Shown piece by piece: positions 1-64,000 of a stretch of DNA of 64,000 nucleotides. The stretch lies in contig CM037586.1 in NCBI GenBank assembly GCA_021018995.1, positions 147,106,060 through 147,170,059 on the forward strand. Direction: 5' to 3'. A model generated the notes under the pieces. The model ran no database searches and had not been told where the DNA came from. It saw only the letters and a list, made by a program, of their open reading frames with translations. Position numbers and translations under genes: made by a program. The DNA comes from Chloranthus sessilifolius (taxonomy: Eukaryota; Streptophyta; Magnoliopsida; Chloranthales; Chloranthaceae). Position 1 is the stretch's first letter. Each line of letters begins with the position of its first letter.

Positions 1-52
1 CTCTCTCTAAATATATACATATTTATGGAAGAAGGAAACATACTCAATCACC

Positions 53-655
53 AATGGAGCATGCAAAATAGGTACACACCAAGATCACATGGAGCACCAC
101 ATGGCACCAAAAACACTATTTTAGTGCCATGTGGAAATGCAACAGGTTGTATAGTTCAATTTAAATAAAATAAAATAAAACTAAATTTTATAATTAAAAG
201 TCAAATTTTGATTGTGATTCAATCATTCAACAATCTAGATTTTAAGCCTAAAAAAAAAAATGATGAAGAGATTTTTTTTAAATAATCTAAATCTAAATAA
301 TGCTACCTTGCTCCACGTGGCAACCAAAACATGTTTCGTGTGCCATGTGGAGCTTGGATTAGGTTAAGGCACTCCATTTCCACGTGGCACACAACATATT
401 TTAAGTGCCACTATGGAGCAAGGTAGCATTCTTAATATCATTTAAAAGAAGAAATCAAAGCATCTCTACCTATTTTTTGAGGCTTGAAATTTGGAACGTT
501 GAATCACAGTAAAAATTTGACTTCCAATTGTGAAACTTTTTCAAAATTGATCTATACATCTGTTGGAGCTCCTCCACATGGAACCAAAACATTGTTTTGC
601 GAGCTGCATGGAGCTCCATATGAGCTTGGTGTACCTATCTTGCATACTCCATTAC
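53..655. mobile_element. Foldback element built from four hairpin modules
   Basis: The ends form an imperfect inverted repeat of about 40 bp: ATGGAGCATGCAAAATAGGT near 54 pairs with the complement of the segment ending near 652. Inside are four modules of 37-40 bp at 97-134, 313-350, 380-416 and 574-611. Each starts CCAC(A/G)TGG and ends with a near-complementary (C)CATGTGG-like arm around an A/T-rich loop with CCAAAAC or a similar core. No transposase and no clear target duplication are seen. A non-autonomous DNA element is the likeliest reading. Confidence 0.55.
299..430. mobile_element. Nested MITE with perfect 17-bp terminal inverted repeats
   Basis: AATGCTACCTTGCTCCA at 299 is the exact complement of TGGAGCAAGGTAGCATT ending at 430. 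Two of the four hairpin modules of the surrounding element lie inside. The 132-bp length and lack of coding capacity fit a MITE; the superfamily is unresolved. Confidence 0.6.
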
Positions 656-673
656 AGTACTCTCTCTCACACT

Positions 674-696
674 TTATATATATATATATATATATA
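674..696. repeat. (TA)n microsatellite
   Basis: A short uninterrupted TA run just right of the foldback element. From here to about 1260 I see only A/T-rich non-coding sequence. Confidence 0.8.
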
Positions 697-1265
697 AGAG
701 AATTGATCCTACTTAATTTGAGCTGCTAGAGTAGGGAATACTAACAAATAAATATTACATTTAAATCATAAAATATAGTCCAGCAAACAAAACATAAATC
801 CCTCCTTAGCAATGAAACAACCCATACAAACCATCAAGTCTAACCATTCTTCTATGCAGTGTGAAATGCTCCTACAGATTCATATATATCATATATTGTA
901 ATTAAGTGTACACTATATGGTCACTTGAATAGTGAGCCATGAAAATTTTATCGCAAACTTGGCAATTAATCAACTGCCCCAGCAAGAACATTGAGAAAGT
1001 AGTTTATTTTTAACACATTTCACTTGGCCTAGAATACCATATGCGACAAATTACATTGAGATTGGATGTATTGCTCATATACAAAGGGATTAAGACAGTC
1101 ATTACAGAATATGTCAGCAAATAAACTTCAAAATGTTAGGCCACATTATCATTCTGCTTGATTCCAAGCAAAGCCCACAGGTATCTTCCCCTTACAATTT
1201 GGTATGACCTAAAGAAGTAGCACAAGGTTATGGAGATGGCAGTTTTGGTAATGAGGATGATGAAA

Positions 1266-1580
1266 GAAGTAAATTTGGTCCGGTAAAATTTTTAATAGTC
1301 AAAGATGGGGACTGGTTTCAGGTGTGTATAGTGAAGCTAAACATGTTGAAAGCTAAAAAGGTAAAATAATGGAAAATGCGTACTTCTATTTGGTTGAATA
1401 ACAGAATGAAGATGATAGTGATGGCGATGATGACAGTAACAAAAGAAGTAAATGGAGTGTGGTGCCATTTTCAATATTGAAGGATCGACTGGTTCCAGGC
1501 GTATAGTGAAGCCGCACAAACTGATAGATGTGAATTAGGAAGATGAAATTTTCTTTATTTAGTTGAATAACATAAAAGGC
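1266..1580. repeat. Diverged tandem duplication, unit about 180 bp
   Basis: The first unit (from GAAGTAAAT near 1266, through GACTGGTTTCAGG and TATAGTGAAGC, to TTGGTTGAATAACA near 1400) returns from 1447 as GAAGTAAATGG, GACTGGTTCCAGG, TATAGTGAAGC and TTAGTTGAATAACA. The copies differ by substitutions and small indels, so the duplication is old. No coding content recognised. Confidence 0.55.
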
Positions 1581-1924
1581 TAAAAGTTTGGAAAATATTG
1601 ATACTTTCGATGGCAGGGTGAGGTGGGAAATAACAAAGATATGTTACAAATAAAAAATCCATGGTGAGTTGGTTAAAATGAAACAACAGTACGAGGCACT
1701 TGCACAGATTGCAAGTAGTAGAAGAAACGACTGCAATTTTATAACCGTAAGAAGGGGCAGTGAGTAGTGGGGACTAAATTGTTGACTATTTTAGGAGCCT
1801 ATAGCACCTACGGTAGTGCAACCATCGATATTGGATTTTTTTTGTCACATTCCTGATGAGATTTGCAGTTCCACAAACTTTGGGAAATTGATATAGATGT
1901 TTTCGACAGTAAGAAGGAAATTGG

Positions 1925-2745
1925 TTAGGGCCAGGCTGAATATTAGTATCTAGCATTTACTATCTGCTGGTAGACTGGTAGTTGTAACTGTGCCTCATGA
2001 CAAACATAAAGAGAAAACATCTTTTCGTTACTTACGTACTCTATAAACTCTTTTGTGAAAAAAATGTTTAAGATTCATGAAATAGGGGTAGAAGTTTTGT
2101 ACCGAAAGCAACCGAAAAATTGGTTCATCGAATCGACCAAAATATGGTACCAAACTGATCAAAAATCAAATTAACCGAAACCGACTCCAAATTGGTTCAG
2201 TTTCAATTTTGGGTTGCCGGAACTGAAACCGACCAGAACTGACCGAAAACCGACCGGACCCTCCACCAACCTAAATGACCCAACCTGAAGGCTCCAACGG
2301 AATACAAATGTAACCGCTGTAGTTCCAATAGCTACATTCGTAGTTACTGTGCCTTTTTGCCCTTTTTTCTCTATTTATAGTCGTTGGGCCTTGCTAGACA
2401 CAGGATTGGGCTGAGTACTACTAGGCTCGGGTTAGGGTCCGGCTGAAAATTAGTATCTACTATCTAGTATCTACTATCTATAGGTAAACTAGTAGCTGTA
2501 ATGGTACCTCAAAACAAAAAGTCTTAAAAGAGAAATGTCTCAGTACTTGACGCACTATGTAAACTCAATTGAGGCAAAATCTTGAAGATGTAGTGGAAGT
2601 AGGGGTAAAAGTTGTGTTGAAAATGGAAATCAAATGAACAGGTCAACCAAACCAACCAAAAACTGATATCGAACTGACCCAATACTGATTTAACCGACAC
2701 CGATTCTGAACCGAATTGGTTTCAGTCTTGGGTGGCCGAAACCGG
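1925..2745. repeat. Diverged tandem duplication, unit about 510 bp
   Basis: Segment 1925-2230 (GTTAGGGCCAGGCTGAATAT, then AGTATCTA, then an ACCGAAACCGAC-rich part) recurs at about 2432-2745 (GTTAGGGTCCGGCTGAAAAT, same order). Both copies pass through an AGTAGGGGTA/ATAGGGGTA motif and a stretch of ACCGAA/GGTTCAG words. This explains why the ACCGAA-rich element below has two left-end-like motifs. Confidence 0.6.
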
Positions 2746-3179
2746 TTGGGTAGGATGCGGAAACTGACACAAAGCTTGCCCAAAACCGACCCAGACCGAG
2801 TAGAGTTTCTTTAAAGGAAAGTACGGTTGAATCTCTAGTTTGTTTAAGAGATTGACTTATTGCGATCATGGCCAATGCAGAGTCGAAGGAGAATACCCTG
2901 ATTTAAAAAGCTTTGAAGATATCCTAGGAAATTTTGATGAAGAGGTAGCTAACTAGATTGTTAATTTTTGCATTTTTATATTTTTCTTATTTTGTGTAAT
3001 ACAATTTTTTCTTTCAATCAATGAAAAATTTAGCTTTTTTCTATAATTTTATTTTACCATTTTTATGAAAAATTGAACCAAAACCGAAACGTACCAAAAA
3101 ATCTGGTTCATTTTCAATATTTTGAAATTAATTGGAACCGATTTGTTTCGGTCAGGTTAACCAAACCTCCACCCCTATT
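2083..3179. mobile_element. ACCGAA-rich non-autonomous DNA element, hAT-like ends
   Basis: TAGGGGTAGAAG at 2083 faces CCTCCACCCCTA ending near 3178, giving inverted ends. The interior is unusually rich in ACCGAAACCGA and its complement. An inner second left end near 2608 comes from the tandem duplication. I could not find a convincing target duplication, so the exact limits are uncertain. No transposase. Confidence 0.4.
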
Positions 3180-3274
3180 GGATCTTGTATTTGCATGTGA
3201 GGTAGATCTTTACCTATTCTATAATTCTGATTAGAACTATATTAATATTTTAAAAAATACATTATAGTCTATAT

Positions 3275-5457
3275 AACAACACCAAAGGTAGAATCAATGA
3301 ATGACACAAAGTAATAAAACACAGAGCCAAAGGTAACTGGAGAAGTTCCCCACACATCTGAATGAACAATCTCAAATGGTATATCATTCTATTTCCACTA
3401 GGAGAATATGGAGCTCTTGTATGTTTTGTCATCTCACCAACTTCACATTTGAAGGGAATCAACATCCTTGAATTTTTGTGGGAATATCATCCTCAACCTT
3501 TGTAAGACAACATGACCACTCCGTGCATGCCATAACTCAACCCCCTCAACAGGAGTAGCAACAACAGCTATAGGCTTTTGAATACTCTAATTTGCGCTGG
3601 CCTGTGAGCCTTCAAAAATATATAGGCTTCTGAATACTCTAATCTGCACTACCTTGTGAGCCTTAAAAAATATATAGGCTTCTACTCTCCCGACCATAGT
3701 AACAAATTTCTTCGAAATTCTCCAAAATTTCTTTGAAATTTACCAAAACAGGGGTCGGGTGAAACTTTCGGCGAAATTTCGATGATTTCTTCGAAATCGC
3801 TGAAAATTCATTAATTTCGCCAAAATTTCACCGAAATTAATAAAACTTTTCTAATTTTTATCATTTTTAAATAATAAATAAAATTTTTATGAAGTTTAAA
3901 TATATTTTATATTTAATATTTTTTGTACTCCTCGAAATCTTCCTGGAATTTTTCAAATTATTCTCGAAATTTATACGAAATGACCCCCTACCAAAATGTT
4001 GCCGAAAACGAAATTTTTCACTATGCTCCCAACCATAACCAATCACCTTCCATGTTGACAAATCCTGAAAAATACAATGGGAAGGAAAAAAGGTGACACT
4101 GCAATTTAGAGATTTTGTAAGACTACTAACATAAAAAAGATTGATAGGCATTTTGGGAACATATAAAGATGAAGGTAAGGAAAGAGAACCGACATGAATA
4201 GTCCCTTTACCACCAATAGGGACTGAAGATCCATCAGCAACCCGAATGTTACATTGGCTAGGCATAGGTGATAAGTATTGGAAAATTGAGGATGAACCTG
4301 TCATATGATCCGTGGCCCCAAAGTCAACAGTCCACAGGGTACATGAGAATTGGAGACATGGACGGCTTGAGAAACATCTGTTTCTGCCCCAAGAATACTG
4401 TATATGTCTCTTAACTCTATCATGGAACATCTACCACCAATCACCACTCCAGAATCTTCCATCTCAATGAGACAGTGCTGTCTACACAACACTGCAGCAA
4501 TACTGCAACCCAAGATACTGTCACAAATCTGCTGTCTACACAGCACTTACTGCAAAAGTGACTGTATACATAGTACCTTTCACACCACAGATACAAACCA
4601 GGTCCCCCAAATTTCTCAAAACAGGTCTGTACACATTCAACGTCATAACAGCATTCTTGGGGTCATACAACGCATTTGACGTCATATAAGAATATCCCAA
4701 ACATACTATTAAACTCAAATCCATGAGGAAAAGTCATCATATCTTTCTCAAAACACATTCGCTTTCAATGCATGGGAACGTAAAACCGAACCAGAACATA
4801 TAGACTTTCCTCTCAGATTCAGTGGCACGGACTCCAGGGACACCAAAAAAAGTAAATGGCTAAAAAAAGTGTAACAAAAAAATCAACAAATCTCACGCTA
4901 AATGGCTTCAAAAAGAAAATCTGACCTCATATTCTTGTTCAGCTGGGGATTCCGGTTCAGAAGTGTCCCATCTCGAGAGCTAACAGTGCCCTGATGCCCC
5001 GAAATTGTGAAAAACCGAGATGAAGGCTTCTTGTATAGAGTCAGTCAAATCTCCAAATCCAGCCACCAAATCAACTCGATCCTGGAATTAAAGATGAAGG
5101 TGAAGTCGAGCCGATCACAACCATGTCATTTGTTCTTCGATCTGACGGCAAACATGAGCCGTGCTGATGTCAGTATAACATCAGCAAGCGTTAGGTGGCG
5201 GCTGTTGTTAGAAAATTTCTTTTCGGATCCTCTCTCTGATACCAAGTTAGATTTATGGTAAGGTTATTAGGGTTAGGTTTGGTGAGGAAGAAGAAGATAG
5301 GGAGAAATTAGGGTTGAGTCACAGATCCTCATGCCCACATATCATTGATATTTATATGATTTACAAATTGTTACTGATACCCACATACACACACACACAC
5401 CCACACTTACATATAGTAACACACACACCAAGACATAGTACTAAGGACACACCAACA
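3275..5457 (-). mobile_element. Ty1/copia fossil, 5' part (LTR, primer site, gag, protease, integrase start)
   Basis: Read on the minus strand: an LTR-like end of about 210 bp (5457 to 5247, begins TGTTGGTGTG), a primer-binding site TGGTATCAGAG at 5244-5234, a gag region, the copia protease signature with WTVDFGATDHMTG near 4300-4340, and integrase-start text (HTRAPYSPSGNR) near 3400-3450. A separate hAT-type element is inserted at 3695-4025. The copy is clearly broken, with multiple breaks, and lacks its 3' half. Age: old. Confidence 0.75.
3695..4025. mobile_element. hAT-type MITE (CATAGTGA family), inserted in the copia fossil
   Basis: Ends are CATAGTAACAAATTT and the complement of AAATTTTTCACTATG. 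The flanks give an 8-bp duplication with 7 of 8 matching: CTCCCGAC at 3687-3694 and CTCCCAAC at 4026-4033. The interior is dense in GAAATTTCG-like words. A second family member with a perfect duplication is at 43694-44439. No coding capacity. Confidence 0.8.
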
Positions 5458-5460
5458 GAT

Positions 5461-6959
5461 CCCCCTCGCTTGGCTTCCTACTTCAAGTGGAGACATGGAA
5501 AATATATAAAATCCCAAGTCAATTATGGCTTGAAGCAGTCACCTAAAGCGTGGTTCCAACGTTTTAATGGTTTCGTTTTGCACTTTGGATTCAAAGGAAT
5601 CACTCTTATCATATTGTCTTGTTCATTCATGCTCTATCGGCCACACGATCCTCTCAGTTCACGTTGACGATATTAACCTTATTGGAGATGATCAAACCTT
5701 CATTAGTCGCGTGAAATGCGAGTGGGGTCGCACCTTTGAAGTAAAAGACTTGGGAACTTAAAGTATTTCCTTGGGCTGGAGGTTGTTAAGTCTCGAAAAG
5801 AAATATACCTCTCCCAAAGAAAATATGACATTGATCTATTAAGTGACACTGGAATACTTGGATGGAAGCCAACTAGCTCTCCAATGGATCAGAAGCTCCC
5901 CTTGCATGAGAATGATGGTGATTTGCTCTTAGACACTTATGAGTACCAGCAGTTTGTGAACATCTAATTTATCCTACCCTTACGAGGCCAGACATCACAG
6001 CCGTTGCCAGTTTAATTAGTTTATGCATGTGTCTCGCACTCCTCATCTTGTTGTTGTTCATCGCATCCTTCGATATATCAAGGCTGGTCTAGTGTGCGTT
6101 ATGACTAGGTGTATCGATCTAATGGGTATATGAGTCTCTCTGCTACACCGATGCAGATTGGCAGGATCTATCACTGACCTCCATTCCACATCTAGCTACT
6201 TTGTATTCCTTGGTAACAACCTAATTGCCTGGAAAAGTAAGAAGCAATTCATGGTATCCATTCCAGTGCGGAAGCCAAGTATAGGGCTTTTGCTCACGGC
6301 ACATGCAAAAATTTGTAGTTGCGCTCTTTTATCCAAGCTTGGATTTCCTATTAGTGACTCCATGCTGCTTCATTGTGATAATGAAGCAACAGGGAAGATT
6401 GCTTCAGACTCGATACTACATGAACGGATAAAGCATATTGAAGTTGGCATTCACTTTGTCGAGAAAAGGTTTCAAATGTATTCCTAGAGCTCATTGATGA
6501 ATATTCCTCGTAGCAACTTGCCGACATATTAACTAACGTCCTTGGACTCGATACTTTTCATGATGTTATGATCAAGGTGGGCATGTTGAATGTTCATGCT
6601 CCAACTTAAGGGGGAGTGTTAGTGATGTAGAGAAATGTTGGTAATGTACAATATATTATTAGTATGTGTGTGGTATATGTAATATCTTTTGAGTGCATAC
6701 GTAGAAAACTTTTTCTAGTAATATACATGCTAGTCAGAACCTCTCCCTTACTAAGCCTTTTCATTTCTTTTTTCTTCTAATGTTCTTCACTCTTCTACTT
6801 CTCTAAACCTATAACCACTACCCTAACCCTAATGCCACCTCTCTAATCCACTTAAACACTTGATATCTAAACCCTAAACGACTTCTCTTTCAGCCTTCCT
6901 AAAGAATACCTTGTTACAACTTCCGATCTTCTATTTTTAAACATGAACTAGATCTAACA
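5461..6959 (+). mobile_element. Ty1/copia fossil, 3' part (RT, RNase H, polypurine tract, LTR)
   Basis: Reverse transcriptase text is recognisable (YGLKQSPKAWFQRF near 5530; VHVDDINLIGDD near 5660; KDLGT near 5750), then the copia RNase H region (CDNEATGKIASD near 6380; ERIKHIEVGIHFV near 6430). A polypurine tract AAGGGGGAG at 6608-6616 leads into an LTR at 6617-6959 with TGTTA..TAACA ends. The copy is broken at several places and lacks its 5' half. It abuts the minus-strand copia fossil. Confidence 0.8.
6617..6959 (+). repeat. 3' LTR of the copia fossil
   Basis: 343 bp starting TGTTAGTGATG directly after the polypurine tract and ending CTAGATCTAACA, so the terminal 5 bp are inverted repeats as in copia LTRs. 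Confidence 0.75.
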
Positions 6960-7792
6960 ATAAAGAACGGTAATAAAAACCTAATCATAATATTGAATTG
7001 CCGTTCTTTAAGCATCAATCACTTTCACTGCACACAGCCACGTGTGTGTTGCATAGTATTCACAACAAAATGCATACTTATTGCATATTAGTGATTCCAT
7101 AGAAAATTATAGCCTAGCCAATATCTAGAAAGTCGAGAATATTCTACGGCAATGGCTTCCACTTTTCATACAAGAATGTCATTTTAAAATTGTTCAAGTA
7201 AAATGACACTCATAGATCATCTGCAAAAATGTTTGCATCTCGATGAACAATTACCACGCAGTTTAGCACGACAATGATATCTTGTGCAATCAGGGTCACA
7301 TGTTTTTGTGACATTTGTGTGCTAGACCTAACAATAAGTTTGGGAAAAAAAATCCTAATGATAATTCATGTATGTTATGGAACAAGATTATAATAAATTC
7401 CTTAGATACAGGTTGGTGCTCCATGAAATGCTTCAGCCAGCAATAATTTTGTGCTGAACTCGTGTCTATGAAACACTGTAGTCAGATCAACAAACACCCT
7501 CAATATGGATGGCACTTTTATGATTATTCTGGAACAAACAGATACAAATCCAATACTAATTTCTGACTTCTAAGCATTTCCTGAGGTAACATCTGCTGAA
7601 TGAACTGAATTGATAACATGATTCGATAAGTAGAGAATCAACTATAAATAAGGATGGGTGGGATTCATACTAACTTGCCGCCACATCAATCATCCAAAGG
7701 CATCAATTGAAAGCAAAGTGACATAAATAAGCAGGATAGAATGGAAATACTTGAATTTCAGCTATAAGCTCAAAAAGACGGAGTTATACGTA
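6960..7792. other. Intergenic / 3' flank of the host gene
   Basis: A/T-rich sequence with no supported gene. Its right part must hold the 3' UTR and polyadenylation site of the minus-strand gene ending at 7793; I see no strong AATAAA on that strand in the first 250 bases, so the mRNA end is not placed. Confidence 0.5.
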
Positions 7793-10613
7793 CTATCTTC
7801 TAGAGGCTAACCCAGACCGCACGGCCCTGGAATAATGGACACAAAAATTCAAACAAACAAATTTTATTCAATTTCAGATTTGTAACATTACAGTCTGCAA
7901 ACATAAAAAATAGTAAGCTGCAGATGTAGTACCTTCCCTGCTGTTTCGCTCCAGAATTTATGGCATGTCTGCCATTAGTGCTTGATCCTTTGTTTTGAGA
8001 TGCAACCAAGCCTGATCCATCACGATTTGTTCCATTTCCAAAAGTCTCATGTAAAGGTGAATGGCCAGCCTTCAATTCGCTAGAGAAACCATTCAGCTCC
8101 TGATCTTTTGATTTGCTTAAAATATTTACATTCGAGAGACCTTGAACAATGTTAAAACAGACACCATTTAAATGCTGATTCTTCGTTGCTGAAAGATGCA
8201 AAGACTTGTCATGCGCATCTGAAGGAGCAGTAACAGCAGCTTCTGGGTAAATAGTCTTCACAGATTTGGTATCGATAGATACAACCCTTTTCAGACGATG
8301 AGCCTGAGCCATAGGAGTAACGGCAACAGAGGGAAACAATGAAGAGTAGGGAGCAGAAGCAGCAGCTGCAGCAGCAACTTTTGCTACTGCAGTGGTTGCT
8401 GATATGATTTCTTGTGCACCATCACGAAGATGAATAAAGTCTCCTTCAATCACAAATAACTGGAATTGCAAAGAAAGATACTCAGAGAATAAAATAGAAT
8501 TTATATCATTAAAATGTCTAAACTTGATCATACAAGAATCTTACTTCGGGGTGACCAGCGACAAAGTCGTCAAGCTTTCCATATTGTTTCCTGTAATCAT
8601 GCCAGTGAAGGGGTGCAAGCATTTTACCAAGTCTATTTGGTAGCTGCAATACAAATTTTATCAACCAGATTAATTTCCAGAAATAACTTAATAGCTAACA
8701 AAAGCAGCATAGGTCTATGGTATGAAGTACGAACATTTACAGACTTCACTTACAGTTGTGCTAATTCTAATTCGACCCCCAGATCCAGCCGGGATTGCAC
8801 GAACAATGCAAGCCAACAATGCTCTTTCATCTAGAAGAGTGACTTCCAGAGACTTTCCCACTGTCAGTGAACTTGATGAGCGTCCAGCTGGGACAGTTAC
8901 CTCAGGTAGAATCACACCATCAGTAGTGTGTACTGGAGCTTCAGAGGAATTTAAAGGATGGCTTGGAATAGCAGATAGTGACACACTAGTGGATGACAAT
9001 GGTCGTTCCGTTATCAAACCCTGTTCCTCTCGTGATTTATTATTAATTGCAACCACCATTTTCTCGTCATGTCCCTGCATAAATTTAGGATTAGCTAAAA
9101 ATTTTCCTCATACTTATCAGCTGGTTTCAGGACCTTTATTTGCCAAGCTGACCTGATATTATCAAACATTTGAGACAAGAAGACGCTTCACAATTCAAGT
9201 AGAGATAAGTTGAGAATCTCCACCATTAACAACGAACCTGAGGCTCAATCTTCTGCTCAGTCAGATCCAATCTTTGTGTCACATGAAAGTGGGATGAACT
9301 CTCTTGTAAGTTATGTTCTAATTGTTGTGATACCAAGTATTGCTGTTCATTTGATTCAAGTACCTGACAGATCCGTAAAAAGGTCACATGACTTTGTCTA
9401 GAAAAAGGGTAATGGAAATGTAGCAACAATTGAGTTATAAAAAATAATATTCACTTAGAACCTGTGGTTCCTCATTGGATGGGATGATTACAGGACCAGA
9501 GCCCTGCTTTGTGCTGATGTGAGACTCCAGATAGTCTGAATGGAGAACTTGTCCATGCGCTGAAAGCCCATACTCGTATTGAGCATCTGAACTCAGGAGA
9601 TTCTCATCGGTTTGGGATGGTTGATACTGGCCCTGACTTGGGATATGAGTATTCTCAGATGCCACCTAAAAGAGAAATGGATTGTCCTATAAAAAACCAG
9701 ACTCTACTTCACCAAAAAAGTTCTCTATTGGAGATTTTTCAATCCATAATTACCTGTGGATTCTGCCAATGTTGGTGGGATGATATTGCAGGAACTGGCT
9801 GAAAATGTCCTACATGAGATTGAGGAATATTCGAATTTGTTGGTGGCACAGAGTGTGGAACACCTTGTTGATGCATAACAAAAGGATGCACTGCAGGCAC
9901 TTGTCCAGGTGGAAGGAAGGCACCTATCCCGAGGATGGAAGATGGAACAGGGATTCCAGCAACATGATCGGCCTAAAAATCAAAAAAAAAAATGCAGCTC
10001 TGTAGTATGACAGCATCATCTTTAAGAAAATAAAACATAGAAGATGATACATCGAGTTTAAGTTGCCATTAGTTTTATCAGAATGAATATCATGAAACTT
10101 CAAACAATTGAGTCATGACAAGAAAAATTGAAACTTGCTATTAAAAGAGCAAGCAATTTTCAATTATTTTTCATAGGTCAAAAACACTGTCATTCAATAA
10201 CAACAATAGTCAGCAAACCAAAAAAACAGGCGCCAAATATGCAAATAAAGTAACTATACCAATCAATCCACAATCACAAATTTAAGAATAATAACACAAT
10301 TACAAGCGGAAAAAAAAAATGCGCCAAATATGCAAATAAGGTAACTGTACCAATCAATCCACAATCACAAATTTAAGAATAATAACGCAATTACAAGGAC
10401 AAAGCTTCATATCCAAATATATAGTACCATTTAGAGAATGTAAATTTAAGTTCAACAGTACAACTTAGCTATAATCAAGTCACAGTCATTATGGATGCGA
10501 ACATGGGTCAGGTAACTCAGGTCAGCCCAAACTCAACACAATTGGAACTAAACCTGGGTCCAGGGGTAGGACCCAACAGGTCAGAACTTTGATCTGTAGC
10601 CACACCAACCACA

Positions 10614-10696
<83 letters not shown>

Positions 10697-13600
10697 GGGG
10701 GGGGGGGGGGGGTTTGGATTCCATGGTCCCTAATTTTGAACCAAAATAAAGTAAGTTCAGATATTTACTTCAAAACCTGCCAAACAATTTAGCAGCTCTG
10801 TGTCCAAAATTTTAATGAAAACATACTCACCGCAGGAAGCCTTATTATACCAATATTCTTTTGGGGGATATCTTAAGAAATTGGGCTGAAGTTGCCCATT
10901 CTAGAATGACTGAGGATAAATTTTTGATCAGCTGGAGGGCTCCACCATCCAATTTCGGGAAGCTGAACTTTGACAGATGCCCTCTTGGTAATCTGGGCCT
11001 TGCAGGAGGGGTTGTGGAGACACCCAGTAGCAGTCATCAAGGAATCTTCTTCAGACGCATTCGGGGCTTGTGACTTCACAGATTGGACTTCAAGCTGCAT
11101 TAGTTGGCATTTGAATTGGATGGTGAAGGAGACTCCAAGTGAGTTATAACTTGAATTCAGGGATAATGGAAAGTTCAATGGAAATTGGATTGTTGGGATT
11201 ACTGGATGCTATGGGTAACTGACGGACCTGCTTGAAGGAACTTTGTTGCTTCTCAATTCTTGAGTGCCAAACAATCGGCTGATAAATTGGCTGCAGAGGG
11301 TGCCTCTCAAGGAAGTTGGCTGCAGAGGGTGCCTCTCAAGGAAGTTCACAACTTCACATATCTCTCATAATCTTGTGCACTTTCCTTTTTGATTTCCTCT
11401 TTGGTTTTCAGGTCATGCACCTTGCTAAGCTTCCATATGGCCTTTTGCATTTTTAGTAATACACATGGGCCACTTCTTCAGTGGTAAAAGGGCTCTTAAC
11501 CTCATATACGTACTCTATTAATATTACAATTATTCCCTCATTAATGAGGCCTAATACTAAAAGTAAGATACAATGTAAGACACATACATCTGACACTAAC
11601 TACACTAGTAACACTAACAACCTTCACAACTAAGTATATCATCTCAAAAATTCCTCAAATAGAAACGGTTAGCATTATTAATGCCCACAGGTTATTGGTG
11701 TTGGAGTGCGTTTCATAATATTGGCTGTGTGTGTAATAGAGTTAATAATTAATATAAAGGCTAGTGAGGACAATTGTTTCTCACTAAGGGGGCGCTTGAT
11801 TGCACGACACAGCGAAATGCATTTCAGCCCCAATACGTGTTTGGCTTGTATTGGTGTTACGCACAAAAACCCATTGTTTGATAGCACAAAAGGCCAAACG
11901 CGTAGTGCCCTGAAACACGTTCTCAAGCTGTTTGACTGCGCAGATTTGTAATAGCCCAACTTACGTATCATTTTGATTTTATATTGTACTGTAACTACTG
12001 TTAGTGTATTTGCATTTGATCCAGTATCAATCAACGATTCGAATTCCACCAAAATTATCGAGTGTTCATCATTTTCCGCGTACAACATTTTTAATGGTTA
12101 TTACTTTTCTACCGTATCCCAATTACTATTAAACAAGTCGGAAAAACAGAAAAAGTTGGAAAAGGGGAAAAGGTTGGGAAAAAAGAGGGTTTAATAGGCA
12201 CATTTCGCATTTAGAACACAAAATACACATTTTAAACTAAAATACATGTTTTCCAAAAATATGGGTATAATACAGGTTTAATATTTTGTACTAATAATAC
12301 GTGTATTAAACGCGTATTTTTCAAGAAAAGGGGCATTTTTTGTCACATGCACACACGCGACACACACACACACACACACAAAGAATTTAATTAGAATAAC
12401 AAACTAATATGCCAACACACGAGTGCACACGCAAAAAAACTGCATATTATACTACCCAACTAATTAAGCATGTAAACTATAAAATAAAAAATTGACAGTC
12501 TACTACGATACAATAACTCATACAACAAATGGATTGGATTCAATTAGCATCCAGGTCACATATAGAAAGAGGATGCATTCAGGTCACAAATAAACGAGGT
12601 GCATTCAGGTCACAAATAAATGAGGATACATCCAGGCATATGGTATATTCCTGTAGTAGGCATATGCTAAATGATACTTGTGATTTAGGGAGAGAGAACT
12701 ATGATTCTGAACAGCATATGAGAAAATCATCTTTAAAAATATTGACTGTCGGACCTACCTTGGTCACTGCATTGCTAGTTGTAACAAAAGGAAGAGGTGC
12801 ACTGTCAATGTTCCCATTCGGCACGATCCTAGAGTTATCATTTAGTACTCCATCTTCACATGTATTTATCTTGCTTTCCTTGTTTTGAACATATGGGTTT
12901 CCATCTTTTGAATTTGCATGGACCATTTGTGTATCATCGGCGTAGACCCCACTCTGCTGCCTTGCTTCTGCCAACTCTAATTGAAGTTGTTGTATGGCAT
13001 GCATATGATGCCTCTCCATGTCTGCAAACTAATATCAACACAAGAAAAAAGAAAATCAACAACCTAGAGGAAACAAACTTAACAAGTGACAACACAAGTT
13101 GCAATACTTTGCCTTAAATCATCATAATGTAATATTGATGAGAGTATCATGGTACAACTTTCATAGAAATTAACTTCACACCTCACAGATACACAAAAGA
13201 AGATCACAGAAAAATAATCACTAGCAAAGGCCATATATAGCAACCTGTCTTTGACATCCAATCCAGAATTGGTTAAACTGGTCAGTGCGTTCTCGTAACT
13301 CAGCTTGTAATGAGTGGTTGGTATTTGATTGCAAGGCATCCATTTCCTGAATACGTGCAATCCAAGCTTGCGCCTCCCGTAATTGTTCGTCCTTGTAAAG
13401 AACAGTATCTTGCACAACCCTATGCTGAAAGATGGATCACGATTAAGCATGTTAACTACTGGGCTATGCAAGCAATTTTGATATTTGAAAATTTACCATG
13501 CTAACTAATGAATGTTGAAACTACAAAACAGTTACTTAGAAAAAACCTATGCAAGCAAATCAATAAAATTTTGGAATAATGATTGGGATTTGACAACACA

Positions 13601-16600
13601 GGATTCTATGATGAAAGACGGGTCACATTTATGGATGTTAGTTCCAGCACTACACAGTTAATTTTGACCTTTGAAAACTTTTGTACAAACTATTGAGCAG
13701 TAAACTGCAAAAAACTTCATTGAATAATAATTATGCAAACAACCAATAAAATTCTAGAAAGCCCATTAAAATGTGGCAACAAAGAATACTACTGCATAGA
13801 TGCTACCAATAACAGATGATTTTGAGAAGCACTTTTCCATGCGGTATTTTTAAAAAAAAGGAAGTACACAATAAAATCATTGAAAATGGCATACAAATTA
13901 ATAGCACAACACCATCTTCAACCTGACATACAAATTAATAGCCTAGTTTTAAAAAAATAAAAATAGTAAAAACCTGCCAAAACACAGAAATCAGTCTTCC
14001 ATGGTGATTGAATCAAGAGAAACCCACCAAAATCTTTTTGTAGGTGAGACTGTCACGGTGCACCAATGTTCACTGCAGCTAACTGGAAAGTTTAAAAGCT
14101 ACAAAATAAAATAAACCAATCCAAAATTTCTAAAATTCAACAATTAAGAGCCATTATATAGACTTTACAGCTTACAAGTTCAAATTAACTTTTTACATTG
14201 AAGGACCTATTTTAATCCAATTAAATCCCTTTAAACAAATAAAGTAAGTCCTAAATGATAAGGAAATTAAACCTGTGTCTAATACAAGAAATTCACCCTA
14301 TTGGATAGAATAAACAAGCGTAAAATAATAAGAGAAACTAATCCTAATTCAGCTAGAAGTTCTAAAATTCGTCACTCTGCAGTGTAGCATCTGAAAACCA
14401 ACCATAACTTCTTTAACACTCACAAGAATTATGTGTTTCTTGGCTCATTGGAAACCTACTTTAATAGGATTTCAAATTAGACTAATTTCGCATCAATGGT
14501 ACTTGAAAATAGGTCAAAAGTAAAAGTGATGGTTTGAAAATTGAGCACTACATGATCGTCCGATAACTACTTTTCATCAATAACAATTTGATTCGCCTTT
14601 TCTTTCTTCTTTTCTTCCATATTTCCTCATTCCTCTCTTTTTCATCTCCATGTATATTGAGTGGCATTAATCTTGTTCTTCCATCAATTCATTTACAAAT
14701 TACAACCAATGCAAGAAATAAGACTTAACGAAAACCCGTCTAACAAACCGACATTGGAAAATCATTCATCTCTCCTAATGTAGTCCAGAATTTTATTCTA
14801 CTACGAAGTTCAAGAAAAAAGACGAGAAGATGAAAAGTAGAAACTTGGGGGGGGAGGGTAAATTGGAATCCCTAATTTATTCATGAAAAGTCGTTGATCA
14901 GTCAAGGAGTGGTCAACTTTTCATATCGTCAAATCCCTAATTTATTCGTGATAAGTCGTTGATCGGTCATGGAGCAACTTTTCAGAGTGTCACAGTTATG
15001 TTTGACCTGTTTTCAAACAGCGAACAACGTCAAATTATTGCAAAATTGGTCTTATTTGAAAGCTTGTCAAAGTAGCTTTCAAGAAGTCAATAGACACGAA
15101 AATCTGACGAATATTGAAAAAGTTATGGTCAGATTTCGAAGGTTGTACTGAAAGTGACATTTTTCTTTATTGATAGAAGTAAATAAATTAAGACTAAAAA
15201 TAAGAGTACAGCATACACCCTTAACGAGGGACTAAGGCACAAAAACAAAGCAAACCAAAATCCAACAAAGGAAAAAGAACCCAAATCCGTAGGCCTGCTC
15301 AGAGACAAGAAGAGAGCAAGTGGAAAGATGCTCCCCGAGACCCTACAGATTAGTCTCCCATGTTATCCCCATGTTCCCCAATCACCTCCACCCGTAACTG
15401 CCCCTTCAAGATTTTCGTTGGAGCTCATTCCTGGATGATTTCTTTAGCTAACTTCATCACCATACCTGCCTATTCTTCCCATGAAGATTCGGTCATTCCT
15501 TTCCAACCATTTTGCCCACATCACAACCATATATGAGTAACGCTCCACCAAGTATTAGCTAAACCATTGAGCCCTGGACCCTCCGAATTCGCGAATAAGG
15601 CCCCACAAGACTCTGGAAAGAACCAAGCCACATGAAATTGACCCAAAAGTATTAGCAATAGATGATTAACGTGAGGATTCGCTAGCAAAGGAATGTGAGT
15701 AGTGTTGGATGAAATATTTGTTTGGAGCTTTCGGAAGCCCTACTAGCAGCAGTTTGTACTAGGTTATCCTGAGGGTTCACTAGCAACGGAATGTCAATGA
15801 GATATTCCTCAATTCAACGGCAAACTAATTTCAGCCTTCCTACAGGTTTTCCTAGTTTTAGTATCCTCTCTAAGTGGTTATTTTGCACAGATTGCATCAT
15901 CTCCAAACACAATTATCACAATTGCTATTGCCCCTTCATGCATGTTTCCACAATCAACTAACTTATCAACATGGACACCCTTTCACAAACCTCCTTTAAA
16001 TCAATAAAAAAACAACTATAATTTTTTTCCTCCTCTCCAAACTTCTCCATATGCTGTCTAAACAAGAAAGTAGCTTCAGTTGTTGATCATCATGGAAAAT
16101 GTATTAACTAATCTAAATATTTTCATATTGGATGCATTTCAAACTTAGGGCATGTTTGATTGCCATAGTAAACGAGTTTTGTCTGCTATAACTGTGAGGT
16201 TGCCCCTAAATCTTGGTTCTTTTGTCTTTCACATAACGTGTTTAACTACTTTCGGTTTTTTGCATATGAGGTTGGAGCCTCGTATGCCCTCGTCTTTACG
16301 TGTAACGAGGGTTAAAGTGCATTGCTAGCGTTACTTGCAATCAAACATCCGTTTAGTAGCCACAATCAACCAAATTATGTGCATCGATTGCCAATTGCTG
16401 CTTAAAAAAACATTCACCATGGCATAAACCCGAACTATTCCTCAAAAAAATTTGGTTCTTCATTTGTAGTTGCTGCTTCACTCTAAATATTTTCATATTG
16501 ATGCATTTCCAACTTAGGGCCCATTTGATTGCCATAGTAAACGAGTTTTGTCTGCTATAACGGCGAGGTTGACCTTAAAACTTGTTTGATTTGTCTTTCG

Positions 16601-19600
16601 CATAACATGTTCAAACCACTTTTTTTTTAGGCTTACGGTTTTTGCATACGAGATTGGAGCCTTGTCGTGTACAACGATGGTTAAAACGTGTCGCTAGCAT
16701 TACTTGCAATCAAACGCGCCTTTAGTATCCACAATCAACCAAGTTATGTGCATCGACTGTCGATTACATAAAATATCATCATGACATCAACCAAAACTAT
16801 TCCTCACAAATATTTGGTTCTTCCTTTGCCCGCCCCCCCCCCCCCCCCCAGGAAAAAAAAAAACAAGTTTCATAATGCGGGTATATAAGTTTAACACCTC
16901 GGTGGTTGTCACAATTACAAATGTCCTCATTATTCTTATATGGCAGAACCATTGTACTCTTTCTCCATTCTTCGGGCATATTCTTATACTAATATCTTGT
17001 TAAACAATTTGTTAAACCAAATAAGTTACCTCTTATCCATCAAAATACATATGATGTATTTCAGATTTTTCATTTGTTGCAGAGTCCAAAAAGAGGACCC
17101 AAAAAAAAGAAAAATAAGAAGATTGGAAGAAAAGAAGAAAGAAGAGAGAAATATATAATTTATTGATGAAGTGATTCGTCAGACGGTTACAGAGTGCTCA
17201 ACTTCCAATCATGTCACTTTTATGTATGACCTATTTTCAAGTGTTAAACGACATCAGATTAATGCAAAATTGGCCATATTTAAAAGTTTATTGGAGTAGT
17301 TTTCCAACCAGCTAAAAATAGTGAAATTCTAATGAATATGGAAGAAGTTATGATCGTTTTTCCGAAGTTGTACTGAAAGTGACGAATTTCAAGACTTTTA
17401 GTTGAATTACGATTAGTTTCTTTTATTATTTTATTTTTCCAAATAAGATTTGTTTCTTTTATTAAAAATAGGTTTAGTTTCCTTATTATTTAGAACTTTA
17501 TTTTATTATTTCAGAAAAAGTAGGGTATTTGTTATTTAAATTAGGAATTAGAATCGAACTATGATTTATAATTTTATGTCATTTAAAAGTCGATTAAAAG
17601 GCTAGTATGTTGGAATTTAATTGGGAGTTGAATGAAATATTTTGTTTGGAACTTTTTGAAGCCCTACTAACTACATTTAGTATAAGGTGTTCCTGCGGGC
17701 TCACTAGTGGAGGAATTTTGGTGCGATATTCCTTAATTCAACCACCTTGGAAGACTAATTTCAGCCTTTCTACAAGTTTTGCTAGCTTTATGTCAAAACT
17801 AGTATCCTCTCAAGAGGCTATCTTGGGCGGATCACATCACCATACCTCTATACTCTAATAGGTGCATTGCATGGTCCAAATGCTTCCATTTTCTTCATAT
17901 TTTCCAAGGTTGTTTCAAATTTTGTATTAGCTACTTTGTTACTCATCTCTTAATTTGACACCCCTTCTTTGTCTATTTCCCTTGCAAAATGCAAATTGAA
18001 CAACTTTTTTATTTAATAAGCCTTTTCCATCTATTTTTATTTCAACTTTTTTCACTAGGACCCTTTAATCTTCATCCTTACCGTATCTTAGATGATCAAG
18101 GCACAAGTTTTCATCTCTTAACTTTGGAAGCTTGTAAATACCCTTCTCTCTTCCGTCATCCCCAAGTTGGTGTACAAAGTGTCATATGCATCGAAGTTGC
18201 AAATTTTGAAAAGCCTACATTGCTATGAAGAGGTTTGGGGTCAAAAAATGAATTTAGGAAAAAGAAATATTCTAGGGATCAACGCCTCAGTTAACTTATT
18301 GGAAGGCCATGCAAGTGTCGTCAAATGCATAGTGGGTAGCTCTCTACTACATACCTTGACTTCAATTATGGTTGAGTTTAACCTATTGGAGGGCCATGCA
18401 AGTGTCATTGAATGTCGATAGCCCTTTACTACATACCTTGACCTTCAATTATGTGTGGAATGGCCCCAAAGCTCTTTAGGGAGCATTATGAAGCAGCATA
18501 AAGCAGTGAATCAAGGTCCTCTTGGCATTTGATGACCAAGAAACGAATGTGGTAGAGAAGAGAGATAGTATTTGTACTTTTAGGTGGAGTATGAAGCACA
18601 AAATAGAAATTGGGGGCTTCATGTCACAAGAAGGCAATTTGGATCCAAACGTTGAGCGAAAGTAACAAGGATGAAATTTTCACAACAAACATGAGATATA
18701 TATTAGGAAAGGGTAATAAATATACTTGGTGAGGATTGTTTGTGTGGGAGGACTCTCTTTGTAAATTAGTTTGGTAATAAAAGCAGTGTGTTTGTGTGTG
18801 CGTATGCAATAAATCTTTACAAGGGAAAGGAACAAGTTTGTAGCGTGGTGTATTTCTCTTAGACATAACATTAAAAATGATGAATAAAAACCAATGATGA
18901 ATGTTTAGCTTGCTTAAAGATAAAGAGCACAAGTTCAAATTATGTAAAGGTCATAATGCCTAATAAAACCCTATAATGCTTTTCTCAGTAGGTGTATCTC
19001 TACAATTGCATAGGTTGGGATTAGATCCTTCTTGGATCTTCCTAAGAAACTCACTTTTGCTTGGACGACTGCCCTTGAGAAGATCCTCACCTTTGGCACT
19101 GTAGATTTTCTCTTCCAAATAGCTCCATTCTTTGTGGACTCAAAACTTGATGGATGTGGACCATTTGCTAATCTCCAAGGAAAATTGTCATCACTGAATT
19201 GGGTATGCTTTCATCTTTTCGACATAAAATGATCGAGGGTGCATCAAGTATTCAGGTCCATTCTAATTACTAGTCACTTCCTCTAGCATGCTTATGCTAT
19301 GGCCATCATTTGGAATATTTGGAGTGAGGATTGTTCGTATTTTTCATGTTAAGATCTCTAACGTTTAAGGATTAATATATCATACAAGGTGTTGGATCAT
19401 TGTTTGGGGTGATATATCAGGAGTTTCACCATGTGAATGGAAACATTATTCATTATTGGAGGAGAAAGGTGGTTAACAGTTAGGAGAAAGATGAGAGGAC
19501 GAAGGAATGGCGAGTAGTCCTAAATCTAAGTAAATCTTGAGGAACATTTTTAGTTTGGAATTCCAATGGGGCTGAACCATAGACACTTTTTTGCAGTAGT

Positions 19601-20727
19601 TAACAGTGAGGAGAAAGAGGAGAGATGAAGGAATAGCGGTTGTTCTCGAATCTAGGATTCTTATGTGAATATTGAGGAACATTTTAGTTTGCAACTCCAA
19701 TGAGGCCGAATCTTAGGCACTTTTTTGCAGGCATTCAACTCCTCAGGGCTACCTCTTCATAGTTAACTATGGTGGAGCCGTCAAGGGAGATTACTCAAAA
19801 ATGTAATTTCTTGGATTAGCAATAACAAGCATGCACCATGGAGGGTAGTTGACAAATAAAAACAATATTAGATTTATGTAGAGATCAATCAATTTCCCTT
19901 CAGCATGTCTCTAGAAATGCCAATGTTGTGGCAGACGTTCTAACCAAAGAGGAGACGAGGAGGGATATCTTTGAATATCAATCATATCACCTCACTGCAC
20001 TCGTGTGTGCATTTATCATGATCTTGTTGGGAGACTTTTGCTATTCTTTGCTTTTTTCTCATTAGAAATTCTTAATGAATAAACAACCGTGACCTTAGAT
20101 TATATGTAACAGAGTTTCAAGCATTTACAACTTTAACTTGCACATCAGAAGCAATAAGCATAAAATCAATTTTCCATAGGAATGTAAATAAAAAACCTGT
20201 TCCTCCAATTCAAGAAACTGCCGCTCTTTTTCTTGAATATGTTCGGTGAGCTCGTGTATTTGTTTAAGATGCTGAGCTCGTTCAGCTTCAGAGTTATCAC
20301 GCTCTCTTCTGTAAACAAAGTATATTACAAAGAATCACTCACAATTACTTCAATAAATCCTCTCTTCTTACTGATTAAACAAAACCAAAAATAAAAAATA
20401 CTCACAGCTCTCCTACAAGAACCTGAAAACTGCTGGTTCAATATAAATAATCACAAAAAGTAAATCTCATTTATATGATCCCTAATAGACAACGAATTCC
20501 ATCCTGTGAAAAGAATCCTGAAGTGTCTCCTGTTTTATTACTTTTCTACCAGTGGCGGAAAATTTTATTTAACGGCAGGAGCTACATAATAAACATAAGC
20601 AAGTATAGAAAAGGGGCAAAGATATCCAATGCAACGAGATGCCCAAGCCTCTTCTTCTCTTGCTAATGAATCTACAACTTTTTTACCCTCTCTTTTTATG
20701 TGCCTAAGCGTGATGTCTAAACCCAAG

Positions 20728-20787
<60 letters not shown>

Positions 20788-21519
20788 CTATTACAATGAA
20801 ACAGAAGGTATATATCATTAATAGGAATCATATCCATGGTTGTCAATATCTTCTGATACATGATATGATACGCGATACGATACACGATATTAAAGAAATC
20901 AATACATATCTATGATGTGTATATTTTTTAACCATATCTTACGATACATTATGATACGATGACTCGATGAGAACACGATACGAATCGATACATGTAATTT
21001 CGATCATAACTAATTGGTCATTTAAAATATTATCACTTACTTATCCCAACTCTAATCCCAAAAGGTTTTTAAAAAAAAGAACGACAAGAATAAAGAAAGA
21101 AGATGAATATGACTATGAGGAGGAAAAGAAATTCGAAAGAAATGATAATTTAACTACTAACGAAGATGAAAGTGTTCATATTGCGGATAAGGATGAAGAA
21201 TGAAGACTTGGAAAAATTTACATTTTGTTTTAAACTTTGGTATTACAAACTAGTAATGTCAAGAAACAAGTATAAGATTTTATTTTATTTTGGTAGAAGT
21301 TGGGAATTGCAAGACACATTGTATAAATATATATTACAAGTACACAACACACACTTAAACCATATTTATACTTGTGCAGCTATAGAATTTCTTTTCATAT
21401 AAAGAAAAATTGAAAAGTTTATGATTTATATGATTGGATTTTTATCTCCACATTATAAATCAATCCACTGACATGGTTTGTTTTGTTCAATTTATTTTAT
21501 TTAAATTTTAGTTTCTAAT

Positions 21520-21562
<43 letters not shown>

Positions 21563-21786
21563 TTTTCTTATTTCTAGATTTTTTTTCTATATATTTATGT
21601 ATTTTTTCTATATATTTATAAAAATCTAACTGTACCTTGCGATATTCGATATGATCCACGATACAAAAAAAAATTATTATAATACACGATACGATACACA
21701 ATTTGACAACCTTGATCATATGATAAGAACCTAGTACATAACGAAGGACAAATTCAAAATATGTCTAATTTTATGATAACTATTCG

Positions 21787-21828
<42 letters not shown>

Positions 21829-24796
21829 AAAAATGGGGTTTCTTAAAAAAAAACCGACATACCGGAATGTAGCCAACTCTTTGTTTTGTTCCCTTAGAAG
21901 GTCCTCCTTAGCCCAAGCCTGCAACAACAGAAAAGAAGAGCAAAAAAAAGTATTAGGACTCCAAAGCGGACAATATCAATATCATTAAGAGAAGCAAAAG
22001 CAACAAAAAATGACACAACAAACCGCTTCATTGTCAATTTTTATTGCACGTAGTTCTCTATCCTTCTCTTCCATCTTTATCTCTAACGACTGTATACATT
22101 GTTCTCGTTCTTGTAATTGATCCTGTTCAAGGATGATGAAATAAAGAAAATAAAAATAAATATAATCATCCCTATTACACTAGTAACTTACTAAAAAAGG
22201 AAATTAACCAGTCTCATCGACAAAGGACTAATATAAGGAAACAAGGTCCTACAGGCAAGAACCATGAAGAGTTTCAAGAAGGAAATCAGGAAATGACATA
22301 TTTCTGGATAATATATACGGAAAATTTGAATAAACAATAACTTTAATTCAAGAGGCAATAGGCGAAATGCCTCTGAATTTGTTGCACCAAAGTAAACAAA
22401 TCAAATAATATGTTAATGACAACATAGAATACATCAAATAACAATAAGTTCATTACTTTTTTTTCATTTATCCAAAACAAAAAAAGACAGTTCAGTACTT
22501 TTTTGAAGGAGAAAGCTGAGAATGAAACTACGACCTCAAGGTTGCGGTATCGTCAACCTTCCCATTGAACTACATGGGGCTAAGAAACTCTTTCCAAACG
22601 AAACAACACTGAGTATCTAATATGAAATGACATTATTGCTTGAGTTGCTCCAGTAGGATCAAGGTTACCTAGAATAGGAATTCCATTTCCTCGACCTCAT
22701 GACAGGTATAAAACAAGGATCGCATTAATAAAAAGGAATAATTCGAATATAAACATTAAAGTTTCTGTAAAAAAATAGCCAACTATTTTTGAAGATAAAG
22801 GACCTCATGTAAATTGTCAGAAATATCGCACAGAAATATAAAATTACTTAAAAAAAGGAAAGGGGAGGATCAGGGCATTGTAATTTTCCCAAAGAACAGA
22901 CCACAAAAGTGCCCAGAGCCCGTAACCCAGTTGATGAAGCAAACAGCAATGGTCCTAGCCATGGATCAAAATTTTGAAAATCCAGTGCGTATCGTCAAGG
23001 CCTCTTGGACGATATGTACCAATGTACCGGCCGATACATTCAATGTATCGCCGATACATTGCAGGTATCGACGATGCATTCCAGGCGTCACCGATACATT
23101 GAATCAATGTATCGACTAGTACTTTTTCTTTTCTTTTTTTTTTAAATCCTGAAAATTCCAAAAAAAAATTGTTATTTTTTTTAGCATATGCACCTAATTT
23201 TTACTGTATTTCAACCCTATTTATAATGCATTTCTCACGCTTTTTCTTATTTAAATAGACTAAAGTGATTTTCGGGTTCTTGTGTTAGGGGTGAAAATCA
23301 ATGTAGGTGATGGAGGGGGGCTAAGGGAGAAGACAGCAAGGAGAAGGAAGGAGGAAATAAGAGAGAGGACGGTCATTTAAGTGGTTTTTGGGTTTTTATA
23401 TTCTGGGATCACTTAAGTCCCAGAATATAAAAATTATGACCCTAGAAAAAAAAATTAAAACTCAGACAGTACATTGAATGTATCGTCTGATAAAAGAATA
23501 CAAAGTTTGTATCGGATGATACATTGGACGATATATACACCAGACGATATATAGTGTATGTATTGTATCAGTGTGGTTCGAAACTGGTATGTGTCGTACG
23601 GGACATACCAATATCAGACGATATTCTAACCCATGGTGCTAGCTTATATGAATCAAGTGTTGACCTGAACAAGAAGCAAGATTGATAATCTTTCCCAGAC
23701 TCTCTGCAAAATAGTGTTTTAATTCTTTGATATGTTACTCCCGGACAGCGATTACGTGAAGGAGGTTGGATCTTTGGTGTATTCTCAGATAGGTCCTAGA
23801 TTATGTGGGACTTACCAGCTTATAAACCTTCTAACCCAAAACCAGTACCAAAGAACAAGCCTTGCCATTCTAAGAAAATCTTAACATGTCTAAAGAAATA
23901 TAATTCCAATCTTTTAGAAAATGTGCAACATTGTCATGCATACAAAGGTTTAGTTATAACTACAGGTAAACATTTTTAAAGAAAGCACTGTTCTAAGCTG
24001 CATATTTCTAAATAGAAAATTTGTGTTGAGTGTACTCCATACGAGCTAGTTGAAGAATACAAAAACTTAATTAAAGAATACATTAAATTATTAACAATAT
24101 ACATTAAGCAAATCAAGATAAATAAGGCTGATAACACATGGGAAGGTAGAGGTTTCACTATTGTCCTTAAAAATGTGTAATTTGAGGAACTACTAGAAAA
24201 CGATAAATAAACCTTCAATTTAGAGACAGCATTAGCATGTTCTTTGATCTGTGCATCGAATCTGCTCTGCATTTCCATTATCTCTGATCTGGCAATGACC
24301 TGTGCCCTAAGCTCGATCTCTATCTGTTGCAGCTTCTCTCTCTGTCTAGATACACTGTGAAGTCGCTGCTGCAACGGGTCACTGTTCAGGCTATCGTCCA
24401 TTGTGATCGGGGAGAAATCCACGCCATCGAGAGGCCCAGTTCCTTGCTGCACCTTGCATAGCATACCATTGCCCTAGGATTATTATTTATTAAAACGCTT
24501 CAACAAACTTTCTTGAACTCCAAATTGATTCTTAGACAGTAATCATTACCTCGTAAATCGTTCTCTCGTCGGATTGTCCTAATTTCACTCGGTCTAACTC
24601 CTGTCGAACGATCAATTCCTGTGTAACAAATAAAGAAAATGGAAAGAAAGAAACCCTAACTACAAGGAAAAATGAAACCCTTTACCTCATTTCCGGAGTT
24701 CCGAACAGAATGTTCAGCAACCGCGCGCCATTCTTTCCTCGAAGACTGAGAAGAATGAATGGGCAGAGAGGCGCCGCGCCCTGCCGCAGCCTCCAT
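7793..24796 (-). CDS. Plant coiled-coil protein with conserved C-terminal domain (15 coding exons)
   Basis: Gene model built by hand; all 14 introns are GT..AG, all joins keep frame, about 895 residues. Exons in transcript order: 24796-24686, 24618-24550, 24473-24213, 22122-22024, 21918-21863, 20308-20197, 13424-13245, 13028-12759, 9972-9754, 9665-9462, 9363-9238, 9074-8754, 8643-8545, 8459-7933, 7826-7793 (TAG). Residues ~94-321 are charged, heptad-like coiled coil (REKLQQIEIELRAQ; KDEQLREAQAW; QQLQLELAEARQQ). Residues ~387-570 are Pro/Gln/His-rich and probably flexible. A compact domain spans ~649-740 (LLDERALLACIVRAIP, HWHDYRKQYGKLDDF, FVIEGDFIHLRDG), then an Ala run, a basic LKRV stretch and a Ser/Asn-rich tail. 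No signal peptide or membrane segment. The layout matches a plant-only family that, from memory, includes Arabidopsis AT5G57410 (annotated Afadin/alpha-actinin-binding); a cytoskeletal or scaffold role is inference. The gene appears intact. Confidence 0.85.
10236..10398. repeat. Tandem duplication of about 90 bp in intron 8
   Basis: GCGCCAAATATGCAAATA, then AACT(A/G)TACCAATCAATCC and AATTTAAGAATAATAAC, occurs from about 10231 and again from about 10321 with only a few differences, so it is recent. Confidence 0.8.
10617..10712. repeat. Compound microsatellite (AT)n(AG)n(G)n
   Basis: About 46 bases of AT, then about 30 of AG, then an 18-base G run (10695-10712), all in intron 8 of the host gene. 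The G run reads as poly-C on the sense strand of the gene. Confidence 0.9.
10860..11530 (+). mobile_element. LINE 3' fragment (RNase H-like) in intron 8
   Basis: Text at 10930-11010 (WRAPPSNFGKLNFDRCPLGN) resembles the start of the plant LINE RNase H domain, which normally reads W.PP..G..KLNFDG...GN. An EGDS-like motif follows near 11125 in a different frame. The copy is antisense to the host gene, frameshifted and not functional. A perfect 29-bp tandem duplication lies inside it (11288-11345). Confidence 0.6.
11288..11345. repeat. Perfect 29-bp tandem duplication
   Basis: TTGGCTGCAGAGGGTGCCTC plus nine more bases occurs twice back to back without a mismatch, so it is a young slippage event inside the old LINE fragment. 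Confidence 0.85.
11530..12758. other. Rest of intron 8: A/T-rich, (CA)n, MITE-like start
   Basis: Holds a GGGGGCGCTTGATTGCAC motif near 11789 that looks like one end of a TTTGATTGC-type MITE, without a matching right end that I can place, and a (CA)n run at about 12360-12380. No coding sequence supported. Confidence 0.4.
14868..14990. repeat. Tandem duplication of about 65 bp in intron 6
   Basis: ATCCCTAATTTATTCATGA, AGTCGTTGATCAGTCA and CAACTTTTCA recur from about 14933 as ATCCCTAATTTATTCGTGAT, AGTCGTTGATCGGTCA and CAACTTTTCA. Confidence 0.7.
14975..15162 (+). repeat. Dispersed repeat, copy 1 (partner 17190-17395)
   Basis: Shares with the later copy: GACCT.TTTTCAA, GCAAAATTGG.C.TATTT, AAGTTATG.TC and a perfect TTGTACTGAAAGTGAC at the right end. 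Both copies precede a second repeat pair (15705/17608) in the same order, so intron 6 has been partly duplicated. Confidence 0.65.
15163..15610 (-). mobile_element. LINE 3' end fragment in intron 6
   Basis: On the minus strand, WAKWLERNDRIF near 15480-15540 matches the region between the zinc-binding and tail parts of plant LINE proteins. The end reads as a hydrophobic F/L/Y-rich tail (LVLIYLLLSIKK) close to 15165, as is usual at LINE 3' ends. Same strand as the host gene. Truncated. Confidence 0.5.
15705..15905 (+). repeat. Dispersed repeat, copy 1 (partner 17608-17845)
   Basis: GTTGGATGAAATATTTGTTTGGAGCTTT..AAGCCCTACTA and ACTAATTTCAGCCTT, TAGTATCCTCTC recur in the same order at 17608-17845. 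It is non-coding as far as I can see and may derive from a LINE. Confidence 0.6.
16117..16828. repeat. Tandem duplication of about 365 bp carrying a MITE in each unit
   Basis: Units begin near 16117 and 16484. Each holds a MITE with ends GGGC..(G/A)TTTGATTGCCATAG and the complement-like ACTTGCAATCAAAC (about 16149-16362 and 16516-16722). Flanking DNA (CACAATCAACCAA.TTATGTG) is duplicated too, so this is a segmental event, not two insertions. Confidence 0.75.
16827..16863. repeat. Poly-C / poly-A tract
   Basis: An uninterrupted run of C (about 18) followed within a few bases by a run of A. Confidence 0.85.
16860..16980 (-). mobile_element. LINE reverse-transcriptase fragment
   Basis: The minus strand reads MPEEWRKSTMVLPYKNNED then CNCDNHRGVKL, the well-known plant LINE RT block (usually DEWR.S..VPIYKNKGD..NC.NYRGIKL). 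Only this block is present and it ends in a C/A homopolymer zone at 16827-16863. Confidence 0.75.
17190..17845 (+). repeat. Second copies of the two intron 6 repeats
   Basis: 17205-17395 matches 14975-15162 and 17608-17845 matches 15705-15905. The interval is shorter here because the first pair is separated by the LINE fragment at 15163-15610, so the LINE probably entered after the duplication. Confidence 0.6.
17990..20095 (+). mobile_element. Degenerate LINE (RT end, zinc-binding region, RNase H tail) in intron 6
   Basis: MNLGKRNILGINASVN near 18250 is the plant LINE RT C-terminal block (usually .NL.KS.+.GIN). RLGLDPSWIFL near 19010 starts the zinc-binding region, and LQHVSRNANVVADVLTKEE near 19900-19960 is the RNase H tail (usually H+.RE.N..AD.LAK). 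The copy has frameshifts and stops and is antisense to the host gene. An internal 18280-18420 duplication repeats LLEGHASV.K/EC. Confidence 0.7.
20570..20735 (-). mobile_element. LINE RNase H tail fragment in intron 5
   Basis: The minus strand reads GLDITLRHIKREGKKVVDSL then AREEEAW, matching the ITL.H+.RE.N.VAD.LAREG tail of plant LINE RNase H. It starts at the (TA)n block 20730-20786. Very short and 5' truncated. Confidence 0.6.
20730..20786. repeat. (TA)n microsatellite
   Basis: 57 uninterrupted bases of TA in intron 5. Two further runs flank the hAT element: 21523-21560 inside it and 21788-21823 to its right. Confidence 0.9.
20835..21714. mobile_element. hAT-type element, CATGG family, 880 bp, in intron 5
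   Basis: Ends CATGGTTGTCAATAT and the complement of AATTTGACAACCTTG. Flanks ATCATATC (20827-20834) and ATCATATG (21715-21722) match at 7 of 8, the target-duplication length of hAT elements. Terminal parts are rich in GATACGATAC words; the middle is A/T-rich filler with a (TA)n run. No transposase. Confidence 0.75.
22960..23635. mobile_element. hAT-type element, CATGG family, 676 bp, in intron 3
   Basis: Ends CATGGATCAAAAT and the complement of ATTCTAACCCATG. Flanks GTCCTAGC (22952-22959) and GTGCTAGC (23636-23643) match at 7 of 8. Both ends carry repeated CGATACATT/ATGTATCG words. The middle (about 23260-23450) holds an inverted pair around GGGATCACTTAAGTCCCAGA. No coding capacity. Confidence 0.8.
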
Positions 24797-24862
24797 CGAA
24801 TCAAAAACCAAAACCCTCTCACTCCACCACTTTCAAATAATCTCAAACTCGAACCATATACA

Positions 24863-25003
24863 CTGTAGAATTAGCAACTCAACAAAACGAAAGAGTATTT
24901 CTCACGCAAATCAAAACCCTAGTCACAGTAGAAACCCACTTCGAAGGAGATCGACTCAAACTGAGAGTAAATACAAACATATGGAATAAAATAAAAAAGA
25001 TAC
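24863..25003 (-). other. Likely 5' UTR intron of the host gene
   Basis: On the minus strand, GCTAATAAAG is followed by GTATCTTTTT (donor at 25003) and TTGCTAATTCTACAG (acceptor at 24863) precedes the leader before the ATG. The 141-base segment is T-rich like the coding introns. The donor is not the strongest form, so this is a proposal. Confidence 0.45.
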
Positions 25004-25201
25004 CTTTATTAGCGTTTTGCAGATTGTAAGGGGTTTTCTTCTTCGCAGGAATATTTAGGGTATTGAGGGAAGGAGGGTTTTGTAAATCGTTGACGAGAGA
25101 GGGAACGGGAGAAGGGGGTAAAAGAAAAGAAAAAAGCTTAGTTCTGGAAACAGGAAATTGGTAATTAGCGTGAGAAATTGCGAAAATTGGAGGCTCCCGC
25201 C

Positions 25202-25208
25202 ATTTATA
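25202..25208 (-). promoter_or_regulatory. TATA box of the host gene
   Basis: TATAAAT on the minus strand about 405 bases upstream of the ATG at 24796. It is followed by a C/T-rich stretch (CTTTTTTCTTTTCTTTTAC and CCTCTCTCG) typical of plant start regions, so transcription probably begins near 25170. Confidence 0.5.
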
Positions 25209-27465
25209 GGTATGGAATAACGAGGTTGAGGATCCGACCCAAGGAAAGCGGGTTAGATTAATTTCAATGGCCCATTGCTAGGTCAGTCAACTCTAGCGTT
25301 GTTTCTTTCCTCACGCGAATCGGTTATGCATTGTAGTCTACTCAGCTATTTATTCTTTACCTTCACGTCCAAATCGAATTTTGTGACTGTAGTAGTGACG
25401 GAGGAGGGAAATTTATTTATTTATTTATTTTTATTTTTATTTTTTTAAGAGTGACACTCATCTTATTAATATAAGGTACAATTTAAATGTGAAGCGTAGA
25501 ATTCATAAACCTCAAATCCCACAAAAGGGGAAAGATGCTGCCGCTCAATTGATAAAAATAAAAAACAAAACAAATATTGAGCACGCCAAGTGCATGCACA
25601 TGGAGACTTTAAACCAAATAACTTTTATGGCCAATGTGGTACCATGTACAGGAGTGAGTTGATCAGGCCACTGGAACAAATTGTTCCGGATATTGTTTTG
25701 ATATCAAAGATGTAGGTAGCTTATTGAGTTCAAATTTATTAGGGGAAAGGTTTATGCCCCTTCAAATGTTCTATATATCTGAATGCTCGATGTATTCATG
25801 TTAATATCGAAAAATTGTCATGGCCATTGATCAAATATGTATTCACGTCGCCTAAAACTAAAAAGGAAAATTAGCAAAACATCCATCATTTTCAAATGCT
25901 TTAGCATATTATACGAAAAATAAACCTTTTAGGAAAATATAATTTGCACGATTTTTAGGACTTTTAATAGTTGAGAGATAGAAATTTATTCTCACGTGTT
26001 AAGCCAACTTGCATTTGTGACTTTATGAAAATACCCTTCTATAAAGAGGATATTTTTCCCCGAAAATTACGGAACCATCACCTTTTTCAACCTCAAGTCT
26101 GCAAAGGAGGGATGTTTTGCTAATCACCTTCTTCAACCTCAAGTTTGCAACATCTAGCAACTTGGGGAAGGATCAATTGAACCATCCTCTATCTCTCATG
26201 AAGCAAAGTTTAGGGGTTAGTCCTCAAGTAACTCTACGACGTTAATGTTAAAACTCATCATCTTGTACTTTAGATTTAAAAATCATCATCTTCAACCATA
26301 GATTTCTAATACGTCTTTGTTGCTTTCTATTTTGAATTGGTTTTGTTACGAGTTTTGGGTCAAGAATGCCTTTACAATTAGGGTTTATGCTGTATGAATG
26401 GGGTTTTGAATGGGGTTTTAAAGTTGTATAAATGGGGTTTCAAATTGGGTTTATGTTGTACAAAGCACTTGAGATGATGTATCCGATGGGATTTCAAAAG
26501 CTTAAGACGATGTATCAGATGGCATTTCTTATTGGTAATTTTGTATAATCATTTCTAATTGATAATTTTGCATGACATTTCTAACTGGTAAGCTTTGATG
26601 TATCGAATGGGGTTTTCGATGCATTGAGAAAACGACAGTTGTAATTGGTTATCAGAGAAAGCAAAGAGAATAAGATCGTGGTTTAAGAAAGTGTTGGAAC
26701 CAAGGAGAAGCTCCTGCACAAGTTGTAAACCCCGTTTCCAAATTTTTTGCCCTTAAACTACCCTTTATAGAAGGATAGTTTAGTAGTCACATTTACAACC
26801 TTACATAGCACGTGGGAAGGGTTCTGAAAACAATGGATGCTTTTCTAAAGTCTCTCTCTATCTATAAATGCTACTTATACCCTATTATTTTTTCCCTTCT
26901 TTATCATCCACTTTTTCGCACTGAAGCATGTTAGACGTGCATTTTTCCTATTTTGCCCTTTAAATTGCTGCTAGTTTGTACCAAAGAGTAGTCACTAGCT
27001 AGCTTTGAGCCAAAGAACTTCTAGCTCGCTTTCAGATGAAGCCTTAGAACTCATTGACCCCTTTGCTGCCAAGAGTCATAGGTACCAATTTGATAATCAT
27101 TTTGGGATGTCAGTTTTGCAGTGCCAAGTAAGGCAATGATCAGGTCTGATTGGTTCAACTGGATGTCATGTTCAATCAAATATACAGCCCTTGGATAGAA
27201 GAAAATCTTGACTTTCATGATTTCCAATTTTATAGGTTGACATGCAATCAAGATTCTCCTACATTCGAGGGCTACAAATTTGGTTGATTATGAAATCTGG
27301 TTCCACCAGTTGAACCTGACACTTAGTGGGCTGGCATTAGGTGCCCGACCGGGTGTCGGCAGTGGTACTCAGATCAACCTCCTTTCTTCCAAACCTTGGA
27401 ATGGTCATTGCTCGTTATGAGCACCTACACCAAGCCCATACTTATCCCATCTAAACTAATAAGTC
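25209..27465. other. Intergenic region
   Basis: No gene supported. Contains a T-rich tract at about 25410-25447 followed by AGAGTGACACTCATCTTATTAATA, which resembles an inverted LINE 3' tail (compare 30700-30730), and three GGGGTTT(T/C)AA-type short repeats near 26400-26450. Confidence 0.5.
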
Positions 27466-27478
27466 TAGTTGTTGATTA

Positions 27479-27691
27479 ACCTTAAGGGGTTAGGTGAGTT
27501 GGAAAGGTACCTGCTTCCAAAAGCAAGAGACCTGAGTTTGAATCCCCTCAATCCCTTGAGGCCACCTTAGGGATTTATATCCTGTGCTTACTCGGCATGT
27601 GCTGAATTTGGGGTGCGCATGTGCCCCTGGGATTAGGCGGGTGCTCTAAGAGGCCTAGATACCCAGGTTATAAAAAAAAAATAAAAAAAAA
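27479..27691 (+). mobile_element. tRNA-derived SINE with target-site duplication
   Basis: About 213 bp: an A-box-like TTAGGTGAGTTGG and a B-box-like GAGTTTGAATCCCC lie about 40 bases apart near the 5' end, as in tRNA-derived SINEs transcribed by RNA polymerase III. A unique body (GGATTAGGCGGGTGCTCTAA) is followed by an A-rich tail. TAGTTGTTGATTA at 27466-27478 and 27692-27704 is a perfect 13-bp target duplication. A second, inverted copy lies at 48192-48388. Confidence 0.9.
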
Positions 27692-27793
27692 TAGTTGTTG
27701 ATTACTTATCACCTAAGGTAATGAGATGTTGGGTTCATGTGTTTGATGTCGACACTCATTGGATGCTCCCAAGATCTAGTACCATACACCCAT

Positions 27794-30312
27794 TGTAATA
27801 GCTCGAAAAATCACGCTAAACTATGACCTCGGGATCCGTGCCCGATTGGTCACAAGTTTGACCAATCAGGAGATCAAGAGTTAGCATAGAATGTGATGAA
27901 CGGACGAGATGTGATGGGTTGAATGCCTATGTGGTGTGTTGTGAATGTGAAGTCGCATACACCTACCGCGGTGTATGTGCTCAACACACAAGTGAGGAAA
28001 GGGATAAAAGGGTTTAATAGCCCTAAAAGCAAGAGTTTGATGGTTGTTGAAGGAGAGTAAAGAAGAGAGAGAGAGAGAAGTAAAGAGAGGAATAAATGCT
28101 AGTTGAGGAAGGGAGATTCGAGCAATAAACGTCGGATTCGACGCGAGGGATCCGCTAGAAGCAAAGCTGGAACCCTAGCCTTTCCAACCATAGATTTGAA
28201 ATCAATTTGAGATTGATTTAAGGTAAAATCTTGTGAATAAGATGCATAGATGGTAGAGTCTAAATTGTAGTTGAAAATGGTTTAAATCATAGGCTAATGG
28301 TTTAGAAAAATAGAGGAAAAAGTGTGGAAAAAGATGGGGAAGAAATGAAAAAAATTTGAATCTGACAATTTCGATTAATCGAAATTGGGTTTCGATTAAT
28401 CGAAATTGGCCAGGAAGTTGAAAAGTCAGTGGACCCCGATTTCGATTAATCAAATTGGAGTTCGATTAATCGACTTTGGATTTCGATTAATCGATTTGGG
28501 TATCGATTAATCGACTGGGAACCTCCAGTGGACCCCAGGGGGCTGGAGGAAAAGACTTGGGAAAATCGACTAATCGAAATGGAATTTCGATTAATCGATT
28601 TCAATTTTCGATTAATCGATCTGGGATCGATTAATCGATTTTAGGAACTCGATTACTCGAATTGAGAATCGACTTGGCTGAACAGAGAATTTCGATTAAT
28701 CGAATTAAGATTCGATTAATCGAATGAGAATCTCGATTAATCGATTTGAGAATCGATTAATCGATATGGACTTTCAATTAATCGATTTTGGAAATCGATT
28801 AATCGAATCAGATTCGATTAATCGATTTTGGAAATCGATTAATCGAATCAGATTCGATTAATCGATTTTGGAGTTCGATTAATCGACTGAGATAAGTTAT
28901 GTTGACTTTTGAGTTTGACTTCAAGATTCTTGGAGGGTCTTAGACCTTCTTTATTGCATCCTTTGTGATGTGTTTCACCTGTTATGTGGTACCATAGGTG
29001 GTACGTGTGGATTAGTGCACAAGGAGCCACGTGGGACCTTGATGCATTGATCAAATGAAGACTTGAGGTAGGGAACACCTTGAACATGTACTTTATTTTA
29101 CAAGAGCATGTATGTAGTGATATAGAATTCAACTCAAATGTTTTATTGCTTAAGAATTGTGAAAAGTGTGTGTGCGTGTGACATTCGTAAGAGTAATCAT
29201 AATGAGCCATCCCCAGGGGATGAAGAAGTAAAAGAGACAAGAACATCAGGTGTGATGCAAGTAAATGGATACATCCCAGGGATGTATCCAGGATTGAATC
29301 ATGTTTGATAGGGCCTAACTGATATAAGATAGCACACTTACACGGTGAATAACTATATGTAAGGCACCGATATTTTTGTTATTTGAGGTTTGACCGACAC
29401 GACGGATATCCGACCGATATCCGTGATCGGTGAAACCGTAGGCCGCGGAGGCTTATCCAGGTACATCGTAAGCACACCCTGTGGGTGTTGGATTGAGACA
29501 AGTGAAACCCGCCGCCAATCCCTGTGGAAAGGGCTTGGTACTATATGGTATTCCTGTGGAATACGTTAAACCGCTCTATATAGATGGCGATGAAGGTATC
29601 GACGGGCTCGATGCTATATTGCTGGGGACTACTTAAGTTGAAAGTTTAAGTTTTGCTTTAGGCTTTTTCAAAGATCATTCATGAGTAAATGAAAACATAA
29701 GTAATCAACAGAAAAGCGAAATGCTTTTAAGCTTTTCATCAATAAGCATAGACACATCATGCATGGCATATCATGGAATATATGTGAGTTATAATTTATA
29801 TGTTCAAGCGTGTTTGTTCCCTATTGAGCTAGGATGTAGCTCACCCTATAGACTATCGTCACAGTCCACTACTAGCTATGCCGAGGCTTGTGGAGACGCC
29901 GATCCCATGAAGTCGGACCTTGCGGCGTGTGAGTTGGAGCCACCTCCGAGGACTTCTTCTAGAGGACTCCAGCCGCTTTGAGGGCTTTTAGAGAGATTTT
30001 GTATGCTTGGTATGTCAAGCCTTGATTTTGTTTAAAACCATGTATATAAGGAGTTGGGATAATTCTTTTGGGACGAACCATCCGTGATGATTGCTGTCAT
30101 CGATGGTTCGGATCGGTTCTCCATTCATGCAGAGGCATGAGGGTAGAACTATCTTTTGGGGAGTTGATTGATATAGATTTAAATTTCGCAATTTCGTTAT
30201 TATTCTATTATAATGCTTGATATACCAGTGTTCCGTGCTTAGCAAAGGGCACGGTCAAGATGATCGTGCTGATGGCACGGGTTTCGGGGTGCCGAAATCC
30301 GGGGCTGTCACA
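27794..30312 (+). mobile_element. Solo LTR, Ty3/gypsy-like, 2.5 kb, with palindrome array
   Basis: Starts TGTAATAGCTCGAAAAATC, ends GGGGCTGTCACA, and has a perfect 5-bp duplication CCCAT at 27789-27793 and 30313-30317, with no internal region. The end sequences resemble those of the gypsy LTRs at 51214 and 56322, which is the basis of the family call. The 28368-28890 part is an array of TCGATTAATCGA-like palindromes. The same LTR occurs inverted at 31368-33848. A whole solo LTR; the rest of the element was probably lost by LTR-LTR recombination. Confidence 0.85.
28368..28890. repeat. Array of about twenty TCGATTAATCGA palindromes
   Basis: The core CGATTAATCG recurs with few variants (for example CAATTAATCG, CGACTAATCG, CGATTACTCG). 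In the best-kept part cores start at 28796, 28815, 28836, 28855 and 28876, spacing 19 and 21 bases alternately, so a 40-base higher unit. The spacers vary (AATTGG, TTTTGG, AATCAG). Confidence 0.9.
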
Positions 30313-30699
30313 CCCATCTATTTATAAACTTACATATACACATATTTATTCATTAATCTATTTCCTATTATACAAATTGATGCATGGCTTGGGTTGGGTG
30401 TACAACATTACACCAATTTGACCTGACACACACATCTAGGGGCTGAATAAACTCATGTGAACTATAATAATGGTACTTGAAAGTTGGGTTGGTTATAAGT
30501 GGTGTACCCATACCAAAGAAAAGGTGAGCCCAAGACCATGTTATCCAAGTCAAAGGTTTGACTAAGGTCAAACCAATCAAATAGCTACATTCTCATCAAA
30601 AGTCAACGATTCAACATTAGCAAAAATTCAGGTTCGTTACATCAACCTACTTGAGATGACAAGAGTGATTAGGGGATGATGTTCAACGAATCAAGTAAT
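30313..30699. other. Short intergenic segment
   Basis: Unique-looking A/T-rich DNA between the solo LTR and the LINE. Nothing recognised. Confidence 0.5.
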
Positions 30700-31367
30700 T
30701 TTATTTTTTTTGAGAGACAAGATAATCATCATTAAGAAATTAAATTCACAAAAATAATTTCATGGATCTGTGGAGGGACATCCTCCAACCAGATCTCATT
30801 ACAGTTAGGTAACAACTCGATTTTCGCTAGCATATCCGGAGCTCGATTTGCTAACCACAAAACGTGAGTACACGAGTAGGACGTAAGTGAGATAGGTCTG
30901 ATGAATCAGTGTTCTGATAAAAAACTTTGTTCATGACGTTGAGAGAATCTCCTTCAAAGATAATATGATGAAAACCACATTGATGAGAGAATTGAGTAGC
31001 AAGGAGGAAGGCAAATGTTTCATAGTATTCCGTCGAGGCAATATTCTTACAATTCATTGCCATAAAAGTCATAACTTCTCTGTTATTATTTCGAACAATA
31101 ATCCTGACCCCAACATTTTTCTCTATAGCCATCCAAGCCCCATCAAAATTTGCTTTGAGGAAACCCACAGGGGGAGGGGACCATGTCCTATAAACAACAA
31201 CTAAATGATTTGGGGAGTCCACAACTGATGAATGTGAAGACAAATTTGCTTTATAATACTCCATTAGAAATTGTTCAACTTGAAAAGAGATCCGAGTAGG
31301 ATCACGAGCCTTCACACCATGAATGACATTGTTCCTCTCATTCCATATCGCCCAAGCAATCATAAGA

Positions 31368-33848
31368 TGTGACAGCCCGGATTTCAGCACCCCGAAACCC
31401 GTGCCATCAACACGATCATCTTGACCGTGCCCCTTAGCTAAGCACGGAACATTGGTATATCAAGCAACATGAAGTAGTAAATGAAACTGCGAAATTTAAA
31501 TCTATATAAAAGCATTTCTCAAAAGACAGTTCTACCCTCATGCCTCTGCATGAATGGAGAACCGATCCGAACCATCGATGATAGCAATCATCACGGATAG
31601 TTCACCCCAAAAGAATAATCCCAACTCAATATATACATGGTTTAACCAAAACAAGGCTTGACATACCAAGTCGTACCAATCTCTCTCAAAAAGCCCTCAA
31701 AGTGGCACAACGGAGTCCTCTAGAAGAAGTCCTCAGGAGGTGGCTCCAACTCTTCGCCGGCCGCAAGGTCCGACTCACCAGGGTCAGCGTCTCCTGAAGC
31801 CTCAGCCGCTGCTAGAAGTGGACCTGCGACGTATAGTCTATAGGGTGAGCTACATCCTAGCTCAATAGGGAACAAAACACAGTTGAGCATATAAATTATT
31901 ACTCACATATATTCCATGATATGCCATGCATGATGTGTCTATGCAGTTATTGATGAAAACAGTTAAAACGCATTGCATTTTACTAGTAATTACTTATGTT
32001 TTCGTTTATTCATGAATGATGCTGAAAAGGCCTAAAGCAAAACTTAAACTTTCAACTTAAATAATCTCTGAGCAATATAGCATCGAGCCCCGATGAGATA
32101 CCCATCATCGTCATCTATATAGACACTTTTAACAAATTCCCTGGGAATACCATATAGTACCCAAGCCCCTTTCCCCTGGGGATTGGTGGCGGGGTTTCAC
32201 TTGTCTCAAATCAACACCCCTGGGGTGTGCTTACTATGTACGGATAAGCCTCCGCACTGGCTTACGGTTTCGCCGCCGTATCATTCACAGATATCCTGCC
32301 GTGTTACTCGTGGATATCCCGCCATGTCGGTGGGGTACCCTATCAAACCTCAAATAACAAAAATATCGGTGCCTTACATATAGTTATTCACCGTGTAAGT
32401 GTGCTATCTTATATCAGTTAGGCCCTATCAAACATGATTCAATCTTGGATACATCCCTGGGATGTATCCATTCACTTGCATCACACCTGATGCTCTTATC
32501 TCTTTACTTCTTCATCCCCTGGGGATGGCTCATTATACTTACTCTTATGGATGTCACACACACACACTTTTCACAATTCTTAAGCAATAAAACATTTAAA
32601 TTTGAATTCTATATCACTACATACATGCTCTTGTAAAATAAAGTACATGTTCAAGGTGTTCCCTACCTCAAGTCTTCGTTCGATCAGTGCATCAAGGTCC
32701 CACGTGGCTCCTTGTGCACTAGCTCACACGTACCACCTATGGTACCACATAACAGGTGAAACACATCACTAAGGATGCAATAAAGGAGGTCCAAGACCCT
32801 CCATGAAGCTTAAAGTCAAACTCAAAAGTCAACAAAATTTAGCACAGTCGATTAATCGAACTCCAAAATCGATTAATCGAAAGTCAATATCGATTAATCG
32901 ATTCTCAAATCAATTAATCGAGATTCCCATTCGATTAATCGAAACCTAATTCGATTAATCGAAATTCTCCACTCTATCTGTCGATTCTCAATTCGAGTAA
33001 TCGAATTTCTAAAATCGATTAATCGAAATTATAAATCGATTAATCGAATTCCCATTTCGATTAGTCGATTTCACCAAGCTATTTTCTTTCCTCCACTGGA
33101 GTTCACTGTAGGTTCCCAGTCGATCAATCGATTTCCAATTCGATTAATCGAAATCTAAAGTCGATTAATCGAAATTCAATTCGATTAATTGAGATCGGGG
33201 TCCTCTGACTTTTCAACTTCTTGGCCAATTTTGATTAATCGAAACCCAATTTCGATTAATCGAAACTGCCAGATTCAGCCCCTTTTTGGTTGTTCTTCCC
33301 AATCTTTTCCCTTACTTTTTCCTTCCATTTTTCTAAACCTTTGTTCTACATTTCACAACATTTCTAGCCACTATTCACCCTTCTAATCTATGCATTTAAA
33401 CTACAAAAATCTTACCTTCAATCAATCTCAAATTGATTTCAATCGAGTGGTTGGAAAGGCTAGGGTTCCAGCCTTTGCTTGAACGGATTCCTCGCGTTGA
33501 ATCGGTCTCTTTAATGCTTGAATCCCCCCTCCAATCACCCAATAACTCTTGTTTAATCTCTTTACTCCTCTCTCTCTCTTCTTTACTCCTCTCTTAACAA
33601 CCAAATACAGATTTTAGGGTTATTAAACCCTTTTATCTCTTTCCTCACTTGTGTGTTGAGCACATACATCGCGATAGGTGTATGCGACTTCACATTTACA
33701 ACACACATCACATAGACATTCAACCCATCACATCTCATCCGTTCATCACACCCCTTACTAACTATTGGACTTCTATTTGGTCAAACCTATGACCGATCGG
33801 GCACGGATCCCGAGGTTATAGTTTAGCGTGATTTTTCGGGCTATTACA
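31368..33848 (-). mobile_element. Solo LTR, same family as 27794-30312, inverted
   Basis: On the plus strand it starts TGTGACAGCCCGG and ends CGGGCTATTACA; the perfect 5-bp duplication TAAGA lies at 31363-31367 and 33849-33853. It aligns over its whole length with the complement of 27794-30312, including the palindrome array (about 32845-33265). The tandem partner at 37015-37030 (CAAGCAATCATAAAAAGTC) shows the site without the LTR. Whole as a solo LTR. Confidence 0.9.
32845..33265. repeat. TCGATTAATCGA palindrome array, second copy
   Basis: Same motif and similar spacing as the array at 28368-28890, but shorter and with other variants (CGATCAATCG, TGATTAATCG). The motif is kept better than the spacers. 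Confidence 0.85.
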
Positions 33849-34141
33849 TAAGAAGTCTATCCATATGCTTCATTCCATGTGTAAGGTAAAAATCCTCCGC
33901 CCACATCCTAAAAGAAAGATTTTGTAGTTCGTTTGTTTTAGCTCCCAGCGACGAAGAAAACCAGCAACACTTAGACTTTGGGTAGTCTCGAAGAGCATGA
34001 GAACACATCTCCAAAATATTATCACAGAACATACAAAATAGGGAGAAGGATCTGATGTGGTTATGTAGCTTGGAGTAGACTGGTAAAACATCGTTACATG
34101 CATGTTAAGCGAAGATTTTAACTCTATTTGGTATTTTTAAA

Positions 34142-35557
34142 TGGTCGATCTTGTTATGTATATTAAAATTATGTTAAACTCAAGTCTTAATCTATTGCAA
34201 GTGCACAATGGAAATCATAGTATTAGCATAGGATCATTCCCATGAAGAAGTTTATTTATCTAATTACTTCTTATTTATATCTTCTATTTAAATCCTTACT
34301 TTAAAAACTTTTATTTCTCTTTAAGGTCTAATCTACTGGAGAAATATGAATAAAAGAATGATTTCTAATCTAAAGCAGATAAAATAAATCTAAATCTTCC
34401 TTCTTCAGATTGAGGCCGTCAATCTCAATCTTCAGCTATCAGATATTTATGAATTTAAACAGTACTGTTATATCCTATCTCTAGTTTCTTAGCATTGGTC
34501 GTCAATCAAGTCTAAGATCCTATAAATACAGATTTAATCTAATCAATAACTTTCTAAAATCTGGGCGTCAATTAAACCTTAGAAAACTAAAGATGGAAAA
34601 CTAAAAACTGTTACACTAATCTACAAATTCTAACCTGAGTTGTCAATTCAAATTAAAACTTAGAGATATTTACAAAGCATGAAAATAAAATCTAAACTAG
34701 AAAGCAAATAAATATATTTTTACCCCTCAACCGTAGTCGTCAATTGCTTATGAGAAACTAGGATATATATACTAATCTTTAACACTCAATTGCAGACGTC
34801 AATTGCTCTTGAGAGACCTCTGATATTTAATCTATTCTAACTATTTTACACTACTTTTATTAGAAGAAAATCTAACCCCAGTTGACAATTGATGCTGAAA
34901 TTCTTCGATGCTTATTCCTACACCAAGCTCTCTTATTTATAGATCATAAGGAGTCAGTTTATAAAGACTTCTAATTCTAATAAAAGAAACCACTAAAAAT
35001 AAAAGATTCCTAATATAACTCTAATTCCTTTATTTCAGCAATCGAGATTTCTTAAAACTTATCTTCATCAATCTTCTCAGATCCGTGATCAGTTAAACTT
35101 CTAATTTCATATATCTTCTAATTTTTTTCATGACAGTGTAATATGCACGTAGTCAGCAGTAGCAATAATAGTAGGAAAGCTTCTTTTCAAGGAAATCGCA
35201 GATCACAATTTCTCATTTTCTTCTCTTTCTTAGAAAATTGTAAATCACAATTTTCTATCTTTCATAGCTTCCTCATAGTTGACGATTCTCTGGATTACGA
35301 TTTTTCGCTTTTCTTCTTTTGTCTCTTTTGCAGAATTGTAAATTATAATTTTCTGACTTTTAGAAGGCGGGAAATCGTCTTTTTCTCTCAATCGTATTTC
35401 TTATTACTTTTTGAGTTTATTTTGATGAATATTAAGACTTTGACTCTCTTTTACTAGTTATCTCTAATATCTGCACATCATCAACTTGTTAGTAGCAAAC
35501 TATAGCCTAGCATCACTAAGTTAAGGGTGATAAAATGGTAAATTATGTGACTAATCA
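34142..35557. mobile_element. LTR-like insertion (probable solo LTR), 1.4 kb
   Basis: TG..CA ends (TGGTCGATC and GACTAATCA) and a perfect 5-bp duplication TTAAA at 34137-34141 and 35558-35562. The tandem partner near 37305-37320 reads TATTTTTAAACACCACA, the exact empty site. The interior repeats GTCAATTG/GTCAATTAA words but has no recognisable protein. A solo LTR of an unidentified lineage is the best reading; strand unknown. Confidence 0.7.
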
Positions 35558-35880
35558 TTAAACACCACATATTCTTCCAAAATCGATGACGCAACAAGGA
35601 GCTTGTAGTCATATTTTTTAAGCGATTGAATTAGCTTCATGTTACCTTTCTTAGAGAGAGTTATATTATAAATTTAACCCAATATAATTAGGGATTAGTG
35701 AAATATGACTATGGCCTTGTAAATTGTGCTATGGTTGCCTCATTTGTAGGCCACATGGTACAACTTCTATCAAACCCAACTCATAAAAGTTGTAACTCTT
35801 AATATGGATGATTGTGAATTTTTTAATGCTGCATATTTATGACTTAGACAACTCTACATTTTGTAATGCGCTTTTAAGTT

Positions 35881-36078
35881 ATTAATATTAAGAGTTAGTC
35901 TACAATGGGTGTCCACTGATCATGAGTGGACATCACACTCCACTCGTTCCTGTGACTGAGTGTACGGACTTTCAATGCATGAAAACTTGCACAATTCACT
36001 AAGTCAGAGGAACATGTGGACTGTGATGTCCACTCATGATCAGTGGACACCCATTGTAGACTAACTTTAATATTAAAG
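35881..36078. mobile_element. Palindromic MITE, unit A copy
   Basis: GTTAGTCTACAATGGGTGTC..GAGTGGACATCACA on the left is repeated inverted on the right (TGTGATGTCCACTC..ACCCATTGTAGACTAAC), arms of about 60 bp, flanked by TTAATATTAA-like A/T palindromes. The partner is at 37631-37831. Confidence 0.8.
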
Positions 36079-36125
36079 AATGTTGATTGGATAGTCAAAT
36101 ATTATTATAATATTAGTCTTAGGAC

Positions 36126-36790
36126 TAGGGCTCTCAATGGGCTGGCCAACCCGAATTTTGGCCGACACCCGGTCCGAAAAAACTTGTATTTTTAATTAAG
36201 CAAACCCGGCTCGGTATCCGGACGGGGCTAAGCATGTTGCAACCCGGATAAATCCGGGGCGGGCTTGGGTTGAGTGTTGCAACATCCGGCTCGCACCCGG
36301 CCCGGATATTTTATATATATATATATATTTAAAATTATAATTGTTTTTATATAGTTAAATATGATTTAGTTAAATGCCCTGAGATTAAATCGTTAAACGG
36401 CTTAAACTTGGGGCATAATAACTTTGTGCATATATTTTTTGGTTGGACAAATTAGATGGCTTAATTTATTTTCAAGCAACCCTTGCATAGTTTTTTAGCT
36501 ACACAACTTGAATGGCTTGCTAATAGATTTTCAAGTAGTTGTTGTCCGTTATAACCATTGCGCAATGAATAAAATAAAATATTTGAATAAAATCATGTAC
36601 CTGAGCCTCTATAATAATAATATACTTATTTAATTAAATTTTTAACCTTCTTCAATCTTTTATTAGGAAAACAACCCAACACAATTTTATTAGAAAAAAT
36701 AGCCTAAAAAAAAAAAAGTCGAAAAATAGCCCGAAAAAACACCCAAGCCTGGCCCCGCCCGATAGGGGCCGAGCTTGGGCTGAGTACATC
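36126..36790. mobile_element. hAT-type element (TAGGGCTCTCAATGGGC family), unit A copy lacking its right end
   Basis: Left end TAGGGCTCTCAATGGGCTGG after CTTAGGAC. Interior is rich in CCGGCCCG/CCCGGAT words. The right end is missing; the element stops at the duplication junction. Confidence 0.7.
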
Positions 36791-36792
36791 GC

Positions 36793-36860
36793 AGCCCGAG
36801 TCAGACCCATCAAGCCCCATCAAAACTGAATGATGGGGTTTGATGGGTCTGACCCGAGCT
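36793..36860. repeat. 68-bp hairpin at the tandem-duplication junction
   Basis: The 30-base left arm (from AGCCCGAGTCAGACCCATC) pairs with the right arm (ending GATGGGTCTGACCCGAGCT) at about 27 of 30 positions around an 8-base loop AAACTGAA. It is absent from the outer end of unit B. Confidence 0.85.
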
Positions 36861-36861
36861 G

Positions 36862-37420
36862 AATGATTTGGGGAGTCCACAACTGATGAATGTGAAGACA
36901 AATTTGCTTTATAATACTCCATTAGAAATTGTTCAACTTGAAGGAGATCCGAGTAGGATCACGAGCCTTCGAACCATGAATGACATTGTTCCTCTCATTC
37001 CATATCGCCCAAGCAATCATAAAAAGTCTATCCATATGCTTCATTCCATGTGTAAGGTAAAAATCCTCCGCCCACATCCTAAAAGAAAGATTTTGTAGTT
37101 CGTTTGTTCTAGCTCCCAGCGAAGAAGAAAACCAGCAACACTTAGCCTTTGGGTAGTCTCGAAGAGTATGAGAACACATCTCCAAAATATTATCACTAAA
37201 CATACAAAAGAGGGAGAAGGATCTGATGCGGTTATGTAGCTTGGAGTAGACTGGTAAAATATCGTTACACGCATGTCAAGTGAAGATTTTGACCCTATTT
37301 GGTATTTTTAAACACCACATATTCTTCCAAAAATCGATGACGCAATACGGAGCTTGTAGTCATATTTTTTAAGTAGTTGAATTAGCTTCATGTTACCTTT
37401 CTTAGAGAGAGTTATATTAT
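36862..37420 (-). mobile_element. LINE zinc-binding region, unit B copy
   Basis: The minus strand reads AIWNERNNVIHGSKARDPTR near 36970 and KCCWFSSSLGARTNELQ near 37100, colinear with unit A. It starts at the junction, so the RNase H end and A tail are absent. Confidence 0.7.
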
Positions 37421-37630
37421 GAATTTAACCAAATATATTTAGGGATTAGTGAAAAATGACTATGGCCTTGTAAATTGTGCTATGATTGCCTCATTTGTAG
37501 GCCACATGGTACAACTTTTATCAAACCCAACTCATAAAAGTTGTAACTCTTAATATGGATGATTGTGAATTTTTTAATGCTGCATATTTATGACTTAGAC
37601 GACTCTAAATTTTATAACACACTTTTAAAC

Positions 37631-37831
37631 TATTAATATTAAGAGTTAGCCTACAATGGGTGTGCACTCATCATGAGTGGACATCACACTCCACTCGTCC
37701 TTGTGACTGAGTGACTTGTACGGACTTTCAATGAATGAAAATTTGCACAATTCACTCAGTCACAGGGACATGTGGACTGTGATGTCCACTCATGATCAGT
37801 GGGCACCCATTGTAGACTAACTTTAATATCA
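37631..37831. mobile_element. Palindromic MITE, unit B copy
   Basis: Same arms as 35881-36078 with a few substitutions (GTTAGCCTACAATGGGTGTG). Confidence 0.8.
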
Positions 37832-37881
37832 AAGAATGTTGATTGGATAGTCAAATCTTATTATAAAATTAGTCTTGGGAC

Positions 37882-38614
37882 TAGGGCTCTCAATGGGCCG
37901 GGCTAGCCCATATTTTGGCCCGCACCCAGCCCGGAAAAAGTTATATTTTTTATTAAGCAAACCCAACTCGATATCCAAACCGGGCTAAGCATGTTGCAAC
38001 CCGGATAAATCTGGGTCGGGCTTGGGTTGAGTGTTGCAACATCCGGCTCACACCCGGCTCGGATATATATATATATATAAATTATAAATTTTTTTATAGT
38101 TAAATATGATTTACTTAAATGTCCTGAGATTAAACCGTTCAATGGCTTAAACTTGGGGCATTTAAGTCAAAAGCGCAATAACCTTATGCATATATTTTTT
38201 GGTAGGACAAATTAGATGGCTTAATTTATTTTCAAGCAGCCTTTGCAAAGCTTTTTAGCTACACAACTTGGATGACTTGTTAATAGATTTTCAAGCAAAC
38301 GTTGTCTACTATAACCATTGTGCAATAAATAAAATAAAATATTTAAATAAAATTATGTACCTGAGCCTCTATAATGGTAATATAATTATTTAATTAAGTT
38401 TCTAACCCTCTTCAATCTTTTATTAGAAAAAAAAAATAACCCAACCCAATTTTATTAGAAAAAATAGCCCCCAAAAACAGCCCAACCAAATTTTATTAAA
38501 AAAAAAACAGTCGAAAAAAAGTTCGAAAAAACACCCAAGCCTGGCCCGGCCCGATAGGGGGCGGGCTTGGGCTGGGTACAAACCCAGCCCTAATCCGGCT
38601 CATTGAGAGCCCTA
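37882..38614. mobile_element. Complete hAT-type element, TAGGGCTCTCAATGGGC family
   Basis: Ends TAGGGCTCTCAATGGGCCGG and CCGGCTCATTGAGAGCCCTA, complementary almost throughout. CTTGGGAC at 37874-37881 and 38615-38622 is a perfect 8-bp target duplication. Subterminal CCCGGC-rich blocks flank an A/T-rich centre. 733 bp, no transposase. Confidence 0.9.
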
Positions 38615-38990
38615 CTTGGGACTATGGGTTCAAACTCACCCCAAGGTGTTGGATTAGAGTCACTTGGAGGCCATGTGACATCTATTCGGGGAATCGAATT
38701 TTACAGAAATTTGCCCAAGGACAATTAGAGGGCACCCAAAAATTTGGTCAAAGGAGAAAAATTCAATGCACCTGGATGTGTGGGCGGTACCCCAACTATG
38801 ATCAGTGTTTTAACCACCAAATATATTCTTTTATAGATCACATGTCACATGACACACGATTCCAAAATGGGTGTTGTTTTTTAATCATGGCATGTGATCT
38901 GGGGTTCTAATCCGCTACTCCCACTACGGGTTCAGAAATCATTTTTCCTATTTGCCATAGTATTATTCTTTTTTTTTTTTTTTCTGAGAT

Positions 38991-39373
38991 TGTTAGGGAC
39001 TTCACGAATGATGGAGATTGATTGCCTAGCTGTCTTATTTAATTTGTGGTGAATTGTTGTCTTTCAATAAATATTGTCTTTCCTTTTTAACAAATGTTGC
39101 CTAAATTATTCACGTAGGTGTTGCTTTCCTTAATTGAGAAATGTCTTTTATTGTAATGGTTGTTCAATTATTTAAATGCTTGAGGCTAAGAATAAAATTA
39201 TCGAATGAGTATTATTTTCAATCGTGTGTTAATTAGGAGTTGTAATTTTTCTCGAATTAAACCAACAAGGGAGGCTTAGGAACCCTCGAAATAACCTACA
39301 ATATTACTATCATATCTTTGTTCTCTACCTGTTCATAAACTTATTATGAGGTTGCAAACTCAGGCACGTAACA
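38991..39373 (+). repeat. 5' LTR of the small gypsy fossil
   Basis: 383 bp with TGTTA..TAACA ends; contains TTTCAATAAATATTG, a likely polyadenylation region, and is colinear with the 3' copy. Confidence 0.75.
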
Positions 39374-40961
39374 ACTTAGTATCAAAGCCAGGTATGGTCG
39401 ACCACCGTCTCGAGCAAGTGGAGAATGAGCTTGGCTTATTGGTTGCGGGCCAAAAGGAGCTATCACAAGCTATGAGGGCTAGTGAAGAGCGTCTCTTGAA
39501 GCATATGGAGAGCATGTTTGCTCAATTTTTACGCGGGGTGGAGAACATGACGATGATGTCGAGTCTTCTTGTGGGCCCCGTCGTAGCCCTTCAGGAGGAG
39601 GCTCTCTTGCACCAAAAATTACAAAGTTGAATTTTCTACACTATAATGGTATGGATGATACAACCGGGTGGATTTGTTAAGTGAAGCAATTTTTTGAGTT
39701 CCAAGGCACGAAAAAGGCGGAAAAACTCCCCACGGCCGATTATCACTTGGATGACAATGTCCAATTGTAGTATCAACGTTTTAAAAATCGGCGAGAAGGT
39801 GTCAATTGAGAAACTTTCAAGTACGAGTTGCATTTACGATATGGGCCTTCAAGATACCAATTTTTTATTTGGGATTTCACCAAACTTAAACAAATCAGAA
39901 GCATCCGCGATTATCAAATGGACTTTGATCGTTTGTTATATCGAGCTGGCCATTTGTTCGAAGAACAACAAGTTGGGTGCTTTGTGAGCGGGTTAAAAGA
40001 GGCAATACAATTTTACGTACAAGCATGTAATCCTATCTCATTGTCCGCCGCTATCGGTTTGGCACGACTCTATGAGTCTCGTATGTATGACCAATGGAAG
40101 GGAGGGTACGTGAAATCTCAGATAACTTCATCTACCATGGGACATCCACCCTCAACATCTCTTACCCAAGCTCGTACCCCCACTATTAAGAGGTTGAGCT
40201 TGACTGAGTTGCAAGAAATGAGGACGTGTGGATTATGCTTCAATTGTGATGAAAATTTTTCTCTGGGGCATCATTACAAAAAGTTCTTTTTAATTGAAGG
40301 AATTTTTCCTTTTATTGAGGAGCCGTTGGATGAGATGACCATGGAGGAGGAGCTATTTTAGGAAATGCGACATCTCAGTCCATGCGTTTTCTTGAAAAAA
40401 TGGGAGATTTCTTGGTTACAATTTCGGTGGATTCCGATAACACTCATAACTTTTTGAATTCAAATGTAGCTATCAAAATAAGAATTTATCCTATAAGGAA
40501 AGGAGAATTTCCAATTCAAGTGATAGATGGAAATAAAATACAAAGTGAAGGATTGTATGAAAGGCTCCCTATTTTAGTACAAAAGGTTCAATTCCACGTG
40601 AATTTTATCTTTTATCGGTAGAAAGATGTGATGCCGTTTTTGAAACTCAAAGGCTCAAAAAATTGAGTCTCATTATTTGGGAATTCAATGAGCTATGGAT
40701 GCGATTTTGGTGAGAGGAAATTAATGAAGTTACGTGAGACAAGAGGGCCTAACAATAAAATTATGGGCGAGCATGAATTAGAGGAGCAGTTGCGAAAAGG
40801 AAAAAGAAGGAAACTCACAAAAAAGAAAGAGAAATGGAAGCTCTTGTTTATTGACAAAATCTCGTCCCTGCTGAGGCCACATGGGAGAATCAAGCTGATT
40901 TCAAGGCCCGATTTTCATATTTTTTCTTTGAGGACAAGAAAATTTTTAAGGAAGGAGGAGC

Positions 40962-41368
40962 TGTTAGGGACCCCACGAATGATGGAGATTAATTGGCCAG
41001 CTGCCTTATTTAATTTGTGCTGAATTGTTATCTTTCAATAAATATTACCTTTCCTTTTCAATAAATGTTACCTAAATTATTCATGTAGGTGTTGCTTTCC
41101 TTAATTGAGAAATATCTTTTATTGTAATAGTTGTTCAACTATTTAAACGCTTCAGGTCAAGAATAAAATTCTCGAATGAGTATTATCTTCTTCAACCGTG
41201 TGTTGGTTAGAAGTTGTGATTTTTCTCGAATTAAACTAACAAGGAAGACCTAAGATCTCTCGAAGTATCCTACAATTTTATCATTATAAGTAGAGCGCGC
41301 AAGGACGATCCTTGTTCTCTACCTGTTCATAAACTTACTACGAGGTCACAAACTCAGGCACATAATGA
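40962..41368 (+). repeat. 3' LTR of the small gypsy fossil
   Basis: Colinear with 38991-39373, with one extra stretch near 41290-41320 (GAGCGCGCAAGGACGATCC). The right limit is approximate because the end is degraded. Confidence 0.7.
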
Positions 41369-41561
41369 AACATGTGCCAATAAAGTGTGTATTCTATAAA
41401 TTGATCAAAGTGTGTACCAAGCCTTCTATAAGTTTAAATGTAATCGCTGAGCTAGCCTCTGTAATTTATATAAAAATACTATAATTATTATAAAAAGTTC
41501 AAAGACGCTCTCCTTCCCCTCATATTTATGCTCTTACTTGTTAAAGGCTTAGAGCCCCACA

Positions 41562-41887
41562 CAGGGTTGTCAATGGATCAAGTTGGCCGAATACCCTACT
41601 CACCGACCTAGGCTTTTTTATTGGGTAGGGGGCACATCAGCTTAACCCATCGGGTTGGGTCGGGCATGAAACATCCAACCCGATGTCCGGGTTGGGTCGG
41701 GCATGAAACATTCAACCCGATGTTCGGTTCGGCCAGGCTGGGTCAATTCAAAGGTTGGTTTGGGATAAAATCAGGTCGACCCAACCCAATCTGATTTTTT
41801 ATATAAAAAATCAAATGGAAAAAATGAGATTTGAATCGGGTCAAGTCTATGGGTTGGGGGTTAGGTCTAAATTATTTTTCAGCCCTA
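41562..41887. mobile_element. hAT-type MITE (AGGG-TGTCAATGG family)
   Basis: Ends CAGGGTTGTCAATGG and TTTTTCAGCCCTA. Flanks GCCCCACA (41554-41561) and GCCCCATA (41888-41895) match at 7 of 8. The interior has a repeated CAACCCGATGT..GGGTTGGGTCGGGCATGAAAC block. Related in end sequence to 37882-38614. Confidence 0.7.
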
Positions 41888-41895
41888 GCCCCATA

Positions 41896-42624
41896 TGATG
41901 CAAACTTACTAGTATTTTTTGTGGGTGACTTCCTTGGAACTGTATGCTATTCCAAAATTATACATGCCTCCCCACCAAGTAGCTTCTAAATACAGTAAAA
42001 AATTTGCTCTCATGGATGTCCCTTTTTTTTTTTTAGACATATCATACGGCATAGATAACTCAGATATAGTGCCTGTGCAAACTTGCATATACAGATAATC
42101 CATTTTTGGCGCACACTAGAAGGAGACATGCAAAAGGGCAGCAGCAAATGTGAGGATTAGAAGTTGAATGATTGAAAAATGGTCTTGCACAAATCTCAAG
42201 CCCTAACAACATTTTATTTATTGAACTTGAGGTCCGTGTAAGTCATTTTTCATCTAAAAGTCCCGCACTCCCGTTTCTTGAGATGGAGTATGACTCTACT
42301 AGTCCACTACTGATTACACCTTATTTTAAACCAGTTCAAAGAGAAATTTTGGAAAATAAATAAAAACAACCATCCACTTGTTCCACACCCATATTCAAGG
42401 TCAAACTAACTTTAGAAAAATGCCATCTGAAACGTCTTCTGTTAAGCTATTCTTCCCGTCAAATTTTCATAGTTCATAATGCCCGCATCCCAGTCAATTT
42501 GCCGAGGATACCTAATTTTAATGTACATATGTACAACATGACCTTTTAATACTTCAAAGTTTGATCATTCCCACATCATATGTAGGACTTAGTTTTTAAA
42601 TATGTTCAATTTATTAAATATAGA
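41896..42624. other. Intergenic, nothing recognised
   Basis: A/T-rich sequence without supported gene or repeat structure. Confidence 0.5.
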
Positions 42625-43020
42625 GAAAAGGTAGATTGAAGGATTAGGCAACTTACCTAATCTTATATTAGTTTGTTACCATGTGGCATCCAATCACATA
42701 ATCGGATGTCAAATAAAGGATTGGCTTGATAATCATAACACTATTGTAAAGAAAAAAGAAAGAAAAGAAATCATAAAATCTCGCAGTCAACAAATTCAAC
42801 ATTAAAACCACATTTAATTTCACTGTTCATTTTCCATATGGATGACACCATTGACCGTATAGATTTACATGTTTTATTATAATTAATTTTTGTATAATAC
42901 TTATAATCATCGAACCAATCCTTTCTGTGGCATTTAATTATGTGACTGAGTGTCACATGGCAACAAACTATGTAGAACCATGTAAGTTACCTAATCCTTA
43001 GTACCATGCTACCTTTACCC
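42625..43020. mobile_element. Foldback MITE with arms of about 100 bp
   Basis: AAGGTAG..AAGGATTAGGCAACTTAC, AGTTTGTTACCATGTGGCA and AAGGATTGG on the left reappear inverted on the right (CCAATCCTTTCTG, TGTCACATGGCAACAAACT, GTAAGTTACCTAATCCTT, CTACCTTTA). The 200-bp centre is A/T-rich and non-coding. Confidence 0.75.
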
Positions 43021-43110
43021 TTAAATGCATATGAACTTCTCATATTCGTCATCCAACTTTCATAAAATTAATTAGGTAAAAACACTACCAAATATGAGTA
43101 ACTACAAAGT

Positions 43111-43263
43111 ATGTGCCCACTTATTAGACGGTCAAATGTTGATTCCGCATGGAACATATCCCCAAAAGTGAGTTGAGAACTTTACTTATATAACACCATG
43201 AAAATGGTCACTCTAGGATATGTGCCACGTGGAATCAACATCTGACTGTTTGATATATGGGCC
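43111..43263. mobile_element. Foldback MITE, 153 bp
   Basis: Left arm TGTGCCCACTTATTAGACGG, CAAATGTTGATTCCGCATGG and ACATATCC pairs with the right arm GGATATGTGCCACGTGGAAT and CAACATCTGACTG..GGGCC. Confidence 0.7.
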
Positions 43264-43693
43264 ATGGTTTCAAGATCTATTTTGCCAAAGATTAGGATAA
43301 AAACAATCTCCATAATTTGACTCAAGACAGTCAAAAGTGTCAAAAGTTAGTTATAGGCTTAAACAAGAAAGAGGATGTTTGTGGTCAGAGAGACTATTGG
43401 AAGGGGGGCTGTTATGGTGTATATTAGGAAGAAATGTATACACAAAACGAAGAAATGTATACACAAAACGACTCATTATCTGAGTCTTTATGCATAAAAT
43501 ACTAAAATGTGAGCATGTCGCTTTCGCTCGGAAAGTGGTCACTTTTCTGTGGGGCCCACGGAAACTCACGAACAATAGAAAAGGGCAAGCTCAGACTTTG
43601 GGCATTTTTTGAGTTGGAACTCAAATTCCTGGTCTTTTTTGGCTTTCGAACGAGCCCTAAGGGTCATTTTTTTATAATAGGGGAACTTACAAA

Positions 43694-44439
43694 CATAGTG
43701 ACAAATTTTGCCGAAATTTCGCGAAAATTAGTGAATTGAGGGTCAAACGAAAATTTCAAAAATTTCGATTTTTTTGGCGAAATTTCGTAAATTTCGCTAA
43801 ATTTGAGTTTTTTTTTTTTTTTTTTTTTTTTTTCAATATTAGTAATTTTATATTAAATGGCCATTGGCGAGAGCATAGCATGCTCGGCGTGCACCACAAG
43901 TCAGTGCTGCTTGCTCACGTGAAGAGTGGAGAGTATATCCTATTTTATAGGTGAAAGGAGTTTCCACTTTTAATACTTGAACGATGTGGGACTAAAGGCA
44001 GTTGGGCTTTTTCCTGCTATAACTCTATGCTTCAGCTGCACTTGGGGCTTTTTCATTACCAAGGTTCTAGAATCGTCTTGATCACCTTGGCGGGTATGCA
44101 ATGAGACTCATGTAATGGACACCGACCTGCCATTTGTGTTGCAGCTGGATTGTTTTGACTCCTTTGATTTTTAAATATGAAAGTGCCTTGAAACTTGGTT
44201 GAGCCCGCTATCAAACTCGATCACTAAGGTTGTGTATTTCTAAGCTTGAGCGTCCCTACTATAGTTCTATTTGCACTTTGTCTATTAGCACTTGGAACAA
44301 TTGCTTAAATATATATTTTTATATATTTTTAATCCCCGAAATTTTCCCGAAATTTTGCTGAAATGTATCGAAATTAATCCGAAATGTCCCTAAAGGATCC
44401 CCCACCAAAAAATTACCGAAAAAGAAATTTCTCACTATG
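43694..44439. mobile_element. hAT-type element, CATAGTGA family, 746 bp
   Basis: Ends CATAGTGACAAATTTTG and the complement of AAATTTCTCACTATG; perfect 8-bp target duplication CTTACAAA at 43686-43693 and 44440-44447. GAAATTTCG-like words fill the ends as in the 3695-4025 copy. The central part (about 43855-44320), after a T run of 27, is a separate sequence containing GATGTGGGACTAAAG and is probably a captured or inserted segment. Confidence 0.85.
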
Positions 44440-44447
44440 CTTACAAA

Positions 44448-45884
44448 TATAAAATAAACCAATTTTTTAATTAATTATTTACCGAATGATTTTCATTGAA
44501 AATAGAATTTTTATTGTTTGATAAGATTGTTTTAGAAATGATTTTCATTGATTTCTCTTGTTTGACTAGTTCGCTCTCGAAAATAATTTTTTTGTCAAAA
44601 TAATATAACAATAGCTCTTATTATTTGTAAAAGGGAGTTTTTTTTTCCCAAAATTAATTTGAAAATGATTAAAAAAACCATTATTGTGTTTGTGAGATAC
44701 TCATTTTCAGCCACCTAAGAGATAAATGATTTCCTCCTAAAATGACTTAGTGTATGAAAGTCAAGTTTCTATGCCTTATCTCGTGATAGAGACTGCGCGT
44801 TTCGTACAAGAGATATAATCTTCATCATGTGATTAAATGTAGTAAAAAGTTATTGTTTGATTCAATAGTTGACCATGTTGGATATTTTAAAATAGTGTTT
44901 TGTTTTGTGGAGTAATAGTCCCACATCGTGTACAAGATTTTTGGGCATTGAGTTATATGTTCAAGCTTTGGCTCAAGGCTTGTAACTTTCCCCCGGGGGC
45001 ATCGAATTTTGTAGTTTCCTCCGTCATGCACTTTATCAGTCACACACGCGCATGCTGAGCTGAGCCGGGTTGGACGGGCACAGGCATGAGTACGTGCACG
45101 TATACGTGGTGGTGTTGTGCATTTAGTTCTTAATTTTTGGATAAAATTGTAACATTATTTTAACCGTTTAGTTTATTATCGTTTAATTTTTAAAGCGTTC
45201 TTTTGTAACCATTGTGTCTAAATGGATATCGTTTGTAACCGTTGTATAAATTCGGTTACTTTAATCGTTGTGTCTAATCGGTGTAATTGCACTTCTTGTT
45301 TTCTATAAAAGGAGCCCGCGACCACCGTTTTTATTAGTGTATTATTTTTATCTTTTCTCTTTCCATTTTTAATGATTGTTCTCGGAGTTCCTCCTTATTT
45401 GGTATTCTGGTAGCGTAATCAGATTTGCTAAATTTGATCACACGAACACACAACCGATTCGTTGTATTTTGGAACTATTTTACCAGTAACCTGTTGGTGA
45501 CCACTTGATTGAAGTGGTGGGAAAAAAATTGGTTTAAAGACAATGAAAATCCTTGTGCCTTGAACCGGATCTGTGTCTTTCTTCTTATAATCTGTACCGA
45601 TTTTTTTCCAACAGACCATATTAGATTTATGATAACTATAGTGTTTTGCTCCAATATTATGCTCTCGAGATCTATAGATCATGAACTTGAAAACAAACTG
45701 CTCAGATTGTGTTTTCATATATTCCTAGAATTCCAAGTCTTTCTTTAAATTCGGTGTGAGGGTCAATTTTTCGAACGCAAGTATTGTATCCCCTAGAAAA
45801 AAGGTTGGTACTATCACTTTATCTTATAGCAACCTCTCTTAAAGCACGGGAAAAATCACTCGAATCCTTTGAAAATGAGATCAG
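44448..45884. other. Intergenic with an LTR- or promoter-like stretch
   Basis: 44876-45498 starts TGTTGGATATTTT, carries AGTCCCACATCG (a motif frequent in plant repeats) and a TATAAAA at 45304-45310 followed by a CT-rich leader, and is flanked on both sides by GACCA. The right end lacks the usual CA, so a solo LTR is only one reading. The remainder is A/T-rich without recognisable genes. Confidence 0.3.
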
Positions 45885-46218
45885 GATTGTTTTTCATTCT
45901 AATCTTTCACATAATAGATCTTGAGATCATGGGTCTATCACAGGATGTATGATGTTGATTATATAGGGCACACATTCTCAAAAGTGAATGTGAACCATGT
46001 TTGATGGCTCTTCGTGGTAATGCTCACTTTTTAAGGCACACGTCTTGAGGAATTAACATCCGCACCATCAGTGCGGAAATTACCTTTTTATATGTAATTT
46101 TAATGAAAATTATGTTTTATAAACAAATATTTTGAAAATTGGCATTCTAATAGGTGCATCTTGATCTCAAGATCTCAAGATGCCAAGTGTGAAATATTAG
46201 AGTAAAAAATGATCTTCA
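45885..46218. mobile_element. Probable foldback MITE
   Basis: GATTGTTTTTCATTCTAATC, TTTCACA and GATCTTGAGATCA on the left are inverted on the right (TGATCTCAAGATCTCAAGAT, TGTGAAATATTAGAGT, AAAAAATGATC). A small GC hairpin CCGCACCATCAGTGCGG lies near 46062. Confidence 0.6.
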
Positions 46219-48191
46219 TCATTTGATTGAAAGGAATGATTTTTAGTGTAGGTGCCCAACAAGATACGATACGGTGGGTGCGTGTAAAGCTACCTTAAAA
46301 AAATATTTGTGCATATCCGATGGAGGTTGACCTGCCCATCACTATGGTATAGAGGTTGCGAACTTAATGCGTTAGGGGCGAGAGAAGAAGTTAAATACTT
46401 GTCACCACGTTTAGCAAAGGAATTTATATAAAGTGTAAGGACGGTGCAACAATTCCGGTGCAAGGTCATCAAATTTTGTACAATTAATAGGTTCATGTGG
46501 CAGATCAACATGTATCTGTGACTTAGTCCAAAATTTGTACTTGCAAAGTTTTCGGACCATCCAATAGAACATTTTTTGTTTCTCAATGTGGACGATGGTC
46601 CATTTTTCAATTAGCCGTCCTTTTGGAAGATCATTTAGGTTCTTAATAAAAAACCTTAACCACACCTGTGCATCACATGTGGTGTATAGGCAATGCACCT
46701 AATATATACTAACTCAAAAACTTATTTAGAAGGATAAAACATGCTAGAAGTCAGAATTTGAGGATTTAAAAACGGTGGGTCGCGTTTTCTTTTACTTTTT
46801 TCGTCCTCTTTTGGGAAGTTTTTTATCTCATGAGTTACTGTCTTAGGCATGCCACCTGTGTCAATCTTATGGTCAAAGCTTGTGCAGATCATACAGACAT
46901 TTGTCCAATGTTCATACTTTCACTGATTTGGTGCTCCCAAGTACTTGTGCATGGTTTGAGGTTTCACCAACTCGAGAGAAATTGACTCGTGCCCTCTCCT
47001 TCGTGTACGAGCTGGACAGTTGATATCAAATCTTCACATTAGTAACTTTATCATACTTAACGATTCTTAATGAGACATATCTAAAAACACAATTTTAATT
47101 AAGCCTTAAAGTTTCAACCAAAACTGAAACTTGAGATATTTAAATGAGAAGTAGGACTTTACAATCCATTGTAGCAAAAAACTCTATCACCAAGGTATCA
47201 GATTACAATGTGGGGATCAATCCAAAACAACACGCGTTTTGGGTTGACTAGCCACGGGACATGTGATTTAACAACAAAAATATTATATTTTTAATCCTTT
47301 TGCCCTCTGATTGATGGGTTAAAGATAAGGTAACACTCAACTAATTTGATGCATTGATTTTAAGCATTTATGACTACGTGTTTATTAGTGGATTTGTATT
47401 GAATAGAGCCCAATCTTTTGGGTGATACCTGATTATTATTTTCCAAGTTGTTGGTGCACCCGATCCTTGTGATTAATGCCACATAGTACCCAAATGGTCT
47501 GATGGTGGCACTTTTTGCTATAATTGTTGTATCGTCCGAGGCCTCTTTAAATATTTTAGAGAGGAAAAGATAGACAATAGTTTAGGAGTAGCTTGTCCCA
47601 AGAAGGGTAATTGTTTCTAAACATGTGAAAATTAATAAAAATAACAAAGGTTTACTTTTAACTCCAGCATAATATTTAGTATCTAGATATGCGGGCTTGG
47701 GCCTGTAGCACAACGGAAGGTTGTAGTTTTGAGCACCGCTTATCTATAAAGAGATATATGAGTTGATATTAGGCGACTGACCCGGTCACCAATTGTAGTG
47801 ACCAACTCACCAATTCTGTACAAAGATCTGTGGCAATGTTATGATGACCAATCATCGAAATCAGATTCAGACACAAGATTGCACTGAAAAATTCTCTGTC
47901 ATGAGTTTAAGAGCCTAAAAGCGCAAAAATTAAATAACTACCATATGATCGTCTACAATTGTTTGTCATTTCATTTTTAGCACTTGGATGCTCATAATTA
48001 GATGATAAAAATGATTCTTAAGCTAAAACCAATCTAGACCATGCCTCATGTCCATGATTATTGATTTAATCACATCCATTGACTGATTCAGTCACCTAAT
48101 ACCAGTCATCACTTCTTGCCAGTGCATTATATCTCATTGTGGTACTAAAATGATTCCTGCATGTATATAGAATTGATGACTCGGTCACCAC
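46219..48191. other. Intergenic; weak inverted repeat at 47755-48115
   Basis: No supported gene. GATATTAGGCGACTGACCCG near 47767 is partly inverted as CAGTCACCTAATACCAGTC near 48090, suggesting an old MITE into whose vicinity the SINE inserted. Confidence 0.4.
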
Positions 48192-48388
48192 TTTTTTTTT
48201 TTGATAATCTGGGTATCCGAGCCTCTTAGAGTACCCACCTAATCTCAGGGGCACATACACACTCAAAATTAGCACATATCGAATCAGCATAAGATATAAA
48301 TCCCTAGGGTGGCCTCAAGGGAGAGAGGGGAATGGAACTCAGGTCTCCCGCACTTTTGGAAAGAGGTACCTGGCCCCCATTCACCACT
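48192..48388 (-). mobile_element. tRNA-derived SINE, second copy, inverted
   Basis: The complement is colinear with 27479-27691: GGTACCTCTTTCCAAAAG, GAGACCTGAGTTCCATTCCC (B box region), CTTGAGGCCACCCTAGGGAT, ATTAGGTGGGTACTCTAAGA and an A tail (T run at 48192-48202). The target duplication is unclear here, so this copy is older than the first. Confidence 0.85.
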
Positions 48389-50140
48389 CTTGGTCACTTG
48401 ATACCAGCACCCTTTATGAAGAGCCAGTTAATACCACATGAAAAATCCTTGAAAATTTGTACAGTTGACTTTAAGGGGATTCCATATGTATAGCGCTATT
48501 CCCGATCTTAATAATCAATGGCCGCTGATGTTTAGCTTTATAAAATGGTAGAGAGATAGCGATGCGTGGTTACTGGTTAGTGATGCACCTTACTCTGCCT
48601 ATAACATCTTGTTGATGGGAGCGATCCTAACCATCTGATTAATCACCTATGATCTCATAGATAACAAAATTTTGAAAAGTTATGCTGGCAGCGAATGCAA
48701 CAAAACCGCTTTATTCACTCAAGTTACAGAATTAAGTGTCAGTAACAATGAGCTCACACCTGGTAACCGAACAATTCCGAATGGTGATTTCGAAAAGGCC
48801 AATTTTTTTTAGGCTTGTCATCATTTCCCATCAACTGTGCCATTTGATTTGAAGAATACGATCTAAAAGATCTATAGTTCATTTATATTATGTGATTCAA
48901 AGCAGTCACAGGCCCTTTACAATGAATGTCAAAAACTGCTCTTAGAGATTTATATGAAGTTCATTTCAAAAGCAAAAGGGGTCGACTACTTTGGATCAAA
49001 TGATGGAGGTATTATTTCAAAGAAATTTTCGAGCCACCAGATCTTTGTATTATAAATTATAAAACAAGTAAATACATTAATTAAAAGTTGCACTTCTTAC
49101 GCAATGCATCGCCACCCCGCTGAATCATTCCAATCGATTTTGTATGCTTTTTGTCCATATCATCTTTTCTATTAGAAAATTTACTAGATCCCCGAAAATT
49201 AGAAAAAGAAAAAATAATAAACATAATGCCAATAAAATAAAGTCCATAGGGTTTCAATGTCTGCATCATCATAAAATTTACGTAAATTAAATCCATTGAT
49301 TGTTTCCAAGATAATATATATTATTAATCTCTAGATTCCTAGATCACACAAATTTTCAAAGTAGGTGGTTTTCTACCTTTCTTCTTCCCCATTAAATTCT
49401 GAAGAAAAATCATGGAATAAGAAGCCATCTCACAAATTAGAAAATGGAGATTGAAAGGTCCTTGGAAGTCCAATTTTTCTCTTTGGCATTTAACTTGCGA
49501 GATTAATCATTGGTTTAAATATCAAAGAGAACTGAAAATCCATGAATTATATTTTCAGTAATGGTTGGCATTTATCTTGATCGTCAATCTCAAAGATAAA
49601 TATAATTCGTGAATGATGAATTATTTCATCCCAATCTTTGACACCATAGGTCTTCAAATCACACGGCACACATGATGAATACACATGCCCTGTGTCCCAA
49701 AAAGTGACGCATGAACCAAGTTATTGGAATTTGGGCCAGGTACCTAATACCAACTTTTAATAAATAAATTTTAATTGATGAGAACTGAACGTAGTGTTAA
49801 TATCCGCAATTTTATTACAAGACAAATACATAATGGACTAATTATCAGATAAGATTAGCAGATCCTAAAGCTAATGGCAGATATTTCAATTAAAGTTAAG
49901 TCTCTTAACATGTCGACAATTTTATTGTTGATTCAATCTAACAATGCCATGATACCTAGCAGAGACAACCACCACCGTTTATCTGCTAGAATCCTTTCAA
50001 TTCGGATTCCCTGAAAATGTAACATTTTTTTATTTGTTTCATGTATAAAAATGTCGTTCATGTTGGAAATCAATGCCAAACACTTTCCTAGTTCCTGCTT
50101 TTGAAATAGTTTCATCCTACATACCCATCGGATATCATCA
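48389..50140. other. Intergenic, nothing recognised
   Basis: A/T-rich, no supported coding sequence, no long repeat seen. Confidence 0.45.
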
Positions 50141-50200
50141 TCATCATCATCATCGCAGCCTTATCCCATCTATTTGGTGTCGGCACATACCCATTGGATA
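50141..50200 (-). repeat. Retroposon tail with (ATG)n
   Basis: ATCATCATCATCATCATC followed by GCAGCCTTATCCCATCTATT and GGTGTCGGC is the complement of a 3' tail found on many plant retroposons (GCCGACCCCAA..GGGATAAGGCT then a triplet repeat). Only the tail is present. Confidence 0.5.
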
Positions 50201-50225
50201 TGAGGCATAGATGAGTAGGAAGCAA

Positions 50226-50393
50226 CATGGATCAAAATGTCGGAAAACCGGTACGTATCGGACGATAAGTATCGGTATCAGACAGTACCGGATGATACAT
50301 TGAATGTATCGTTCGGTACTTACATACATATGTACCGTATCGGTGACCTCCGATACCGATACGTATCGGTATCGGACGAAAATTTGATCCATG
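50226..50393. mobile_element. hAT-type MITE, CATGG family, 168 bp
   Basis: Ends CATGGATCAAAAT and ATTTGATCCATG; perfect 8-bp target duplication GGAAGCAA at 50218-50225 and 50394-50401. The interior consists of CGGTACGTATCGG, GATACATTGAATGTATC and CGATACGTATCGG-type palindromes. Confidence 0.9.
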
Positions 50394-50632
50394 GGAAGCA
50401 ATATTAGAATTGCAGGCACCTTGGGGCACATATGCTTGTTGAACTGATTAGAATTCACATGCTAAATTGTTTTTATAGCAACTTTCACATTTTAGAAATC
50501 ACGACTTCGGGTCGGAAGCAACATTAGAATCACAGGCACCTTAGGGCACCTATGCTTGTTGAACTAATTAGCATTCACATGTTGAATAGCTTTTATAGTA
50601 ACTTTCACCTCTTAGATATCAGGACTTGTTTA
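50394..50632. repeat. Tandem duplication of about 120 bp
   Basis: Unit 1 (50394-50513) and unit 2 (50514-50632) both start GGAAGCAA(T/C)ATTAGAAT and share GGGCAC(A/C)TATGCTTGTTGAAC and TAGCAACTTTCAC-like text. The hAT element lies exactly at the left start of unit 1. Confidence 0.8.
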
Positions 50633-50689
50633 AGAATAAGTAATCGATCTCTGTATCTTGATTTTTTCAAATATAGGTTGTAAAAAGTG

Positions 50690-51060
50690 TCTTGAAGTGG
50701 ATAAAGAACTGCTCTTCTCAATTTTTCTCAGTATATCAAACCAGGATTGGTATAACTGATCTTTACTTTTTCTTGTACTTTAAAAGTTTCATCTAACATA
50801 TGCTGTTCAATATCGCTGTCAGATATTATGAACTATTTATGCCTCTCGTTTTTCATCTTTATCAGATTTTGCTTTGACAAATGTTCTGTGCCTAGCCATT
50901 TATCTGACCTAGGAACATCAAAAGTAAAAAAATCAGTCGTTGACCGTGATCTTGCTTCATTTATTGTCCCATTAATTTATCACTTTCCTCCACAATGCTC
51001 AGCACTAATTCTTGAACGGTTAGGTTATTACTGGGAGGCATAAAAAGTCATCTATCTTGA
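50690..51060 (+). other. Unrecognised open stretch, possible gene fragment
   Basis: An open frame at 50828-51043 reads 71 residues including KVKKSVVDRDLASFIVPLIY and LILERLGYYWEA. Composition looks more coding-like than its surroundings and lies beside, not inside, the gypsy element. I do not recognise a family, and no splice-confirmed neighbours are seen. It could be chance or a captured exon. Confidence 0.2.
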
Positions 51061-51213
51061 TGGATCATTTCTGCACAAGGAGATTTTTGTCTGACCGAAA
51101 AGGACAATGAATTTGCCAAGACATGTTTGTTTAACTCCATGTTAGTGTTTAGGCAACTTAGAGAAGCATATCCCAAGGGATCGCCAGAATAGGAGAGTCA
51201 GGGTGTGCAACAG

Positions 51214-51554
51214 TGTAACATCCCGAAAATTCCGAACCTGAACACGCCCGACTATGTGTACGTGTTTGGCAAGGCATCCACTATTGCCTTGAAAAAAAAA
51301 TTTAATACTTAAATTGGAAGAGTACACTTTGTGTGAAAAATATAATATATTTAGAAGGGGAATCAGTTACCCGATATCAGTGAGAATTGATGTTAAAAGA
51401 TTGGGTCTGTAAGTAAAGTGGATATCATCTTGGCCTTTAGTGAAGAGCCCGTGCACCGACTCATGGTGTGCGGGCGTAACACCAAATAAGGCTCTTTTAG
51501 TCAAATGAGGATAAGACCATTTGAAACAAAATATCTTGGATATTTTGTTGTCTT

Positions 51555-51585
<31 letters not shown>

Positions 51586-54158
51586 TCATTCCACCTTCTC
51601 AAACCCCTCTCGTGGAACCCCAACCGTGTGATTGCCTCCACAAACTTCTTCATCGCAAGAATCGCCATTGATTTCGGTTGCTTCTTGTTGTTTTCACTCG
51701 CGGAGAACCTTCAAGCTTCTATATTGTTTGGATCGAGGAACGAGAGGGAGCATAGCTTCGAATGAGCTCAAATCGATCATCGTGAACATTTCATGAACGA
51801 CTTGAAAGATGGAGATCGGGCACCGTTAGATTCTGCCCGCTTGACGCCGAAACCCTTTTGATAACGAACATCGCAAGCTTCACATGAACGATCTAAGAGG
51901 GTAAGCACGTAGCTAAATCATTAAGCATTTGATTTTCAAAGTTTTAGATATGATGTGCATAAATATGGATGAATTTTGGGAATTTTGGGAAGTTAGATCG
52001 AGGAAGGAGAGTTGAAATTCGCACAGGCGATTTTGGAAATTGCATGCGTGAATTTGAGCAAGGCCCTGACACTACCTCGGTATTTTGGCCATAACTTTTT
52101 ACTCCGAATTTGGATTGACGCGATTCTCGCGGTGATGGAAAGAAGACAACGAGCTCTATAACTTTGTGTGAAATAACAATTTCATGAATCAAATGTTTTA
52201 AAGGTCAAAATTGAGCGGGAAGTTAAGACAAGTTCTACATGATCCAAAGTTAGCACGAACATTTCCATTCCACCTCGGTTTGAGAAAATACTTAAGTGCG
52301 TCGAAATTATTAGTAACGTCGAGGTTATTAGTGATTAAAATCAATCCTTAATGCATCATTGTGCATGTGATGTAGATGAAGGAATCAGACGCCATCGATA
52401 AGTGTCTTCTCACACCTTCTTATGACGTTAGGAATTGAGGTAGGGGAAACTCAATACTCAATCTCATTTTCGATTTTGATTCACAGATCTGAATGATGGA
52501 AATTTGCCTAGTTTGATCACATTGAATGTTTGAAATCCTTGAATTTTTGGATTTGTATTGAATCTTTTGAAATACTACATTTGAAATTGAATTCTTTGAA
52601 CAGGGAACTCTCAAATTTGAATTTGGAATAATAAGGGAAATTTGATGCTCAATATTATTTTTTATTTTGATTCATAGATCTTAATGATAGAATTGAACTA
52701 ATAAGAACTGATATGAATTCAGATTTTGATTATGAATCTGATACGAACTATATGAATTGATATGCACATGGAATCTGATATGAATTGATATGAGCATTGA
52801 ATCTGATTTGAACTTAGAAAATTTGAACTTCGAGCTTTTGAACACCGAATCTATGAAATTTAAAATTTGAAATGTAAGGAAAGCTCAATGCGCAACAACG
52901 CTTCGATTTACATGATGTATTTGATTTGCATGGTAATCAATAGAAACTGATTTAGAAATCTGATTTTGAACCTTTGAATTATCGAATCCGTGAACTTTGA
53001 ATCTAAGCTTGAATCTACATGTTGAATCTTTGGAACTAGGAATCTGAACATTGAATCCGCATATGAACTCTGGATATGAATTTTGAACCGAATAATAATC
53101 TTTGTATCGAATCCTCTAAATTATCGAATTTGAACTTTGAATAAGAACTCTGAATTTGAATCCGTAATAAGAATTCTGAATCTGGACTCAAATTTGAAAT
53201 CTGAATAATAACTCAGAAAATGAACTCCGAATATGAGATCCGAACTTTAGACCGGTATGGCGGGTTAATCAGTACATTCGAATATGAACTTTGAACCGGT
53301 ACGACGGGTGAATTCGTACATTCGAATATGAACTATGAATATGAACTTTAAACCGATACGGCGGGTGAATCCATACATTGGAATAGGAACTTTGGACCGG
53401 TACGGCAGGTGAATCCGTACATTCGAATATGAACAATGAATCTGAAATCCTTTGAACTTCTAATCCGAACTTAGAACCCTTTAAATTCTGAAATCTGAAC
53501 TTTGAATTTAAGAACTTTGAACTCTGGTTTTGATATGAAAATGCCTTTCTGTTTTGATGTGAAAAATGCTTTTGAGTTCGGTATGAAAATGTTTTGAACT
53601 TCAGTCATTGAATCTATGTATTTATCGATAATATGTGATTTGGTATGGAATTTTTCTCTATTGAGCTTAGAATGTTAGCTCACCCCGACACTGTGTCACA
53701 GGCGTAGACATTAATCAGGACCACGTGCTTGGGAGCCAATCTTAACTTCGTACCGAAAGATCTTCCGCCCGAAGAATATTTTCCATAGTGCATTGCCTTT
53801 AGATTCAAAATAGTGTAAACTTTTGTACTTTAGACTTGGTGTATCTTCAGGATTAGATCGTTGTATATGTTTTTGTAGCTTATACCACTGTTTAGGTGAC
53901 GGTTGGCTGTCACCGATGGTTATTTTAGTTGTTCATGTTATGTATATCTAATGGAACCTCTCTGTTTTAATGCCATATGATATCTGTTTGTTCGGATTTC
54001 CGTTGTGCATATGATATCTGATTTGATTTCCATATATGCATTTGATATCTGTTATGATTTCCGCTCATCTGTATAGAAAAAAAGGTTTGTTCTGAAATTT
54101 GAATACCAGACGGTCGATTTTCCCCGGTAATCTGTGCGGGAAAAATCGGGCTATCACA
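51214..54158 (+). repeat. 5' LTR, 2.9 kb
   Basis: Starts TGTAACATCCCGAAAATTCC, ends GGGCTATCACA. Contains a (GA)n run at 51555-51582, a long zone (about 52440-53560) of GAA.CTTTGAA-like words, and four copies of a unit of about 60 bp with ACCGGTACG.CGGGTGAAT..GTACATTCGAA (53252-53432). Confidence 0.85.
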
Positions 54159-55015
54159 GATGGTATCAGAGATATGGCACTAAATTCCATGCGGGTCAAC
54201 TGTGTCACCCTGTGTCACAGTTGATATTAGAGATATGGCTTTAGATTTTGTCAGAACATAGGGAGCATAGGAAGACTTAGTTTATGTTCGAGTACAAGGC
54301 CCTAAGTCCGCACGATCACTTATGATTAGACCTTTTGTTTGATCGCAACAGGTCACTATGACCACTCGTGGTAGGACAAGGAGAGTTCGCACCAGGGACA
54401 CGTTAGGCAGTGAAGGAATCACCACGAGTACAAACAACATTCTTTTGTGAGGAGGAAACAACAGCGGACACGATAGGCAGTTGTTAGAAACGATGGTCAA
54501 CACCATGGCCAACAGACTGCATTGCTTGCAGAGAGACGCCAACCTTCTGGATTTCGAGAATTTCGAAAGATGCATCCTCCTAGCTTCTACGGCCAACCCG
54601 AGATCCGCTCGAAGCGGAAAAGTGGTTGAACCAGATAGAGAAAATTCTCCTTAGGATTCCTTGCACCTAAGAAGAGAAGGTCAACGGGGCCTCCTGCCAA
54701 CTAGAAGGTGAGGTCGACCCATGGTGGAAGTCGGTTGAAAGGACCAGATTACAGGCGACTTCGGATGTACTATGGACTTGGGATGAGTTCATTGAGAAGT
54801 TCAACGAGGAGTACTTCCCAGAAGCAATCAGAGATCAGCGGGAAGTTCAGTTTATATCACTAGAGCAGGGTCGAATGTTTGTACGCGAGTACGAAACCGA
54901 GTTTACTAAGTTTGTACCTCAACATGTGGCCACAAAATTGATGAAGGCCAAGAAGTTTCAACGTGGTCTAAGGCCTGACATCTAGGAAAAAATTTCACTA
55001 GTCAAGCTAAGGACC

Positions 55016-55101
55016 CATGAGTCAAAATATCGTCTGATACCGATACGTATCGGTTTTGGGGTTGGACGATACGTATCGTTTTTCCGAGATTTTAACCCAT
55101 G
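55016..55101. mobile_element. hAT-type MITE, CATGG family, 86 bp, inside gag
   Basis: Ends CATGAGTCAAAATATCG and the complement of CGAGATTTTAACCCATG; perfect 8-bp target duplication TAAGGACC at 55008-55015 and 55102-55109. The centre is a CGATACGTATCG-type palindrome pair. Smallest member of the family here. Confidence 0.9.
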
Positions 55102-56321
55102 TAAGGACCTATGCAAAGGTCATGAACTTGGCTCTGACCACCGAGCAAGATATGGAGAAGATGCATCAGAGAAGAGAACAACAAAACAAGGCTAGGACCA
55201 GTCGAGCGCCGTCATATGCCTAAGGACAAGCAAGCGAGAAGCCAAAGTATTTGATGTCAGCAACCCCTCAGCCTACTCAGGCCGCCTATCTGAGACCGTC
55301 TATGGCTACAAGAGCAAGGCCCTTTCATTCTTCGAACCCCACCACGACGCTCCAATTAAGGGCTCAACAAACTTCACGCACCTCTTCATCCGCATCGATC
55401 GATTGGATCATGCTGGAGATGCGGAGGACAACATAAAACGAAGGAGTGTAGGTGGGTCACAAGTGCATGTTTTAAGTGTGGCCAGAAAGGACATGGGATA
55501 AGAGATTGTCTCGAAGTAAAGAAAGAAAGGACGACATCGGCGGGCGATGCCCAAGACCCACTTGGTCTTTTACATGGGTCTTGAGAAACTCTTGGATCAA
55601 TTCAAAACTCTCTTTCGTGGTTAATTTTAGCTTTTGTTATTGTACTTGATAGCTATTGGAAATCCAAATTAGTGAGGATGTCTTTTATTGTTTAGTTGTG
55701 GATAATGTGTGATGTTATCTCATTTCGATGATGTATGTTTAGATCGATGGTTAGTGTTGTTAGTTTAAGAATAAATTGGGTTGTGATAATGGTCATTATG
55801 TTGTTGATGAATGTTTTCTCTTATTAGTTGTGGATATCTTCTAGTTGATACATGTATGTATGTTCTGTTGTGATGGATAACAGGGATTATGATTGGTATC
55901 AGAAGAACCTTGTTAAAGTTCAATGATGGATGTGTTCTAGCTATTGAGGATTTTTATATAAATGCATGGTTGGATGATTGACTAAATCCCTGAGTTAGTG
56001 GTGAACATATTGTAAATGGTTAGTTGTGAATGCATTCTAGTTTGTGTGGATGTGCTTCTTTTATATAAATGCTCATTGCATGGTTGAGGGAATCCCAAAT
56101 TCAGTTTAAGAGTTAGAACTTTAGAGTCAGAATCTAGGTCCAATGGTGTAAGGTAAGGGAAAGCTATTGTCACACCATTCACCAATGTTTGGGAGATTTG
56201 CGATGATGCTAAAGATTTTGAAACGACAGTTGATGAAATTTGACGTGTGACCCTATGCCTTTCAACCCAAAGAAAACATTGTGAATTTTTGAGGACGAAA
56301 ATTTCTGAAGGAGGGGAACAA

Positions 56322-56640
56322 TATAACATCCCGAAAATTTTGAACCTGAACGCGCCCGACTATGTGTACGTGTTTGACAAGGCACGCATTGTTGTCTTGA
56401 AAAAAAAATTTAATACTTAAATTGGGTAATTAGTTAAATGGGTAATTAGTTACCCGATATCTGTGAAAATGGATGGTAAAAGATTGGGTCTGTAAGTAAA
56501 GTGGATATCATCTTGGCCTTTAGGGAAGAGCCCGTGCACCGACTCACGGCGTGCGGGAGTAACACCAAATAAGGCTCTGTAAGTCAAATGAGGATAAGAC
56601 CATTTGAAACAAAATATCTTGGATATTTTGTTGTCTTGGA

Positions 56641-56691
<51 letters not shown>

Positions 56692-59466
56692 CATTCCACC
56701 TTCTCAAACCCCTCTCGTGGAACTCCAACCGTGTGATCGCCTCCACAAACTTCTTCGTCGCAAGAATCGCCATTGATTTCGGTCACTTCTTGTTGTTTTC
56801 AATCATGGAGAACCTTCAAGCATCTATATTGTTTGGATCAAGGAACGAGAGGGAGCATAGCTTCGAACGAGCTCAAATGAACATTTCAAGTCGCTCATGA
56901 ACATTTCATGAGCGACTTGAAAGATGGAAATCATTGCACGTTAGTGTAGAGTTTGTTTGGAGATCGGACAACTTTAGATTCCACGCGCTTGATGCCGAAA
57001 CCCTTTTGATAACGAACATCGCAAGCTTCGCATGCACGATCTAAGAGGGTAAGCACGTAGCTAAATCATTAAGCATTTGATTTTCAAAGTTTTAGATATG
57101 ATGTGCATAAATATCGATGAATTTTGGGGATTTTAAAAAGTTAGATCGAGGAAGAAGAAGCCCAATCGCACATAGAATCGCCTAGAATCGAGCGGGCCAG
57201 TTGAAATTCATGTGAGGGAATTTTCCCCATAATTTAGGCAAAAAATTTCGGGTCAAATTCGCTCGGGCGATTTTGAAAATCGCGCGCGCGAATTTGAGCA
57301 AGGCCTTGACACTGCCTCGGTATTTTGGCCATAACTTTTTACTCTAAACACGGATTGACGCGATTCTCGCGGTGTTGGAAAGAAGACAACGAGCTCTATA
57401 ACTTTGTGTAAAATAACAATTTCATGAATCAAATGTTTTAAAGGTCAAAATTGAGCGGGAAGTTAGGACAAGTTCTACATGATCCAAAGTTAGCACGAAC
57501 TTGTCCATTCCACCTCGGTTTGAGAAATACTTAAGTGCGTCGAAATTATTAGTAACGTTGAGGTTATTAGAGATTAAAATCAATCCTTACTGCATCATCG
57601 TGTATGTGATGTAGATGAAGGAATCAGGCACCATTGATAAGAGTCATCTCACACCTTCTTACGACGTTAGGAATTGAGGTAGGGGAAACTCAATACTCAA
57701 TCTCATTTTAGATTTTGATTCATAGATCTGAATGATGGAAAATTTCCTAGTTTGACCACATTGAATGTTTGAAATCCATGGATTTTTGTATTTGCATTGA
57801 ATCTTTTGAAATATCGCATTTGAAATTGAATTCTTTGAATCAAGGATCAAAATTTTGATCGAAATTTCGGTCATTTTTGAATGGGTTGAAATTTTCGGTC
57901 GAAATTTCGATTCAAATTTTCGGTTTCGGTCCCCTTTGAAACCAAAACGAACCTGAAATTTTGATCCTTGCTTTGAATAGGGAACCCTCGAATTTGAATT
58001 TGGAATAGTAAGGGAAATTTGATGCTCAATATCATTTTTTATTTTGATTCATAGATCTTAATGATAGAATTGAGCTGATATGAATTCAAATTTTGATATG
58101 AATCTGATACAAATTGATATGAACTGATATGAATTGATATGAATATGGGATCTGATAGAATTTGATATAAATTGATATGAGCATTGAATATGATTTGAAC
58201 TTAGAAAATTTGAACTCCGAGCTTTTGAACATTGAATCTTTGAAATTTAAAATTTGAACTGTAAGGAAAGCTCAATGCGCAATAGCATTTCGATTTTTGA
58301 TTCATAAATTTGCATGGTAATCAGTAGAAACTGATTTTGAAATATGAATTCGCTTTTGAACCTTTGAATTATCGAATCCGTGAACTTTGAATTTGAGCTT
58401 GAATCTACGCATTGAATCTTTGGAACTATGAATCTGAACATTGAATTTGCATATGAACTCTGTATATGAATTTTGAACCCAATAATAATCTTTGTATCAA
58501 ATCCTCAAATTTTCTGAATTTGAACTCTGAATTAGAATCCGTAATTAGATTTCTAAATCTGAACTCGAATTTGAAATCTGAATAAGAACTCTGAATCTGA
58601 ACTTCGAAAATGAACTCCGAATAGGAGATCCGAACTTTGGACCGGTAGGACGGGTGAATCTGTACATTCGAATATGAACTCTGAACTCTGAATATGAACT
58701 TTGGACCGGTACGGCGGGTGAATCCGTACATTCAAATATGAACAATGAATCTGAAATCCTTTGAACTTCGAATCCGAACTTAGAACCGTTTAAATTATGA
58801 AATCTGAACTTTGAATTTAAGAACTTTGAACTCTGGTTTTGATATGAAAATGCCTTTCTGTTTTGATGTGAAAAATGCTTTTGAGTTCGGTATAAAAATG
58901 TTTTAAACTTCAGTCATTGAATCTATGCATTTATCGATACGATGTTATTCGGGATTGAACGTTTCTCTACTGAGCTTAGACTGTTAGTTCACCCCGACAC
59001 TGTGTCACAGGCGCAGGCATTGATCAGGACCACGTGCTTGGGAGCCAATCCTGACTTCGTACCAGAAGATCTTCTACCCGAAGAATATTTTCCATAGTGC
59101 ATTGCCTTTAGATTCGGTATAGTGTAAACTTTTGTACTTTAGACTTGGTGTATCTTCAGGATTAGATCTCTGTATATGTTTTTGTAGTTTATACCACTGT
59201 TTAGGTGACGATCGACCGTCACCGGTGGTTATTTTAGTTGTTCATGTTCTGTATATCTAATGGAATCTCTCTCTGTTTTAATGTCATATGATATCTGTTT
59301 GTTCGGATTTCCGCTGTGCATATGATATTTGATTTGAATTCCATATATGCATTTGATATCTGTTTTGATTTCCGCCCATATATAAAAAAAGGTTTGCTCT
59401 GAAATTCAAACATCGGAGGGTTCGATTTTCCCTGGTAATCTGTGCGGGAAAAATCAGGCTGTCACA
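56322..59466 (+). repeat. 3' LTR, 3.1 kb
   Basis: Colinear with the 5' LTR; starts TATAACATCCCGAAAATTTT, ends GGCTGTCACA. (GA)n run at 56641-56688. The unit of about 60 bp with ACCGGTA..CGGGTGAATC occurs twice here (58639-58740) against four times in the 5' LTR. A hAT MITE is inserted at 57841-57970. Confidence 0.85.
57841..57970. mobile_element. hAT-type MITE in the 3' LTR, 130 bp
   Basis: Perfect 15-bp ends CAAGGATCAAAATTT / AAATTTTGATCCTTG and perfect 8-bp target duplication CTTTGAAT at 57833-57840 and 57971-57978. The 5' LTR has the empty site near 52585-52605. The ends resemble the CATGG family (CATGGATCAAAAT) while the interior has CGAAATTTCG words like the CATAGTGA family. Confidence 0.95.
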
Positions 59467-60540
59467 AACAATCTAGGTATTTAAACATTTGTCTTTTAGG
59501 TTATATCCAAAGTAAATTTCTCCTCTGTGGCGAAGTATAATGTGGCATCGTACTTCCAAGGGTGGATAGCTCTCATTGGATGCAACAACAACAGAATAAG
59601 TGCAAGCAACAACAAAATCAATAGGCCACATTTTTTTCATTGCATGGTGACTTGAAGGATTTGGAATTATTTTCCTATTCCTTTTTTGCATTGTGCCGGA
59701 GCTTATGGTTTCTTTGGTAGGTTTTTTAGGAGGATGAAATAAAGGTCCTTCACATCTTGGGGGAGAAATTCTATGGATGCTCTGACGCAGGACAACGACC
59801 CTAAAATACATGAATGTCCATGATATGCTAATTTACTGAAATTAAACTAATTAACTGAATAATTAATCACGAATTAATGCGATACCTTAAGGCTTCATCG
59901 AATTCCTCTTAGGTAACCATGGTCGATTCGGCTATGGTCTAATCCGGCTCACGAGTCCGTTAGAATTGCGGCAGGTGTGATCCTAAAGATAGAACTCTAA
60001 CATCCTCTAGGTCGGGGGCGTTTCTCGTAGATTGAGGTGAATTCTTGTAGCTCCTCGTAAGGGTTTTAAAGGGAACGATCAACAAGCACAATCGGATCAA
60101 TCTCAAGCCCAATAATGATTGTAGATCAATGTGTATCGAAGAGAATCAATCCACAAGGATGGGCGTCAAGATAGCTCAAGATTTAGGGTTTAGGGGTTTG
60201 AAACAAGAAGAAGAAGAAGATGGCAAGATAGCAAACAAAATAAAAGAATAGGTAAGAAAAAAATCCAAGATAGAACATGAGCATCACACCCTTGGCCTCA
60301 CACCAAACCCACATGGGGAAGAAGACTCACTCTCCATTAAGCTTCTCTCAAGCTCTCAATGCATAACATTTTCATTAAAATCAACCAATGCCAAATTTGG
60401 CTTGCACAAGGACATTATATACTAGGTGTAAAAAAAACTAACTCTAAAATAACAAAATACTAAATTGTCCCCAAATAGAACATTACATTAGCCTCAAAAG
60501 GCAAGAGAAGAATAAAGCAAAGGACAACTGTTGTCATTAG
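59467..60540 (-). other. Non-coding stretch, possible LTR zone of the minus-strand gypsy element
   Basis: Lies downstream of the pol region on the minus strand. The minus strand reads TTGTTTCAAACCCCTAAACC with a C/T-rich leader near 60190-60220 and a GTCCTGCGTCAGAGCATCC motif near 59780, reminiscent of an LTR followed by a primer site. No second LTR is in the window, so limits cannot be set. Confidence 0.3.
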
Positions 60541-60720
60541 ACTCGCTCGAGCGGGTTTGGTTCTCGCTCGAGCGAGAATCTTAAAGGCTTGAAGAATCTC
60601 GACAGGATGGGTTGCTCAAGCGACAACTAGGGGTTGCTCGAGCGATGTTTGGCAGAAAGCTTTGGCCTCTGGATCGTCTTCAGCCTCGCTCGAGTGATAG
60701 GTAGGGTCGCTCGAGCGACT
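60541..60720. repeat. Cluster of TCGCTCGAGCGA palindromes
   Basis: Six close matches or variants of CTCGCTCGAGCGA within 180 bases, for example near 60543, 60563, 60607, 60632, 60684 and 60706. They are in pairs separated by about 20-25 bases, with A/G or T/C changes in some (GCTCAAGCGA, GCTCGAGTGA). Confidence 0.8.
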
Positions 60721-63700
60721 ATGGGCAGTTAGGTGTCCTCTTGTCACTCTTCTAGGCTCCCCTCCCGGATGATGTCGATGCTCAGTGGTTCCTTCTTCGC
60801 TTCTTCTTGCGTTGATACATGCGATGCGACCCAAAACCTATATCTGCGGCGTCGGCGTCCCCGCCAATTCCCCCGGACCAAAAGGGCTTCATCTCCGATG
60901 TGAAGTGTGGTCATGATATCGATGGAGCATATCAGGGTCTAGGCGGTGGACCTCGTCTTCATTTACCCACGTGTTCTCATATTTCAGCTCAACCACCTAC
61001 ATCACTAAATATTTCTGAAACCCTCCGCCATGGGTGGAAACCACAAGATCTTCCAATATCTTCTCGATTACCTCTCTTCTCGGCTTGCTTGAAGGAGGAA
61101 GCGGTATAGCTGCGGGATTGGGCTGGGATCAAGAATAGAAAACGTTTAAAAATGATTGCAAGGAGGTGGGGTAGAGCCTAGATAAGGACCTGGGTCCTCC
61201 ACTTTGAACATTGAGCCAACCCCCGTATCTTGAGGAAGCACAAGAACATAAGCATCAGGGTCACTCCTTGCCGCAATCCTAAAAGGTCCGACACTGCAGG
61301 CTTGGAGCTTCTTTGCAATTCCCGATGGGAATCGTTATGGCTTAACCCGAACCATCATATGATCACCTACTTGAAATTCTTTGAAGCGCCTATGAGAATC
61401 CGCCAATAATTTGTAATTATCATTGCTCAAATTAATTTTACTTCTAATTTCGGCATGCAAATTATGAATGTGATGTATAAATGCATCATCGGACTCAGAT
61501 GCGCGGTGAGATGCGGACATAGGGATCAAATCTAGGGCGCTCTTGGTTTATGACCATGCACCACCTCAAATGGACTCATACCTATGAACCTATTAACGAA
61601 ATTGTTATATGCAAACTCGTCCATGGGTAAAATGGAATCCCAAGTCCTAATGTGATCATTGACAAGACATCGTAGGAGATTACTAAGCTTCTATTAGTCA
61701 CCTCGGTTTGGCCATTGGTTTGAGGGTGATAAACTGATGAAAACTGAAGCATGGTACCCATCATATGTCATAGGGTTTTCCAAAAATAACTTGTGAATTT
61801 AACATCCCTATCTGACAAGATGGTATTGGGTAACCTGTGAAGGTGCACCACCTCTCTGAAGAATAATTTTGCAACATGGGTTGCGTTGGAGGTTTTAAAG
61901 CACGGTATGAAGTGGGCCATCTTCGAGAAGCGGTTTACCACCTCGAAGATGGAGTCGTGCTTTCTCATGGTCTTGGGAAGCCCAAACACGAAATCCATCG
62001 AGATGTCTTGCCATGGTGTGTGTGGCACCGAAAAAGGCATATACATGCCCATGTTTTGTTTGTTTTGCTTAGACACTTGGCATGTATGACATTGCCTCAC
62101 AACCTGGGCAACATCTCTCGTGATGCTAGGCCAAAAGAACCTATCTTTTACGAGCGCAATGGTCTTGTTGCACTCGAAATGACCGTCAATTCCTCCGGCA
62201 TGTAACTCTCAAATGAGGAAGTTGAGCAATGAAGTGTGAGGGATGCATAGGCGATTGCCCTTGAATAAATATCCACTATGTACGGTATAATTGGGGCTAG
62301 TGCTCGCCGGGTCATTAAGGGTGGTCTTTCCCAAATCTGGGCACTCGGGATACTCTTCTTTCAACCGCTCAAATCCGACAATCTCGGTGCTCATGGAGTG
62401 CAAAGTTGCCACCCGACAACTAAGCGCATCTGTGGCTTTGTTCTCAATATCGATTTTGTGCTTCAACACTAATGACCCTTGGAGGCACTCGACCAACGTC
62501 GAGTGTCTCGAGTTTAACTTCTTTTGGGAAGCAAGGAAGCGCACAACTTCGTGGTCAGAAAATAAGACAAATTCGTGCGGTCAGAGATGGTGTTTCCAAT
62601 ACCATAGGGATCGGACTATCGCATAGAACTCCTTGTCATAGGTGGCGTATTTTTCTTTCGCCTTATTGAGCTTCTCGCTAAAGTAGGCCATCGGGTAGCC
62701 TTCTTGGCAAAACACTCCTCATATGCCCACACCAGATGCATCACATGCAACCTCGAAACCTTTAGAGAAGTCCGGTAACCGCATGACGGGTGCTGCACTT
62801 GTCATTTTCTCTTTGAACTCGGCAAAGGCCTTCGTCACAAATTTGCTCCATTGAAACTCCCCCTTTTTCATATAATCAGTGATGGGAGCCATAATGACGC
62901 TAAAGCTTCAAATGAAGCGACAATAGAATGTAGCTAATTCGTAGAAGCTATGGACATCGTGAATATTCTTAGGTTGAGCCATTCCACAATAGCCTTTACT
63001 TTTTTCGAGTCCACAACCATCTTGTCAGCCGAGACAGTGAACCCTAAGAAGACAACGAATCGTTGCATGAACGTGCACTTCTTGAAATTCACATATAATT
63101 TTCCTCCCCTCAAAGTCTTGCAAACCATCCTAAGGTAGGTCAAGTGTTGCTCCTTGTCATGGCTATAGATCAAGATGTCATCAAAATACACTACAAGGAA
63201 CTTGCCTAGAAACGACCGCAACACTTGGGTCGTGAGCCTCATGAAGGTGCTCGGGGCATTAGAAAGCCCAAAAGACATGACCATCCACTCATAAAGACCA
63301 TCTTTGGTCTTGAAGGCAGTTTTCCACTTATCACCTGGGCGGATTCAAACTTGACGGTAGCCACTCTTGAGGTCTATCTTGGAGAAGACATTAGCACCAA
63401 CCATCATATCCAACATGTCGTTGAACCACGATATAAGAAACCAATACTTAACCGTAATCTTGTTGATGGCTCAACTATCCACACACATTTGCCAAGTACC
63501 GTCTTTCTTGGGTGCGAGTAGTGCGGGTACGGTACAAGGGCTCAAGCTCTCTTGGATGAACCACTTTCGAAGGAGCTCATTGATAATTTCAAATTATCGG
63601 CCGAGAGAGCAGTTTTCAATTTTGAAATTTCGGGTATAAACTAAGCGGGTGATGGTGTGTGTCGACACCACATTGGTGTAACTCCCGCTATCCACGATAA

Positions 63701-64000
63701 CCTTACAACTTTTCTCACTACACTTAGCGTAAGTGTAGAAAATGTTGTCTCTACACCAATCATCTATCTCATTTTGTTGAGGTTGTACTAGGGCGCACCT
63801 TACAACCAAAGCATGGCCACCATCATCACCTTCCTCATCACTAGGTGTGACGTCCGGCTCATATACTTCTTCCTCAACATCTCTGTCCTCATCAATCTCT
63901 CCCTCTACCAATAGATTTCTTTGGGAGTCTCTCGTAGGACATTGGACAGCATAGTGGCCAGGCCCATGACATTTGTAACACTTGGTTTGAGAATCACCCT
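60720..64000 (-). mobile_element. Ty3/gypsy chromovirus-type pol fossil, runs off the window
   Basis: Minus strand, in order from the window end: CCHC knuckle (CYKCHGPGHYAVQC near 63930-63980), protease (VIVDSGSYTNVVS near 63690), reverse transcriptase ([14 protein letters not shown] near 63260; [11 protein letters not shown] near 63180), RNase H zone, then H2C2/integrase (CHTCQVSKQNK near 62085; MDFVFGLPKT near 62000; VYHPQTNGQTEV near 61730) and a C-terminal zone with VIEKILEDLVVSTHGGGF near 61050 that resembles a chromodomain start. Broken, with several breaks. Gag and the 5' LTR lie outside the window. Confidence 0.85.

Follow-up and report, generated by a model that had tools for sequence, protein, structure and literature searches.

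The window analysed here is a stretch of 64,000 nucleotides of Chloranthus sessilifolius DNA, and it contains two long terminal repeats (LTRs A and B) of one family, each with an array of the 12-bp palindrome TCGATTAATCGA (the core). Both LTRs have TG...CA ends, a 5-bp target-site duplication (TSD) and no internal region, and they are independent solo LTRs because neither adjoins an internal region. Both are dead copies that still carry the array. The features of the locus are as follows.

LTR A, 27794..30312, + strand: solo LTR of 2519 bp, TGTAATAGC...GGCTGTCACA, assigned by its ends, the 5-bp flanking duplication and family membership.
TSD of LTR A, CCCAT: left copy 27789..27793, right copy 30313-30317.
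Array A, 28371..28886, + strand: 21 TCGATTAATCGA sites, 17 exact and 4 with one mismatch, in units of about 20.5 bp.
Repeated 40-bp two-site unit, 28780..28865 (limits approximate), + strand: source of a local 19/21 alternation of spacings, absent from LTR B.
Second palindrome series of LTR A, CCCAGGG/CCTGTGG, 29208..29564, + strand: starts at 29208, 29266, 29474, 29516 and 29548.
Candidate TATA box TATATAG, 29577..29583, + strand: common to both LTRs.
Candidate TATA box TATATAA of LTR A, 30043..30049, + strand: LTR B has TATATAT there.
LTR B, 31368..33848, - strand: solo LTR of 2481 bp, an independent insertion in the orientation opposite to A.
TSD of LTR B, TAAGA: left copy 31363..31367, right copy 33849-33853.
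Array B, 32848..33263, - strand: 16 TCGATTAATCGA sites, 10 exact and 6 with one mismatch, orthologous to array A unit by unit.
Paralogous stretch without an LTR (empty site of B), about 36859..37312: matched by the flanks of B at 97.0% over 165 bp and 94.9% over 293 bp.

A single foldback element made of the inverted pair was ruled out, as each LTR has its own TSD. On the simplest reading of the empty site, LTR B would have been inserted later than the duplication that produced this paralogue. An Rfam search of 27700-34000 gave no match at the gathering threshold. We also observed an ORF at 30851-31390 (- strand) with an RVT_3 RNase H-like domain (Pfam, 4.2e-12) and an end of LTR B at its 5′ end, as well as seven direct-repeat pairs of 105-300 bp at 33847-41288, four of them about 1.75 kb apart. 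Within the LTRs, A and B agree at all 100 aligned bases of 29294-29393, which lie next to a 12-column gap; for most of the remaining 100-base bins the difference is 4-32%. The CCCAGGG series is also found at equivalent places in LTR B, and its arms are site-specific yet self-complementary; at 29474 both arms co-vary (ACACCCC/GGGGTGT vs ACATCCC/GGGATGT). Its centres are TGT-type at three of five sites in LTR A and four of five in the related LTR L013, and CAG in most of the 16 copies compared; L013 has the TGT-type centres despite a 3′-flank difference of only 4% from L012.

The initial annotation had described about twenty 12-bp palindromes across some 500 bp of an LTR, and this was borne out by the 21 sites at 28371-28886. 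With at most two mismatches, TCGATTAATCGA has 37 matches in the window against 3.66 expected, and no more than 8 were found in any of 100 shuffles. Successive sites of array A are spaced by 21, 50, 20, 21, 20, 63, 21, 21, 19, 22, 43, 20, 21, 20, 21, 21, 19, 21, 19 and 21 bp. Array B follows the same order with units missing and conserves the gaps of 50, 63 and 43 (42 in B). The alternating 19/21 spacing that had been proposed holds for the five intervals at the end of A (21, 19, 21, 19, 21), but the other intervals are mostly 20-22 (with one 19), and array B has no such alternation. Helical phasing at 10.5 bp was weak in A (R=0.31) and moderate in B (R=0.66), and the best period was 10.35 bp in A (R=0.81) and 10.40 bp in B (R=0.85); because this best period is about half the unit length, helical phase is indistinguishable from the repeat period. 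Strict 19/21 phasing was dropped as a functional feature, since it is local only and the period equals half a unit. Array A contains 42 CpG in 516 bp (observed/expected 2.6), its spacers share a G-over-C polarity (34 G to 8 C), and A and B differ by unit-length indels of 19 bp and about 80 bp.

Divergence of core, spacer and flank

Between arrays A and B, mismatches were found at 5/192 core and 42/224 spacer positions (p=9e-8, for sites recognised by their likeness to the core, which favours conserved sites), and at 150/1415 positions of the 3′ flank and 125/575 of the 5′ flank. This agrees with the earlier observation that the inverted copy keeps its cores while the spacers differ. The core changes, five in number, are without exception transitions, and four affect a CpG. 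When a decayed half-site at 28669 was counted as core, the core-spacer difference weakened to p=1.8e-5. Permuting the mismatches inside the array reached the observed value in 0 of 100,000 trials. Random sets of 16 12-bp blocks were drawn 20,000 times from the LTR outside the array, and one reached it; the same draw from the 3′ flank alone gave 73. The spacer edit distance between A and B was 0.164 for orthologous units and 0.449 otherwise. Because the spacers keep this unit-by-unit orthology, inter-unit conversion does not explain the cores, and the gene-conversion-like homogenisation suggested by the initial annotation finds evidence against it here.

We then surveyed the genome (2,168,743,587 bases, 32 contigs). 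Two exact cores separated by 6 to 10 bases occur at 109,796 places, and the reversed-pattern control occurs at 0; the pattern is palindromic, with an equal place count on either strand. The 109,796 places take in the internal arrays described below, and sampled LTRs average 4.2 to 8.8 places each; as a rough estimate, the genome holds some 10^4 arrays, the LTR copy number being given to an order of magnitude. The 14 stretches fetched around places on contig C1, which were chosen through the core, all belong to this LTR family, with 8-20 sites each and 67-89% identity to A or B in BLAST pieces. For an array-independent sample, the genome was searched with the 200 bases that begin LTR A; 40 of 3,965 first-look candidates were scored and were 98-100% identical to A over the 200 bases. 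All 39 of the other LTRs carry the array in the shared layout, with 13-20 sites each (678 in total, 550 exact), so the array is not private to two copies, an outcome by which the initial annotation would have been refuted. These 39 are near relatives of A, including two LTRs from each of three inferred two-LTR elements, and the more distant LTRs (L008-L021) were collected through the core.

Outside plants, viral contigs gave no match to the core pair or the LTR block, and no relative of the RNase H fragment. Bacterial and archaeal genomes gave three loci with core pairs and no long arrays, which were judged unrelated. At one of them, on an Elusimicrobia contig (L002:796-827), two exact TCGATTAATCGA sites, 20 bp apart, closely precede an ORF that has an HTH_3 domain; the geometry is operator-like, and presumably there is no shared descent with the plant array. 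Among the matches listed, a literature text search for TCGATTAATCGA and CGATTAATCGA gave no plant paper by title, and in topic searches this palindrome array was described in none of the titles or opening lines of abstracts.

An element has two identical LTRs when it inserts; differences between them arise later and are neutral in dead copies. We therefore compared five within-element pairs (L023-L037, L042-L024, L035-L036, L008-L009 and L010-L011), whose pairing was inferred from distance, orientation and a primer-binding site (PBS) or polypurine tract (PPT) adjoining an LTR, with disjoint pairs from different lineages; the flank was taken as all array-free sequence within the first 1,330 bases of the LTR. 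Within elements, the core (16/984, 1.63%) changes like the flank (64/4142, 1.55%), and the spacer differs at 58/1349. Between six diverged LTR pairs, the core differs at 81/1063 (7.6%), against 342/1118 (30.6%) for the spacer and 1440/4833 (29.8%) for the flank. The core:flank ratio is different in the two sets (Fisher p=1e-5), and it is borderline (p=0.050) for a young set of 18 disjoint pairs (core 119/3803, flank 885/14734). This analysis supersedes an earlier, smaller one with two within-element pairs (p=0.0056).

The core:spacer ratio was not significant in this non-strict count (p=0.63 diverged, 1.0 young) because the spacers also look fast within elements, probably owing to misaligned units; the span was set by sites with up to 3 mismatches, and the "spacer" of L010-L011 (479 bases) includes flank. 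With a strict count of only gapless units of equal length, the within-element values were 7/552 for the core and 8/398 for the spacer, the diverged values 23/492 and 122/352 (p=0.009), and the young values 39/2028 and 63/1458 (p=0.58, not significant). All pairs of 16 LTRs gave 0.061 and 0.051 for the core, 0.271 and 0.313 for the spacer, 0.292 for the 5′ flank and 0.174 for the 3′ flank. Thus the slower change of cores than spacers, which the initial annotation had set as its test, extends over many copies, and the equal divergence of core and spacer between lineages expected of a neutral minisatellite was not seen in the diverged pairs. The cores are rich in CpG and are conserved nonetheless; after insertion, core CpGs change faster (11/303) than other core bases (5/681). 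The core is slow between lineages and changes at a flank-like rate within elements; therefore it was kept while the element was active and decayed neutrally after insertion. From these alignments, the core was probably under purifying selection as long as the lineages transposed, and afterwards decayed neutrally, fastest at its CpGs.

The complete element and its second array

A two-LTR copy on contig C12 consists of LTRs L023 and L037 and the internal region L061. The element is a Ty3/gypsy chromovirus, with reverse transcriptase (RT), RNase H, integrase and chromodomain behind gag-protease, and its clade is presumably Tekay/Del. Pfam matches lie in separate ORFs of L061 in chromovirus order: Retrotrans_gag, RVP_2, RVT_1, RT_RNaseH, Integrase_H2C2, SH3_Tf2-1 and Chromo, the last at 25.9 bits against a cut-off of 25.1. 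By eye, GTTGGTATCAAA adjoining the LTR in L008 and L010 is PBS-like, and GGTGGGGAG before the LTR of L009 and L011 is PPT-like. Behind pol, the following features were found.

Second array, L061:5239-6022: 27 sites, 19 exact, between the chromodomain-bearing pol and an extra ORF.
Extra ORF copies, L061:6234-7511, L009:1226-2701 and L010:8102-9407: weak PF20167 match.

The order in L061 is second array, TATATATATAAAA and extra ORF. L010 has 17 sites at 7370-7866, upstream of the same extra ORF, and the second array is thus present in two of the three two-LTR copies examined, the two-LTR element L008/L009 being without it. Of four non-repeat strings taken from the LTR array or from next to it, L061 contains none, so the repeat unit is what the two arrays share. 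Among loci sampled by the extra ORF (20 of the 87 scored matches, with 1.5 kb fetched), 20/20 have 18-26 sites upstream. Across 22 copies (the 20 loci, L061 and L010), the distance from the end of the last site, with 3 mismatches allowed, to the TATATAT behind it is 9 bp in 21 and 11 bp in one. The LTR array, by comparison, is not near a candidate TATA box but 0.7-1.2 kb upstream. Over 10 disjoint pairs of internal arrays, the core differs at 63/1392, the spacer at 134/963 and the leader at 557/2238; the internal-array spacers are not simply free, because they are slower than the leader behind them.

The extra ORF of L009 (P0001) has 492 codons without a stop. As a genome query it gave 53,097 first-look candidates, of which the best 87 were scored, and 63 of these 87 have no internal stop. 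Between L009 and L010, codon positions 1, 2 and 3 differ at 58/417, 32/418 and 159/415, and the ORF looks protein-constrained because positions 1 and 2 are slow. Its match to PF20167 (Transposase_32) is 29.3 bits, and 32.3 bits for the L061 ORF, below the cut-off of 45; other Pfam matches were weak and at chance level. No DNA-binding domain was recognised in the protein with Pfam, and no match was found among solved structures or plasmids.

Candidate binding proteins and function of the arrays

The core is made of two overlapping inverted TTAATCG sites. A paired-homeodomain dimer site has the consensus TAAT-N2/3-ATTA, and the HD-Zip I, II and III consensuses are CAATWATTG, CAATSATTG and GTAATSATTAC. 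Transcription-factor sites were counted as consensus strings. TAATN2ATTA is absent from both arrays and TAATN3ATTA occurs once in each; likewise, arrays A and B contain no TAATCGATTA or TAATNNATTA and one TAATNNNATTA each, which argues against the paired-homeodomain sites proposed at first. Of the HD-Zip and WOX families that had been suggested for a motif scan, HD-Zip I/II/III sites were ruled out on these strings (0 in both arrays), while WOX-type TTAATCG fits: on the two strands it occurs 18+18 times in array A and 11+12 times in array B, with 3 in the window outside both LTRs. The WOX/WUS consensus TTAAT(G/C)(G/C), counted as TTAATSS, is likewise found 18+18 and 11+12 times, with 27 in the window outside both LTRs on both strands.

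Taken together, the sequence comparisons make it likely, in our judgement, that the array is a cluster of binding sites controlling the LTR and accessory-gene promoters of a high-copy Ty3/gypsy chromovirus. The 12-bp palindrome would be the site of a dimeric DNA-binding protein, and tandem duplication of about 20 bp would have built the array. Selection on the active element would then have kept the 12-bp cores as the spacers drifted, as the divergence data support. With one array in the LTR and the other ending 9 bp before the TATA box of the extra ORF, one factor could jointly control the full-length RNA and the accessory gene, most probably by activation or anti-silencing. This factor would be either a WOX-type homeodomain protein of the host or the protein of the accessory gene.

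A host WOX-type protein, which the element would use for expression in meristem or embryo cells, is a tentative candidate. The arrays are rich in the overlapping inverted TTAATCG motif, which is bound by OsWOX3A in EMSA and yeast one-hybrid experiments, and WUS is reported on TTAAT(G/C)(G/C) (PMC4783357). Moreover, AtWOX14 dimers are described as binding everted half-sites, with dimer binding favoured by 5mC (PMC11765556). However, the WUS homeodomain is reported to prefer direct TGAA repeats, with about 10-fold poorer binding to inverted or everted pairs (PMC7203112). The window contains no copy of TGATTGCAATCA, the ER0 probe site of AtWOX14, and the ER0 spacing differs (PMC11765556); similar sites are possible for other factor families.

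It is also possible, at about the same level of doubt, that the binder is the protein of the element's own extra ORF, acting in trans on both arrays as an activator or anti-silencing factor in the manner of VANC. The ORF lies directly behind the second array and the TATA box, it looks protein-constrained and is mostly free of stops among its best matches, and VANC proteins are reported to bind short motifs tandemly accumulated in VANDAL non-coding DNA (PMC5735166). The protein has, however, no recognised DNA-binding domain and no match among solved structures, and given the number of first-look candidates its ORF family may be wider than this element. In its fuller form, the element would have its own regulon, with one palindromic operator in two arrays and the accessory protein as the factor, a retroviral-type transactivator or anti-silencer whose motif and protein co-evolve as in VANC/VANDAL; we regard this as rather doubtful.

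An array that works as a CpG-dense target of silencing or of a repressor, not of an activator, is unlikely. The CpG excess of array A and the faster CpG decay in cores after insertion, which fits methylation, are in its favour, as is the report of OsWOX3A as a repressor of KAO (PMC4783357), but an active element under selection should not retain a site for its own silencing, an autoregulatory repressor excepted. Hardly more credible is a functionless LTR minisatellite, in which slippage and unequal exchange multiply a 20-bp unit and the palindromic centre arises by chance. The unit-length indels between A and B, the repeated 40-bp two-site unit, the spacer polarity and the non-significant non-strict core:spacer result are consistent with it, and short tandem arrays inside plant LTR retrotransposons have been described (PMC7004042). 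Nevertheless, it accounts for the origin of the array and not for the retention of the cores, which are three to four times slower than the flanks between lineages and equal to them within elements; nor does it fit with the same core in two arrays of one element and the distance of 9 bp to the TATA box in 21/22 copies. Finally, it is very improbable that the array works as an RNA or DNA structure (hairpins, or double-stranded RNA for small RNAs): compared with dinucleotide shuffles, the array RNA is far better folded (z -14.5 in array A and -8.4 in array B), but with cores kept and spacers shuffled 60/100 versions of B and 11/100 of A units 1-15 fold equally well, so there is no clear sign of selection for pairing other than that of the palindromes, while the low count for the whole of A (1/100) goes with its repeated two-site units and the 9-bp TATA distance is left unexplained.

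A binding-site cluster with promoter control, the reading we prefer, has partial counterparts in known systems. In the Drosophila gypsy insulator, too, the regulatory DNA of a Ty3/gypsy element holds clustered sites for a single protein, the repeated Su(Hw) sites, but the motif, host and position are different. VANDALs are Mutator-type DNA transposons, and in the VANC anti-silencing system the element's protein binds the repeated motif and takes away DNA methylation. In the chromovirus described here, as in VANDAL21, a short motif is tandemly amplified in the element's own non-coding DNA and an extra protein is encoded by the element; however, the VANC motif YAGTATTAY of VANDAL21 in Arabidopsis is non-palindromic (PMC5735166), and the present arrangement is seen at the sequence level. 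VANC is the closest working analogue and points to the extra protein as a candidate binder. Chromoviruses as described in PMC6317226 share the gag, RVP_2 protease, RT, RNase H, integrase and chromodomain, the PBS-like TGGTATCA, the 5-bp TSD and an LTR of about 2.5 kb, but the element described here additionally has the palindrome arrays and, behind pol, an extra ORF that has a TATA promoter of its own; extra ORFs are named there mainly for SIRE and Ogre/Tat/Athila elements. The subrepeats of Ogre-type LTR elements that seed satellites are also short internal arrays changing in unit number (PMC7004042), whereas the present element has a 12-bp core that is retained selectively and sits at a promoter. 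General LTR site statistics are given in PMC11656987.

Plant LTR retrotransposons are silenced, and the continued expression of high-copy families is an open question. The roughly 10^4 arrays in this genome, all built on a single motif that bears a signature of selection, together with a promoter-proximal array 9 bp from a TATA box, make a retrotransposon cis-code directly testable, and the extra ORF provides a candidate partner protein encoded by the element. Moreover, solo LTRs such as A and B spread ready-made site clusters through the genome.
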